Shown here piece after piece: positions 1-39,995 of a stretch of 39,995 nt of DNA. The notes below the pieces were generated by a model, which was not told the origin of the DNA, ran no database searches, and was given only the letters and a program-made list of their open reading frames with translations. Each line of letters starts with the position of its first letter. The first letter of the stretch is position 1. Both the position numbers and the translations under genes were made by a program. This stretch comes from a virus, in IMG/VR virus record IMGVR_UViG_3300025073_000101, positions 1 through 39,995 of that record; one strand, written 5' to 3'.

Positions 1-2
1 AT

Positions 3-632
3 TTTGATTGGTTTGTAATTGAGCATGAATATTGCAAAAACAGAAAAGATAATCTAGGAAAAGAACCGAATGAAAATGATTATAAATATCTTAAATATTC
101 TGAATTGCTAATGCAGGCTAAAGAAGCTGGACTTGGATATAGGATTGAATGGGAAGACACTTTGTATCTTGTGCCTACTCCACTTGTAAAAATAGATGCT
201 CAAAACAGATTTCATTCAGAAAAAGAGCCAGCTATTAGGTGGAAAGATGGAAAAGAATTTTATTATCTTCACGGAGTTAAATTTGAAAAAAAATGGTGGA
301 AAAAAATAGTCAACGACAAAATGACACCAGACGAGATATTTGCAATAGACAATATCGAACACCGAAGAATTGCTTATGAATATATGGACAAGAAAAAGAT
401 GATGTCGTTGAAAGATTATAAAATTTTAGATGAAAAAATTGACGAAAAAGGAAATCAGATGAAGATTATTTCATTTACTGTCCAAAAAATGTCAGAACCT
501 TTGAAATTCTATAACTGTATATGCCCAAGCACACAAAGAGAATATTTCCTCCAAACCAAAGAAGACACTTGTGTGAAGGCTAAGTCTGAGATGTTCGGAC
601 TTGATGATGTGGAATTTGTGGAAGAATGGTGA
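3..632 (+). CDS. DUF6745-like protein, 5' end missing
   Basis: The frame is open from base 3, so the gene begins outside the window; the first internal start (a TTG at 105) lies inside it. The visible part, about 209 residues, contains a block typical of the DUF6745 family. It has a histidine followed by 'EPAIRWKDGKEFYYLHGV' (the family shows DGPAI..DG...Y..HG), then an acidic and aromatic helix with 'IDNIEHRRIAYEYM', matching the family's 'NAEVRR...' segment. The biochemical role of that family is unknown to me. No membrane segment is seen. It lies upstream of small ORFs and is separated from the packaging operon by about 670 bases. Family assignment is from memory of the motif and is moderately sure. 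Confidence 0.6.
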   Translation, partial: FDWFVIEHEYCKNRKDNLGKEPNENDYKYLKYSELLMQAKEAGLGYRIEWEDTLYLVPTPLVKIDAQNRFHSEKEPAIRWKDGKEFYYLHGVKFEKKWWKKIVNDKMTPDEIFAIDNIEHRRIAYEYMDKKKMMSLKDYKILDEKIDEKGNQMKIISFTVQKMSEPLKFYNCICPSTQREYFLQTKEDTCVKAKSEMFGLDDVEFVEEW

Positions 633-678
633 TAACTCACTCAAAGTTAATTAAAAATAATAATTTAAAATAAAAAAA

Positions 679-792
679 ATGATTGAAGTATACATTTTGA
701 TAGCATTTAGCTTATGGATAATAGAAGGTTGGAACTTTTTTGATGCATTTAGTTGGGGTGCAATAATAATAAATAAATATATAAAAAAATGA
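679..792 (+). CDS. Small hydrophobic protein, 37 aa
   Basis: A 37-codon ORF beginning with ATG after an A-rich leader and ending in TGA. Its first 20 residues (MIEVYILIAFSLWIIEGW) form one likely membrane helix, with a short basic end (NKYIKK). No Shine-Dalgarno is seen, which is normal for this genome. The function is unknown. It could be a small membrane peptide or a chance ORF; the hydrophobic-then-basic pattern favours a real gene. Confidence 0.35.
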   Translation: MIEVYILIAFSLWIIEGWNFFDAFSWGAIIINKYIKK

Positions 793-856
793 AAAAAGAA
801 ATAACAGATGAACAAAATTTGTAATAATTAAGATATAAAAATTATTGATTTGAACT

Positions 857-1049
857 ATGAGACCTATTCCAAAAAAAACTGATAATTATGTAAAGTTTAA
901 TAAACAGCTATTGGCATAGGGAAGTATCAGACGAATGTGCTTATGACGCCAAATGCAACATCAAAGAAGCTCACAGGATAAGCAATGGAGGTACAGATTG
1001 GAGTGATTGGTATACCTATGTCTATGGAAAACATTTAAAATATTTATAA
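857..1049 (+). pseudogene. Frameshifted small gene
   Basis: An ATG ORF starting at 857 (MRPIPKKTDNYVKFNKQLLA) stops at TAG 917-919. The overlapping frame, open from just after a TAA near 880 to TAA 1047-1049, has no ATG, GTG or TTG but reads like protein: '..WHREVSDECAYDAK', then 'HRISNGGTDWSDWYTYVYG'. Joining the two needs a +1 shift around 885-920. The result would be about 63 residues with two cysteines and two histidines. I do not recognise the family. Either the gene is broken, a base was lost in assembly, or it is translated by frameshifting. Confidence 0.35.
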
Positions 1050-1057
1050 TAAACAAT

Positions 1058-1285
1058 ATGGAAGATTTCTTGTTTGACAATCCAATTATAGCAACAATAC
1101 TAATAACAGTTTTATTTTTTACAATAGCATTCGAATTAGTCTACTTTATTGATAAAAAAAGCTGTTATTCGAAAACAGAACTAATGGAAATAGAAAGTCA
1201 TTATGATTTTTGGACTGGATGTATGGTTAAAAATAATGGAAAATACGAACCGTTTAATGTTTATAATACAGTTAATATAAAATAA
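1058..1285 (+). CDS. Small single-pass membrane protein, 75 aa
   Basis: The ORF is open from a TTG at 1007, but the ATG at 1058 is the better start because the upstream part overlaps the preceding broken gene. The 75-residue product has an acidic N-terminus (MEDFLFDNP), one strong hydrophobic helix at about residues 9-31 (IIATILITVLFFTIAFELVYFI), then a hydrophilic tail with two cysteines and several aromatic residues. It lacks a recognisable domain. It is the last small gene before the promoter of the chaperonin and packaging operon. Confidence 0.45.
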   Translation: MEDFLFDNPIIATILITVLFFTIAFELVYFIDKKSCYSKTELMEIESHYDFWTGCMVKNNGKYEPFNVYNTVNIK

Positions 1286-1291
1286 TGAAAC

Positions 1292-1320
1292 TTGACTAAT
1301 TAGAAACAAAATGCTAAAAT
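1292..1320 (+). promoter_or_regulatory. Sigma70-like promoter of the packaging/chaperonin operon
   Basis: TTGACT (1292-1297), a 17-bp spacer and TAAAAT (1315-1320). The expected start of transcription, about 7 bases after the -10 box, falls on the ATG at 1327, so the first gene may be on a leaderless mRNA. It faces the run of overlapping genes that includes groES, groEL and both terminase subunits. Confidence 0.6.
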
Positions 1321-1326
1321 ACAAGT

Positions 1327-1506
1327 ATGAAACTAACAGATATTACTTCAATATTTAAAAAAAAGCACGAACCTAGAAATAGGCGTGCTTTTATTAAAAC
1401 AAAAGGATATATAATCGAACCACCAACAGACGAAGAAGAAGCCAAAGAACAAATAATCAAAATAAATAAAGAAAAAGGATTAAATACTAAATTAGAAGAA
1501 TTATGA
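1327..1506 (+). CDS. Small basic protein, 59 aa, operon leader gene
   Basis: ATG at 1327 sits 6 bases after the -10 box at 1315-1320. The 59-residue product is rich in Lys and Glu, with 'KKKHEPRNRRAF' near the N-terminus and a charged helical C-terminus. Its TGA overlaps the groES ATG in an ATGA junction, which implies translational coupling. No domain is recognised. The tight coupling makes it a probable gene despite its size. Confidence 0.5.
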   Translation: MKLTDITSIFKKKHEPRNRRAFIKTKGYIIEPPTDEEEAKEQIIKINKEKGLNTKLEEL

Positions 1507-1763
1507 TTAAACCAATAAACGATAAAATCCTCATAAAAATAGAGGAGAAGTTTCAATCAACATCAGGACTGGATGTATCAACAGTGGAACAAAACCTAAT
1601 CAACGAACAGGCGGAAGTTTTAGCTGTTGGTGATGAAGTAAAAAAAATTAAAAAAGGCGACATTGTTCACTTTAAGAGTTGGAGTCTTGATAATGTAGAA
1701 TACGCGCAAGGTAAGGTAGCCAGTTATATAAGAGAAAAAGAAGTTTTAGGAATAATCAAATGA
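1503..1763 (+). CDS. groES: GroES-like co-chaperonin (Cpn10)
   Basis: The 86-residue product aligns along its length with GroES (usually 94-97 aa). The N-terminal strand 'IKPINDKILIK' corresponds to 'IRPLHDRVIVK', and 'AEVLAVGDEVKKIKKGDIV' to the GroES core 'GEVLAVG...VKVGDIV'. The C-terminus 'REKEVLGIIK' matches the family end. The mobile loop that binds GroEL is present but changed: 'QSTSGLDVS' stands where E. coli has KSAGGIVLT, so the hydrophobic tripeptide is LDV. The roof loop is short. As a co-chaperonin it would form the heptameric lid of the phage GroEL encoded 760 bases downstream, or of the host chaperonin, as T4 gp31 does. Both its ends overlap neighbours by ATGA. Confidence 0.9.
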   Translation: MIKPINDKILIKIEEKFQSTSGLDVSTVEQNLINEQAEVLAVGDEVKKIKKGDIVHFKSWSLDNVEYAQGKVASYIREKEVLGIIK

Positions 1764-1918
1764 AAGTATTAGATATTATTATAAATATATTGCGTGGAAA
1801 AGTGTATTTTTTTGATGAAAAATGCGGAAATTGTGGTAAGGAGCATATTATTTCGGGAGCTCATCATCAAGAAAAAGGATGGTTATGCATAAATTGTGAA
1901 AAAGAATTAAATAAATGA
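1760..1918 (+). CDS. Small zinc-ribbon protein, 52 aa
   Basis: A 52-codon ORF joined to groES and to the next gene by ATGA overlaps. Residues 22-46 carry two CxxC knuckles, 'CGNC' and 'CINC', about 18 residues apart with two adjacent histidines between them. This is a typical rubredoxin-like zinc ribbon. The N-terminal 18 residues are hydrophobic and basic. It may bind nucleic acid or protein, but no specific role can be assigned. Confidence 0.55.
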   Translation: MKVLDIIINILRGKVYFFDEKCGNCGKEHIISGAHHQEKGWLCINCEKELNK

Positions 1919-2133
1919 ACTGCCTACACAAATACCAAATAGTACAAGAAACAAACGACGGATTAGTGCAAGTATGTGAATATTGCAAAAGACGTATTGT
2001 ATTTAGAAAAAACAAAATAGGACAGATAGATAACGAAAGATATAAAAAAGAACACCAAAGAGACCTCGCTCAAAAAGGAGATAAAAATTATTCAAGAATA
2101 TATGGAAACGGAAAAGCAAAAAAAGAGCTATAA
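1915..2133 (+). CDS. Small Cys/His protein, 72 aa
   Basis: The 72-residue product has an N-terminal putative zinc site ('CLHKY' followed by 'VCEYCKRR') and a long basic tail with many Lys and Arg. It begins at an ATGA junction with the preceding zinc-ribbon gene, and its end overlaps the small-terminase ORF by 32 bases. It could be a small DNA- or RNA-binding protein of the packaging module. This is inference only. Confidence 0.5.
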   Translation: MNCLHKYQIVQETNDGLVQVCEYCKRRIVFRKNKIGQIDNERYKKEHQRDLAQKGDKNYSRIYGNGKAKKEL

Positions 2134-2545
2134 TGTCAAACCAACCGAAAAACAAAAAAAAGCTTTTAAAAAGATAGTGGAAAATGGTGGAAACGAAAGT
2201 AGAGCAATGATAGAAGTTGGATATAGTGAAGCGACAGCAAAAACACCACAAAAATTAACAGAGAGTAAAGGATTTAATGAATTACTAAAAAAATATCTTC
2301 CAGATGAAGATTTAACAAAAAAACACAAAGAGTTTTTAAATTCAGAAAAAGAAGAAATAGGAATAAAAGCATTGGATATGGGATATAAACTAAAAGGAAG
2401 CTATGCCCCGGAAAAAAGCCAAAACATAAATGTCAACGCCAACATCAAAGTAGACAATAAAGAAGCTCAAGAAATAGCTGAAAAATACGAACAAGAATTA
2501 TTTAATAAGTTAAAAAATAAAGATGAAAAAAATATTCCACAATGA
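2102..2545 (+). CDS. Putative terminase small subunit
   Basis: The 147-residue product has the pattern of small terminase subunits. A predicted N-terminal helix-turn-helix is formed by 'TEKQKKAFKKIVENGG', 'SRAMIEVGYSEATAKTP' and 'LTESKGFNELL', much like the 'LT.KQ..F...G...A...AGYS..TA' blocks of phage TerS. A charged helical C-terminal part follows. TerS recognises the packaging site and recruits the large subunit. It lies between groES and groEL and overlaps groEL by 23 bases, and the large subunit follows at 4363. The position supports the call; the sequence alone would leave some doubt. Confidence 0.7.
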   Translation: METEKQKKSYNVKPTEKQKKAFKKIVENGGNESRAMIEVGYSEATAKTPQKLTESKGFNELLKKYLPDEDLTKKHKEFLNSEKEEIGIKALDMGYKLKGSYAPEKSQNINVNANIKVDNKEAQEIAEKYEQELFNKLKNKDEKNIPQ

Positions 2546-4070
2546 AACAAAAAAACTCCTAGCGGACGGAGTTAAAGAAGTACACGACATAGTAGCCCCA
2601 ACAATGGGAGGAAAAGGAAAAAACATTGTAATGGATAACGGCTTCGGTAGTGTGATGATTATCAATGACGGCGTAACCATTGCAAAGAATGTAGAATTAG
2701 AAGACGAGATAATGAATGCTGGTGCTACACTAGCCAAGGAGGTAGCAGACAAAACCAACGAAGATAGTGGCGACGGAACAACTACTAGTATTGTATTGCT
2801 TAATTCGTTTCTTCAAGAAATGATGGATAGCGAAAACACAGACCCCAGAGGATTAAGAGAAGAAATAAAAAAAGAACTAAACAAAATCATCAAAGAACTA
2901 GATAAAAGAGCTATCCCAATCACAGAAAAAGACTATGAGAGAATTGCTTACGTGTCTTCACTTAACAAGGACATAGCAAAAGAAGTGGCTAAACTATACA
3001 AAACTTATGGAAAAGACAGCCTTATAAAACTAGAAGAGGGGAAGATTCCAGGCATAACAGTAGAGCAGGTTCCGGGGATAAGACTGAAAACCGGATATAT
3101 GGCACCAGTGTTTATCAACGATATTCGAACTCAAAGCGTTAAATTGGAAGATATCCCGGTACTTTGCACAAAAAAGAAAATAGAATCAGTCAATGACATT
3201 CTTCCACTTCTTGACGGAATGGTTAAAAAAGGAACAAGCAAGATTTGTTTTTTTGTTGAGGACATAAGCAACGAGGTGCTAGGATTTCTTGCTCACAATA
3301 AGCTACAAGGAACACTAGCGGTCAATGTAGTTAAGACAAGCAACACGGATGACATAGCTTCAATAACAGGTGCGAAAGTGGTGAACAACGATAACGGTCT
3401 TCAATTCTCAACCAGAGGTGAAGGATCTCAACCATTAGGAAACTTTGATATTTTAGGAAAAGCGAAAAAGATTGAAAGCGACAAAAGAAAAACAATCGTT
3501 ATCAGTGGAAACAAGAAAGCTATCGAACAGGCTATCAAAGACACCGAAACAGAACTAAACAAGAAGCTAGGAAAAATTGAAGAAATAGAATTAAAAGAAA
3601 GATTAGCACAGTTAAAAGGCGGTGTATCAGTCATTACAGTAGGAGGAGAGAGCGAACAGGAAACCAAAGAGATGAAACTTAAAATGGAGGACGCCTTAAA
3701 CGCCACAAAATCAGCCATAGAGGAAGGAATCATTCGAGGTGGTGGTTTAGAACTATTCGACATCGCAAAGGGCTTAAATCGCAAAAATGAGGCTTCTATG
3801 ATAATGTATGAAGTCTGTCAGTCTCCTATTGAGACAATATTAGCCAATGCAGATGAAAATGTTGATAAAGTATTGATGAAAGTCGGTGAAAAAGGGTATA
3901 ACGTAATAACCAGACAATATGAGGACTTTATCCAGTCAGGAATAATCGACCCGGTCAAAACAACTAAATCAGCATTAAAAAACGCAATCTCAACAGGCTT
4001 GTCTATATTGACAGCCGAAGGAGCTATAATCAATTTAAAACCAAAACAAGATGAAAAAATCGGAAGATAA
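2523..4070 (+). CDS. groEL: GroEL-like group I chaperonin
   Basis: The 515-residue product spans almost the whole of GroEL (about 548). Nucleotide-site motifs are intact: 'MGGKGKN' at 28-34, 'INDGVT' with Asp49, 'GDGTTT' at 83-88, and the catalytic-Asp region 'EDALNATKSAIEEG' (Asp390) followed by GGG at 406-408. The intermediate-domain signature 'ERLAQLKGGVSVI' is present. In the apical domain the conserved stretch after 'VAAVKAPGFGDRRKAML' is shortened to 'KTSNTDDIASITG', a loss of roughly ten residues. The C-terminal Gly-Gly-Met tail is absent and replaced by a charged end. It probably folds phage proteins such as the capsid protein together with the phage GroES; phage GroEL homologues are known, for example in phage EL. 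It starts inside the small-terminase gene. Confidence 0.96.
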   Translation: MKKIFHNETKKLLADGVKEVHDIVAPTMGGKGKNIVMDNGFGSVMIINDGVTIAKNVELEDEIMNAGATLAKEVADKTNEDSGDGTTTSIVLLNSFLQEMMDSENTDPRGLREEIKKELNKIIKELDKRAIPITEKDYERIAYVSSLNKDIAKEVAKLYKTYGKDSLIKLEEGKIPGITVEQVPGIRLKTGYMAPVFINDIRTQSVKLEDIPVLCTKKKIESVNDILPLLDGMVKKGTSKICFFVEDISNEVLGFLAHNKLQGTLAVNVVKTSNTDDIASITGAKVVNNDNGLQFSTRGEGSQPLGNFDILGKAKKIESDKRKTIVISGNKKAIEQAIKDTETELNKKLGKIEEIELKERLAQLKGGVSVITVGGESEQETKEMKLKMEDALNATKSAIEEGIIRGGGLELFDIAKGLNRKNEASMIMYEVCQSPIETILANADENVDKVLMKVGEKGYNVITRQYEDFIQSGIIDPVKTTKSALKNAISTGLSILTAEGAIINLKPKQDEKIGR

Positions 4071-4239
4071 AATTGAACAAGCCAAACAACTCATTAAGCA
4101 AGAAGAAGAAAAACAAACCAAGGATTGTGTAGAAGAAATAAACCAAGTATTGGAAAGGCACAACAGACAAATTAAAATAACTCCCAACATAATTATCAAC
4201 GGACAAGAGCCTCAATTGGTGATTATTCCAAAAAAATGA
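4051..4239 (+). CDS. Small charged protein, 62 aa
   Basis: The ORF starts 20 bases before the groEL stop and ends in an ATGA overlap with the next ORF. The 62-residue product has a Lys/Glu-rich helical N-terminal half with 'EEINQVLERHNRQIKITP', then a short strand-like end 'NGQEPQLVIIPKK'. No known domain is recognised. The tight packing between groEL and the large terminase supports a real gene. Confidence 0.5.
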   Translation: MKKSEDKIEQAKQLIKQEEEKQTKDCVEEINQVLERHNRQIKITPNIIINGQEPQLVIIPKK

Positions 4240-4406
4240 CAAAGGAAGAAGTGTTAAAAGCAATTGAAAAATTATTAAATGATAATGGATTTATACTATT
4301 GCCTAAGACAGACATAATCGGAGGAGAAATAAGAGGAAGCGTAATAATAGTTGAAAAACCAGATGCTGGAAAATTACAGTCTAATCAATTGGATACTCAA
4401 GAATGA
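4236..4406 (+). CDS. Small protein, 56 aa, overlapping terminase start
   Basis: ATG at 4236 in an ATGA junction; 56 codons to TGA at 4404-4406. The product begins 'MTKEEVLKAIEKLLNDNG', an amphipathic helix. It overlaps the start of the large-terminase gene by 44 bases in another frame. Its last dozen residues look like read-over of the terminase coding region. The first 40 residues look real. Function unknown. Confidence 0.4.
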   Translation: MTKEEVLKAIEKLLNDNGFILLPKTDIIGGEIRGSVIIVEKPDAGKLQSNQLDTQE

Positions 4407-5970
4407 CATAAAAACAGAAACAGGCGAACCTTACCAATTCGATGATTATCTGTTTATGTATGATGTTTTGAGAGATATGGCAAGCCTAGAGAGGGACATT
4501 GTTACTTTCAAGGCTGCACAAATCGGATTTTCAACAGCGGCGATACTGGCAACACTATGGATAGCCAAGAATAAGAAGATTGATTTAATTTATACATTAC
4601 CAACTCAGGGAGATGTAAATCAATTCGCAGGGGGAAAAATAAACCGTATAATAGCCCAAAATCCAGTATTGCAAGAATGGGTGAAAGACAAAGACACTGT
4701 TGAACAGAAGATAGTAGGAGATAACATTATATATTACAGAGGAACTTGGTCCCAAAAGCAAGCGATGATGGTGTCATCAGACCTTAATAGTTATGATGAA
4801 ATTGACGCAAGCAAGCAAGATGTTATAGAACAGTATTCAACACGTTTACAGGCAAGCACACTGCGAAGAGAATGGTTTTTCTCTCATCCGTCAGCCCCAG
4901 GGTTCGGAGTAGACAGGCATTGGCACAAATCAGACCAGAAGCATTGGTTTATAACTTGTTCTCATTGCGGAAAAGAACAATATCTAGAATGGCCGAAAAG
5001 TTTTGACATAGACAACAAAAAATATATCTGCAAGCACTGCAAATGTGAGATATACGATGAAGACAGAAAAAAAGGACGCTGGATTGCCAAATACAAGGAT
5101 AGAAAGATGAGCGGATACTGGATACCATTATTTCTATGCCCTTGGATTAAAGCGGAGGATATAATTGATTACTACAACGATAAGACAGAAGAATATTTTT
5201 ATAACAAGGTTCTGGGATTTCCATATGTCGGAGGAGGAAACAAATTGACCAGAGAAGCATTTGAACAGAATTTGACTAATAATATATTAACGCCAGATGT
5301 TAATGAAAGGGTTGTTATTGGGGTAGATACAGGTACTCAATTACATTATGTTATAGGAGGAAAGAAAGGGTTATTTTATTGGGATAAGGCTAAGGAATAT
5401 AGCGAGATAGAGGACTTATTGAATAGATGGAAAAAAGCTATTGTAGTAATAGATCAAGGAGGTGATTTGATAGGGTGCAGAGCATTGAGAGAAAAATATC
5501 CAGGGAGAGTATTTTTATGCACATTCGGGACTGATAGAAAAACAAAGGAGCTAGTAAGATGGGGAAAATCAGATGAAGACGGTGCTGTTATTGCTGACAG
5601 AAACAGGATGATACAACTTGTAGTTGATGAGTTTACAGATAAGCGTATCCAAGTGCAAGGAACAAGTGAAGAATGGTATGACTACTGGCTTGAATGGAAT
5701 AATCTGACTAGAATAAAAGAAATGGATGAAAAGACCGGAGATGTAAAAAGAAAGATATGGGTTAAGTCTGGACCATCAGATTTAAGCTTTGCAACTGTCT
5801 ACTGGAGAGTTGGAATGATGAGGTTCGCTGGAGAGGGAGGAATAATCCAACCAGAAACAGCAGATATTCAGACAGGATATAAAGCGGATATATTTGGAAA
5901 TGTCAAAGCAAAAGATGTAATTGATATTCAAAAGTTAAGAAATAAAAAAGAAGATTGGCGTGACGTATAA
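4363..5970 (+). CDS. terL: Terminase large subunit, GpA-like
   Basis: ATG at 4363 gives 535 residues; an in-frame TTG at 4351 would add four. It has the lambda GpA-type layout. The ATPase has a degenerate Walker A, 'FKAAQIGFSTA' at about 49-59, and a Walker B-like 'YDEID' that is followed by a serine/lysine helix. A zinc-binding insertion carries 'CSHCGKEQ' and 'CKHCKCEI'. A C-terminal RNase H-like nuclease has Asp motifs 'VIGVDTG' and 'VVIDQGGD'. TerL docks on the portal, pumps DNA into the prohead with ATP and cuts it. It lies directly after the chaperonin genes and upstream of the portal gene, as expected for a packaging module. Length and motifs are complete. Confidence 0.93.
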   Translation: MLENYSLINWILKNDIKTETGEPYQFDDYLFMYDVLRDMASLERDIVTFKAAQIGFSTAAILATLWIAKNKKIDLIYTLPTQGDVNQFAGGKINRIIAQNPVLQEWVKDKDTVEQKIVGDNIIYYRGTWSQKQAMMVSSDLNSYDEIDASKQDVIEQYSTRLQASTLRREWFFSHPSAPGFGVDRHWHKSDQKHWFITCSHCGKEQYLEWPKSFDIDNKKYICKHCKCEIYDEDRKKGRWIAKYKDRKMSGYWIPLFLCPWIKAEDIIDYYNDKTEEYFYNKVLGFPYVGGGNKLTREAFEQNLTNNILTPDVNERVVIGVDTGTQLHYVIGGKKGLFYWDKAKEYSEIEDLLNRWKKAIVVIDQGGDLIGCRALREKYPGRVFLCTFGTDRKTKELVRWGKSDEDGAVIADRNRMIQLVVDEFTDKRIQVQGTSEEWYDYWLEWNNLTRIKEMDEKTGDVKRKIWVKSGPSDLSFATVYWRVGMMRFAGEGGIIQPETADIQTGYKADIFGNVKAKDVIDIQKLRNKKEDWRDV

Positions 5971-5972
5971 CT

Positions 5973-6140
5973 ATGCTAGATAAAAACGAAAAATACATAC
6001 GAAAACTAAAAGAAGCAGGAGATAGAATCGACCAGCTTATATTCAAAGAAGAAAAAGCCGGAAAGATTGTGATATTCATTGACCCTGAAAAAGAAGGGTA
6101 TATTATACGATGTGAGACTATCATAGTTGACAAGTATTGA
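5973..6140 (+). CDS. Small protein, 55 aa
   Basis: ATG two bases after the terminase stop; 55 codons to TGA at 6138-6140. The product has a charged N-terminal helix ('EKYIRKLKEAGDRIDQL') and a beta-like C-terminus with 'GYIIRCETIIVDKY'. It resembles no family I know. Its last codons overlap the -35 box of the promoter at 6137, so this ends the packaging transcription unit. Confidence 0.45.
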   Translation: MLDKNEKYIRKLKEAGDRIDQLIFKEEKAGKIVIFIDPEKEGYIIRCETIIVDKY

Positions 6141-6166
6141 CAGAGTAGTGTTTTGTATGCTATAAT
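6137..6166 (+). promoter_or_regulatory. Strong sigma70-like promoter before the virion genes
   Basis: TTGACA (6137-6142), 18-bp spacer, TATAAT (6161-6166); both boxes match the consensus fully. A second TTGACA lies ten bases upstream (6127-6132). It points to the portal gene, but a terminator lies about 65 bases after the expected start site. The product is therefore either a short RNA or, by read-through, the late mRNA. Confidence 0.75.
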
Positions 6167-6172
6167 TAGTGT

Positions 6173-6266
6173 AGATACATTTCAATAGATTGTGCGTACA
6201 AGGTTGAAGCATAATCAAAGGTTCAAACCCACAAGAACCCAAGAACATTACGTTTTTGGGTTTTTT
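6173..6266 (+). ncRNA. Candidate short RNA between promoter and terminator
   Basis: About 94 bases lie between the predicted start of transcription (near 6173) and the end of the terminator. No start codon with an ORF of useful length is present. Inside, TTGAA (near 6203) can pair with TTCAA (near 6222). A T-arm-like piece 'GGTTCAAACCC' occurs, but no tRNA can be built around it. It could be a free small RNA or an attenuated leader of the late operon. Confidence 0.4.
6236..6266 (+). terminator. Rho-independent terminator
   Basis: AACCCAA (6236-6242) pairs with TTGGGTT (6256-6262) and AAC (6244-6246) with GTT (6252-6254). G6243 faces T6255 as a wobble, and the loop is 5 nt. The stem runs directly into a T-rich tract, TTTTTTG (6261-6267). 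It lies after the promoter at 6137 and before the portal gene. Confidence 0.75.
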
Positions 6267-6310
6267 GTTATATATACGGCACATAAAAAGCGATGACTAC
6301 GGTCAAGCGA

Positions 6311-6359
6311 ATACGAGGCAAGCCGATTAAGCAACAATGCAACAATTTGTGTCTCGTAT
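6311..6359 (+). promoter_or_regulatory. Inverted repeat in the portal gene leader
   Basis: ATACGAG (6311-6317) is complementary to CTCGTAT (6353-6359) across 35 bases. The loop contains a perfect direct repeat of GCAACAAT (6331-6338 and 6339-6346). The 3' arm ends 12 bases before the portal ATG, so folding would bring a hairpin close to the start codon. A regulatory role is inferred. Confidence 0.35.
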
Positions 6360-6371
6360 AAATAACAAAAT

Positions 6372-8222
6372 ATGGCTATAAAAGATGTGTTCTCGGCTTT
6401 GTCTAGCGGATATAACTCGCTGACAAATCCAACAAACAAAGTTAGAGATGAAAAAGGACAGGAGCAAGGAGCTGCTGATTTAGTCGAGGAATTAAAACTG
6501 TCAATGCCTGATGATGAGCTTTTATCATTGTCAAAAGAATGGAGAAAAGCGTGGAACAGCTACCAGCCTGAAATAAACAAAAAAAGAGAAGAAAATGAAA
6601 AATATTGGCTAGGACAGCATTACAGCAATGCGGAAAAGACAGCGGGAGAGATGAGCAACTCACGTCCATACGCTGATAATATCATATTTGAAGCATTAGA
6701 AACTTTCTTGCCTATAGCAACACAAAGAAACCCAGACCCTATGGTTGTATCAGATGATACTGATGAGGGTAAGGAACTAGCAGAAAACACTAGAAAAATG
6801 CTTATTTACCACTCAGATAGGCTCAGAGTAAAACTAAGACTAAAAAGAGTAACCAGATTTTGGGCATTGTATCTTCTTGGAGTAGCCAAAATAGGATGGA
6901 GTACTGATGAGAATGATTTGACAGTTTCTGTTATAAGACCTCAAAACCTAATATTAGACCCAGACGCAGAGATAAATGATGATATGGAATATACAGGGGA
7001 GTATATTGGTGAGTTTAAAGAAGAAAAAGCCAGCTCTTTGATAAGGCGTTTCCCTGATAAGAAGAAAGAAATAGAAGACGAAGTTAAAGGAAAAATGGGA
7101 ACAAAGGTTAAATACATAGAATGGTGGACTGATGATTATCTGTTTTGGACGATGAAAGAAGTTGTGCTTGATAAAAGGGAAAATCCACACTGGAACGAAG
7201 AAGAAACCAGGATTGTCGTTGATGAAATGGGAAATGAAACAGAGGAGATGTTGCCAGCGATGAATCATTTTTCAGTTAAAAAGAAGCCCTATGTTTTTCT
7301 CTCTGTGTATAACTTAGGGATACATCCAAACGATGAAACATCTCTTATCGGTCAAAATCTATCCAACCAAGACATCGTGAATACAAAGCAAATGCAGATT
7401 TTGAAGAATACTAACGGAATGAATGGCGGCTGGGTAATATCGGGAGAAAGAAGCGGATTAACACGAGAACAGGCAACACAAGCGATTGAAGCGGCAAGAA
7501 AAGGTGGAGGATTATACATCGAAAGTGGAAATCCAAATGAAGCGGCAGTTAGAATGACAGGCTCCGGACTTCCTGCTGATGTATTCAATCAGTTAGCTGA
7601 CACAAGAAACGAACTAAGAAATATATTCGGAACAAGAGGCTCAACACCACAAGGAACAACAAGTGAACAAACAGTAAGAGGAAAAATAATCATCAGAGAA
7701 CAAGACTCATCAAGAATAGGCGGAGGAGTATCTGAATATCTCGAACAGTTTGCAGACCAATTATATAACTGGATGGTTCAGATGATGATGGTTTATTACG
7801 ATGATGAACACGTCGGAGCAATATTGGGGAGTGAAAAGGCAATGCAACACGTGGCTATTCAGAGGGATATGTTTAGGGGAAGAAAAATCACTGTTAGTGT
7901 CAAACCTGGTTCATTGATACCAAAAGACCCATTAACAGAAGCAAATCAAGCCATTGACCTAGCAGGAGCAGGACTTCTTGACCCTATATCAATGTTTGAA
8001 GCGTTAGACCATCCAAATCCAAGGGAAGCGGCACAAAAACTATTCCTATGGAAAGCGGCTCCTGAACTATTGTTTGAACAAGAACAAGATGAAGCAGTAC
8101 CAATAGGTCAAAGAGTAATGCAATCACAACAGAATCGAGCCATAGAAGAAGCTGGAACGCAAATGGCTCTCAATCAAGAATTAGCCGCACAAAACCCAGA
8201 GGGTGAAGTTCCTAAAAAATAA
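6372..8222 (+). CDS. Portal protein, P22-like
   Basis: The 616-residue product fits portal proteins of short-tailed phages in length, position after terL and sequence style. There is an acidic N-terminal segment with 'SKEWRKAWNSYQPEINKKR', a 'FEALETFLPIATQRNP' block, 'VIRPQNLILDPDA' (the common P.N..PDP strand), and a long helical stem. The C-terminal 'FGTRGSTPQGTTSEQTVRG' to 'SEYLEQFADQLYNWMVQMM' region is typical of the crown and stem. Twelve copies would form the DNA entry ring at one capsid vertex, binding TerL during packaging and the adaptor afterwards. ATG is preceded by 'ACAAAAT' without a Shine-Dalgarno. Confidence 0.9.
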   Translation: MAIKDVFSALSSGYNSLTNPTNKVRDEKGQEQGAADLVEELKLSMPDDELLSLSKEWRKAWNSYQPEINKKREENEKYWLGQHYSNAEKTAGEMSNSRPYADNIIFEALETFLPIATQRNPDPMVVSDDTDEGKELAENTRKMLIYHSDRLRVKLRLKRVTRFWALYLLGVAKIGWSTDENDLTVSVIRPQNLILDPDAEINDDMEYTGEYIGEFKEEKASSLIRRFPDKKKEIEDEVKGKMGTKVKYIEWWTDDYLFWTMKEVVLDKRENPHWNEEETRIVVDEMGNETEEMLPAMNHFSVKKKPYVFLSVYNLGIHPNDETSLIGQNLSNQDIVNTKQMQILKNTNGMNGGWVISGERSGLTREQATQAIEAARKGGGLYIESGNPNEAAVRMTGSGLPADVFNQLADTRNELRNIFGTRGSTPQGTTSEQTVRGKIIIREQDSSRIGGGVSEYLEQFADQLYNWMVQMMMVYYDDEHVGAILGSEKAMQHVAIQRDMFRGRKITVSVKPGSLIPKDPLTEANQAIDLAGAGLLDPISMFEALDHPNPREAAQKLFLWKAAPELLFEQEQDEAVPIGQRVMQSQQNRAIEEAGTQMALNQELAAQNPEGEVPKK

Positions 8223-8237
8223 TAAATTTAGATATTT

Positions 8238-8262
8238 GGACGCTAATTAAGGGAGTTCGTCC
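8238..8262 (+). promoter_or_regulatory. 5'-UTR hairpin with CTAATTAA loop (copy 1)
   Basis: GGACG (8238-8242) pairs with CGTCC (8258-8262) around a 15-base loop that starts CTAATTAA. It ends exactly 20 bases before the scaffold ATG. A second hairpin with a different stem but the same loop length and the same eight loop bases lies at 12055-12079, also 20 bases before an ATG. The stem bases covary, which supports a folded RNA. Confidence 0.5.
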
Positions 8263-8282
8263 AGCCCACAAGAGAAAAGAAT

Positions 8283-9068
8283 ATGGAAGATTTTTTTGCG
8301 GACATTCCAAACGAAGGTGGAAAAGCCTTTGAAGAGGAAGAGGGCAAAGACCCTGGGGAATCGCAAGACCCGAAAGAAGAAGAAGAAAAGGAAGAGCCAT
8401 CGCGGGATGGCGAAGAAGAAGAGTCAAAGGATGAAAAGTCAAAAGACAAAAAATCCGATGATGAATCTGACAATAATCCCGATGAAAAAGACGTCCCTTT
8501 TCACAAGCATCCACGCTTTAAAGAGCTAGTAGATGAGAGAAACGAGTATCGAGAGAAATTTGAATCTCTTGAGAAAAAGATTTCTCAAATCGAAGACTCG
8601 AAAAAGAAGGATGAACCTGTTGCAGTGCCTAAATGGTTTTCAGACCTTTATGGCGATGATAAAGACTTATGGAGTTCTTATCGAAATTCTAGAGAACAAG
8701 ATAAGAAAGAAATAATAGAGTCAATCTTATCTGAGTTGAAAGAACAACAACAAAAGCAAACCGAAGAAAACAAAAAGGATGAAACTTGGGTTGCTGATGA
8801 AATTAAATCACTCAGAGACGAAGGCAAAAAATTCGACGAGAACAGACTAATGAAGATTATGGAGGATTATATGCCAACCAATAGTAAAGGAAGTCTTGAC
8901 TTCAAAAAAGGTTATCAGATTTATGAGCTGATGAAAAAAGAAGAAAATAAGACTATCGATACGAAGAAAAAGATTGCCGATACATCATCGAACAAAGGAG
9001 GTTCTGGAAACAAGTCTGATAACTCAGACGTGCCAACTATGGCTCAGGTACGAAAATGGGGTTGGTAA
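8283..9068 (+). CDS. Putative scaffolding protein
   Basis: The 261-residue product lies between portal and capsid genes, the normal place of the scaffold. It is extremely charged. Residues 10-75 are nearly all Glu, Asp, Lys, Gly and Ser (for example 'EEEGKDPGESQDPKEEE'). Predicted coiled coil follows ('ERNEYREKFESLEKKISQIED'), then a helical region rich in Lys and Gln. The last residues 'MAQVRKWGW' could be the capsid-binding end. Scaffolds line the inside of the prohead and leave or are cut before DNA enters. No protease gene is seen nearby. The sequence is low in complexity, so the call rests on position and composition. Confidence 0.75.
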   Translation: MEDFFADIPNEGGKAFEEEEGKDPGESQDPKEEEEKEEPSRDGEEEESKDEKSKDKKSDDESDNNPDEKDVPFHKHPRFKELVDERNEYREKFESLEKKISQIEDSKKKDEPVAVPKWFSDLYGDDKDLWSSYRNSREQDKKEIIESILSELKEQQQKQTEENKKDETWVADEIKSLRDEGKKFDENRLMKIMEDYMPTNSKGSLDFKKGYQIYELMKKEENKTIDTKKKIADTSSNKGGSGNKSDNSDVPTMAQVRKWGW

Positions 9069-9088
9069 TTAACTAATATTAAAAAACT

Positions 9089-10111
9089 ATGTCAATAGCA
9101 TTAGGACAAAGAGTCGAAACAACGACTCAAACAAGGCTTTTGCCAAAGGTAGTTGACACAATCTTAAATACAAACGTATTTTTGACAAGAATGTTGACAT
9201 CCGCAAAACCTTGGGTAGGACGAAAAATGAAAAAGGCTATCAAATATACCAAAGGTAACGCTGGTAGCTCTTTCTCAGGAATGGATACTTTCTCAACTGC
9301 AGCCAGCGAAACTCGTGTAAATATGGAGTATGACCCTGCTTTCTATGAGATAAATGTAACCCTTCCATTAACAGAACTTGCAGTAAACAAAACAGAAGAA
9401 GGAGTAACCGAACTTATGAGCCTTGAAATGGCTTCACGAGCAGAAGATATGGCTGATGAGCTAGGAGATATTTTTTACAGCGACGGAACAGGAAATGACT
9501 CCAAAGACCCATTGGGACTTGAAGCACTGGTAGATGACGGAACAAACGCTGCAACTATCGGAGGATTGAGCAGAACTACTTATTCCACGCTTAATTCAAC
9601 AGTTACAGCTTCAGGAGGAACTCTAACTTTGGCTAAACTTGATACTCTTTGGGACGCTGTCTCAAGCGGTTCTCAAGAGCCAACAGTAGGAGTTACAACT
9701 GAAACTATATTCTCTCTTTATGGTCAATTATTGAGACCACAAGAAAGAATCAACAAGACTGTTGGAATGACTAAGGGAATGAGCGCAGGAACAGGATTTA
9801 CTGGTCTTGATTACAAGGGTAAAGCTATTTTGAAGGACGAAAAATGTACTTCTGGTGTGCTTTATTTCTTGAACGAAGACTATATTGAATGGAGAGCTCT
9901 TTCTATGCCTGAAACAACTCCTGTTAAATTCAAAGCAACCGACATTGAGGGTAATGATTATTCCGAAGTTATTGGTCTTGGATTTTCTTGGAGCGGATGG
10001 ATTAAACCAATCAATCAAGCTGCTATCGTAGGACACATCTATCTTGGTGGTGAATTGGTAGGATGGAATCCAAAAAGGTCAGGAAAATTGACAGGAATTA
10101 GCGGAATTTAA
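9089..10111 (+). CDS. Major capsid protein, HK97-fold type
   Basis: The 340-residue product directly follows the scaffold. It begins 'MSIALGQRVETTTQTRLLPKV', has the N-arm and long-helix region 'TELMSLEMASRAEDMADELGDIFY', and a beta-rich P-domain. An 'LDYKGKAILKDEKC' and 'LYFLNEDYIEWRA' segment resembles the A-domain strand region of HK97-like capsid proteins. It ends with a basic Gly-rich tail. Codons are a little less AT-rich than in early genes. Translation must be strong, yet the leader is only 'TAATTAACTA...AAACTATG' with no Shine-Dalgarno. The phage GroES/GroEL pair is a plausible folding partner for this abundant protein. That is an inference. Confidence 0.85.
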   Translation: MSIALGQRVETTTQTRLLPKVVDTILNTNVFLTRMLTSAKPWVGRKMKKAIKYTKGNAGSSFSGMDTFSTAASETRVNMEYDPAFYEINVTLPLTELAVNKTEEGVTELMSLEMASRAEDMADELGDIFYSDGTGNDSKDPLGLEALVDDGTNAATIGGLSRTTYSTLNSTVTASGGTLTLAKLDTLWDAVSSGSQEPTVGVTTETIFSLYGQLLRPQERINKTVGMTKGMSAGTGFTGLDYKGKAILKDEKCTSGVLYFLNEDYIEWRALSMPETTPVKFKATDIEGNDYSEVIGLGFSWSGWIKPINQAAIVGHIYLGGELVGWNPKRSGKLTGISGI

Positions 10112-10121
10112 TCATTAAGAA

Positions 10122-10150
10122 ACTCTTGACCTGGCTTGACCAGAGAGAGT
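10122..10150 (+). promoter_or_regulatory. Leader hairpin before the beta-helix gene
   Basis: ACTCT (10122-10126) and AGAGT (10146-10150) flank CTGG/CCAG, which closes a 5-base loop CTTGA. TTGACC occurs twice within it. The hairpin ends 8 bases before the ATG at 10159. It may act in translation or mRNA processing between the capsid gene and the next gene. There is no T-run, so it is not a classical terminator. Confidence 0.35.
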
Positions 10151-10158
10151 AAACAACT

Positions 10159-11121
10159 ATGGGAAAACTTAGAGATTACATTCCAGCATTGAAATATGGA
10201 CATAAAATTGAGATGTCTGATACAGCTGGAATCGGTGTTAAGCCTTATGTTGGAAATATCTACTATGTAGACGCCGACAGCGGAAGCGACACAGCAAATA
10301 GCGGAACTTCTTGGAATGACGCTTTTGCAACATTAGGAGCAGCTTATACAGCTTGCACGACTAACAATTATGATATGATTGTTGTCGCTCCTAATGGAAC
10401 ATCAAGCACAACAGAATCAGCGATTGCTTGGAGTAAAAACCACATCACTACTATTGGTGCCAGTGCTTATTCTCCGTTCTCTCCTCGTTCTCGTGCTTTA
10501 TGGAAAACTGCTGATGATAGTCCAGCATTGACTATCTCAGGACAGGGAAATACATTCTCAAACGTTCAACTTGGAACATTTGTTGATTTGAATGTTCTAG
10601 TAAGTCTAACTGGTGATAGAAATTCTTTCCACGGAGTTCACTTCGCTGGAATTGGAGACGCTACTGCTGGTGATGACGCGGCTGCAAGATGTATTTCAAT
10701 GAGTGGAGCAGAGGAAAACTATTTCAATGGCTGCACAATCGGTCTTGATACAGTTGCTCGCTCTACAACAAATGCAGAATTGGAATTGGCTAGTGGAAGT
10801 ACTAGAAATGTTTTTGAAGGATGTAGATTTGTTTCATTCGCTGATAACGCAGGACACCTTTTCGTGAAGGCTGCTTCTGCCGCTGATGTTGACAGATTTG
10901 TTGAATTTAAAGACTGTACATTCCATAACGCTACAAATTCAACTGCTACCGCTATGACAGTAGCTATGGATTTGCACGCTTCTCTTGGTGGTTCTGTTCT
11001 TTTGTTCAACAGTTGGCTTTTCGGAGCTACTGATTGGGCTGATGATTTTACCAATGTTGAGGTCGCAGGAGGAGTTCAAGCGACTGGGGCGACGGCTGGT
11101 TTATTTGTCGCAGCTGCTTAG
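10159..11121 (+). CDS. Beta-helix virion protein after the capsid gene
   Basis: The 320-residue product carries the signature of right-handed beta-helix proteins near its N-terminus: 'YYVDADSGSDTANSGTSW' and 'DAFATLGAAY', as in pectate-lyase-like folds. Successive short strands follow, with turns such as 'GNTFSNVQLG', 'RNSFHGVHF', 'ENYFNGCTIG' and 'RNVFEGCRF'. The repeating N/F/G/C pattern about every 25-40 residues fits helix coils. Beta-helix proteins are usually tailspikes that bind or cut surface sugars. Here the gene lies between the capsid and a decoration-like gene, so a head-surface decoration or fibre is equally possible. No catalytic residues can be assigned. Confidence 0.6.
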   Translation: MGKLRDYIPALKYGHKIEMSDTAGIGVKPYVGNIYYVDADSGSDTANSGTSWNDAFATLGAAYTACTTNNYDMIVVAPNGTSSTTESAIAWSKNHITTIGASAYSPFSPRSRALWKTADDSPALTISGQGNTFSNVQLGTFVDLNVLVSLTGDRNSFHGVHFAGIGDATAGDDAAARCISMSGAEENYFNGCTIGLDTVARSTTNAELELASGSTRNVFEGCRFVSFADNAGHLFVKAASAADVDRFVEFKDCTFHNATNSTATAMTVAMDLHASLGGSVLLFNSWLFGATDWADDFTNVEVAGGVQATGATAGLFVAAA

Positions 11122-11140
11122 AAATTAACTACAAAAAATT

Positions 11141-11254
11141 ATGGCTAAGAAAGCTGACAAAAAACCAAAAGTCAAAAAAGTTCGCAAGGCTGAGAAAGAG
11201 ATTAACAAACATACTCGAAAGCCTGTTTGTTTCGAATCTCATCCTGATAAATAA
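11141..11254 (+). CDS. Small basic protein, 37 aa
   Basis: A 37-codon ORF with the same 'ATTAACTA...ATTATG' leader as its virion-gene neighbours. The product begins 'MAKKADKKPKVKKVRKAEK' and contains about 14 lysines and arginines, ending with 'CFESHPDK'. Its size and charge suggest a DNA-binding or capsid-interior peptide, but no family is recognised. The shared leader motif supports translation. Confidence 0.5.
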   Translation: MAKKADKKPKVKKVRKAEKEINKHTRKPVCFESHPDK

Positions 11255-11270
11255 TTAACTAAAAAAAACT

Positions 11271-11990
11271 ATGACACAAATTAGCGCACAAGCTCAGGTC
11301 GCTTCCGCAGGAGTTTTCGATGAAAGCTCTGTACAAGAAATGGAACTTGGGCAAAGAGTGGAAAGCTCTGACGGAAGAACATTCCGTTATGTCAAAGCTG
11401 GTGGAACTGCTTTGGTAGCTGGAAAGCTTCAACAAGCTCCTGCTATCACTGCTAATCATCAGAATATCGCCGTTGCGGCTGCCGCTGCTATCGGAGCTAC
11501 TCAGGTTACTGTAACCTTGGGAGCTACCGCAGCAACTGCAAATATGTACGCAGGCGGATATATGATTGTAAATGACGCAACAGGAGAGGGATTTACTTAC
11601 CAAATCAAAAGTAATCCAGCTGCTGACGCTTCAGCAAGCCTTACAGTAACATTGCACGATGCTTTGGAAGAGGCGTTGACTACTTCTTCGGAAGTTCAAC
11701 TTATTCCTGCATCTTACAATGGTGTAATTGTTAATCCAACTACCGCAACCAATCATCCGGTCGGAGTTGCGATTAAAGATATTACTGCAAGTTATTACGG
11801 ATTTATTTGCACAAAAGGTGTTGTATCTTGTTTAAATGACACTGCCACAGCTGTTGGATTAGGAGTTGCTCCTTCTGCCGCAGTTGCTGGTGCTGTTAAA
11901 ACTCAAGCTGCTACCCTTCACTGCATTGGTTCTGCATTGATTGCAGGCGTAGACACTGAATATCGAAGTATATTTTTGCAGATTGATTAA
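11271..11990 (+). CDS. Capsid decoration-like structural protein
   Basis: The 239-residue product has an Ala-, Thr- and Val-rich, beta-strand composition typical of virion surface proteins. The block 'ELGQRVESSDGRTFRYVKAGG' followed by 'LVAGKLQQAP' recurs in uncultured-phage structural proteins with 'G..v..sdGr.f.yv.agg..l..G...' and suggests a head decoration or minor capsid protein. There is no signal peptide and no coiled coil. It follows the capsid and beta-helix genes and precedes a strong hairpin at 12003. A function as capsid cement is inferred from position and composition. Confidence 0.55.
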   Translation: MTQISAQAQVASAGVFDESSVQEMELGQRVESSDGRTFRYVKAGGTALVAGKLQQAPAITANHQNIAVAAAAAIGATQVTVTLGATAATANMYAGGYMIVNDATGEGFTYQIKSNPAADASASLTVTLHDALEEALTTSSEVQLIPASYNGVIVNPTTATNHPVGVAIKDITASYYGFICTKGVVSCLNDTATAVGLGVAPSAAVAGAVKTQAATLHCIGSALIAGVDTEYRSIFLQID

Positions 11991-12002
11991 GTTTATAGCT
12001 TT

Positions 12003-12026
12003 GGGCGGTGAGCTTTATCACCGCCC
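12003..12026 (+). other. Strong RNA hairpin after the decoration gene
   Basis: GGGCGGTGA (12003-12011) pairs perfectly with TCACCGCCC (12018-12026) around a 6-base loop. The stem is very GC-rich for this genome. No T-run follows, so it is not a standard terminator. It may stabilise the mRNA 3' end of the capsid genes or partly stop transcription. Confidence 0.6.
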
Positions 12027-12079
12027 GACACAGGGTTCGACGTTTAAAGACACAGGGTGCTAATTAAAGAGTCTCACCC
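12027..12079 (+). promoter_or_regulatory. Direct repeat and 5'-UTR hairpin with CTAATTAA loop (copy 2)
   Basis: GACACAGGGT occurs at 12027-12036 and again at 12049-12058. The second copy runs into a hairpin in which GGGTG (12055-12059) pairs with CACCC (12075-12079) around a 15-base loop starting CTAATTAA. The hairpin ends 20 bases before the ATG at 12100, the same layout as the element at 8238-8262. Confidence 0.5.
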
Positions 12080-12099
12080 GCTCATAACTTTCTAAAATT

Positions 12100-12435
12100 A
12101 TGAAAGGTCAAAAAAAACAACAAGAAAAAGCGATACAGTTCATTAACTTTACAAATGATGACTTCACTTGGAAATTCGATGGAATTGATTACACGGTTAA
12201 AGCCAAGCAATCAACATACTTTCGAAAATATCAAGCTGAAATGTTTGCCAAACATCTCGTTGACAGAGAAATGAATAAAAAGAAAAAAGCTACCAATCTT
12301 GAGCCACTAAGAGGCGAACTACTCAAAAAATGCTTTGGAGAAGATGAAATCAAAGCAGAAGGAGTAGATGAGATTGAAAACAAGGTTGATAACAAAAATA
12401 AGGAATTTGAAGAACTAAATGAGACTGCTAAGTAA
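12100..12435 (+). CDS. Small virion-module protein, 111 aa
   Basis: The product has a basic N-terminus and a compact central domain 'FTNDDFTWKFDGIDYTVKAKQSTYF'. Next comes 'AEMFAKHLVDREMNKKKK', a pattern (W..DG..Y......s......A..fAKHLvdre) that I recall from structural-module proteins of uncultured phages. The C-terminus is acidic. Its role is unknown; the gene place suggests a head or neck component. Its end overlaps the next gene by 17 bases, so the two are probably translationally coupled. Confidence 0.55.
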   Translation: MKGQKKQQEKAIQFINFTNDDFTWKFDGIDYTVKAKQSTYFRKYQAEMFAKHLVDREMNKKKKATNLEPLRGELLKKCFGEDEIKAEGVDEIENKVDNKNKEFEELNETAK

Positions 12436-13135
12436 ACAAGAAGTCAATGGAATACGGGAGTTTGAAAGAAAATCCGAAATTGATGAAATAATCAAAGCGG
12501 AGAAATTAAAAGCGTCTTTGAAAGAAGATTTGGATTTTGAAAAGAAAAAAGCTCTTGATGGGAAAGAAAAAGCAGAGAAAGAGCTTAATTCTTTTCTTGA
12601 AAAATCAAATCAAAAAAAAGCTGAATTGGAAAGCGAAATACACGAGCTTGAAAGACGCAAAAAGATAGCCTTAGAGCCAGTTGACTATCTCAAAGAAAAA
12701 CTTGAATACGAACTGGAACAGCTTGAAAAAAAAGAAAAAGAATTGATTACACAGCAAAAAAGGCTTATTGAAGCGGAAAAATCGCTATTAAATGATAAGA
12801 AATACATTGAAAATGAGAAGAGTATACTATCATCAAAAAAAGAAAGCATATCAAAACAAGAAAGAGAGCATAGAGAGAGAAAAATAAAACTTGATACTGA
12901 TATTTATAATTTCAATGTAGATTTAGAAAAAGCATTAGAAAACATAAAAGAAAAGAATGACGAGCAAAACGAAAGAGAAGAAAAATTAAACGACAAGGAA
13001 AAAAAACTCAATGTTCTTATGAGTGAAATTGAAGAAGATAGAAAGAGGCTAAACAGTGAAAGAATCAAGCTGGAAAGCCAGCAAAAGACATTAAAACTAG
13101 CTTTTGAAGAAGCTAGACGTAAAAATTTAATTTAA
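12419..13135 (+). CDS. Long coiled-coil protein 1
   Basis: The 238-residue product is predicted to be almost entirely alpha-helical coiled coil. Heptad-like repeats of Leu, Ile, Lys and Glu run from about residue 12 to the end, with short breaks. Examples are 'KAELESEIHELERRKKI', 'LEYELEQLEKKEKELIT' and 'NEREEKLNDKEKKLNVLM'. There is no signal peptide or membrane segment. It begins inside the preceding gene and is followed four bases later by a small beta protein. A second coiled-coil gene lies at 13450. It may be a fibre shaft, a scaffold or chaperone, or a tail-associated rod. Sequence searches with such proteins give false matches, so no family is claimed. Confidence 0.6.
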   Translation: MRLLSKQEVNGIREFERKSEIDEIIKAEKLKASLKEDLDFEKKKALDGKEKAEKELNSFLEKSNQKKAELESEIHELERRKKIALEPVDYLKEKLEYELEQLEKKEKELITQQKRLIEAEKSLLNDKKYIENEKSILSSKKESISKQEREHRERKIKLDTDIYNFNVDLEKALENIKEKNDEQNEREEKLNDKEKKLNVLMSEIEEDRKRLNSERIKLESQQKTLKLAFEEARRKNLI

Positions 13136-13139
13136 AACT

Positions 13140-13445
13140 ATGGCAAGCGAAATGGTATCAGTCGATAGCGTGAGTAGAACGGGGATATTAACCGAAGCTA
13201 CTGATGTTGCGGCTAACACAAGTAGAAAAGGTTTTTTAATTCAAAACCTTGGTCAAAACGCTTTGTTTGTAAAATTAGGAAGCGGAGCAACAACTTCGTC
13301 TTTTGATGTTGTTTTGAAAGCTGGAACAGCAAATGATGACGGAACAGCAGGCTCATACGAACAAACCCAAGGTGTAATTTACAGAGGATTGATTTCTTTT
13401 GCAGGCACAACACCTAGATACACTGTAACTCAATTCCCTGGATAA
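13140..13445 (+). CDS. Small beta-rich structural protein, 101 aa
   Basis: The product is short, Gly/Ser/Thr-rich and strand-like. The core 'RKGFLIQNLGQNALFVKLGSGA' (in pieces) resembles a small phage beta-sandwich domain ('R..f.iqN.g...lyv..G') common in virion decoration or neck proteins. It ends 'YTVTQFPG' and lies between two coiled-coil genes. The A-rich leader 'TTAAAACTATG' matches other virion genes. A structural role is inferred. Confidence 0.55.
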   Translation: MASEMVSVDSVSRTGILTEATDVAANTSRKGFLIQNLGQNALFVKLGSGATTSSFDVVLKAGTANDDGTAGSYEQTQGVIYRGLISFAGTTPRYTVTQFPG

Positions 13446-13449
13446 TTTT

Positions 13450-13929
13450 ATGATAAATAATGAATCTACAATTTCACTTCCTGATGATATTAAAAAGGAA
13501 GTTGAAAAAGTAAAAGAGAAACTAGCTATCCAAACAAGGGAAATTGGTATACTTGAAAGTGCTAAAAATTCAGAGAAACGAGAGATTGATAAGTTGATAA
13601 AGGAAAAAAATGACATTGAAAATCAGATTGCTAACATCACTGTTCAGATAAAAGAAAATCATCTCGCACTGGAAACTTTACAAAATGAAAGAAAACAAAT
13701 AGAGAGTGAGAGAGAAAAACAAAGAACAGATATTGAAAACGATAAAAAAGAAATTGAAGAAAAGAAAAAAGAGTTAAACGAAAGGGAAAATAAAATAAAG
13801 GAAAAAGAGAAAATGATTGATATTGAAAGTGGTTTATTGGAAGAAAAAGAAAAAGAAATTTCAAATAAATATAAAGAAGTTGAAGATTTTAAAAAAAGAT
13901 TAAACGACGTTTTAAATGAGCAACGCTAA
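13450..13929 (+). CDS. Long coiled-coil protein 2
   Basis: The 159-residue product has a short N-terminal segment (MINNESTISLPDDIKKEV) and then continuous coiled coil rich in Lys, Glu and Ile to the end, for example 'NEREN KIKEKEKMI' (with a break) and 'SNKYKEVEDFKKRLNDVL'. It resembles the protein at 12419 in composition and may be a paralogue, though low complexity prevents a firm statement. Its end overlaps the next gene by 14 bases. It probably builds the same structure as its neighbours. Function unknown. Confidence 0.55.
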   Translation: MINNESTISLPDDIKKEVEKVKEKLAIQTREIGILESAKNSEKREIDKLIKEKNDIENQIANITVQIKENHLALETLQNERKQIESEREKQRTDIENDKKEIEEKKKELNERENKIKEKEKMIDIESGLLEEKEKEISNKYKEVEDFKKRLNDVLNEQR

Positions 13930-14194
13930 AATAGATGACAATCGAGAGCCGACAGGATTAGTGGTTGATACAGACGGTAATCCAGCCAATTTAAAGGTAG
14001 ACCCGACAACTGGAAGGCTTCTTATCGAAATAACAGCAGTGGGTGATGAAGCTAGGACTTTAAATACAAATAAGATTGACGAAAATAGCGAGCCAACGGC
14101 TATGGCTGTAACGGATGACGCAAACACAACTCCAACTCCACTCCATATAGATAACGAATTGGGATATTTATTTATTGATTTATTAGAAGAATGA
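13916..14194 (+). CDS. Small repeat protein, 92 aa, related to fibre N-terminus
   Basis: The product has two copies of one unit: 'AKIDDNREPTGLVVDTDGN' at residues 4-22 and 'NKIDENSEPTAMAVTDDAN' at about 51-69. Each is followed by a strand pair, with 'VDPTTGRLLIE' after the first. The next gene starts with a third copy ('AKIDDNRFRTLLGVTDDAN', then 'VDPTTGRLKV'). At DNA level, GACCCGACAACTGG and AGGCTT recur at 14000 and 14287. The gene is coupled to the fibre gene by an ATGA overlap. It probably binds the same partner as the fibre N-terminus, such as the virion attachment site. This is inferred from shared sequence. Confidence 0.6.
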   Translation: MSNAKIDDNREPTGLVVDTDGNPANLKVDPTTGRLLIEITAVGDEARTLNTNKIDENSEPTAMAVTDDANTTPTPLHIDNELGYLFIDLLEE

Positions 14195-15813
14195 GCGAAG
14201 AAAATGCAAAAATTGATGACAATAGATTTAGAACACTCCTAGGGGTAACAGACGACGCAAACGCTGAAATACGCCGTCTTTTAGTTGACCCGACAACTGG
14301 TAGGCTTAAAGTATCGGCTGTTGTTACGGTTGGTGATTTAGATGATATTGGAGATGTTGTGATAACTACTCCTGCCGATAATGAAGTTTTGTCATACGAT
14401 ACCGCAAGTGGAAATTGGATAAATCAAACAGCTTCCGAAGCAGGACTTCAAGCAGTTTTAGCGGAAGGTGCTTTTGTTGACGGGGATAAAAGTAAACTTG
14501 ACGGAATAGAAGCAGGTGCGGAAGTAAATAATATTTCAGATGTAAATGCAACTGACTTAACAGACGGAGGAGCTACAACGCTCCACAAGCACGACCACGG
14601 AGCGTTAGACGGGCTATCAGACGACGACCATCCTCAATACATCAAAGACAGTGAATTTACTCAAGATAGTGGAGTATTAGTCGGAACAGGAGCTGGAACA
14701 TTTCAAGAGGAAACAGGAGCGACACTAAGGACATCACTAGGATTAGCAATAGGAACAGACGTTCAGGCTTATGACGCTGAATTGGCGGCATTAGCAGGAC
14801 TTACTTCCGCAGCCAACAAAGTTCCATATTTCACAGGTTCAGAAACAGCAAGTCTTTTGGATTTCAAAGACGAAGACACTATGGCTTCTGACAGTGCGAC
14901 TGCGGTAGCTTCACAGCAATCTATTAAGGCTTATGTGGATTCTTTAACTAGATATGCCAATCTCAACCTCGCTGAAGGTCAAATGATTAACGGTCGCATA
15001 CTTCCATCCGTCGATTCTGGAAACCTCACAGTCGCTCTGAAAACTCTAGCAGGAGATGACCCATCAGCAACTGACCCTGTTTATGTGATGATAGGGGGAG
15101 TAGTGAGAAGTATAACTTCAGCTCTTTCTGTCACAAAAAACGCCGCAACAAATTGGTGCAAAGCTGGAAGTGCTGAACTGGCTACCAAAGAAATAGATTA
15201 TTTCGTTTACCTTGGCTACAACGCCACTGACGGAGTGGTTATCGGATTTTCTCGTATTCCTTTTGCGAATCAATATGGCGAGTTTTCTGCAACGACAACC
15301 GATGAAAAATACGCTGGTATTTCCACAATTACAAACGCCGCCGCTGAAGACAGTTATGTCAATATCGGTCGTTTCGCCGCTACTCTTTCCGCTGGTGCTG
15401 GATATACTTGGACAGTTCCAACTTTCACAGCTACTAATCTTATTCAAAGACCAATTTATGAGACGGATTGGAAAGATTGGTTGCCTGTAAATTCAGCGTC
15501 TGGTTCTATGACTTGGACATCTGTAAGCGTAATAATAGCTAAGTATAAATTAGTTGGTAACGCTTTACATATTATTTTAGCAGAAGAAGGAACCACTGGT
15601 GGTACTGCCTCAACTGACTTGATTTCTACTCTTCCTTTTTCAGTAGCTCAAATTTCAGTAGCTGTATCTGGAAGAGTAAGAGATTCAATATACTATGGAG
15701 GATACGGGTTAATTTCTCCAGTAGGTTCTGTTATTTTTAGAAGATATGATACTGCAAATTTTGGCTTGGGCGCTTCTAGGGGTGGTGGAATGACATTTAC
15801 TGTAAACATTTAA
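14191..15813 (+). CDS. Tail fibre protein
   Basis: The 540-residue product has an N-terminal unit shared with the upstream gene (residues 4-40), then the fibre signature 'HKHDHGALDGLSDDDHPQY' at about residues 130-150. Such His-Asp motifs bind metal ions in trimeric fibres. Gly/Ser/Thr-rich shaft repeats follow ('GIEAGAEVNNISDVNATDL', 'AYDAELAALAGLTS', and a 'TMASDSATAVASQQSIKAYVDS' block common in phage fibres). The C-terminal 100 residues, beginning near 'DWKDWLPV', form a beta-rich head that probably binds the host receptor. It starts by ATGA coupling. Confidence 0.8.
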   Translation: MSEENAKIDDNRFRTLLGVTDDANAEIRRLLVDPTTGRLKVSAVVTVGDLDDIGDVVITTPADNEVLSYDTASGNWINQTASEAGLQAVLAEGAFVDGDKSKLDGIEAGAEVNNISDVNATDLTDGGATTLHKHDHGALDGLSDDDHPQYIKDSEFTQDSGVLVGTGAGTFQEETGATLRTSLGLAIGTDVQAYDAELAALAGLTSAANKVPYFTGSETASLLDFKDEDTMASDSATAVASQQSIKAYVDSLTRYANLNLAEGQMINGRILPSVDSGNLTVALKTLAGDDPSATDPVYVMIGGVVRSITSALSVTKNAATNWCKAGSAELATKEIDYFVYLGYNATDGVVIGFSRIPFANQYGEFSATTTDEKYAGISTITNAAAEDSYVNIGRFAATLSAGAGYTWTVPTFTATNLIQRPIYETDWKDWLPVNSASGSMTWTSVSVIIAKYKLVGNALHIILAEEGTTGGTASTDLISTLPFSVAQISVAVSGRVRDSIYYGGYGLISPVGSVIFRRYDTANFGLGASRGGGMTFTVNI

Positions 15814-15880
15814 TATACAAGAAATAATAACTCTCTTAAAAAGATTCTGGAAGTTAATGGAAATATAATAACAAAAACCT

Positions 15881-16801
15881 ATGCTAAGTTATACACAAAG
15901 AAGAAATTTATTCGGAGACCTATGCGGAGACTCATCTTCCGATGTTTTGACATTGGGGGATACTCTGATGAATGAAGCTGACAGAATGATTGTCAATGAC
16001 AAAAGATTCAATTTCCGAGAAGCAAGTAAAACGCTTTCAACAGTGGCAAGTCAACAGGCATACAAACTCCCATACAACTTTGATACGATGATGACATTGA
16101 CCGTAACGATTGACACTACTCAATACACGCCACAAGAGATAACAAGTCGTCATCAATGGAATATACTCAATCAATCAACAGATGTAGAGTCTGATATTCC
16201 AAGCCATTATTTTATTGATTATGTGAACAGAAAAGTAGAGATTTACCCGATCCCTTCCAGTGCCAATATAAACGCCATAGAGCTTATTTATAATCGAAAC
16301 TACAAAGATTTGACTGTTGCAGACTACACTACTGGAACGATAGTAACAGCCACAAACGGAGACGAAACGATTGTCGGAAGTAGCACTGTATGGACTGCTA
16401 AAATGGCTGACAGGTGGATAAGACTCACTGACTCAAATACAGCCAACACAGGAGATGGATATTGGTATGAGATAGACTCAATCACAGACGCTACCAACCT
16501 TGAATTAAAAGACACTTATCAGGGAATAAGCATTGTGGCTGGTTCGGGAGATTACACATTGGCTCAAGTTTCTTTAATTCCAGAATCTTATCAAATGCTA
16601 CCGATTTATTATTCTTTGAATATCTTTTTTACCAGTGTTCAACCAGAAGCCAGCCGAGCGGACAGATACAGCGTTTTGTATGAAAGAGGAATGGAAAAAT
16701 TAAGAGAGGATAATTTAAGCAAATCAACCAATCCCGTCGTTTCAGATATTGACGGATTTGATATGGAAAATCCTAATTTATATCCTAATAACGTATCATA
16801 G
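15881..16801 (+). CDS. Head-tail adaptor-like protein
   Basis: The 306-residue product begins with a helical segment 'LGDTLMNEADRMIVNDKRFNFRE'. A beta-rich part follows with 'QQAYKLPYNFDTMMTLTV', 'ITSRHQWNILNQ' and 'PSHYFIDYVNRKVEIYPIP'. This layout (helices, 'lP.d...v..v', '....Y.i....i.iyP.P') is that of adaptor proteins of SU10/P22-type podoviruses, which bind the portal and carry the tail nozzle. The next gene encodes a nozzle-like protein, which fits. No Shine-Dalgarno; the leader is 'AAAACCTATG'. Moderately sure. Confidence 0.6.
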   Translation: MLSYTQRRNLFGDLCGDSSSDVLTLGDTLMNEADRMIVNDKRFNFREASKTLSTVASQQAYKLPYNFDTMMTLTVTIDTTQYTPQEITSRHQWNILNQSTDVESDIPSHYFIDYVNRKVEIYPIPSSANINAIELIYNRNYKDLTVADYTTGTIVTATNGDETIVGSSTVWTAKMADRWIRLTDSNTANTGDGYWYEIDSITDATNLELKDTYQGISIVAGSGDYTLAQVSLIPESYQMLPIYYSLNIFFTSVQPEASRADRYSVLYERGMEKLREDNLSKSTNPVVSDIDGFDMENPNLYPNNVS

Positions 16802-18355
16802 ATGAAAAAAACAATCACAATAGAATCAATATTGGGAGGTTTTACCCAAACACAATACTTCGGTTCATCAGACGGATATAATTCTGCTATTGGAGTTGAC
16901 CCAGATTATCCTATTGGTTCAGATGTTAAAACCTCTGGAATGCTTGTTCCGACAAGATATGAGAAGTTTAGCGGAGCTAATATCACTGGAAATCCCAAAT
17001 GGATAATCACAAACCCAGAAGATGAAAAAGTCTATGTCTATGATGACGCTGGACAAGTTGCCAGTTATAGTAGTGCACTAGGAAGTGAAACAGATATAAC
17101 ATCTCCAACAAGCGGAGCTGGTAATGGTGCGGCTTTTTACAACAACTACATATATCTAGCAACTCCGACTAACGTGGCAAGATACGGACCGATGGACGGA
17201 ACGCCAGCAATAGCTCAAAATGTGTGGACGGCGGCGACATTAGGAAGCCAAACAGCACTAGGAAATCCAACTTATCCATCAATAAGGGGTGTAACATTGC
17301 CTAATCACGTAATGCATATGCACGGAGATAACGCTCTGTATTTTTCCGATGTAGTAAATAATCAAGGAGTTTTGCACAAAATAAAGACAACAAAGACAAC
17401 TGTAAATGGTGATACGAATGATGGAAGTCTTTATAACGCCTTAGATTTGCCTAGTGGATTTTATCCTACTTGCATTGAAAGTTATTCTACTGATTTGGTT
17501 ATAGGAGCAATCCAGACACTAGATAGCACATTAAATCAAGGACGTGCGGCTTTATTCTTTTGGGATGCTGTAAATACCAATACATTTTATAGAGGCCCTG
17601 TATATCTTCCAGACCCTCTCGTAACGGCTTTATTAAACGTAAACGGAACAATTTATATATTTTCAGGAAACGCTCAAAACGGGGTAAGAGTTTCAAGATA
17701 TATCGGAGGCGAAAGCGTGAGTGAAGTGGCTTATTTTGAAGAAGGAAACCCGCCTTTGGCTGGAGCAGTAGACGCTTTGGGAAATAGGGTGAATTTCGGA
17801 GCATATACAACTTATCCGGAGAATTCTGCCAGCGTGTTCGCATTAGGCTCAAAACGGCGTGATTTGCCATTTGGATTGCATAATGTAGTCAAGACTACCT
17901 CAAGCGGTGCAAATCAGTTTGTGACGGCTCTCAAGTACGTTCAGCAGTCTTCCAGCGTGAAGCCTAAACTTGTGGCTGGATGGAGAGATGACAGTGCCAA
18001 AGGATTGGATAAGGAAAGCTCAACAGCTACTTATTCATCAGTTTGGAGAAGCAAGATGTTTAATGTTGGAAATAAGTTTCAAATAAGCAAGCTCATAATC
18101 CCACTAGGAGCAACACTGGCAACTAATATGAGCGTAATTCCAAAGATTTATATTGATGACGGAAGCACGATAAAAACACTAGACACGATAAACAGTACCA
18201 ATTTTTCAGGTAGAAAAGCGGTTTATAAAAGACCAAATTTAAGCGATGCAATAGGAGAAAACAATTTTTTTATAGAATTAAACTGGGAGGGAACGGTAGA
18301 ATTGCCTGTTTTACTCCCGATAGTAATTGAATTAGACGTAAACAAAGACCGATGA
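16802..18355 (+). CDS. Putative tail nozzle protein, beta-propeller-like
   Basis: The 517-residue product starts one base after the adaptor stop. It is beta-rich with repeated short blade-like blocks: 'NPKWIITNPEDEKVYVYDDAG', 'GAAFYNNYIYLATPTNVARYG', 'DNALYFSDVVNN' and 'NGTIYIFSGNAQNGVRVSRY'. That pattern fits the beta-propeller tail nozzles of P22 (gp10) and SU10-like phages, which close the short tail and pass DNA. The start 'ITIESILGGFTQTQYFGSSDG' is also of the kind seen in such proteins in uncultured phages. No catalytic motif is seen. Position directly after the adaptor supports the call; fold prediction is needed to be certain. Confidence 0.5.
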   Translation: MKKTITIESILGGFTQTQYFGSSDGYNSAIGVDPDYPIGSDVKTSGMLVPTRYEKFSGANITGNPKWIITNPEDEKVYVYDDAGQVASYSSALGSETDITSPTSGAGNGAAFYNNYIYLATPTNVARYGPMDGTPAIAQNVWTAATLGSQTALGNPTYPSIRGVTLPNHVMHMHGDNALYFSDVVNNQGVLHKIKTTKTTVNGDTNDGSLYNALDLPSGFYPTCIESYSTDLVIGAIQTLDSTLNQGRAALFFWDAVNTNTFYRGPVYLPDPLVTALLNVNGTIYIFSGNAQNGVRVSRYIGGESVSEVAYFEEGNPPLAGAVDALGNRVNFGAYTTYPENSASVFALGSKRRDLPFGLHNVVKTTSSGANQFVTALKYVQQSSSVKPKLVAGWRDDSAKGLDKESSTATYSSVWRSKMFNVGNKFQISKLIIPLGATLATNMSVIPKIYIDDGSTIKTLDTINSTNFSGRKAVYKRPNLSDAIGENNFFIELNWEGTVELPVLLPIVIELDVNKDR

Positions 18356-19887
18356 GCGAATTTAAACAAAAAAGTTATGGAATAGGTGGAGGTTTTCAAC
18401 CTGTAGACGAGGCTAAAGTCAGGGCTATTGTTGATGAAATGCTTTTGTTTAGGTCTGCTCCGATAAGATTGAAAACTGAAACAAGCTATATCGAGGGAAG
18501 CTCTGGAAGCACTTGGAAGATTGAAGGAGATGGAATAACTTTGTCAGATTTGAAAGCTGGTTCTCAACCATCAATTCTTGGCTGGCAGAACACGATGACA
18601 TTTTCGGCTACTGATTATAACACAGTTAGCTGGACAAGCGGAATAATCAGTTTATCTGACGGGACAACATTTTCAATAGACGCAGGAAATACTGGAAATA
18701 TGAGTGCAATAACTTATATTTATTTGGATACTGGAACATCTGAAACGGCATTACAAACATCAACAACAGCTAGTGACGCAGTTGGAACAAATAAGATACT
18801 TGTTGGAGTGGCTCAAAACAATACTGATACGGCATCAGACGCTACATTTCAAGTGTTTGGAGGAACAGGAGGAGTTTTATTGACAACTGAAAATTTAGCA
18901 GCTAATACTGTAACTGCTAATGAAATCGCTGCTAATACTATAACTTCCAATGAGATAACAACAGGAGAATTGATTACATTATCTGCTCAAATTAAGAATG
19001 CAATAATTACGAGTGCAAAAATAGTAAGTTTGAACGCTGATAAAATAAATGTAGGAACTCTTACGGGATTTACAATTCAGACTGCAACTACTGGTTATAG
19101 GTCTATAATGACTTCAGCCAACGGTTTTCAATGTTATAATGGAGCAACATATCAAAGCTCTATGTATGCAGATTCATCTTCTGCGATGGTTCTACATTCT
19201 ATTGGAAATATTTATTTAAGAAAAGGAAGTGACCAAATGGCTCATTTTACTGGAAATTCTGTTGATTTTCCTACTTCTTATTACCAAACTTGGGCAGGAC
19301 AAGGAAGAATACAAGGAAACTCGGGATATTTAAAAATAGAAGGGACAACTGGTGGTGTATGGGATTTGAGAGTAGAAGGAAATGTTTATCCCGATTCTGA
19401 TAATGCTCATACTTGCGGAGCTTCAGATAAAAGATGGAGTGGAGGTTGGTTTGAAGATATAAGTGTTGACGATTTAACAGTTAATACCGGTTGTACTGGG
19501 TGTGAATATAATGAAATGAATTTAATGAATGAAAGGCAGAAAAATAAATATTTAAAAGGAAAAAAGAAAGAAAAAACGATAAATCCAACAGGATTTGAAC
19601 AGGGAGATGTTTTGGTTTGGAAATTTGGCGGACTAAGAAAATGCAAAAAAGATATGTGTGAATGCGTTGTTGCAGTAGCAAATAAAAATGGGTTGCCTAC
19701 AGTTTTAGGAGCAGAACCAATAAAAGTTATTGGAAAAGTATCACAAGGAGATTTTTTAGTTACATCTGAAATAGAAGGATATGCTAAAGCAGAAAAAAAC
19801 CCCCGCATCGGGACAGTAATTGCGAAGGCTTTACAGGCTAACAAACAAGGTAAAGGATTAGTTAAAGCTATGATAAAGAATTTTTAA
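18352..19887 (+). CDS. Tail fibre or spike with C-terminal autoproteolysis-like domain
   Basis: The 511-residue product starts with a short coil ('GGGFQPVDEAKVRAIVDEML') and continues as a Ser/Thr/Gly beta fibre, including 'AANTVTANEIAANTITSNEI', a repeated fibre-shaft motif. Near residue 345, 'RVEGNVYPDSDNAHTCG' and 'RWSGGWFEDISVDDL' look like the chaperone-adjacent region of intramolecular-chaperone fibres. The last 110 residues contain 'FEQGDVLVW', then 'GKVSQGDFLVTSEIEGYA' and 'IGTVIAKALQANKQG', resembling a Peptidase_G2-like C-terminal chaperone domain. A Cys cluster (CTGC, CKKDMCEC) is unusual in a fibre and may bind metal. It is coupled to the nozzle gene by ATGA. Confidence 0.65.
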   Translation: MSEFKQKSYGIGGGFQPVDEAKVRAIVDEMLLFRSAPIRLKTETSYIEGSSGSTWKIEGDGITLSDLKAGSQPSILGWQNTMTFSATDYNTVSWTSGIISLSDGTTFSIDAGNTGNMSAITYIYLDTGTSETALQTSTTASDAVGTNKILVGVAQNNTDTASDATFQVFGGTGGVLLTTENLAANTVTANEIAANTITSNEITTGELITLSAQIKNAIITSAKIVSLNADKINVGTLTGFTIQTATTGYRSIMTSANGFQCYNGATYQSSMYADSSSAMVLHSIGNIYLRKGSDQMAHFTGNSVDFPTSYYQTWAGQGRIQGNSGYLKIEGTTGGVWDLRVEGNVYPDSDNAHTCGASDKRWSGGWFEDISVDDLTVNTGCTGCEYNEMNLMNERQKNKYLKGKKKEKTINPTGFEQGDVLVWKFGGLRKCKKDMCECVVAVANKNGLPTVLGAEPIKVIGKVSQGDFLVTSEIEGYAKAEKNPRIGTVIAKALQANKQGKGLVKAMIKNF

Positions 19888-20189
19888 TGACAAGTATAAT
19901 CAACAACGTTAATTTCAATAGGAGCAGTATCATTACAATTACCAATATTCCACCATTCAGATTTATATTTTTTACCATTATTTTCCCACTCAACATAGCA
20001 AGATTTATCCTCTCCGATTTCATTTTTACCGTTCCAAGTAGATTGACCGTCCTTATATGCAATAACTCTGTCAAAATGTCCGCATAAATCAGCCTGAATG
20101 AATTTATATTCCAACCAGTTGTGGAAACAGTAGAAAAATGAAAATATAAATACTGTAAAAGATAATATTATGTAGATTGATGATTTCAT
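19884..20189 (-). CDS. Minus-strand membrane protein (moron)
   Basis: This is the only convincing minus-strand gene. The 101-residue product begins with a signal-anchor helix at about residues 5-24 ('YIILSFTVFIFSFFYC'). An outside-facing domain follows with four cysteines ('ADLCGHF', 'SCYVEW', 'GNCND', 'YTCH') that could make disulfides, and many Trp and Asn. It has its own sigma70-like promoter at 20218-20246 and ends 4 bases into the convergent fibre gene. A lone reversed gene with its own promoter inside late genes is the mark of a moron. Such genes often encode superinfection exclusion or host-surface change. The exact role is unknown. Confidence 0.7.
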   Translation of the reverse strand: MKSSIYIILSFTVFIFSFFYCFHNWLEYKFIQADLCGHFDRVIAYKDGQSTWNGKNEIGEDKSCYVEWENNGKKYKSEWWNIGNCNDTAPIEINVVDYTCH

Positions 20190-20217
20190 AAATTTTAAAT
20201 TAAATAATTACAACCAA

Positions 20218-20246
20218 AGTATAATCTAATAAATTAAGTTTGTCAA
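20218..20246 (-). promoter_or_regulatory. Promoter of the minus-strand moron
   Basis: Read on the minus strand: TTGACA (20246-20241), 17-bp spacer, TATACT (20223-20218), then a leader of 28 bases to the ATG at 20189. The match to sigma70 consensus is strong. Its -35 end is only 5 bases from the ATG of the + strand gene at 20251. Confidence 0.75.
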
Positions 20247-20250
20247 GTAT

Positions 20251-21003
20251 ATGGCTAATGAAATAAAAAACCTAAAAACTAACATCGGAGGATTAGAACA
20301 AAGATTTCTTGGAACGCTGAGACCGACAGCAGAAGAAACAGGAGCGGAACAACAGCTTTCCAACCTTATGACATCCCAAGAATTGGGACTACGAAAGGCA
20401 GCCGACCAGCCTATTGCCCAACCGTTCGTAACAGGTCAACAGGCGGCGATAACGGAACGCACAGCAATCCAAACAAGACCATTGCAAGAAAGACTGGCAT
20501 TGCTACAAAAACAGCGTCAAACTTCGGCTGATGTTTTGCGTACCCAATTGGGATTTGAAAAGGAAAAACTTGCAAGTGCCGAAGATGAAAGACTAAGAAA
20601 AGAATCTTTGGAAAGAGAAGACGAGCTTAGAGAAGAAGCGAAAAAAGACGCTTTCGACCAGCTATTCTTCCAGACTTTCGGAAAAACAAGAGGAAAACTA
20701 AGTAGAAATGAGGCAGAAAAGAAACTATCTAAGGCATACGAAAGCGAAAAAGAATATGAAAATGAATTGAAACAGTTGGAATTGGCGAGTAAGAGGAAGT
20801 CTTTGAGTGGGGGAGGAACGAGTGAAGGAGGAATACAAATAGACAGAAGTAATAAAGGTGTAGAAAGTTTAATTGAGGAAGCTGTAAATACAGGTGATGA
20901 CTGGGGAACAATAGCAGCGACTTTGAATGCGGCTGGAATAAATGTAGGTTCAGGGTCTCACGCTGATAAAACATTAAGAAAAATATTTTTAGGAGAAGAA
21001 TAA
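20251..21003 (+). CDS. Putative internal virion (ejection) protein 1
   Basis: The 250-residue product is helical and rich in Gln, Glu, Lys and Arg: 'GAEQQLSNLMTSQELGLRKA', 'FVTGQQAAITERTAIQTR', 'LEREDELREEAKKDAFDQL'. A Gly/Ser-rich linker (SGGGTSEGG) leads to a C-terminal domain 'DDWGTIAATLNAAGINVG'. No membrane helix is seen. It starts a run of three abutting genes of rising size in the place where short-tailed phages keep ejection proteins, and is immediately followed by the next ORF. Internal virion protein is inferred from context. Confidence 0.5.
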   Translation: MANEIKNLKTNIGGLEQRFLGTLRPTAEETGAEQQLSNLMTSQELGLRKAADQPIAQPFVTGQQAAITERTAIQTRPLQERLALLQKQRQTSADVLRTQLGFEKEKLASAEDERLRKESLEREDELREEAKKDAFDQLFFQTFGKTRGKLSRNEAEKKLSKAYESEKEYENELKQLELASKRKSLSGGGTSEGGIQIDRSNKGVESLIEEAVNTGDDWGTIAATLNAAGINVGSGSHADKTLRKIFLGEE

Positions 21004-22992
21004 ATGGCAACATCATATTCACAGCTTAAACAGGCTTTGTCTGGAGGACAAGGATTGCAAACTGGAACAACTCGTTCCGGCAAGATTTCAAGTTATTCGC
21101 AACTGCGACAGGCAATCGGTGAAGATGTTTTATCTCAATCAAGAAAACAACTTGAAGAAGCAAACAAAAGACAACAAAAAATAGACAACTTTAATCGAGT
21201 AAAATCAGAAGCAGAGAGATACGCCCAAGAAGCTGAAAAAGCACAAACATTTAGATCCAAAGCTGGAGAATTTGTTTTTGGTGGTGGATTGAAACAAATG
21301 TTAACAGGTGGAACTACTGAAACAATAAGCGATGTTTCATTTCAACCAAAAATAGATAGGCAAATTCAAAATACAATCAATGACCAAAGCAAGGCAATTA
21401 TTGAACTATCTAAGCGAAATAAATCAGAAACCAATCCTGAAATAAAAAAAAGAAGAGAACAAACTATTGCTAATCTTTTGGAAGAACAGAAAAAAACAAC
21501 AGAACAAGTTGGAGGAAAAATAAAAGATAAAACCACACTACAACTTATTGGTCAGTCATTGGCAACAGCTACCGAATTAACTCCAACATTAGGTTTTAAA
21601 TCACTTGGAACAGCAACAATTAAAACATTATTGCGAGGAGCTGGAAAAGAAGGCGTTAAAGAATTGGCAAAAGGTGGAGGAAAACAACTTATCAAAGACG
21701 CTATTGCAGAGGGTGCTTTATTTACTGGAATTGCTGGTGCTGGAGAAAAAGCAAGAGAAGAAGGTGCGACAGCTGGAGATATTGCAAAGACTGGAGCAAT
21801 AAGTGCTTTAGGAGGAGGATTATTGGCTGGAGGATTGGGAATAGCAGGAGCAGGGCTAGGCAAATTATCAGGCAAACTTGCAAGCAGAACATTATTTAAA
21901 AATACAGTAAAAAATATTGAAAAAGAAGTTGGTAAGTTAGATATTGATGAAATTGCTGATATTCAAAGACAAATAGACGAAGGTGTTAGTGAAAAAGATA
22001 TATTAAAAGATATTAAGGAAGCTAAAGAAATTCCAACAGAAGCTCCAAAACCGAAAGAGGTTAAAAAAGAGATACCAAAGAAACCAGAAGCACCAAAGGA
22101 GGAAGTAAAGACAAAAGACACTCTTACACAAGGAGAGGGAAAATATAAATCTGCTACAAAAAAAGGAATTGTAGAAGTAGAAGGAACTCCAGTAAAAATA
22201 CACGATGACATCGATACATTTATCCATAAAGATGAAAATGGTAATTGGGTAGTGTCAGAAAAAACAACTGGAAAATCGTTAAACGAAGGTGGTGGATTTC
22301 CTACACAAAAACACGCAATAGATGACGCGAAAGAAGCGGTAGATTTTTATGGAGTTGATAAAATGAAAAAAATAATCGATTCTAAAAAACAATTACCCAA
22401 GACAGAAATAAAAAAGGTCAATAAGCCAGAAGTTAAGTCTGAGGTTAAGAAAAAATCAGAATTTGCAAAAAGATTAAACGAAGATTTGCCAGATGAATTT
22501 AAAATAAATGAAGATTACGATGTTAAAAGAATAAAAGGGGAAGTTGATGAAGCAGCTAATTTAATTGAAAAAGATTTAAAAAAAGCAATAAAAATAGCTT
22601 CTGGAACTGAAAAAGCTGATGGAAATACCCAAACAGCAGTTTCCATTATGCTTGCTGAAAAAGCTAAAAGAGAAGGAGATTGGGAGACAGTAGCACAATT
22701 ATATAATTCTCGCAGAATATCAAATACAAGGAGAGGTCAAGAAATAGCAATGGAAAAAGCAAGTGTAAAACTGAATCCTGAGGAAGAATATATGAAACAA
22801 GTAGTTGACGCAAGATTAAAAGGAACAAAAATAGGTTCACAAGAAATATCCGATGCTCTTAATAGAAAACCGAAATCAGAAAGAGTTATGGAAAAAGTAA
22901 AAAAACAAACTAAGGAATTGAAAGAAAGCCTAAATCAATCAGTTAAATTTGAACGAGCCAATAAAGTATTTAATGATTTAATTTGCAAATAA
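21004..22992 (+). CDS. Putative internal virion (ejection) protein 2
   Basis: The 662-residue product starts directly at the end of the preceding gene. Near the N-terminus a motif is repeated: 'SYSQLKQALSGGQGL' at about 4 and 'SYSQLRQAIGEDVL' at about 29. Then comes a charged helical part and a Gly/Ala-rich hydrophobic zone at about 260-300 ('AISALGGGLLAGGLGIAGAG') that could insert in a membrane during DNA ejection. Later there is a Pro/Lys/Glu-rich linker and a small domain with 'IHKDENGNWVVSEKTTGK'. This last resembles the small inserted domains of large polyvalent phage proteins. The role in carrying DNA across the host envelope is inferred. Confidence 0.5.
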   Translation: MATSYSQLKQALSGGQGLQTGTTRSGKISSYSQLRQAIGEDVLSQSRKQLEEANKRQQKIDNFNRVKSEAERYAQEAEKAQTFRSKAGEFVFGGGLKQMLTGGTTETISDVSFQPKIDRQIQNTINDQSKAIIELSKRNKSETNPEIKKRREQTIANLLEEQKKTTEQVGGKIKDKTTLQLIGQSLATATELTPTLGFKSLGTATIKTLLRGAGKEGVKELAKGGGKQLIKDAIAEGALFTGIAGAGEKAREEGATAGDIAKTGAISALGGGLLAGGLGIAGAGLGKLSGKLASRTLFKNTVKNIEKEVGKLDIDEIADIQRQIDEGVSEKDILKDIKEAKEIPTEAPKPKEVKKEIPKKPEAPKEEVKTKDTLTQGEGKYKSATKKGIVEVEGTPVKIHDDIDTFIHKDENGNWVVSEKTTGKSLNEGGGFPTQKHAIDDAKEAVDFYGVDKMKKIIDSKKQLPKTEIKKVNKPEVKSEVKKKSEFAKRLNEDLPDEFKINEDYDVKRIKGEVDEAANLIEKDLKKAIKIASGTEKADGNTQTAVSIMLAEKAKREGDWETVAQLYNSRRISNTRRGQEIAMEKASVKLNPEEEYMKQVVDARLKGTKIGSQEISDALNRKPKSERVMEKVKKQTKELKESLNQSVKFERANKVFNDLICK

Positions 22993-22993
22993 T

Positions 22994-25216
22994 ATGTCAT
23001 TTTGTATACCAAGGAATGTGATGAATAAAGTCCGCCAATCGATAGGCGAGCTAGGAGATAGACCAATGCAAAAATTGGCATATTTAAGTTCTAAGGAAAG
23101 ATTAAAGTTATTCAAAAAAAATCTTTCTGATGATTCTGCTAAAATACTTAATGATGAATTTGAAAAATCAATAACATCTCAAAAAATATCAGCTCTCGAG
23201 AGTTGGGTAAAAAGAAATCTTGATGAAAAATACAGAGCTGATTTTGATGCAAATAAACTAAATAAAAAAATAAAAAACATCGATGAGTTTAATGATTATA
23301 TAGAAGCTAATGCAGAAAATTTTGCTCTTCAAAAAAATAAAGTTGTTTTATCTGCTAAGGAAGTAAAGAAGTTCAATGAGTTGGGAAAAAGATTATTAGA
23401 AGCCAGAAAGAAACTTGGAGATAATTTTGGTGATATTGTTGATAATTTCAATGGAAATCTTAAATATGCACAAAAATTGAAAGAAATACAGGAATATTCA
23501 CAAAGTTTGATTCCATCTTCAAGAATTAAAACATTTACAAAATCAATAGGTAAGGCTGTAATGCTTGCTTCAATAAAATCGCCATTATTAAATATTATCT
23601 CGAATACATTTATGGGATTTTCTGAGGCAGTATCAAGGAGAATAGCAAACAAAGCTATTGGTGGTAAGGTTGATGGTATTGTTTTGAAATCATATATTAA
23701 AGGAATAAACAAGATATTTAAAGAAACTGGAATTGATATGAGCCGTATGATAACCGTAGACGAGCCTATTGCTGGAGTTGGAAAAGTATTAGGGGAGGAA
23801 ATATCAACACCAAAAGGAAAATATACAAGAGCTTTCACTGATTTTATTTTTAATAAAACTCTTTCAACACCTGATGTTGCTTTCTCTTCTGTTCATTTTG
23901 CTGATTCAGCAAATATTGTTTCTAGTAAATATGCTAGAGGAAATAGTGTTAGAGCAAATGAAATATTCAAGGATGCGATAAGAATAGAGCCAAGAACAAC
24001 CGAAGGTCAAGTAGTGAGAAATCAGGCTATTGCTGATTCTATGTATGCAACTTTTACAAATAATTCCGCTAACGCGAGATTAAATATGAAAATAAGGGAT
24101 GTTCTCGGTCCAGTTGGAGATATTATGATGCCATTCGTAAAAACACCTGCTAATGTTATTGAGTCAGGACTAGATTATTCAGGACTTGGAGCTTTAAAAG
24201 GAGTATATAAAATGCAAAAAGCTATTCGTGCAGATGGATTTAAAGGCGTTAGTCGTGAAGCGTGGAGAGAAATAGGAAAAGATGTAACTAGGGCAGGGTT
24301 AGGTTTAACAGGAGCATATATTTTAGCAGGAACTATAAGCACAGATGAATTTATTGGGGCATATGACCCAGCAAGAGTTAAGGTTGACCAATTAAAAAAT
24401 ACTACTTATAACGCAGTTAGAATTGGGGATAAATGGGTAAATGTAGATTATTTTGGTCCATTAGGAGTTCCTTTGGTTGGATTTTTATATGCCAAAAAGT
24501 ATGGAGGAGAACAAGGAATGATAAAACCATTTTTACGAGGTATGAGAGAACAATTTGAAAAATCTCCAGGGATTGAGCCATTGGCTACAACAATAAAAAC
24601 ATTGACTTCAAAAGATTTGGAAGGAAAAGCTGTTCAAAGTATTGCGGAATTTACAACCGACCAATTAGCGGCAAGACTTATTCCTGGATTTATGTATGAT
24701 TTATCCAAAGCAACTGATGAAATTCAAAGAGATACTAGACAAAAAAAATATATGTTAAATATTCCGTTGGTTGAATTAGAACTTGATTCAGTAGCTAAAA
24801 AAATACCTTTTTTGAGAAAAACTTTACCAGCGAAACACGATTCCCTTGGCAGAATTATGTATGAGGATGGTGCTTTTCAGTCTTTGATGTTTGGAGCAAG
24901 AGTTAGAAATGTAAGAGAAGATGAAATAGTAAATGAAATATTTAGACTGAGAGATAATGGTCAAACTCCAAATATAAAAGATTTAAGATTTATGAATTCT
25001 ACAAAAGTAGATGAACTTATAAAAAAAGTAGGAGATGAAAAATTTTACGAAATAACCAGAGAATATGGTCAAAAACTAGCTGATAAATATGCAAATATAA
25101 TGAGAACGTTATCTTATAAAAATGCCAGTTTTGAAAAAAAGAAGGATTTATTAGATAGTGCTGGTCAAGATTTATACGTAAAAACTTTGAATAAATACGG
25201 AATTAAATATAGATAA
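22994..25216 (+). CDS. Large internal virion protein, polyvalent-protein-like
   Basis: The 740-residue product is the largest helical protein here. It contains the block 'IMMPFVKTPANVIESGLDYS', close to the 'PF.kTPaN......' motif of large polyvalent-protein-associated domains found in podovirus internal proteins. Other blocks are 'KAVMLASIKSPLLNIISNT', 'FADSANIVSSKYARG' and 'AARLIPGFMYDLSKATD'. A Gly/Ala-rich hydrophobic segment ('DVTRAGLGLTGAYILAGT') could span a membrane. No lysozyme or protease motif is seen. Together with the two genes upstream it probably forms the ejected channel. Confidence 0.6.
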   Translation: MSFCIPRNVMNKVRQSIGELGDRPMQKLAYLSSKERLKLFKKNLSDDSAKILNDEFEKSITSQKISALESWVKRNLDEKYRADFDANKLNKKIKNIDEFNDYIEANAENFALQKNKVVLSAKEVKKFNELGKRLLEARKKLGDNFGDIVDNFNGNLKYAQKLKEIQEYSQSLIPSSRIKTFTKSIGKAVMLASIKSPLLNIISNTFMGFSEAVSRRIANKAIGGKVDGIVLKSYIKGINKIFKETGIDMSRMITVDEPIAGVGKVLGEEISTPKGKYTRAFTDFIFNKTLSTPDVAFSSVHFADSANIVSSKYARGNSVRANEIFKDAIRIEPRTTEGQVVRNQAIADSMYATFTNNSANARLNMKIRDVLGPVGDIMMPFVKTPANVIESGLDYSGLGALKGVYKMQKAIRADGFKGVSREAWREIGKDVTRAGLGLTGAYILAGTISTDEFIGAYDPARVKVDQLKNTTYNAVRIGDKWVNVDYFGPLGVPLVGFLYAKKYGGEQGMIKPFLRGMREQFEKSPGIEPLATTIKTLTSKDLEGKAVQSIAEFTTDQLAARLIPGFMYDLSKATDEIQRDTRQKKYMLNIPLVELELDSVAKKIPFLRKTLPAKHDSLGRIMYEDGAFQSLMFGARVRNVREDEIVNEIFRLRDNGQTPNIKDLRFMNSTKVDELIKKVGDEKFYEITREYGQKLADKYANIMRTLSYKNASFEKKKDLLDSAGQDLYVKTLNKYGIKYR

Positions 25217-25220
25217 TTTT

Positions 25221-25541
25221 ATGACAATAGAACAAGGAATACTAGATTCCGACAATTTAGCCAAAGAATCCAAGCAAGATGATATTATCGCTGCAGTATC
25301 AGGTAATTTATCGGAGTATATAACACAAGCCCTTGATGATTACACCACAACGAGCGTTACATATATCTGCAAAATGAAAGCGGATGGAGCTTGGTTATTC
25401 ACCAAAATAGATGAAACTGGAAACTTCCCGACATTCACTTTTGCGAATGTTTCCAATAACGCAACAATGACAACCTATCTACTAGCCTATGCAAGTCGAA
25501 CAACATTGACATACGAAAATATTAACGAATTAACATTTTAA
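25221..25541 (+). CDS. Small structural-module protein, 106 aa
   Basis: The product starts 'MTIEQGILDSDNLAKESKQDDI', a helix of the type that precedes small beta domains in phage virion proteins ('...LAKEATQ..I'). A beta-rich half follows with 'SVTYICKMKADGAWLFTKID'. It lies 4 bases after the ejection-type gene and before a small helical gene and a large receptor-side protein. The role is unknown; a virion attachment or tail component is likely from place. Confidence 0.5.
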   Translation: MTIEQGILDSDNLAKESKQDDIIAAVSGNLSEYITQALDDYTTTSVTYICKMKADGAWLFTKIDETGNFPTFTFANVSNNATMTTYLLAYASRTTLTYENINELTF

Positions 25542-25546
25542 AAAAT

Positions 25547-25762
25547 ATGATTACAGCTAAAATAAAATCAATAATTAAATACGGAGAAGGGTTAAAAATA
25601 GATGTTTATTTTTCTGATGATACAGAAAAATCACTTATTTTTTCTTCTGAAACTACAAGTGATGAAATCAAAGCTAAAATAACAGAAATAAAAGCAGAAA
25701 AAGAATTATTGATTGATAAGATTGATTATTTATCTAATGAATTATTAAATATTGAATTATGA
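25547..25762 (+). CDS. Small protein, 71 aa
   Basis: The product has an N-terminal beta region ('IKSIIKYGEGLKIDVYFSDD') and a coiled-coil C-terminal half ('KAKITEIKAEKELLIDKIDYL'). Such beta-then-coil small proteins often sit beside fibre genes as assembly helpers. It is coupled to the next gene by an ATGA overlap. No family is recognised. Confidence 0.5.
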   Translation: MITAKIKSIIKYGEGLKIDVYFSDDTEKSLIFSSETTSDEIKAKITEIKAEKELLIDKIDYLSNELLNIEL

Positions 25763-28356
25763 GCGTAATATACGCAGAAAATGATTGTAATTTATCTGAT
25801 GTCGGAGCTTTTTATCGTGTTGAAGCCTATAATATTGGAACGTTCTCAACTACCGACCAAGCCTTGTCTACTACAAGGACGATAGCTTTGACTTTTGCTA
25901 ATGCTGGTAATTTGCGTGGTATTTTATTGGTATTGAGAACTAATGATGCTGGAAATGATAGAAGCGTTCAAGTAGTTTTTCAGGAATATGTCGGTAGCAC
26001 TTGGACAACTCGAGATACAATAACTTTGACTTCTGCGCAAATAATAGCTTCCACTAATAAAAAGACAGAGGGTGTTTTTGTTCCATTCAGACTTACAACT
26101 CCTTACGCTGTTGACACTACTGCAAGTAAATGGAGGATACAAGTTTCTCATACTGGCGGTTCAACGGGAACTTGGTATACTAGAACATCGGATGCTACTA
26201 ACCCTTTTTATGTAGCATATTGTGATAATGCTTTATCTTTTTCGGCAAATGATTGTTTAATAGCAGAAGGAAGAATTACGATAGACCAAGATATGGCTTT
26301 GCGTGGTGTCCTTGGAACGGGCGACACTGTTCGTTCTATATGTGGAATAGCAGTTAGAACACTAACGCCTACACCAAGCGGCGTGGCGAGATTTTATGTT
26401 CCTGAGCCTGCTTCACTTTTGACAATTACATTAGACGGATTACTTGTTATCGGAGCCGGGAGCGGATTCCAAGTAGGAACTTCTGCCAGCACAATAACAG
26501 CAGGAAGTGTTTTAGTTGATATTGTAGAAAAAGCTACTCCAACTAGCGGAAGTGCGGGAAATAGCGGATTTTATGACTCGGAGGGTTCTGCAAATACATC
26601 ATCTAGCGCGGCGTGTAGAAAAGGAACATTACTTTTATATGGGGCAATTCCAACACTCGAACGAACAACTTTATCTGCGGATGCGGCTTCTGGTCAAGGA
26701 GTAATTAACACAGTTGACGATTGTGAAGCGGCTGGATGGGCTATTGGTGATGAAGTGTATGTAGGAAAACAAGATACGACTGGGAGTATGTCAACGACAA
26801 CACACACCATACAATCAATTTCAGGCACACAAATTACGCTTACACCAGTATTGGCTACTGCTAATAGGCTATCTGGTGGTTCAGTTATAAGAATGAACGG
26901 TTATGGTATTAAAGTCAGAAGTGATTCTACTACTATTATAAACAATTATCTAAGGAATCCATCTAATTTTCATATTCAAGGAGTTCAATTCTATAATATT
27001 CGTTTTTATCAGGCTCAAACAGCAGGATATACGGCTCTTGATGATTCTACTTATAGAAGTAAGCATATTGTAAAAAACTGTTCTGCATATTTTTCAACAG
27101 CAGCATCTTTGATGCAAATGATTAGTGCGCCAGAAGATGCTATTGATGTTGACGCAGTGAATGTTTTTAGGGGCTGTTCAGTCGGCACAATGTATGTTCC
27201 AACAACTACTGCCAACGGGGCAGGAGGGTTATTTAGTTGGAAAAATTGCTGGACACTCAATCTTAATGCTTCATCTTTTGTGTCAAACGCAGCCAAACCA
27301 AATATTTCTATTACAGACAATAAGTTTGAGAATGGTTTAACTTCCGTGAGTTTAAACGGGATAGATTTAATATTTACAGGCAATTATTTTTGGGGTAATT
27401 CATCTTCTACTGGTGCGGTTCAAATACAAACAGTTGTAGGAGGAACAATAGGTAATAATACTTATAATAAAAGCACTCTCGCTATATATTTTGGAGCTTT
27501 TCCTACTGTAAAGCCTATTTTTGACACAGATATTTTTGGAGATGAACAAGCTAACACGGTTGATATTGATTTTGCTCCGTCTGCTTTACTTGACACAATA
27601 ATATTGAACCCTGTTGGAATCTCTACTATATCTGAAACCTATCTTCCTGAAACAGTTGAAGGTTCGTTAATGAAACTTATCGATGAAACAGCCGGGACTG
27701 TTGATGGCTATTGGACTTACGGAAAATACGTCAAGTGCGGGTATGGATTAGCCGATACTTTGGTGTGGAATGGAAGTGCGTGGTCGGCTGCCGCTGCTGG
27801 ACAGTTCTCTATTCGTTTCAGACCATTGGACAGCGTCAATGAATTGAAATATCAAGACAACTACCCGGCAACTACTATTATCGGAAATTGCCAGAACAAG
27901 ACTGTTGTCGTTCAGGCGAGGATTAAAATAAACAATGCAAATTTTTATGCCGGAACACATACTAAACCTACTTTACGGGTAATTTATGACGGAGGTACAG
28001 AAGCTACTACAGTCGCAACTGATACTACTGATGGACAACAGATTCAGGTATCATTTACTCCAACAACAGAAACAGAAGACATAACAATTAGATTAGAAAT
28101 GGCGACTGATGCTACCGGCACCGATGCGTATGTCTATCTTGGTGAATTGTTGGTAATGAAGCCAGAAGGAATATTGGTCGACACGACAGGATTATCCAAA
28201 TGGTCTAATGGTTATCCGTTGGGAACGTTGCGGACATTTCCAAGCCCATCCAGTGTTTGGGATGAGTTATCATCTGCCCATTTATCAGCTGGTAGTTTGG
28301 GAGAAAAAGTATCTAAAAAGTTGCTAACAACTAATAAATTTATTGGGTTAAAATAA
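25759..28356 (+). CDS. Large beta-helix tail-spike-like protein
   Basis: The 865-residue product is beta-rich throughout. Residues 1-160 form a jelly-roll-like domain ('LRGILLVLRTNDAGND', 'WKWRIQ'-type strands such as 'SKWRIQVSHTGG'). The middle, about 300-620, has short strands with Asn and turn residues ('NNYLRNPSNFHIQGVQFYNI', 'ITDNKFENG', 'IDLIFTGNYFWGNSS', 'IGNNTYNKS') that fit a right-handed beta-helix. The C-terminal part resembles a carbohydrate-binding-like sandwich. It may bind or cut host surface sugars, but no catalytic residues can be named. Only weak match to known spikes; call from composition and place before the lysis genes. Confidence 0.55.
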   Translation: MSVIYAENDCNLSDVGAFYRVEAYNIGTFSTTDQALSTTRTIALTFANAGNLRGILLVLRTNDAGNDRSVQVVFQEYVGSTWTTRDTITLTSAQIIASTNKKTEGVFVPFRLTTPYAVDTTASKWRIQVSHTGGSTGTWYTRTSDATNPFYVAYCDNALSFSANDCLIAEGRITIDQDMALRGVLGTGDTVRSICGIAVRTLTPTPSGVARFYVPEPASLLTITLDGLLVIGAGSGFQVGTSASTITAGSVLVDIVEKATPTSGSAGNSGFYDSEGSANTSSSAACRKGTLLLYGAIPTLERTTLSADAASGQGVINTVDDCEAAGWAIGDEVYVGKQDTTGSMSTTTHTIQSISGTQITLTPVLATANRLSGGSVIRMNGYGIKVRSDSTTIINNYLRNPSNFHIQGVQFYNIRFYQAQTAGYTALDDSTYRSKHIVKNCSAYFSTAASLMQMISAPEDAIDVDAVNVFRGCSVGTMYVPTTTANGAGGLFSWKNCWTLNLNASSFVSNAAKPNISITDNKFENGLTSVSLNGIDLIFTGNYFWGNSSSTGAVQIQTVVGGTIGNNTYNKSTLAIYFGAFPTVKPIFDTDIFGDEQANTVDIDFAPSALLDTIILNPVGISTISETYLPETVEGSLMKLIDETAGTVDGYWTYGKYVKCGYGLADTLVWNGSAWSAAAAGQFSIRFRPLDSVNELKYQDNYPATTIIGNCQNKTVVVQARIKINNANFYAGTHTKPTLRVIYDGGTEATTVATDTTDGQQIQVSFTPTTETEDITIRLEMATDATGTDAYVYLGELLVMKPEGILVDTTGLSKWSNGYPLGTLRTFPSPSSVWDELSSAHLSAGSLGEKVSKKLLTTNKFIGLK

Positions 28357-28369
28357 TAATTATAATAAT

Positions 28370-28549
28370 ATGGAAACACTAAAAAAAATCCTAACGTCAA
28401 ACAGAGCGAAAACTCTATATTGGCAAATTGCAGTAGGAATTATCGGGCTTGCAATCGCATATATCGGGGAACTAAATATTCCCGAGTCGGCGATATTGGT
28501 TGCTTTGCTTAATATGGCAAGTAAATATATTAACCAAACATACCTCTAA
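28370..28549 (+). CDS. Small membrane protein, holin-associated, 59 aa
   Basis: A 59-codon ORF 13 bases after the spike gene and directly before the holin-like gene. The product has a basic N-terminus ('METLKKILTSNRAKTLYW'), one membrane helix ('IAVGIIGLAIAYIG') and a second hydrophobic segment ('SAILVALLNMASKYI'). It could be a second holin subunit, a holin antagonist or a pinholin. The genes are one base apart and probably act together. Confidence 0.5.
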   Translation: METLKKILTSNRAKTLYWQIAVGIIGLAIAYIGELNIPESAILVALLNMASKYINQTYL

Positions 28550-28550
28550 T

Positions 28551-28841
28551 ATGCACCAAGACATAGATAAAATAGCTTTGATAATTCACGGATGCGTTGC
28601 TTTTTCAAGCGGAATTGTGAGGGCTTTAAAACAAAATAAAACAAAAACAATAGATATTCTAATATCTGCAATTATTTCAGGATTTACCGGAACAATTTTT
28701 GGTATGCTGGCAATGTATTATTTGGGAGAAAATTCGTACCTCACCCTTTCCATTGCTGGAATTGGAGGACTATTGGGAGAAAAAGGAATTTATTTGTTGA
28801 CAGAAAGTTTTAAACGAGCAATCAAAGCAAACATTTCTTGA
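28551..28841 (+). CDS. Holin, LydA/holin superfamily III-like
   Basis: The best start is ATG 28551, one base after the preceding stop; the frame is open further upstream only by overlap. The 96-residue product has three hydrophobic stretches at about 8-22, 32-57 and 61-76, ending in a basic tail ('KRAIKANIS'). The block 'SGFTGTIFGMLAMYYLG' followed by 'IAGIGGLLGEKGIYLL' matches the LydA/phage_holin_3_3 style. Holins pierce the inner membrane to release or activate the endolysin. The peptidase at 33409 is 4.6 kb away, so the lysis genes are split. Confidence 0.65.
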   Translation: MHQDIDKIALIIHGCVAFSSGIVRALKQNKTKTIDILISAIISGFTGTIFGMLAMYYLGENSYLTLSIAGIGGLLGEKGIYLLTESFKRAIKANIS

Positions 28842-28848
28842 CAACTAG

Positions 28849-28876
28849 TTGACAAACTGTAAATAAAGTGTATAAT
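28849..28876 (+). promoter_or_regulatory. Promoter of the octapeptide-repeat gene
   Basis: TTGACA (28849-28854), 16-bp spacer, TATAAT (28871-28876). A second TTGACA lies 11 bases upstream (28838-28843). Just after the -10 box an inverted repeat TGGTAA ... TTTACCA overlaps the start of transcription and could be an operator. The ATG follows 26 bases after the -10 box. Confidence 0.7.
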
Positions 28877-28902
28877 GGTAATATAATAATTTACCAAAAT
28901 AT

Positions 28903-29547
28903 ATGACCAAAAAAGAAGTTCAAAAAAGAGTCCTTAAAAACGGAGAACCGCTAAGCCTTGATTTATTTGAGTGGGATGAAAAAACAAACACGTTCTCATC
29001 TGATGAATATTATCTTGTTTTAGATTTTTTGAGTGTGTCTGATTGCACATTCAATACTGGCTCTGATTGTACATTCAATACTGACTATAATTGCACATTC
29101 AATACTGGCTATAATTGCACATTCAATACTAGCTCTTATTGCACATTCAATACTAGCTCTTATTGCACATTCAATACTGGCTCTTATTGCACATTCAATA
29201 CTGGCTCTGATTGCACATTCAATACTGGCTATAATTGCACATTCAATACTAGCTCTTATTGCACTTTCGATACAGGTTCTGATTGCACTTTCGATACTGG
29301 TTCTGATTGCACTTTCAAAACAGGCTCTGATTGCACTTTCAAAACTGGTTATAAATGTGTGGTTGTCCGCAGAGATGTCTATGAAGTCATCGAACTGAAA
29401 GGAAAAATAAAAATAAAACTAAATGAATGTGGGGTAAAAGGATTTACTGTATTAGAAGAAAAAGTAGAAACAATAAAAATCGGAGATAAAAATTATAATA
29501 AAAAAGAAATTGAAAAAGCGTTAAAAAACGTTAAATCAATAGATTAG
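28903..29547 (+). CDS. Octapeptide-repeat (beta-helix-like) protein
   Basis: The 214-residue product has three parts. Residues 1-45 form a charged N-terminal domain ('LKNGEPLSLDLFEWDEKTN'). Residues 46-149 are 13 tandem eight-residue repeats of type 'SDCTFNTG', with Cys, Phe and Thr at fixed places; the fifth-position residue drifts from Asn to Asp to Lys along the array. Residues 150-214 are a basic C-terminal domain. A strict 8-residue period with inward Cys and Phe suggests a small parallel beta-helix or ladder. I recall similar repeats in hypothetical phage proteins, but no function. It has its own promoter at 28849 and opens the accessory island. Confidence 0.75.
   Translation: MTKKEVQKRVLKNGEPLSLDLFEWDEKTNTFSSDEYYLVLDFLSVSDCTFNTGSDCTFNTDYNCTFNTGYNCTFNTSSYCTFNTSSYCTFNTGSYCTFNTGSDCTFNTGYNCTFNTSSYCTFDTGSDCTFDTGSDCTFKTGSDCTFKTGYKCVVVRRDVYEVIELKGKIKIKLNECGVKGFTVLEEKVETIKIGDKNYNKKEIEKALKNVKSID
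29038..29349 (+). repeat. 24-bp tandem repeat, 13 copies
   Basis: Thirteen 24-bp units encode the octapeptide repeats. The unit core TGCACATTCAATACTGGC is nearly identical in the first nine copies. The last four differ more (TGCACTTTCGATAC and TGCACTTTCAAAAC), so the array probably grew by duplication at its front. Because 24 is a multiple of three, another frame also stays open, but that ORF is a by-product. Confidence 0.9.
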
Positions 29548-29558
29548 CGAGGTGTAAA

Positions 29559-29783
29559 ATGATACAAAAGATAGATTTTTCACCCCTCGGAAAAGCAAAA
29601 AGAGTTCTTTCAAAAGACAGAAAGCAAGATAAAATCTGGGACAAAAAATGGAGGAAGCTATGTGGAGAATTTGTAGCTGGTGCAAAAACAAAGGAACCAT
29701 TGTCGTCATCGGTTGTTGCGACTCTAACGGAGATTCGCACGACTGCAAAGGTTGTCAACATCAACACTGCCCGTCGCCGTTAG
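29559..29783 (+). CDS. Small basic protein, 74 aa
   Basis: The ATG at 29559 has a Shine-Dalgarno-like GAGGTG 6 bases upstream, unlike most genes here. The product begins 'MIQKIDFSPLGKAKRVLSKD' and has a Lys/Trp-rich helix ('RKQDKIWDKKWRKL'). From about residue 34 it overlaps the Cys-rich ORF at 29660 in another frame, and that part looks less like protein. It may be a true short gene whose end is read-over, or a frameshifted upstream part of the Cys-rich gene. Function unknown. Confidence 0.45.
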   Translation: MIQKIDFSPLGKAKRVLSKDRKQDKIWDKKWRKLCGEFVAGAKTKEPLSSSVVATLTEIRTTAKVVNINTARRR

Positions 29784-29875
29784 CTCTCGAAACTGGTTCT
29801 ATATGCGACGATTGTATCCAACAATGGCGGATAAACCGCTACCAAGAAAAAGTTCTTAGCAAGTATGTGAGGTGA
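29660..29875 (+). CDS. Cys/His-rich zinc-binding protein, 71 aa
   Basis: ATG 29660 has a perfect GGAGG 5 bases upstream, so it is preferred to the in-frame ATG at 29648. The 71-residue product holds about ten cysteines and several histidines: 'CSWCKNKG', 'GCCDSNGD', 'HDCKGCQHQHC' and 'CDDCI'. This fits a binuclear zinc fold such as a treble-clef or RING-like domain. The coding sequence is less AT-rich and uses more C-ending codons than the virion genes. Nucleic-acid or protein binding is likely; no exact family is named. Confidence 0.55.
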   Translation: MWRICSWCKNKGTIVVIGCCDSNGDSHDCKGCQHQHCPSPLALETGSICDDCIQQWRINRYQEKVLSKYVR

Positions 29876-29894
29876 AAGATGAGAAAATACGGTT

Positions 29895-29923
29895 TTGACT
29901 TCTAGGAAATATGTTGATATACT
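29895..29923 (+). promoter_or_regulatory. Promoter of the HNH gene
   Basis: TTGACT (29895-29900), 17-bp spacer, TATACT (29918-29923); the ATG at 29950 follows after 26 bases. Having its own promoter suggests that the HNH gene is an independent cargo unit. Confidence 0.55.
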
Positions 29924-29949
29924 ATCGGTATAATTATTAAATAATATTT

Positions 29950-30399
29950 ATGCTAAAAAAGTATATCGAAGGTATTGTTGGACGAACAGTTGGGAAGAGC
30001 ATTTGGGAATGTGATAATTGTAAAAAAGAATTTTTACTTTTATCAAAAAGAGTAAAAGAAGCAAAAACTCATTTTTGCTCAAAAAGATGTAGGCGTGAAT
30101 GGTCTTCAAAAATAGATAGCAAAAGAGTACTAAAATGGGTTAATAACAACGGTAGTCCTAATTTTAAAGGAGGTATTGGAATTACGACTGATGGATATGT
30201 ATGGATAAGATGCAAGGGAAGATTTCATAACCAAATAAAACTCCATAGATATTTAATGGAGGTAAAAATTGGTAGAAAATTGAAATCAACTGAAATTGTC
30301 CATCATAAAAATTTCGACAAATTCGATAATCGTATAGAGAATTTGGAGATTGTTTCAAGAAGTGAACATAACAAAATTCACGAATTCCTAAGGAGGTGA
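29950..30399 (+). CDS. HNH endonuclease with N-terminal zinc finger
   Basis: The 149-residue product has an N-terminal zinc site ('CDNCKKEF' and 'FCSKRCRREW', residues 21-54). Next is a beta-hairpin segment 'TTDGYVWIRCKGRF' and a C-terminal HNH_3-type nuclease core: 'LHRYLMEVKIGRKL', 'IVHHKNFDKFDNRIENLEI' and 'EHNKIHEFL'. The HH dipeptide, the Asn of 'NRIENL' and the last His make the metal site. This is the form of free-standing phage homing endonucleases, which cut DNA and spread themselves. No split gene or intron was found beside it. Confidence 0.85.
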   Translation: MLKKYIEGIVGRTVGKSIWECDNCKKEFLLLSKRVKEAKTHFCSKRCRREWSSKIDSKRVLKWVNNNGSPNFKGGIGITTDGYVWIRCKGRFHNQIKLHRYLMEVKIGRKLKSTEIVHHKNFDKFDNRIENLEIVSRSEHNKIHEFLRR

Positions 30400-30407
30400 T
30401 GAAAAAA

Positions 30408-30654
30408 ATGTCTATTAAATACGGATTTTGCCCAAAATGTTGCAATATGCGTTCACTTACTAGACATCATTAGTCTAGTGTTTCCAAAGCGTTTCTTCAA
30501 AAGTAAAAATCCCGCATTTATTTATTTGTGTAGGGATTGCCACGACGAGTTGGAGAAACTCATTCCTTACAAAAAGAAAATGCCTAAAAGATTTTATGAG
30601 GCTGTCTTAAAGGATTTCATCAGCGAAAGACCTCGTTTGATGAAAGTTGCATAG
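30408..30654 (+). pseudogene. HNH-like protein split by a +1 frameshift
   Basis: ATG 30408 has AGGAGG 11 bases upstream. The first frame reads 'MSIKYGFCPKCCNMRSLTRHH' and stops at TAG 30471-30473. One base over, the sequence goes on as protein to TAG 30652-30654: 'LVFPKRFFKSKNPAFIYL', 'CRDCHDELEKLIP' and 'RFYEAVLKDFI'. Joined, this is an HNH/zinc protein with CPxC, the catalytic-type 'RHH' and 'CRDCHDELE', about 80 residues long. The break lies in the loop of a perfect 7-bp hairpin (30459-30479). It may be a mutation, an assembly error or programmed shifting. Confidence 0.6.
30459..30479 (+). other. Perfect inverted repeat at the frameshift site
   Basis: ACTAGAC (30459-30465) and GTCTAGT (30473-30479) are exact complements around a 7-base loop that holds most of the TAG stop codon of the first frame. 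It coincides with the point where the HNH-like reading frame changes. Confidence 0.7.
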
Positions 30655-31014
30655 GTCTGCATAGGTATAACATACTCGTGCATATGTCGAAGGTAAATCG
30701 GGAGGGAGATATATCTATATCTTTTGGCAATAATATTGCCCCCTCCCGACCAGTACTTAAATTATAAGTTCTTTTCCTTTAATAATTGTGGCGAAAATCT
30801 TAAAAGACGCTTTAACGAGAGGAAGTCTGAGACAATGGTTCGAACCCATCTGCACATACCCATAGCGAAGTAGCTGATTGTGTAAGGCTCGTGGTGGCAA
30901 TATTCACAGACGTGCAAGCGGTGGAAGTCCCTTGCCATCCTTCCCTCTTCAGGGGTTATGATAAACAATTAAATGGAGAGTGCAACTCCATAAAAATATA
31001 TAAAAATATTAAAT
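30655..31014. other. Gene-poor, structured stretch before the methyltransferase gene
   Basis: About 360 bases without a convincing gene. It is more GC-rich than its surroundings. It holds the three-way-junction RNA (30698-30749), a short inverted repeat ACTT/AAGT (near 30754) followed by T-rich sequence, a palindromic GGTTCGAACC (30837-30846), and a hairpin ATGGAG/CTCCAT (30973-30991). Small open frames exist on both strands, such as a minus-strand one at 30762-30968 with a CEYC motif and a GTG frame at 30788. None is clearly coding. Confidence 0.4.
30698..30749 (+). ncRNA. Compact three-way-junction RNA element
   Basis: TCGGGAGGG (30698-30706) pairs with CCCTCCCGA (30741-30749), 9 bp. Inside are two more perfect hairpins: AGATAT/ATATCT (30707-30712 with 30717-30722, 4-nt loop) and GGCAAT/ATTGCC (30726-30731 with 30735-30740, 3-nt loop). 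Only three bases (TTT, 30723-30725) are unpaired at the junction. In all, 42 of 52 bases are paired. This is very unlikely by chance in an AT-rich genome. Strand and function are not known. Confidence 0.6.
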
Positions 31015-31623
31015 TTGTATAGTGGTATCGGGGGTAATCGGCGTCTTTGGGGGGATGACCACGAAATCACAGCAGTAGAATACGACCCAAAGATTGCTAA
31101 AATTTACCAAGATTTTTTTCCAAATGATAAAGTCATAGTCGCAGATGCTCATCAATATTTGCTGGAATATTACAATGAATTTGATTTTATATGGAGCAGT
31201 CCTCCTTGCCCAACACATTCAGTTTGCAATCATTTTTTACACGCACAAGGAAATGTTAGATACCCCGATATGAGTTTGTGGCAAGAAATAGTGTTTTTAC
31301 AGAAATGGTTTAAAGGAAAATGGGTAGTGGAAAATGTTAAAAGTTACTATCCGCCATTGTGGCCACCGAAATTATTAGATAGGCATTATTTTTGGAGTAA
31401 TTTTGAAATATCGGATTTTAAAGTAGAAAGAAATTTCAATATTTGCAAAGCACGAGCAAGTACAAGGAAAAACCAAGAAGAAGATGTGAAAGAATTGGAA
31501 GATTATCATAAAATTAAGTTGCCGTCAGATGCAAAAAATCAGAGATTACTTTTGAGAAATGCAGTTTATCCTGAATTAGGAAAACACATTTTAGATAGTA
31601 TTATTAAAGAAAATAGAGAGTAA
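31015..31623 (+). CDS. DNA (cytosine-5) methyltransferase
   Basis: The 202-residue product has the main C5-methyltransferase motifs: motif I 'LYSGIGGNRRLWG', motif IV 'SSPPCPTHS' with the catalytic Cys at about 65, motif VI 'VVENVKSYY', and a C-terminal 'LLLRNAVYPELGKHI' like motif X. It transfers a methyl group from SAM to cytosine, which may protect phage DNA from restriction. It is shorter than bacterial enzymes (about 300 or more) and has little room for a target-recognition domain. The start is a problem. TTG 31015 cuts into motif I, while the frame upstream reads KILNLYSGIGG with ATA at 31000 in the place of the ATG usual in homologues. Confidence 0.85.
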   Translation: MYSGIGGNRRLWGDDHEITAVEYDPKIAKIYQDFFPNDKVIVADAHQYLLEYYNEFDFIWSSPPCPTHSVCNHFLHAQGNVRYPDMSLWQEIVFLQKWFKGKWVVENVKSYYPPLWPPKLLDRHYFWSNFEISDFKVERNFNICKARASTRKNQEEDVKELEDYHKIKLPSDAKNQRLLLRNAVYPELGKHILDSIIKENRE

Positions 31624-31643
31624 TAATTAAGTATATAAATAAT

Positions 31644-31832
31644 ATGAAGTTTGTAGATTCACTAAATAAAAGAAGAATAACAATTATTGGAGCTTTTAAA
31701 TATCTAAATAAAACACCACCAGATTATTATTTTAGAATGCCACCTAAATTGTTAAGAGAATGGATGCAAAGAGAATTAGAGTTCACTGATGCGGTAAAAT
31801 ATGTTAAGAGAGTATTAAATGTTAGAATATGA
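31644..31832 (+). CDS. Small basic protein, 62 aa
   Basis: The ORF begins 20 bases after the methyltransferase and overlaps the next ORF by ATGA. The product is basic and probably helical: 'MKFVDSLNKRRITIIGAF', 'PPKLLREWMQRELEFTD', 'AVKYVKRVLNVRI'. It might bind nucleic acid. No family is recognised. Confidence 0.5.
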   Translation: MKFVDSLNKRRITIIGAFKYLNKTPPDYYFRMPPKLLREWMQRELEFTDAVKYVKRVLNVRI

Positions 31833-31987
31833 AAATAAATATTTACAAACACAATGACTGGAATAATAAATCCGAATTTACAATATTACACTTTGAATAT
31901 GATTGTTTCCTCCCGCTGGTCGGACAAATGGGAGAATCGGTGAAATCCCGTAATAACCCGAGTTGTCCGCCCATCGAGAGGAAATAG
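31829..31987 (+). CDS. Possible small protein, 52 aa, overlapping an RNA element
   Basis: ATG in an ATGA overlap with the preceding gene; 52 codons to TAG at 31985-31987. The first half ('MKINIYKHNDWNNKSEF', 'LHFEYDCF') has the usual AT-rich codons. The second half (from about residue 27) is GC-rich and lies exactly on a strongly folding RNA element, so it may be read-over rather than selected protein. Function unknown. Confidence 0.35.
   Translation: MKINIYKHNDWNNKSEFTILHFEYDCFLPLVGQMGESVKSRNNPSCPPIERK
31906..31984 (+). ncRNA. Structured RNA element with possible pseudoknot
   Basis: TTTCCTC (31906-31912) pairs with GAGGAAA (31978-31984). Within it, CGGACAA (31921-31927) pairs with TTGTCCG (31963-31969), with a few more pairs between the two helices (TGG/CCA). 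The apical part can form ATGGGA/TCCCGT (31928-31933 with 31946-31951) plus a TCGG/CCGA pseudoknot (31937-31940 with 31958-31961), or instead GGG/CCC with an inner CGG/CCG hairpin. Two exclusive folds are typical of regulatory RNA. It lies 30 bases before the gene at 32014. Confidence 0.5.
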
Positions 31988-32013
31988 AGTTTATAATTAA
32001 TTAAGATATAAAT

Positions 32014-32337
32014 ATGGAACTAGTAATAAATAGATGTTTTGGAGGATTTGGAATTTCTCAAGAGGCATACGAAAAAATGATAGAATATGGAATACCAGCC
32101 GTGAAGTACATCGAAATGAAAATAGACCCTAAAACTGGGCTATATGGTTTAAACGAAAACGGAGATGATAAAGTTATATATGATAATGATTTAGGAGATA
32201 AAAAAAGAGAATCTTGGGGAGATAAATATTGGGACTGTTGGACGAGTGATATTGATAATAGAAATAACCCTATTCTTATTCGTGTCGTCAAAGAATTAGG
32301 GGAAAAAGCAAATCACGAAACACACAGGAGCTGGTGA
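32014..32337 (+). CDS. Conserved phage-type hypothetical protein, 107 aa
   Basis: The product begins 'MELVINRCFGGFGISQEAYE', a start I recall from many hypothetical phage proteins ('KIVINKCFGGFSLS.EA'). Then come an acidic middle ('GDDKVIYDNDLGDKKRESW') and 'NPILIRVVKELGEKANHET'. The family's function is not known to me. It lies downstream of the structured RNA at 31906 and upstream of an adenine methyltransferase. Confidence 0.65.
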   Translation: MELVINRCFGGFGISQEAYEKMIEYGIPAVKYIEMKIDPKTGLYGLNENGDDKVIYDNDLGDKKRESWGDKYWDCWTSDIDNRNNPILIRVVKELGEKANHETHRSW

Positions 32338-32444
32338 TAGAATATTGAAAAAGAAAAGTAAAGTTAATGTTAGTATCTATATTTAGGTGTAATGGATACT
32401 ATAAATCTACAAAAGTAGAAATCTAATAATTAAAATACAAAGGA

Positions 32445-32918
32445 GTGAAAGAAAAACCAAAAGACATCACATTTCACTATACCAACGAGCAAATGGTCAA
32501 AGACTTAATTTCTATTACTCCGATTTCAGGAAGCGTTTTAGATGCTGGTTCTGGAAAGAATAAGGTTTGGTATAATAATCTGTCGGGGGAAAAATACGAA
32601 TGTGAAATTGAAGATGGAAATGATTTTATGTTATGGGGTAAAAAGGTTGATTGGGTTGTGGGGAATCCTCCATTTCATGAAAGCTGGAAATTTACCGAAA
32701 AGGCTACACAAATCGCAAAAAAAGGAGTTGCTTTTCTGGTAAATAACACAGGACTCAACAGCCAGATGACTCCTCGAAGATTGCAGATTACCAAAGACAA
32801 TGGTTTTGAAATAACACATATTATGGTGGTCGCCGACAAGAGGTGGTTCGGAAGATATTATTACCTAATTTACGAAAAGAAAAACGGATTTATTAGCTGG
32901 GAAAGAAAAACTTATTAA
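32445..32918 (+). CDS. DNA N6-adenine methyltransferase-like protein
   Basis: The 157-residue product has a SAM-binding motif I-like 'SGSVLDAGSGKNKVWY' at about 27-42, an acidic motif ('CEIEDGNDFML'), and the catalytic motif IV 'VVGNPPFHESWKF' (NPPF) at about 72-84. These define an adenine or exocyclic-amino methyltransferase. A target-recognition domain is missing, as in short phage enzymes. The start is GTG 32445 just after AAGGA, and it has no good ATG nearby; the first in-frame ATG would cut 16 residues. Probably protects phage DNA or marks it. It forms a set with the C5 enzyme at 31015. Confidence 0.75.
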   Translation: MKEKPKDITFHYTNEQMVKDLISITPISGSVLDAGSGKNKVWYNNLSGEKYECEIEDGNDFMLWGKKVDWVVGNPPFHESWKFTEKATQIAKKGVAFLVNNTGLNSQMTPRRLQITKDNGFEITHIMVVADKRWFGRYYYLIYEKKNGFISWERKTY

Positions 32919-32938
32919 AAGAAATATAGTTTATAATC

Positions 32939-33082
32939 ATTAACAAAAAAAATACGAGTAAATACATTATAATCCCAATATCAATAATATTATCATTAAT
33001 TATCTTATTTTTGTTTGCGGTAAAAAGCGTGGCAAAAATAGAACCGAGGTATAATGAAATTGGGGTGTATAATTTAAAATAA
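32939..33082 (+). CDS. Possible small membrane protein with non-ATG start
   Basis: An open frame from 32930 to TAA 33080-33082 has no ATG, GTG or TTG before the membrane helix, but reads like a typical membrane peptide. From ATT 32939 it gives 'NKKNTSKY', then the helix 'IIIPISIILSLIILFLFAV', then 'KSVAKIEPRYNEIGVYNLK'. Its stop abuts the ATG at 33083. It may use an ATT start or be a decayed gene. Confidence 0.3.
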   Translation: MNKKNTSKYIIIPISIILSLIILFLFAVKSVAKIEPRYNEIGVYNLK

Positions 33083-33397
33083 ATGAAATTTAAATTTCCT
33101 AAAAAAATTACAATCGGAGATGTAGTGTGGAAAATAAAGTATTTAAAAGATTATGCTGGAGGTTCTTTTTTATACAAGGATCATACAATAAATATTGGAA
33201 TAAAGCATTATAAAAATAATCCTACACGCACACTGAATGTTATAATTCACGAATTAAAAGAGATAATTCAAGTAGAAAATGATACGAGATTAGAGAGGGG
33301 AAATAACGACAGTGACTACGTATTTGTATATGGACACAGAGAACATACTGATATATGCAGAAGATTAGCAGGATTGTTAGTAGAATTTATAATCTAA
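33083..33397 (+). CDS. Putative metallopeptidase-like protein, 104 aa
   Basis: The product has 'LNVIIHELKEIIQVEND' at about 51-67, an HExxE-type helix after a strand. This is the layout of short phage zinc-peptidase-like proteins related to ImmA/IrrE or SprT. A second His cluster follows ('YGHREHTDICRRLAGLL'). The second metal His of the classic HExxH is a Glu here, so activity is open. The first 30 residues are beta-rich ('KKITIGDVVWKIKYL'). It starts directly after the small membrane ORF. Confidence 0.55.
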   Translation: MKFKFPKKITIGDVVWKIKYLKDYAGGSFLYKDHTINIGIKHYKNNPTRTLNVIIHELKEIIQVENDTRLERGNNDSDYVFVYGHREHTDICRRLAGLLVEFII

Positions 33398-33408
33398 AAT
33401 AAAAAAAT

Positions 33409-34326
33409 ATGTATAATCAAAGGGATAAAAAATGGGCAAACGTTAAAATCGGGCAATCAAATTCATCCATTGGAAATTATGGATGTTTATTGTGTTGTTT
33501 ATCAGAGTTTTACGGAGAAGACCCAATAATCACAAACAAAAAATTAACATCTGCTGGTGCATATAATGTTGATATTGTAAGGCACGATGTCGCCTCCAAA
33601 GCATTAGGTCTTGAATATGCTGGATTTGGAAATGAATTTCCAGGATATGAAACAATTGCAGAAGTTGATTTCAGTGTTAAGGAAGGAAAACAACAACATT
33701 TTGTTATAGACAATGGAAAAACAATACTTGACCCTTGGACAGGAGAAGAAAGACCAAGAAATACATATAAAATATTAAGTTATCGTTTATATCAGAGAAA
33801 AAACAAAGAAGTTAAAATTACACCAATAACCAAAAATTTGAAATCCGCAATCGAAGAAGTACTTCACGAAGATTATGGAGATAATTTCAACGAAAATGAG
33901 CAAAAAAAAGCATCAGAACAATTGATTGGGTATGTTTCTGGGCTGGAAAACAGCATAGATGAGCTTAAAAACAAATACGATTTTTGTCGAAAAGCATCTG
34001 ACGCACAAAAAGAAAATGAAAAAAATCTTAATAATTCATTGTCAAAAGCAAGAGAAATCGGATACGACTTGCAAAAAGAAATAGACAATCTTAAAATACA
34101 AATCCAAGGATATGAAGAAACATTCACAGAGCAGGAAGAAACTATCAAAGATTTGGAGAAGAAATTATACGCTCAAAATTCGATTATGTACGAAGAAACA
34201 CTGAAAGACACATCAAGTACCACATCGCTACATAAAACCTTACCAAGCGCAAAAATGGAAGCCACAGAGGCACTGCAAGAGATATATAGACTAATTAAAG
34301 ATTTTTTCAGAAAATTAGGCTCATAA
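33409..34326 (+). CDS. C39-like cysteine peptidase with coiled coil, candidate endolysin
   Basis: The 305-residue product starts with a papain-like C39_2-type domain: 'YNQRDKKWANVKIGQS', then 'IGNYGCLLCCLSEFYG' with nucleophile Cys26, 'QQHFVI' with His97 and 'ILDPWTG' with Asp108. Residues 135-265 form a long coiled coil ('NSIDELKNKYDFCRK', 'YDLQKEIDNLKIQI'), and a C-terminal helix follows. Such domains occur in phage lysins that cut peptide bridges, so it may be the endolysin working with the holin at 28551. The first Met is followed directly by the QRD motif, so no signal peptide exists. A strong terminator follows at 34364. A role in another process is possible. Confidence 0.65.
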   Translation: MYNQRDKKWANVKIGQSNSSIGNYGCLLCCLSEFYGEDPIITNKKLTSAGAYNVDIVRHDVASKALGLEYAGFGNEFPGYETIAEVDFSVKEGKQQHFVIDNGKTILDPWTGEERPRNTYKILSYRLYQRKNKEVKITPITKNLKSAIEEVLHEDYGDNFNENEQKKASEQLIGYVSGLENSIDELKNKYDFCRKASDAQKENEKNLNNSLSKAREIGYDLQKEIDNLKIQIQGYEETFTEQEETIKDLEKKLYAQNSIMYEETLKDTSSTTSLHKTLPSAKMEATEALQEIYRLIKDFFRKLGS

Positions 34327-34363
34327 TATCTCTTACCAGAATTATTAGTCTGAAAAAAATAAA

Positions 34364-34432
34364 AATACCCCATAAAAGAAACGGGAACAATCCAATTTTC
34401 GTCCGTTCAATTCTTTTATAGGGGTATTTTTT
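34364..34432 (+). terminator. Strong intrinsic terminator
   Basis: AATACCCC (34364-34371) pairs with GGGGTATT (34421-34428). Next to it ATAAAAGAA pairs with TTCTTTTAT with one bulged base, and an inner ACGG/CCGT helix extends it. A T-run follows (34426-34432), and an A-run stands before it, so it may stop transcription in both directions. It ends the unit carrying the methyltransferases and the C39-like peptidase. Confidence 0.85.
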
Positions 34433-34434
34433 AC

Positions 34435-34462
34435 TTGACAAAAGAAAATAATCTGCTAAAAT
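34435..34462 (+). promoter_or_regulatory. Promoter of the regulatory/replication unit
   Basis: TTGACA (34435-34440), 16-bp spacer, TAAAAT (34457-34462). The ATG of the small winged-helix gene at 34469 lies 6 bases after the -10 box, so the transcript may have no leader, as at 1292. Confidence 0.6.
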
Positions 34463-34468
34463 GGACTT

Positions 34469-34672
34469 ATGCAAAAACAAGAATATTTCAATAAGATTGT
34501 TTCTTTACTTAAAAATACAGAAATAAATCTAACCAAATCACAACTCCAAATCCTGATGAAAATAAAAAGTCGCCAATTCCTTGACGAGCTTTTAAGCGAA
34601 ATGAGAGAAAAAGGAATCATTAAATACAAAGAAGGAAGACCAAGCAAGGAAATTATATTGACAAAAAAGTAA
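34469..34672 (+). CDS. Small winged-helix DNA-binding protein, 67 aa
   Basis: The product is helical at first ('QEYFNKIVSLLKN', 'TKSQLQILMKIKS') with a recognition-helix-like 'RQFLDELLSEMREKGIIKY' and a wing 'KEGRPSKEIILTK'. The 'GIIKYKEGRPSKEI' end is a typical winged-helix wing. It probably binds operator DNA and regulates this unit. It is placed behind its own promoter and before the hairpin RNA and the replication gene, so it is a good candidate for the regulator of replication genes. Confidence 0.6.
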   Translation: MQKQEYFNKIVSLLKNTEINLTKSQLQILMKIKSRQFLDELLSEMREKGIIKYKEGRPSKEIILTKK

Positions 34673-34692
34673 AATAGGAGTAAAATAAAAAT

Positions 34693-34797
34693 ATGCAAAT
34701 AAAAGTATTCAAAAAACCACACTTAGAGCTTCGGCGGATTGTGAAGGCTTTTCGCCCCAGCAATAAGGACTTGAATACTCCTTGTTTGCCCGCCTAA
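34693..34797 (+). CDS. Possible leader peptide, 34 aa
   Basis: ATG 34693 opens a 34-codon frame ('MQIKVFKKPHLELRRIV', 'KAFRPSNKDLNTPCLPA') that ends at TAA 34795-34797, just inside the 3' arm of the long hairpin. Ribosomes reading it would have to melt the hairpin, which could couple its translation to termination. The peptide is basic. It may also be a chance frame. Confidence 0.3.
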   Translation: MQIKVFKKPHLELRRIVKAFRPSNKDLNTPCLPA

Positions 34798-34817
34798 GCT
34801 CTAAGTGTGGTTTTTTT
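34713..34817 (+). terminator. Long branched hairpin RNA ending in a T-run (attenuator or ncRNA)
   Basis: CCACACTTAGAGCTT (34717-34731) pairs perfectly with 34796-34810, 15 bp. After one mismatch, GGCGG (34733-34737) pairs with CCGCC (34790-34794). The inside can form further hairpins, one with GCAA/TTGC and AAGGA/TCCTT (about 34760-34789). A T-run follows (34811-34817), so it fits an intrinsic terminator. The branched 50-base interior is not needed for termination and suggests a sensor or a small RNA. It lies 13 bases before the replication gene. Confidence 0.65.
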
Positions 34818-34829
34818 AATGAAAAAAAT

Positions 34830-35516
34830 ATGAAAAACGAAAACTATTTAGTTATCCAAGGATGGATGATAAATGAATTAAAGCTTAAAGGTAATGAGTT
34901 ATTGCTTTATGCTCTAATTTATGGGTTTTCTCAAGATGGTGAAAGTGAATTTTATGGAAGTTTAAGATATACACAAAAATTATTAGGATTATCAAGACCA
35001 TCAATTATTAAAAATATTCAAAAACTTGTAGGAAAAAAACTTATAGAAAAAAAAAGCGAAAGTCATTATAAGGTGGTAAAGAAAGTTTACCAGGGTGGTA
35101 AAGAAAGTTTACCACTAGGTGGTAAAGAAAGTTTACCAAATAAATATAATACTAATAATAATATCTCTAAAGAGATAGAGGCTAAAGCCTCAAGACGAGA
35201 AGATATTGATTTACTTATAAAAGAAATAACATCAGTAGTTGGTATGTTAGATGAATCTCAGAGACAACAACGAAACTTTGCCCGTCATTTCATAGACAGC
35301 AAGATGCCAAAAATATATAATGAAGAATTAAAAAGAGAAGAATTTACTAGACAAGACATAATAAATGGGATTAAAAGAATATTCCAGATAGCTAAACAAG
35401 ACAAGTTTCATTCAAAAAACTGCCGTAGAATATCTTATGTATATAGAAATTCATTATCAATAATTCAATCAAAATTAAATAACAAGCCCAAAGTGGCAAT
35501 AATTCCTAATAATTAA
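34830..35516 (+). CDS. Replication initiator-like winged-helix protein
   Basis: ATG 34830 gives 228 residues. The upstream open frame (from TTG 34782) would run through the hairpin and is unlikely. The N-terminal half is the winged helix found in phage replisome organizers: 'YLVIQGWMINELKLKGNELL', 'YALIYGFSQDGESEFYGS', 'TQKLLGLSRPSIIKNIQKL'. In the middle lie the repeats 'VVKKVYQ', 'GGKESLP' and 'GGKESLP', encoded by iterons. The C-terminal half is helical with 'FARHFIDSKMPKIYNEEL' and 'RISYVYRNSLSIIQSKL', a layout as in replication organizers. It probably binds the internal iterons and loads host replication proteins. No helicase or polymerase is encoded in the window. Confidence 0.7.
   Translation: MKNENYLVIQGWMINELKLKGNELLLYALIYGFSQDGESEFYGSLRYTQKLLGLSRPSIIKNIQKLVGKKLIEKKSESHYKVVKKVYQGGKESLPLGGKESLPNKYNTNNNISKEIEAKASRREDIDLLIKEITSVVGMLDESQRQQRNFARHFIDSKMPKIYNEELKREEFTRQDIINGIKRIFQIAKQDKFHSKNCRRISYVYRNSLSIIQSKLNNKPKVAIIPNN
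35072..35138 (+). repeat. Iterons, candidate replication origin
   Basis: Three exact copies of a 21-bp unit, GGTGGTAAAGAAAGTTTACCA, lie at 35072-35092, 35094-35114 and 35118-35138. Each holds an inverted repeat GGTAAA/TTTACC. The first copy is translated in a different frame from the other two. Conservation is thus at DNA level, as for binding sites of a replication initiator inside its own gene (lambda O is a known case). Confidence 0.75.
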
Positions 35517-35523
35517 AAAAAAA

Positions 35524-35976
35524 ATGTATACACACAAATTATCCCTTATGAGTGGTGAATCAATGCTTATAACAGAGAATCAAAATGATGCAATCCAGCG
35601 TGCAATACTTAACGGTGATGAGTTAATACCAGTTAACGGAACGCTTATCAATGTGAAAGCGATTGCTAAGGTAGGTACTCACCAATCAACTAGTGAAATT
35701 AAAAAAATAAACCAAGCAGATATTGATTTAAAATTAAATATAGCTGGAAAATATAAGCTAGTCGATGAGAGAAGAAAAAATACAATGAAAAAATCAATTG
35801 AAAGTGCTAAAAATGGAAATAGCGAATTTGATAAGTTAATAGATGGAGAGCCAGAGGCATTAAAAAAATATCTCAATGAGCCAGATAAACCAGCTGAAGT
35901 AATGTCGTCAGAAGAAGATGCAAATGGTGATAAAATGTACTATCTAAATGAATCAGGAGAAAAATGTTATAGCTAA
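35524..35976 (+). CDS. Hypothetical protein, 150 aa
   Basis: The product has a beta-rich start ('HKLSLMSGESMLITENQ', 'RAILNGDELIPVNGTLI', 'NVKAIAKVG') that resembles small phage proteins with a 'dA..iq.al..G..fi.v.g..in...i..i' pattern. A basic helix and an acidic C-terminus ('AEVMSSEEDANGDKMYY') follow. It is 8 bases after the replication gene and probably co-transcribed. Function unknown. Confidence 0.6.
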   Translation: MYTHKLSLMSGESMLITENQNDAIQRAILNGDELIPVNGTLINVKAIAKVGTHQSTSEIKKINQADIDLKLNIAGKYKLVDERRKNTMKKSIESAKNGNSEFDKLIDGEPEALKKYLNEPDKPAEVMSSEEDANGDKMYYLNESGEKCYS

Positions 35977-35991
35977 AAATATGGAAAAAAG

Positions 35992-36000
35992 TTATCCACA
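35992..36000 (+). other. DnaA-box match
   Basis: TTATCCACA matches the DnaA-box consensus exactly. It lies 8 bases before the -35 box at 36009 and 850 bases after the iterons. It may help initiation at the origin, or let DnaA regulate the promoter. A single 9-bp match can be chance. Confidence 0.4.
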
Positions 36001-36008
36001 TTAAACGC

Positions 36009-36036
36009 TTGACAAACTATAATAAAGGAGTATAAT
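36009..36036 (+). promoter_or_regulatory. Promoter of the early small-gene operon
   Basis: TTGACA (36009-36014), 16-bp spacer, TATAAT (36031-36036). It drives a structured leader of about 165 bases and then the gene run from 36209. Confidence 0.75.
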
Positions 36037-36208
36037 GAAATTAGACAAGTAGAAAAGGGCAAAAATCTTATAACACCCATAATCTACAAGTCTACCAGAT
36101 ACTACCAACAGGCATAGCCTTAGGCGGTATCAATAATAAATTAAAATGTTCAGTTGTGGCGGGGTAAAGGGTTTATAACATTTTACCCTCCCGCAACTGC
36201 AAAAAACT
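36037..36208 (+). promoter_or_regulatory. Long structured 5' leader
   Basis: About 170 untranslated bases. GATAC (36098-36102) pairs with GTATC (36127-36131) around an inner GGC/GCC hairpin. CAGTTG (36151-36156) pairs with CAACTG (36194-36199), continued by about 11 more pairs (GGGTAAA/TTTACCC) to an 11-base loop. The second hairpin ends 9 bases before the ATG at 36209 and has no T-run, so it probably acts on translation or RNA stability. Confidence 0.5.
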
Positions 36209-36376
36209 ATGTTAAAGTTTTATCAAAAAATGATAAAAGAGCCTGCCGACAGGTTAGTGGAATTAGCGGATGATAATTCGATTAAAACTTTCTCCGTTAT
36301 CTGCAAAAAGAAGGAAATTGGAAAAGTAATCGCAAAAATACAACAATTTCAAGAAGTGGAAAAAAAATTAAACTAA
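36209..36376 (+). CDS. Small protein, 55 aa
   Basis: ATG 36209 follows 'CAAAAAACT', the common start context of this phage. The product is basic and mixed alpha/beta ('MLKFYQKMIKEPADRLVEL', 'SIKTFSVICKKKEIGKVI'). It is first in the operon behind the long leader. No family is recognised. Confidence 0.45.
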   Translation: MLKFYQKMIKEPADRLVELADDNSIKTFSVICKKKEIGKVIAKIQQFQEVEKKLN

Positions 36377-36382
36377 AAAAAT

Positions 36383-36649
36383 ATGCAATACCAATCACAA
36401 CCAAAAAAAGAATTTAAAACAGTAATGGATTATAAAAATCAAAACATCAGTAAATTTCAAGACGAAAAACAAGAAGGAATGAGATTGATGAGTAGTGGAA
36501 GAGACGCAGTCATTATGGTATCTACTCTTCATCCAAAACTAACAGATGAAAAAGCCAAAGAAAAAATATTAGAATGGAGAAAATGGTTTTATGTAAATAT
36601 TTACGGAAAAAATGAAGAATTTTATCAACAAAATAATAAACCATTCTAA
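36383..36649 (+). CDS. Hypothetical early protein, 88 aa
   Basis: The product is helical: 'FQDEKQEGMRLMSSGRDAV', 'HPKLTDEKAKEKILEWRKW', and it ends 'NNKPF'. A small helical protein of this kind beside a possible ssDNA-binding protein could be a recombination or replication accessory, but no family is known to me. It is 6 bases after the upstream gene. Confidence 0.55.
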   Translation: MQYQSQPKKEFKTVMDYKNQNISKFQDEKQEGMRLMSSGRDAVIMVSTLHPKLTDEKAKEKILEWRKWFYVNIYGKNEEFYQQNNKPF

Positions 36650-36651
36650 GT

Positions 36652-36720
36652 ATGAATACGCTAATAATTATAATGTTAAGTTTACTGGTTTTTTACTTAA
36701 TAATCTATATAAATAAATAA
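36652..36720 (+). CDS. Very small membrane peptide, 22 aa
   Basis: A 22-codon ORF fitting exactly between two genes, 2 bases after one stop and 1 base before the next ATG. It is nearly all hydrophobic ('MNTLIIIMLSLLVFYLIIYINK'), forming one membrane helix. Tight placement supports it, but its size leaves doubt. Confidence 0.4.
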   Translation: MNTLIIIMLSLLVFYLIIYINK

Positions 36721-36721
36721 A

Positions 36722-37480
36722 ATGTACATCAAAGAAAACACAAGCGAAGCACCGCAAATCAAAAGAGTAAACATTGAATTTAACGCAAGATTTAAACCAA
36801 AAAACGCAAAATTTGATATTTACGAAAGAGAAACAGGAACACTGGTAGAGGTAGAACAATTAGAAATAATCCCAATCTCTGATTCAAGATTCACAGTAAA
36901 AGATCCACAAAGCCAAAAGGGAATATACGTTTGGTCTGGATTGTACCAAAATGCCAAACAAATAATAACCATAATGCAAAAAAAAGACGGAAAAGTATCA
37001 ATATTGGAACAAGGAGATTGGAAATTTCTCAAATTTAATGGTTACAAGTATGTAAAAATTCTTCATTGCCTCATCAAAGTCAACGGAAAATGGAAAACTT
37101 GTGAATTTGAATTGGCTGGAATAAGTGCGATTATGTGGGGTAATATCAGAGTTCACGGAACAGAAGGTATTATGAAGCTTCAAATATCATCATCCAAAGA
37201 CTTTGAGACAGCAAGAGGAAATTTTCATTCGATGACAGGATTTATTGTGCAAGCAGTACCGCAAGATGTAGATGATGTTGCAAAATCATTCGCAACAGAG
37301 ATAATGGAAATGTATGAATCTTATGACGAAAATTACAAATTCTACAACGAAAAAAACAGATTAAAGGAAGAAGAAAAAGAAGAAGCAATCCAAAAAGAAG
37401 TTGAAGATGATATTCCGGTAATCAATATTGACGAAGAAGAAAAAAACGAATCTATTGACATAAATTCAGTTCCATTTTAA
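36722..37480 (+). CDS. Hypothetical protein, possibly ssDNA-binding, 252 aa
   Basis: The product has a beta-rich body with 'RVNIEFNARFKPKNAKFDIY', 'SRFTVKDPQSQKGIYVW', 'GDWKFLKFNGYKYVKIL' and 'RVHGTEGIMKLQISSSKDF'. Then come a helix and a strongly acidic tail, 'EVEDDIPVINIDEEE', ending 'INSVPF'. Single-stranded DNA-binding proteins usually have such an acidic tail ending in Pro-Phe, which recruits other replication proteins. OB-fold strands cannot be proved by eye. It is a good candidate for the phage SSB. The next ATG abuts its stop. Confidence 0.4.
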   Translation: MYIKENTSEAPQIKRVNIEFNARFKPKNAKFDIYERETGTLVEVEQLEIIPISDSRFTVKDPQSQKGIYVWSGLYQNAKQIITIMQKKDGKVSILEQGDWKFLKFNGYKYVKILHCLIKVNGKWKTCEFELAGISAIMWGNIRVHGTEGIMKLQISSSKDFETARGNFHSMTGFIVQAVPQDVDDVAKSFATEIMEMYESYDENYKFYNEKNRLKEEEKEEAIQKEVEDDIPVINIDEEEKNESIDINSVPF

Positions 37481-37806
37481 TGAAAACACTAAAAACATAC
37501 AGAGAAGAAATACAAAAAGCTATTGGTTTTCCCCATATCCTTTCGGATATTCAGATTAACGCCAGTGCAGATTTTGGTTCATATTCAGAAACATTTGCCA
37601 AATACGAAATAAAGAGAGCAAAATTTATCGAAAAAGAACACTCAGAAGGAAAATCAATAGCTAGTGCCGAGAATAACTGGATAGCAACACAAGATGGAGA
37701 AAAATGGATATTCCTAAAACATTACCTTCGGGGAATAAAAGAAATAACAAAGTCAATTCAAACAGCAATTTATATAGCTAATCAAGAAAGTAAAAATAAT
37801 TACTAA
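37480..37806 (+). CDS. Hypothetical early protein, 108 aa
   Basis: ATG 37480 shares its A with the last base of the preceding stop. The product is mostly helical: 'TYREEIQKAIGFPHILSD', 'SETFAKYEIKRAKFIEKE', 'SAENNWIATQDGEKWIFL' and 'IKEITKSIQTAIYIANQ'. The 'S...A.n...at..g..w...K...k.i...i..a...i' layout is that of small phage proteins of unknown role near SSB genes. Probably acts in DNA metabolism by its place only. Confidence 0.55.
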   Translation: MKTLKTYREEIQKAIGFPHILSDIQINASADFGSYSETFAKYEIKRAKFIEKEHSEGKSIASAENNWIATQDGEKWIFLKHYLRGIKEITKSIQTAIYIANQESKNNY

Positions 37807-37810
37807 AAAA

Positions 37811-38176
37811 ATGTGTAAAAAAATAATAGAAACTTACAATGAATTAGATTTTACTGTATCATTTCAAAATAATAATCATTCAGTTGATTTTAACGCGTAC
37901 GAAATAGCAGGCAGATACTCAAAAAATAATAAAGACTTTACAATTCCATTTTATTTAAAAAGTAATAATGATGAAACAGAAAATATAAATGAGGCTAAAA
38001 CAATGATTAGAGGAACGGTTAAGTGGGATGGATGCTCTCATTATTATTTTGGTGATTGTGATGGATATATGTATCTATATGGAAAGACAAAAATTAAAAA
38101 TATTCAAGAAATAATTAAAAAAATACATGTAAGATGTGGTGAGTTAATGGATAATTTAGATAAAGATGAATTTTAA
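37811..38176 (+). CDS. Hypothetical protein, 121 aa
   Basis: The product has mixed alpha/beta composition, with beta-like segments 'FTVSFQNNNHSVDFNAYEI' and 'WDGCSHYYFGDCDGYMYLYG', and a helical acidic end. Three cysteines and aromatic residues stand in the second half. It overlaps the next gene by 11 bases. No family is recognised. Confidence 0.5.
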   Translation: MCKKIIETYNELDFTVSFQNNNHSVDFNAYEIAGRYSKNNKDFTIPFYLKSNNDETENINEAKTMIRGTVKWDGCSHYYFGDCDGYMYLYGKTKIKNIQEIIKKIHVRCGELMDNLDKDEF

Positions 38177-38435
38177 ATACAAAATAAAAAAACATTCTAG
38201 CAAAAAATATATATTATTATGGATTAAGCAAAGAATTATTCATTTATGGTGGAAATATTTTTGTTTTAAAAAATGCAAGGTGTATAATATGCAATACGAA
38301 AATGGATATAGATTTGAAAAAATACCTTGTCCAATAATATATATTGAGTATAAGACTGATAGCGGAATTAAAAAAATGCCAGTTGACCTATATTATTCTT
38401 TTGGTGGAGTTATAATTAAATATATAAATATATAA
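38166..38435 (+). CDS. Hypothetical basic protein, 89 aa
   Basis: It starts within the end of the upstream gene. The product is strongly basic and rich in aromatic and Ile residues: 'KYKIKKHSSKKYILLW', 'RIIHLWWKYFCFKKCKV', 'FEKIPCPIIYIEYKTDSG'. One segment could be a weak membrane helix. It lies 2 bases before the TrpRS-like gene. Function unknown. Confidence 0.5.
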   Translation: MNFKYKIKKHSSKKYILLWIKQRIIHLWWKYFCFKKCKVYNMQYENGYRFEKIPCPIIYIEYKTDSGIKKMPVDLYYSFGGVIIKYINI

Positions 38436-38437
38436 AT

Positions 38438-39157
38438 ATGAAATATTTATACGGAATACAGCCTACTGGTAAAATACACATAGGAAACTATCTTGGTGGG
38501 ATTAAGGAAGCTATTAAGCTACAAGAAAAACACTATGTAGAATTTTTAATTGCTGATTATCACGCACTAACAACCCAAAAAAGAAGTGATGTTGATGTCT
38601 ATATGCTAAAATTAGAAGAAGATTTATATAGGCTTGGTGCAAAAAAAGTTATATTTCAAAAACCTGAAAATTGTGAGTTAGCTTTTGAAATAATGTGCAT
38701 TACTCCAATGGGAGAAATGAAGCGTATGACGCAATTTAAGGATAAGGGTGGTGGAAATGTTGGGTTATTTGTTTATCCTTGTCTGATGGCTGCGGACATT
38801 ATCCTATCAAAACCAGATTATGTTATTTGCGGTGAAGACCAAACACAACACATTGAATTTTATCATAAAACTTGTAAAAGATTAAAAATAAAACCAGCTA
38901 AAATTAAGCTCACAAAAACATCACGTATAATGTCAATCAAATACCCAACTAAAAAAATGAGTAAGTCTTTGGGAGATGAGCATTGTATTTATCTATTCGA
39001 TGATAATAATAAAAAAATAATGAAAGCTCCAACGACAAAAGAAGGTGTTATAAATTTAAAACAAATAGCAAAAGGACTTGGAATTAGATTTTTTGAAAAA
39101 AATAATAAAAAGTCAAAACAACGTATTATAGAAGCTATAATGGATATTAAAAAATAA
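38438..39157 (+). CDS. Truncated tryptophanyl-tRNA synthetase-like protein
   Basis: The 239-residue product keeps the whole class Ic catalytic core. It has the HIGH-like 'GKIHIGNY' (14-17), 'ADYHALT' (39-45), 'GEMKRMTQFKDK' (92-103), 'YPCLMAADIIL' with the Trp-binding Asp120, 'CGEDQTQH' (131-138) and 'KMSKS' (173-177). These bind ATP and tryptophan and form Trp-AMP. Normal TrpRS is about 330 aa and has a helical anticodon domain of about 130 residues after KMSKS. Here only about 60 residues follow, with 'NLKQIAKGLGIRF' and 'KKSKQRIIEAIMDI', which resemble a SAP or Rho-N-terminal nucleic-acid-binding motif. It may activate Trp for another acceptor or bind tRNA differently. Confidence 0.85.
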   Translation: MKYLYGIQPTGKIHIGNYLGGIKEAIKLQEKHYVEFLIADYHALTTQKRSDVDVYMLKLEEDLYRLGAKKVIFQKPENCELAFEIMCITPMGEMKRMTQFKDKGGGNVGLFVYPCLMAADIILSKPDYVICGEDQTQHIEFYHKTCKRLKIKPAKIKLTKTSRIMSIKYPTKKMSKSLGDEHCIYLFDDNNKKIMKAPTTKEGVINLKQIAKGLGIRFFEKNNKKSKQRIIEAIMDIKK

Positions 39158-39161
39158 AAAA

Positions 39162-39521
39162 GTGAAAAAAAACAAAAAAAGCACACTAATGAAAAAAGCC
39201 GACAGATTGTTTTCAGAATACTGGAGAAACAAAATAGGAAAATGCGAACACTGCGGAAGCAAGGACAATCTACAACTATGCCACATACATACTAGAAATA
39301 TAAGGAAGTTAAGATACGAGCGAAAAAACACCATAGTTATGTGTGCCTCTTGCCACACACACTTTCACAATAAACCACTTGAATTTTCATATTTTGTGGC
39401 AGAAAAAAAAGGAAGAAATATTGTCGACTGGCTGATAAGAGAAAGTAATAATCTTGAACCTTTATCCAATGAATTTTATAGCGAAGTGTTAGAAAGATAC
39501 AAACACTTGACAAACAACTAA
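39162..39521 (+). CDS. HNH/NinG-like zinc nuclease protein
   Basis: The frame starts with GTG 39162; ATG 39189 is the alternative. The 119-residue product has 'KADRLFSEYWRNKIGK', 'CEHCGSKDNLQLCHIHTR', 'RYERKNTIVMCASCHTHFH' and 'KPLEFSYFVAEKKG'. The CxxC ... H ... N ... CxxCH layout with 'R.lrye..N...lC..CH..fh' is that of NinG/Rap-like and HNH proteins, which act on recombination junctions or cut DNA. It lies in the early gene run just after the TrpRS-like gene. Confidence 0.75.
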   Translation: MKKNKKSTLMKKADRLFSEYWRNKIGKCEHCGSKDNLQLCHIHTRNIRKLRYERKNTIVMCASCHTHFHNKPLEFSYFVAEKKGRNIVDWLIRESNNLEPLSNEFYSEVLERYKHLTNN

Positions 39522-39535
39522 AAAGGGAGTATAAT
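39507..39535 (+). promoter_or_regulatory. Promoter of the lytic transglycosylase gene
   Basis: TTGACA (39507-39512), 17-bp spacer, TATAAT (39530-39535); the ATG at 39563 follows 27 bases after the -10 box. The -35 box lies within the last codons of the HNH/NinG-like gene. Confidence 0.75.
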
Positions 39536-39562
39536 AGGGATATAAGCATTAAATAGCACAAT

Positions 39563-39995
39563 ATGAGTAGCTATACAAGGCTAAAAAACAAAAACAAAAA
39601 AAACAAAGCAATAAAGCAAATTCTGGCATTCATTCTGCTAATAGTAGCAATGAATTACGGAATTGAAGAACTAAAAACAGTTAAAGCGTTTGAAAGAAGC
39701 GAAAAAATAACAATTGAGAAAGATTTGAATATATGCGGATTAAAAGAAGTAGTTTGTGATGGCGAGGATAATCCACGTGTGGTAGCTCCCGATGATGTGG
39801 AGCCAGTAGCACAGGACAATGACCATATATTGGTGGAAGCTGAGCTAGAATCCATCATTAAGGAAGAATTTGGCGATGATGGTGAATTGATGGTTGCAAT
39901 TGCCAAAGCAGAATCTAATTTTCAGTCGGATAGAGTAGGCGACCTTCACCTTACATTCAACAATGGAACAATGGGAATGAGTTGCGGATTGTTCC
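39563..39995 (+). CDS. Lytic transglycosylase-like protein, 3' end missing
   Basis: The visible 144 residues start with a basic stretch ('YTRLKNKNKKNK') and a membrane helix at about 17-31 ('IKQILAFILLIVAM'), so it is a signal peptide or anchor. An acidic linker is followed by 'GELMVAIAKAESNFQSD' with a likely catalytic Glu117, and 'GTMGMSCGLF', the start of an SLT-type 'S.GLFQI' motif. Such enzymes cut the glycan chain of peptidoglycan and help DNA entry or lysis. The gene has its own promoter at 39507 and runs off the window. Confidence 0.75.
   Translation, partial: MSSYTRLKNKNKKNKAIKQILAFILLIVAMNYGIEELKTVKAFERSEKITIEKDLNICGLKEVVCDGEDNPRVVAPDDVEPVAQDNDHILVEAELESIIKEEFGDDGELMVAIAKAESNFQSDRVGDLHLTFNNGTMGMSCGLF

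Follow-up and report, generated by a model that had tools for sequence, protein, structure and literature searches.

Aminoacyl-tRNA synthetase (aaRS) genes in huge phages are already known. As many as 15 synthetases, and as many as 67 tRNAs, were described in one genome (Al-Shayeb et al. 2020, PMC7162821), with no mention of a tryptophanyl-tRNA synthetase (TrpRS) or of shortened enzymes in the main text of that paper. What is new here is that a compact form of TrpRS is shared among phages, arose once, and occurs in contigs of 40-48 kb as well. In E. coli TrpRS, Gln152 and Glu155 read the discriminator base G73 of tRNA-Trp, the loop A223-S227 reads C35 and A36, Lys274 contacts the anticodon base C35, and Y270-G271 limits C34 (PMC12135181). 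The bacterial Trp identity elements are A1:U72, G73 and CCA (PMC9976931).

The stretch of DNA analysed (the window) is an IMG/VR record of a viral contig, linear and exactly 39,995 bases long. Because no ORF spanning its ends, a sign of circularity, was seen, this linear record is probably an incomplete fragment. One of its ORFs, with exact boundaries (Table 1), encodes a protein of 239 aa followed by a TAA stop codon. Its match to the Pfam family tRNA-synt_1b was above the cut-off. In a PDB search, G. stearothermophilus TrpRS matched residues 5-212 (E 3e-31). The top NCBIfam model was trpS, with tyrS far behind (2.8e-6). By homology, we place the protein in the TrpRS family (class Ic aaRS). 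These matches and the presence of all the motifs described below agree with the initial annotation, which had recognised a TrpRS with an intact catalytic core. The trpS score of 141.3 bits was below the equivalog cut-off of 176.75, and the best 80 bacterial relatives listed were 322-349 aa long; the protein was therefore filed as a divergent short sub-family and not as a standard trpS equivalog. It contains no Trp residue, but two viral relatives, L039 and L040, contain some, so this is not a rule of the family.

Table 1. Positions of the short TrpRS, its motifs and related features. Coordinates refer to the window unless a locus or genome is named.
Feature	Location	Strand	Evidence
Short TrpRS ORF	38438..39157	+	ORF list, PF00579 1.2e-38, PDB TrpRS, TIGR00233 trpS 4.2e-41
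HIGH-type motif HIGN, residues 14-17	38477..38488	+	H14, I15, G16, N17 invariant in 11/11 short members
MAADI, residues 117-121, indole-binding Asp D120 (E. coli D135)	38786..38800	+	Alignment
GEDQ, residues 132-135	38831..38842	+	G, D, Q invariant
QHIE, residues 137-140, equivalents of E. coli Q152/E155	38846..38857	+	Alignment mapping; role PMC12135181
KMSKS, residues 173-177	38954..38968	+	Invariant in 11/11 short members
Compacted C-terminal helical (anticodon) domain, residues 182-239	38981..39154	+	AF2 pLDDT 90-95, hhalign, alignment
Residues 197-202 (APTTKE), equivalent of E. coli anticodon loop A223-S227	39026..39043	+	Alignment; role PMC12135181
Lys227, equivalent of E. coli Lys274	39116..39118	+	Alignment
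Type II tRNA-Trp(CCA), long variable arms (84-86 nt)	L044 8734-8817, L045 9902-9987, L047 6712-6795		
Second PF00579 proteins	G016:C1:424472-425260 and G017:C1:387641-388423		

Two other genes of the window were noted. A GroEL-like chaperonin of 515 aa (2523-4070; phrog_5725, 5.5e-101) is directly upstream of the terminase gene. Its most similar phage records are ~32-35% identical, and many Flavobacterium phages are among the matches. A Shine-Dalgarno-like motif was found upstream of only 5 of 39 ORFs in the window. This scarcity and the GroEL matches hint at a Bacteroidota-type host, which is unproven. At 31015-31623, a C-5 cytosine methylase profile is matched in its N-terminal part alone (positions 7-112 of 324), and the gene may be a split or degraded methylase.

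The same short form (231-245 aa) was found in ten other viral contigs, including phages of 735, 642, 508 and 482 kb. In a tblastn search of phage records, the top relatives were the uncultured phages LR756501 (735 kb, 45.8%) and LR756502 (642 kb, 47.1%), which likewise encode short TrpRS proteins (237 and 239 aa, respectively). A profile scan of IMG/VR added L039, on a 47.5-kb contig; L040 and L041, which lie on contigs of 40 and 14 kb and encode the same protein; and L042 to L047, whose contigs range from 19 to 508 kb (L046 is 235 aa with its 5′ end cut off). A scan of viral contigs with the single sequence gave no relatives, and the profile was needed to recover them. Because ten more viral records show this length, a frameshift or mis-assembly can be ruled out. 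In support of this, the next ORF (39162-39521) is HNH/NinG-like by Pfam and unrelated to the missing C-terminus, just as the initial annotation had remarked.

The window protein is 60-63% identical to those of L039 and L040. The neighbourhoods of the relatives (~20 kb) have almost nothing else in common with the window except a tail-fibre-like and an HNH-like gene. The TrpRS gene thus appears to move between otherwise unrelated phages, given how scarcely the neighbourhoods of the window and of L039 and L040 match. A bacterial origin of the short form was rejected, since all of the best 80 bacterial matches listed had the lengths given above; a rare cellular short form may exist. To our knowledge, the short phage TrpRS is among the smallest natural forms of TrpRS, and we found no description of it in the open-licence literature. 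Several short records in the phage collection (e.g. OR848865, OR845293), assigned to phages of Listeria, Escherichia, Staphylococcus or Enterococcus, carry a bacterial-type trpS, which looks like contamination with host DNA. Besides the short TrpRS, the phages of 508 and 482 kb have another PF00579 protein each (Table 1). These proteins, encoded 13-27 kb away in open frames of 360-406 aa, are possibly TyrRS.

In a tree of 67 TrpRS sequences, the 11 short members formed one clade (SH-aLRT 99). A 267-aa viral protein, L135, joined at the base of this clade (support 93). L165, a 69% relative of L135, is encoded by a 274-aa ORF, or about 259 aa counted from the aligned start. Both have a nearly normal catalytic domain and a C-terminus shortened as in the short forms. 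Their TT(P/N)EG loop is found, with small changes, also in L039, L040 and L043. From their sequences, L135 and L165 look like intermediates. Between pairs in the huge-phage clade (clade B), dN was 0.14-0.16 and dS 1.1-1.8 (dN/dS ~0.1). The C-terminal 60 codons were also constrained there (dN 0.19, dS 2.8). Because dS was saturated in the window's own sub-clade, selection was judged there from residue conservation. The tree and the codon comparisons demonstrate a single origin of the short forms and purifying selection in the relatives, and the continued selection on the catalytic core that the initial annotation had supposed is borne out in this way for clade B and, judged by the conserved residues, probably also applies to the sub-clade of the window.

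All of the ATP, Trp and KMSKS catalytic residues examined were kept in the window protein, despite identities to relatives as low as 40-45%. The HIGH- and KMSKS-type motifs, the Trp-specific Asp and GEDQ, all named in the initial annotation, were found to be invariant or nearly so in the relatives. For example, the Asp at the position of D120 was present in 80 of 80 bacterial TrpRS (the best 80 listed) and in all short members. The Glu of GEDQ is kept in the sub-clade of the window and replaced in clade B. At the acceptor-end sites, the equivalents of Q152 and E155 are kept in the window (Q137, E140), L039, L040 and L135. In clade B, Glu or Asp is retained, Gln152 is usually lost, and R158 is usually changed too.

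The C-terminus required a different interpretation. It had been taken to lack an anticodon-binding domain and to carry instead about 60 residues with a SAP/Rho-N-like pattern, and neither view held. In the alignment to full-length enzymes, residues about 182-239 fall on, and are homologous to, the helical C-terminal domain of TrpRS. In hhalign, the C-terminal segment of the short family matched the bacterial TrpRS C-terminal domain over all 64 columns (probability 94%, E 2e-8), compared with 32 columns for Rho including Rho_N (probability 4%, E 0.01; three Rho sequences). No SAP or Rho_N domain was matched in hmmscan at E up to 10. The profile comparison and hmmscan together rule out a SAP/Rho-N replacement; the likeness is a weak helix-loop-helix, and the weak match to Rho would explain the first impression. 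The initial annotation had proposed a search for the same fusion in other phages, and the same short form does occur there, in the ten contigs.

The AF2 model of the window protein (mean pLDDT 89.6, with 92-95 in the C-terminus) has a TrpRS fold that includes three confident C-terminal helices (191-195, 201-214 and 223-238). The model of the clade-B protein of L045 (pLDDT 89.8) also ends in three confident helices. In Foldseek, the window model reached a TMq of 0.90 at best and an rmsd of 2.3-2.4 Å against TrpRS-ligand structures, in alignments of ~281 columns on TrpRS chains of ~326. We regard this likeness as supporting but not independent, because the AlphaFold input alignments contained full-length TrpRS.

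Compared with a normal TrpRS, the final ~45 residues are gone and ~25 are lost inside the anticodon domain, in addition to small loops. In the anticodon loop of the window protein, Ala223 and T225 are kept, while D226 is changed to T and S227 to K (in the amino acid numbering of E. coli). Ala223 is kept throughout the short members and Thr225 in the sub-clade of the window. Across the short forms, two of the three loop residues for C35/A36 differ from those of E. coli (D226 is T or N, S227 is K, P or E), and Y270-G271 is not conserved. We counted both, along with the changes at Q152 and R158 in clade B, the trpS score under the cut-off and the lack of a universal phage tRNA-Trp partner, against an active enzyme that charges tRNA-Trp. 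The position of Lys274 is occupied by Lys in 80 of 80 bacterial TrpRS (the best 80 listed) and in all 12 short or intermediate members. The C-terminus therefore looks like a compacted native anticodon domain, shrunken rather than missing, and the intermediates L135 and L165, shortened there in the same way, also speak for this. Because Lys274 and Ala223 are kept while Asp226, Ser227 and Tyr270-Gly271 are altered and the last ~45 residues are absent, anticodon reading is probably reduced, with fewer contacts, rather than abolished. The earlier suggestion of charging without any anticodon reading is to be revised accordingly.

No tRNA gene was found in the window by ARAGORN or Rfam, as reported before (weak Rfam matches, E 1.5-3, were discarded). 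A tRNA-Trp may be encoded elsewhere in this phage, outside the fragment. In the huge-phage relatives, the short TrpRS gene is mostly inside or near tRNA arrays, and five of the eight have tRNA-Trp(CCA) genes less than 4 kb away. Eight such genes were found across loci L002, L042, L044, L045 and L047; between the TrpRS gene and the nearest of them in each locus, the distance ranges from 1 base to about 3.5 kb. In L045, the tRNA-Trp ends one base ahead of the TrpRS start codon. A1:U72 is present in all eight genes and G73 in six of them. These two features occurred together in 9 of 167 scanned tRNAs, comprising 6 tRNA-Trp and 3 of the 159 others. Long variable arms occur in three of these genes (Table 1), so the tRNA body varies with a constant acceptor end and anticodon. 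The huge phages also have 85-90 nt genes for tRNA-His, Lys, Gln, Glu, Thr and Val. These neighbouring tRNA-Trp(CCA) genes, all with A1:U72 and mostly with G73, make it unnecessary to invoke another acceptor for Trp, as had been suggested.

No tRNA-Trp was found in the records of L039, L040 and L135, or in the tRNA clusters examined of the 642-kb phage. As the window lacks one too, a phage tRNA-Trp partner is not universal. The distribution would be expected if many huge phages had a genuine pair of TrpRS and tRNA-Trp and the other phages drew on host tRNA-Trp. The phage tRNA-Trp could also be charged simply by host TrpRS. The only tRNA genes in the contigs of L040 (two copies, L152 and L153) and L135 (L150) are for tRNA-Tyr(GTA); of these, the L040 copy at 9476 and that of L135 carry G1:C72 with A73. 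In L045, a 154-kb phage contig, a tRNA with the anticodon CTA (3119-3191), called tRNA-Pyl by ARAGORN, is a possible amber suppressor. Recoding of UGA to Trp is unsupported as a reason for the gene: stop codons of window genes are TAA, TGA and TAG in 30, 6 and 3 cases, the TrpRS genes of L039 and L040 themselves end in TGA, and the nearby tRNA-Trp have CCA, not UCA.

Sequence comparison establishes the homology, the conservation of catalytic and tRNA-contact residues and, in relatives, the linkage to tRNA-Trp genes. We consider the window protein to be probably an active mini-TrpRS that charges tRNA-Trp. A bacterial TrpRS would have lost ~45 residues at its end and ~25 within the anticodon domain, plus small loops, with the catalytic site kept. 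The compact enzyme would activate Trp with ATP and transfer it to a bacterial-type tRNA-Trp (G73, A1:U72, CCA), whose acceptor end would be recognised by the normal residues and whose anticodon by a minimal three-helix remnant. The substrate is probably a phage-encoded tRNA-Trp in the huge-phage relatives and, as no tRNA was seen there, host tRNA-Trp in the window phage. The supply of Trp-tRNA during infection would become independent of host TrpRS. From these comparisons we infer catalytic activity, tRNA charging and a benefit to the phage. The lineage might further have co-evolved with variable tRNA-Trp bodies (types I and II), with relaxed anticodon reading and a supply partly orthogonal to, and insulated from, host TrpRS, which is possible but rather doubtful.

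The main rival lies within the same mechanism. Charging with Trp might depend mainly on the acceptor end (A1:U72, G73), with the anticodon largely ignored and unusual phage tRNA bodies or other tRNAs tolerated. Such relaxed or altered specificity is in line with the two loop residues replaced in all short members and with the type II tRNA-Trp bodies beside clade-B enzymes; aaRS free of an anticodon domain and with new tRNA targets are known (CysRS* for SelC*, GluQ-RS; PMC9437257). However, Lys274 is invariant, the compact C-terminal domain is under purifying selection, T225 is kept in the sub-clade of the window, and CCA is kept in eight of eight nearby tRNA-Trp genes, so that we think this specificity unlikely.

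Another acceptor, or a decoy, is less likely than relaxed anticodon reading. A TrpRS derivative outside translation might make Trp-AMP or Trp esters for a small molecule, a protein or DNA, or might act as a Trp-sensing regulator. In its favour, tRNA-Trp genes are absent near the members from small phages, and aaRS paralogs with other acceptors exist (PMC9437257). This role is made highly improbable by the retained tRNA-contact residues (the G73 readers and Lys274), by the embedding of clade-B members in tRNA arrays, and by the lack of a conserved partner gene, the window and the ~20-kb neighbourhoods of relatives sharing almost nothing else. Truncated subunits can poison homodimeric enzymes. 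A protein that binds tRNA-Trp or a TrpRS subunit with little catalysis could in this way shut down or protect host translation, and the Glu of GEDQ does vary in clade B. A decoy would not need the catalytic residues examined, all of which are kept at identities down to 40-45%, and we give it very little credence.

The short TrpRS, which arose once and is under strong selection, spans contigs of about 40 kb to a 735-kb phage. The minimum anticodon domain that an aaRS needs, a question so far approached via engineered urzymes, can be examined here in a natural protein. The gene also raises the puzzle of a phage with its own TrpRS and no visible tRNA. We speculate that its own TrpRS might allow a phage to escape host defences that disable TrpRS or tRNA-Trp, or antibiotics that target TrpRS.

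Like bacterial TrpRS (E. coli P00954, G. stearothermophilus 1I6K), the window protein has a class Ic fold with its motifs and the indole-binding Asp, as well as the G73-reading Gln and Glu and the C35-contacting Lys. Unlike them, it is ~95 residues shorter, lacks the C-terminal helices (about 290-334 in E. coli), has a compressed anticodon domain with an altered C35/A36 loop, and scores under the trpS equivalog cut-off. With respect to the aaRS sets of huge phages, the 735-kb and 642-kb genomes carry close, equally short homologues, but the short TrpRS occurs also in the contigs of 40-48 kb.

As in GluQ-RS/YadB and CysRS* (PMC9437257), the catalytic core is kept and the anticodon-binding part is reduced; unlike in these, a compacted domain remains and nothing points to a new acceptor. 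A GluQ-RS-like tRNA-modifying paralog was rejected because the anticodon domain is retained in compact form, as detected by hhalign. Cyclodipeptide synthases (AlbC-type; PMC9437257) are similar in their size near 240 aa, their class Ic fold and the lack of a full C-terminal tRNA-binding domain. In Foldseek, a viral cyclodipeptide synthase was a weak fold match (TMq 0.43). Cyclodipeptide synthases are not known to carry HIGH and KMSKS or to bind ATP. Both motifs are present in the window protein and no such family was matched in the Pfam scan, so this identity was also rejected. TrpRS urzymes and modular constructs (Carter laboratory; PMC4082485, PMC10450160) are likewise minimal TrpRS cores. 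They are engineered fragments, whereas the window protein appears to be a compact enzyme that arose naturally, is under selection and retains a remnant of the anticodon domain.
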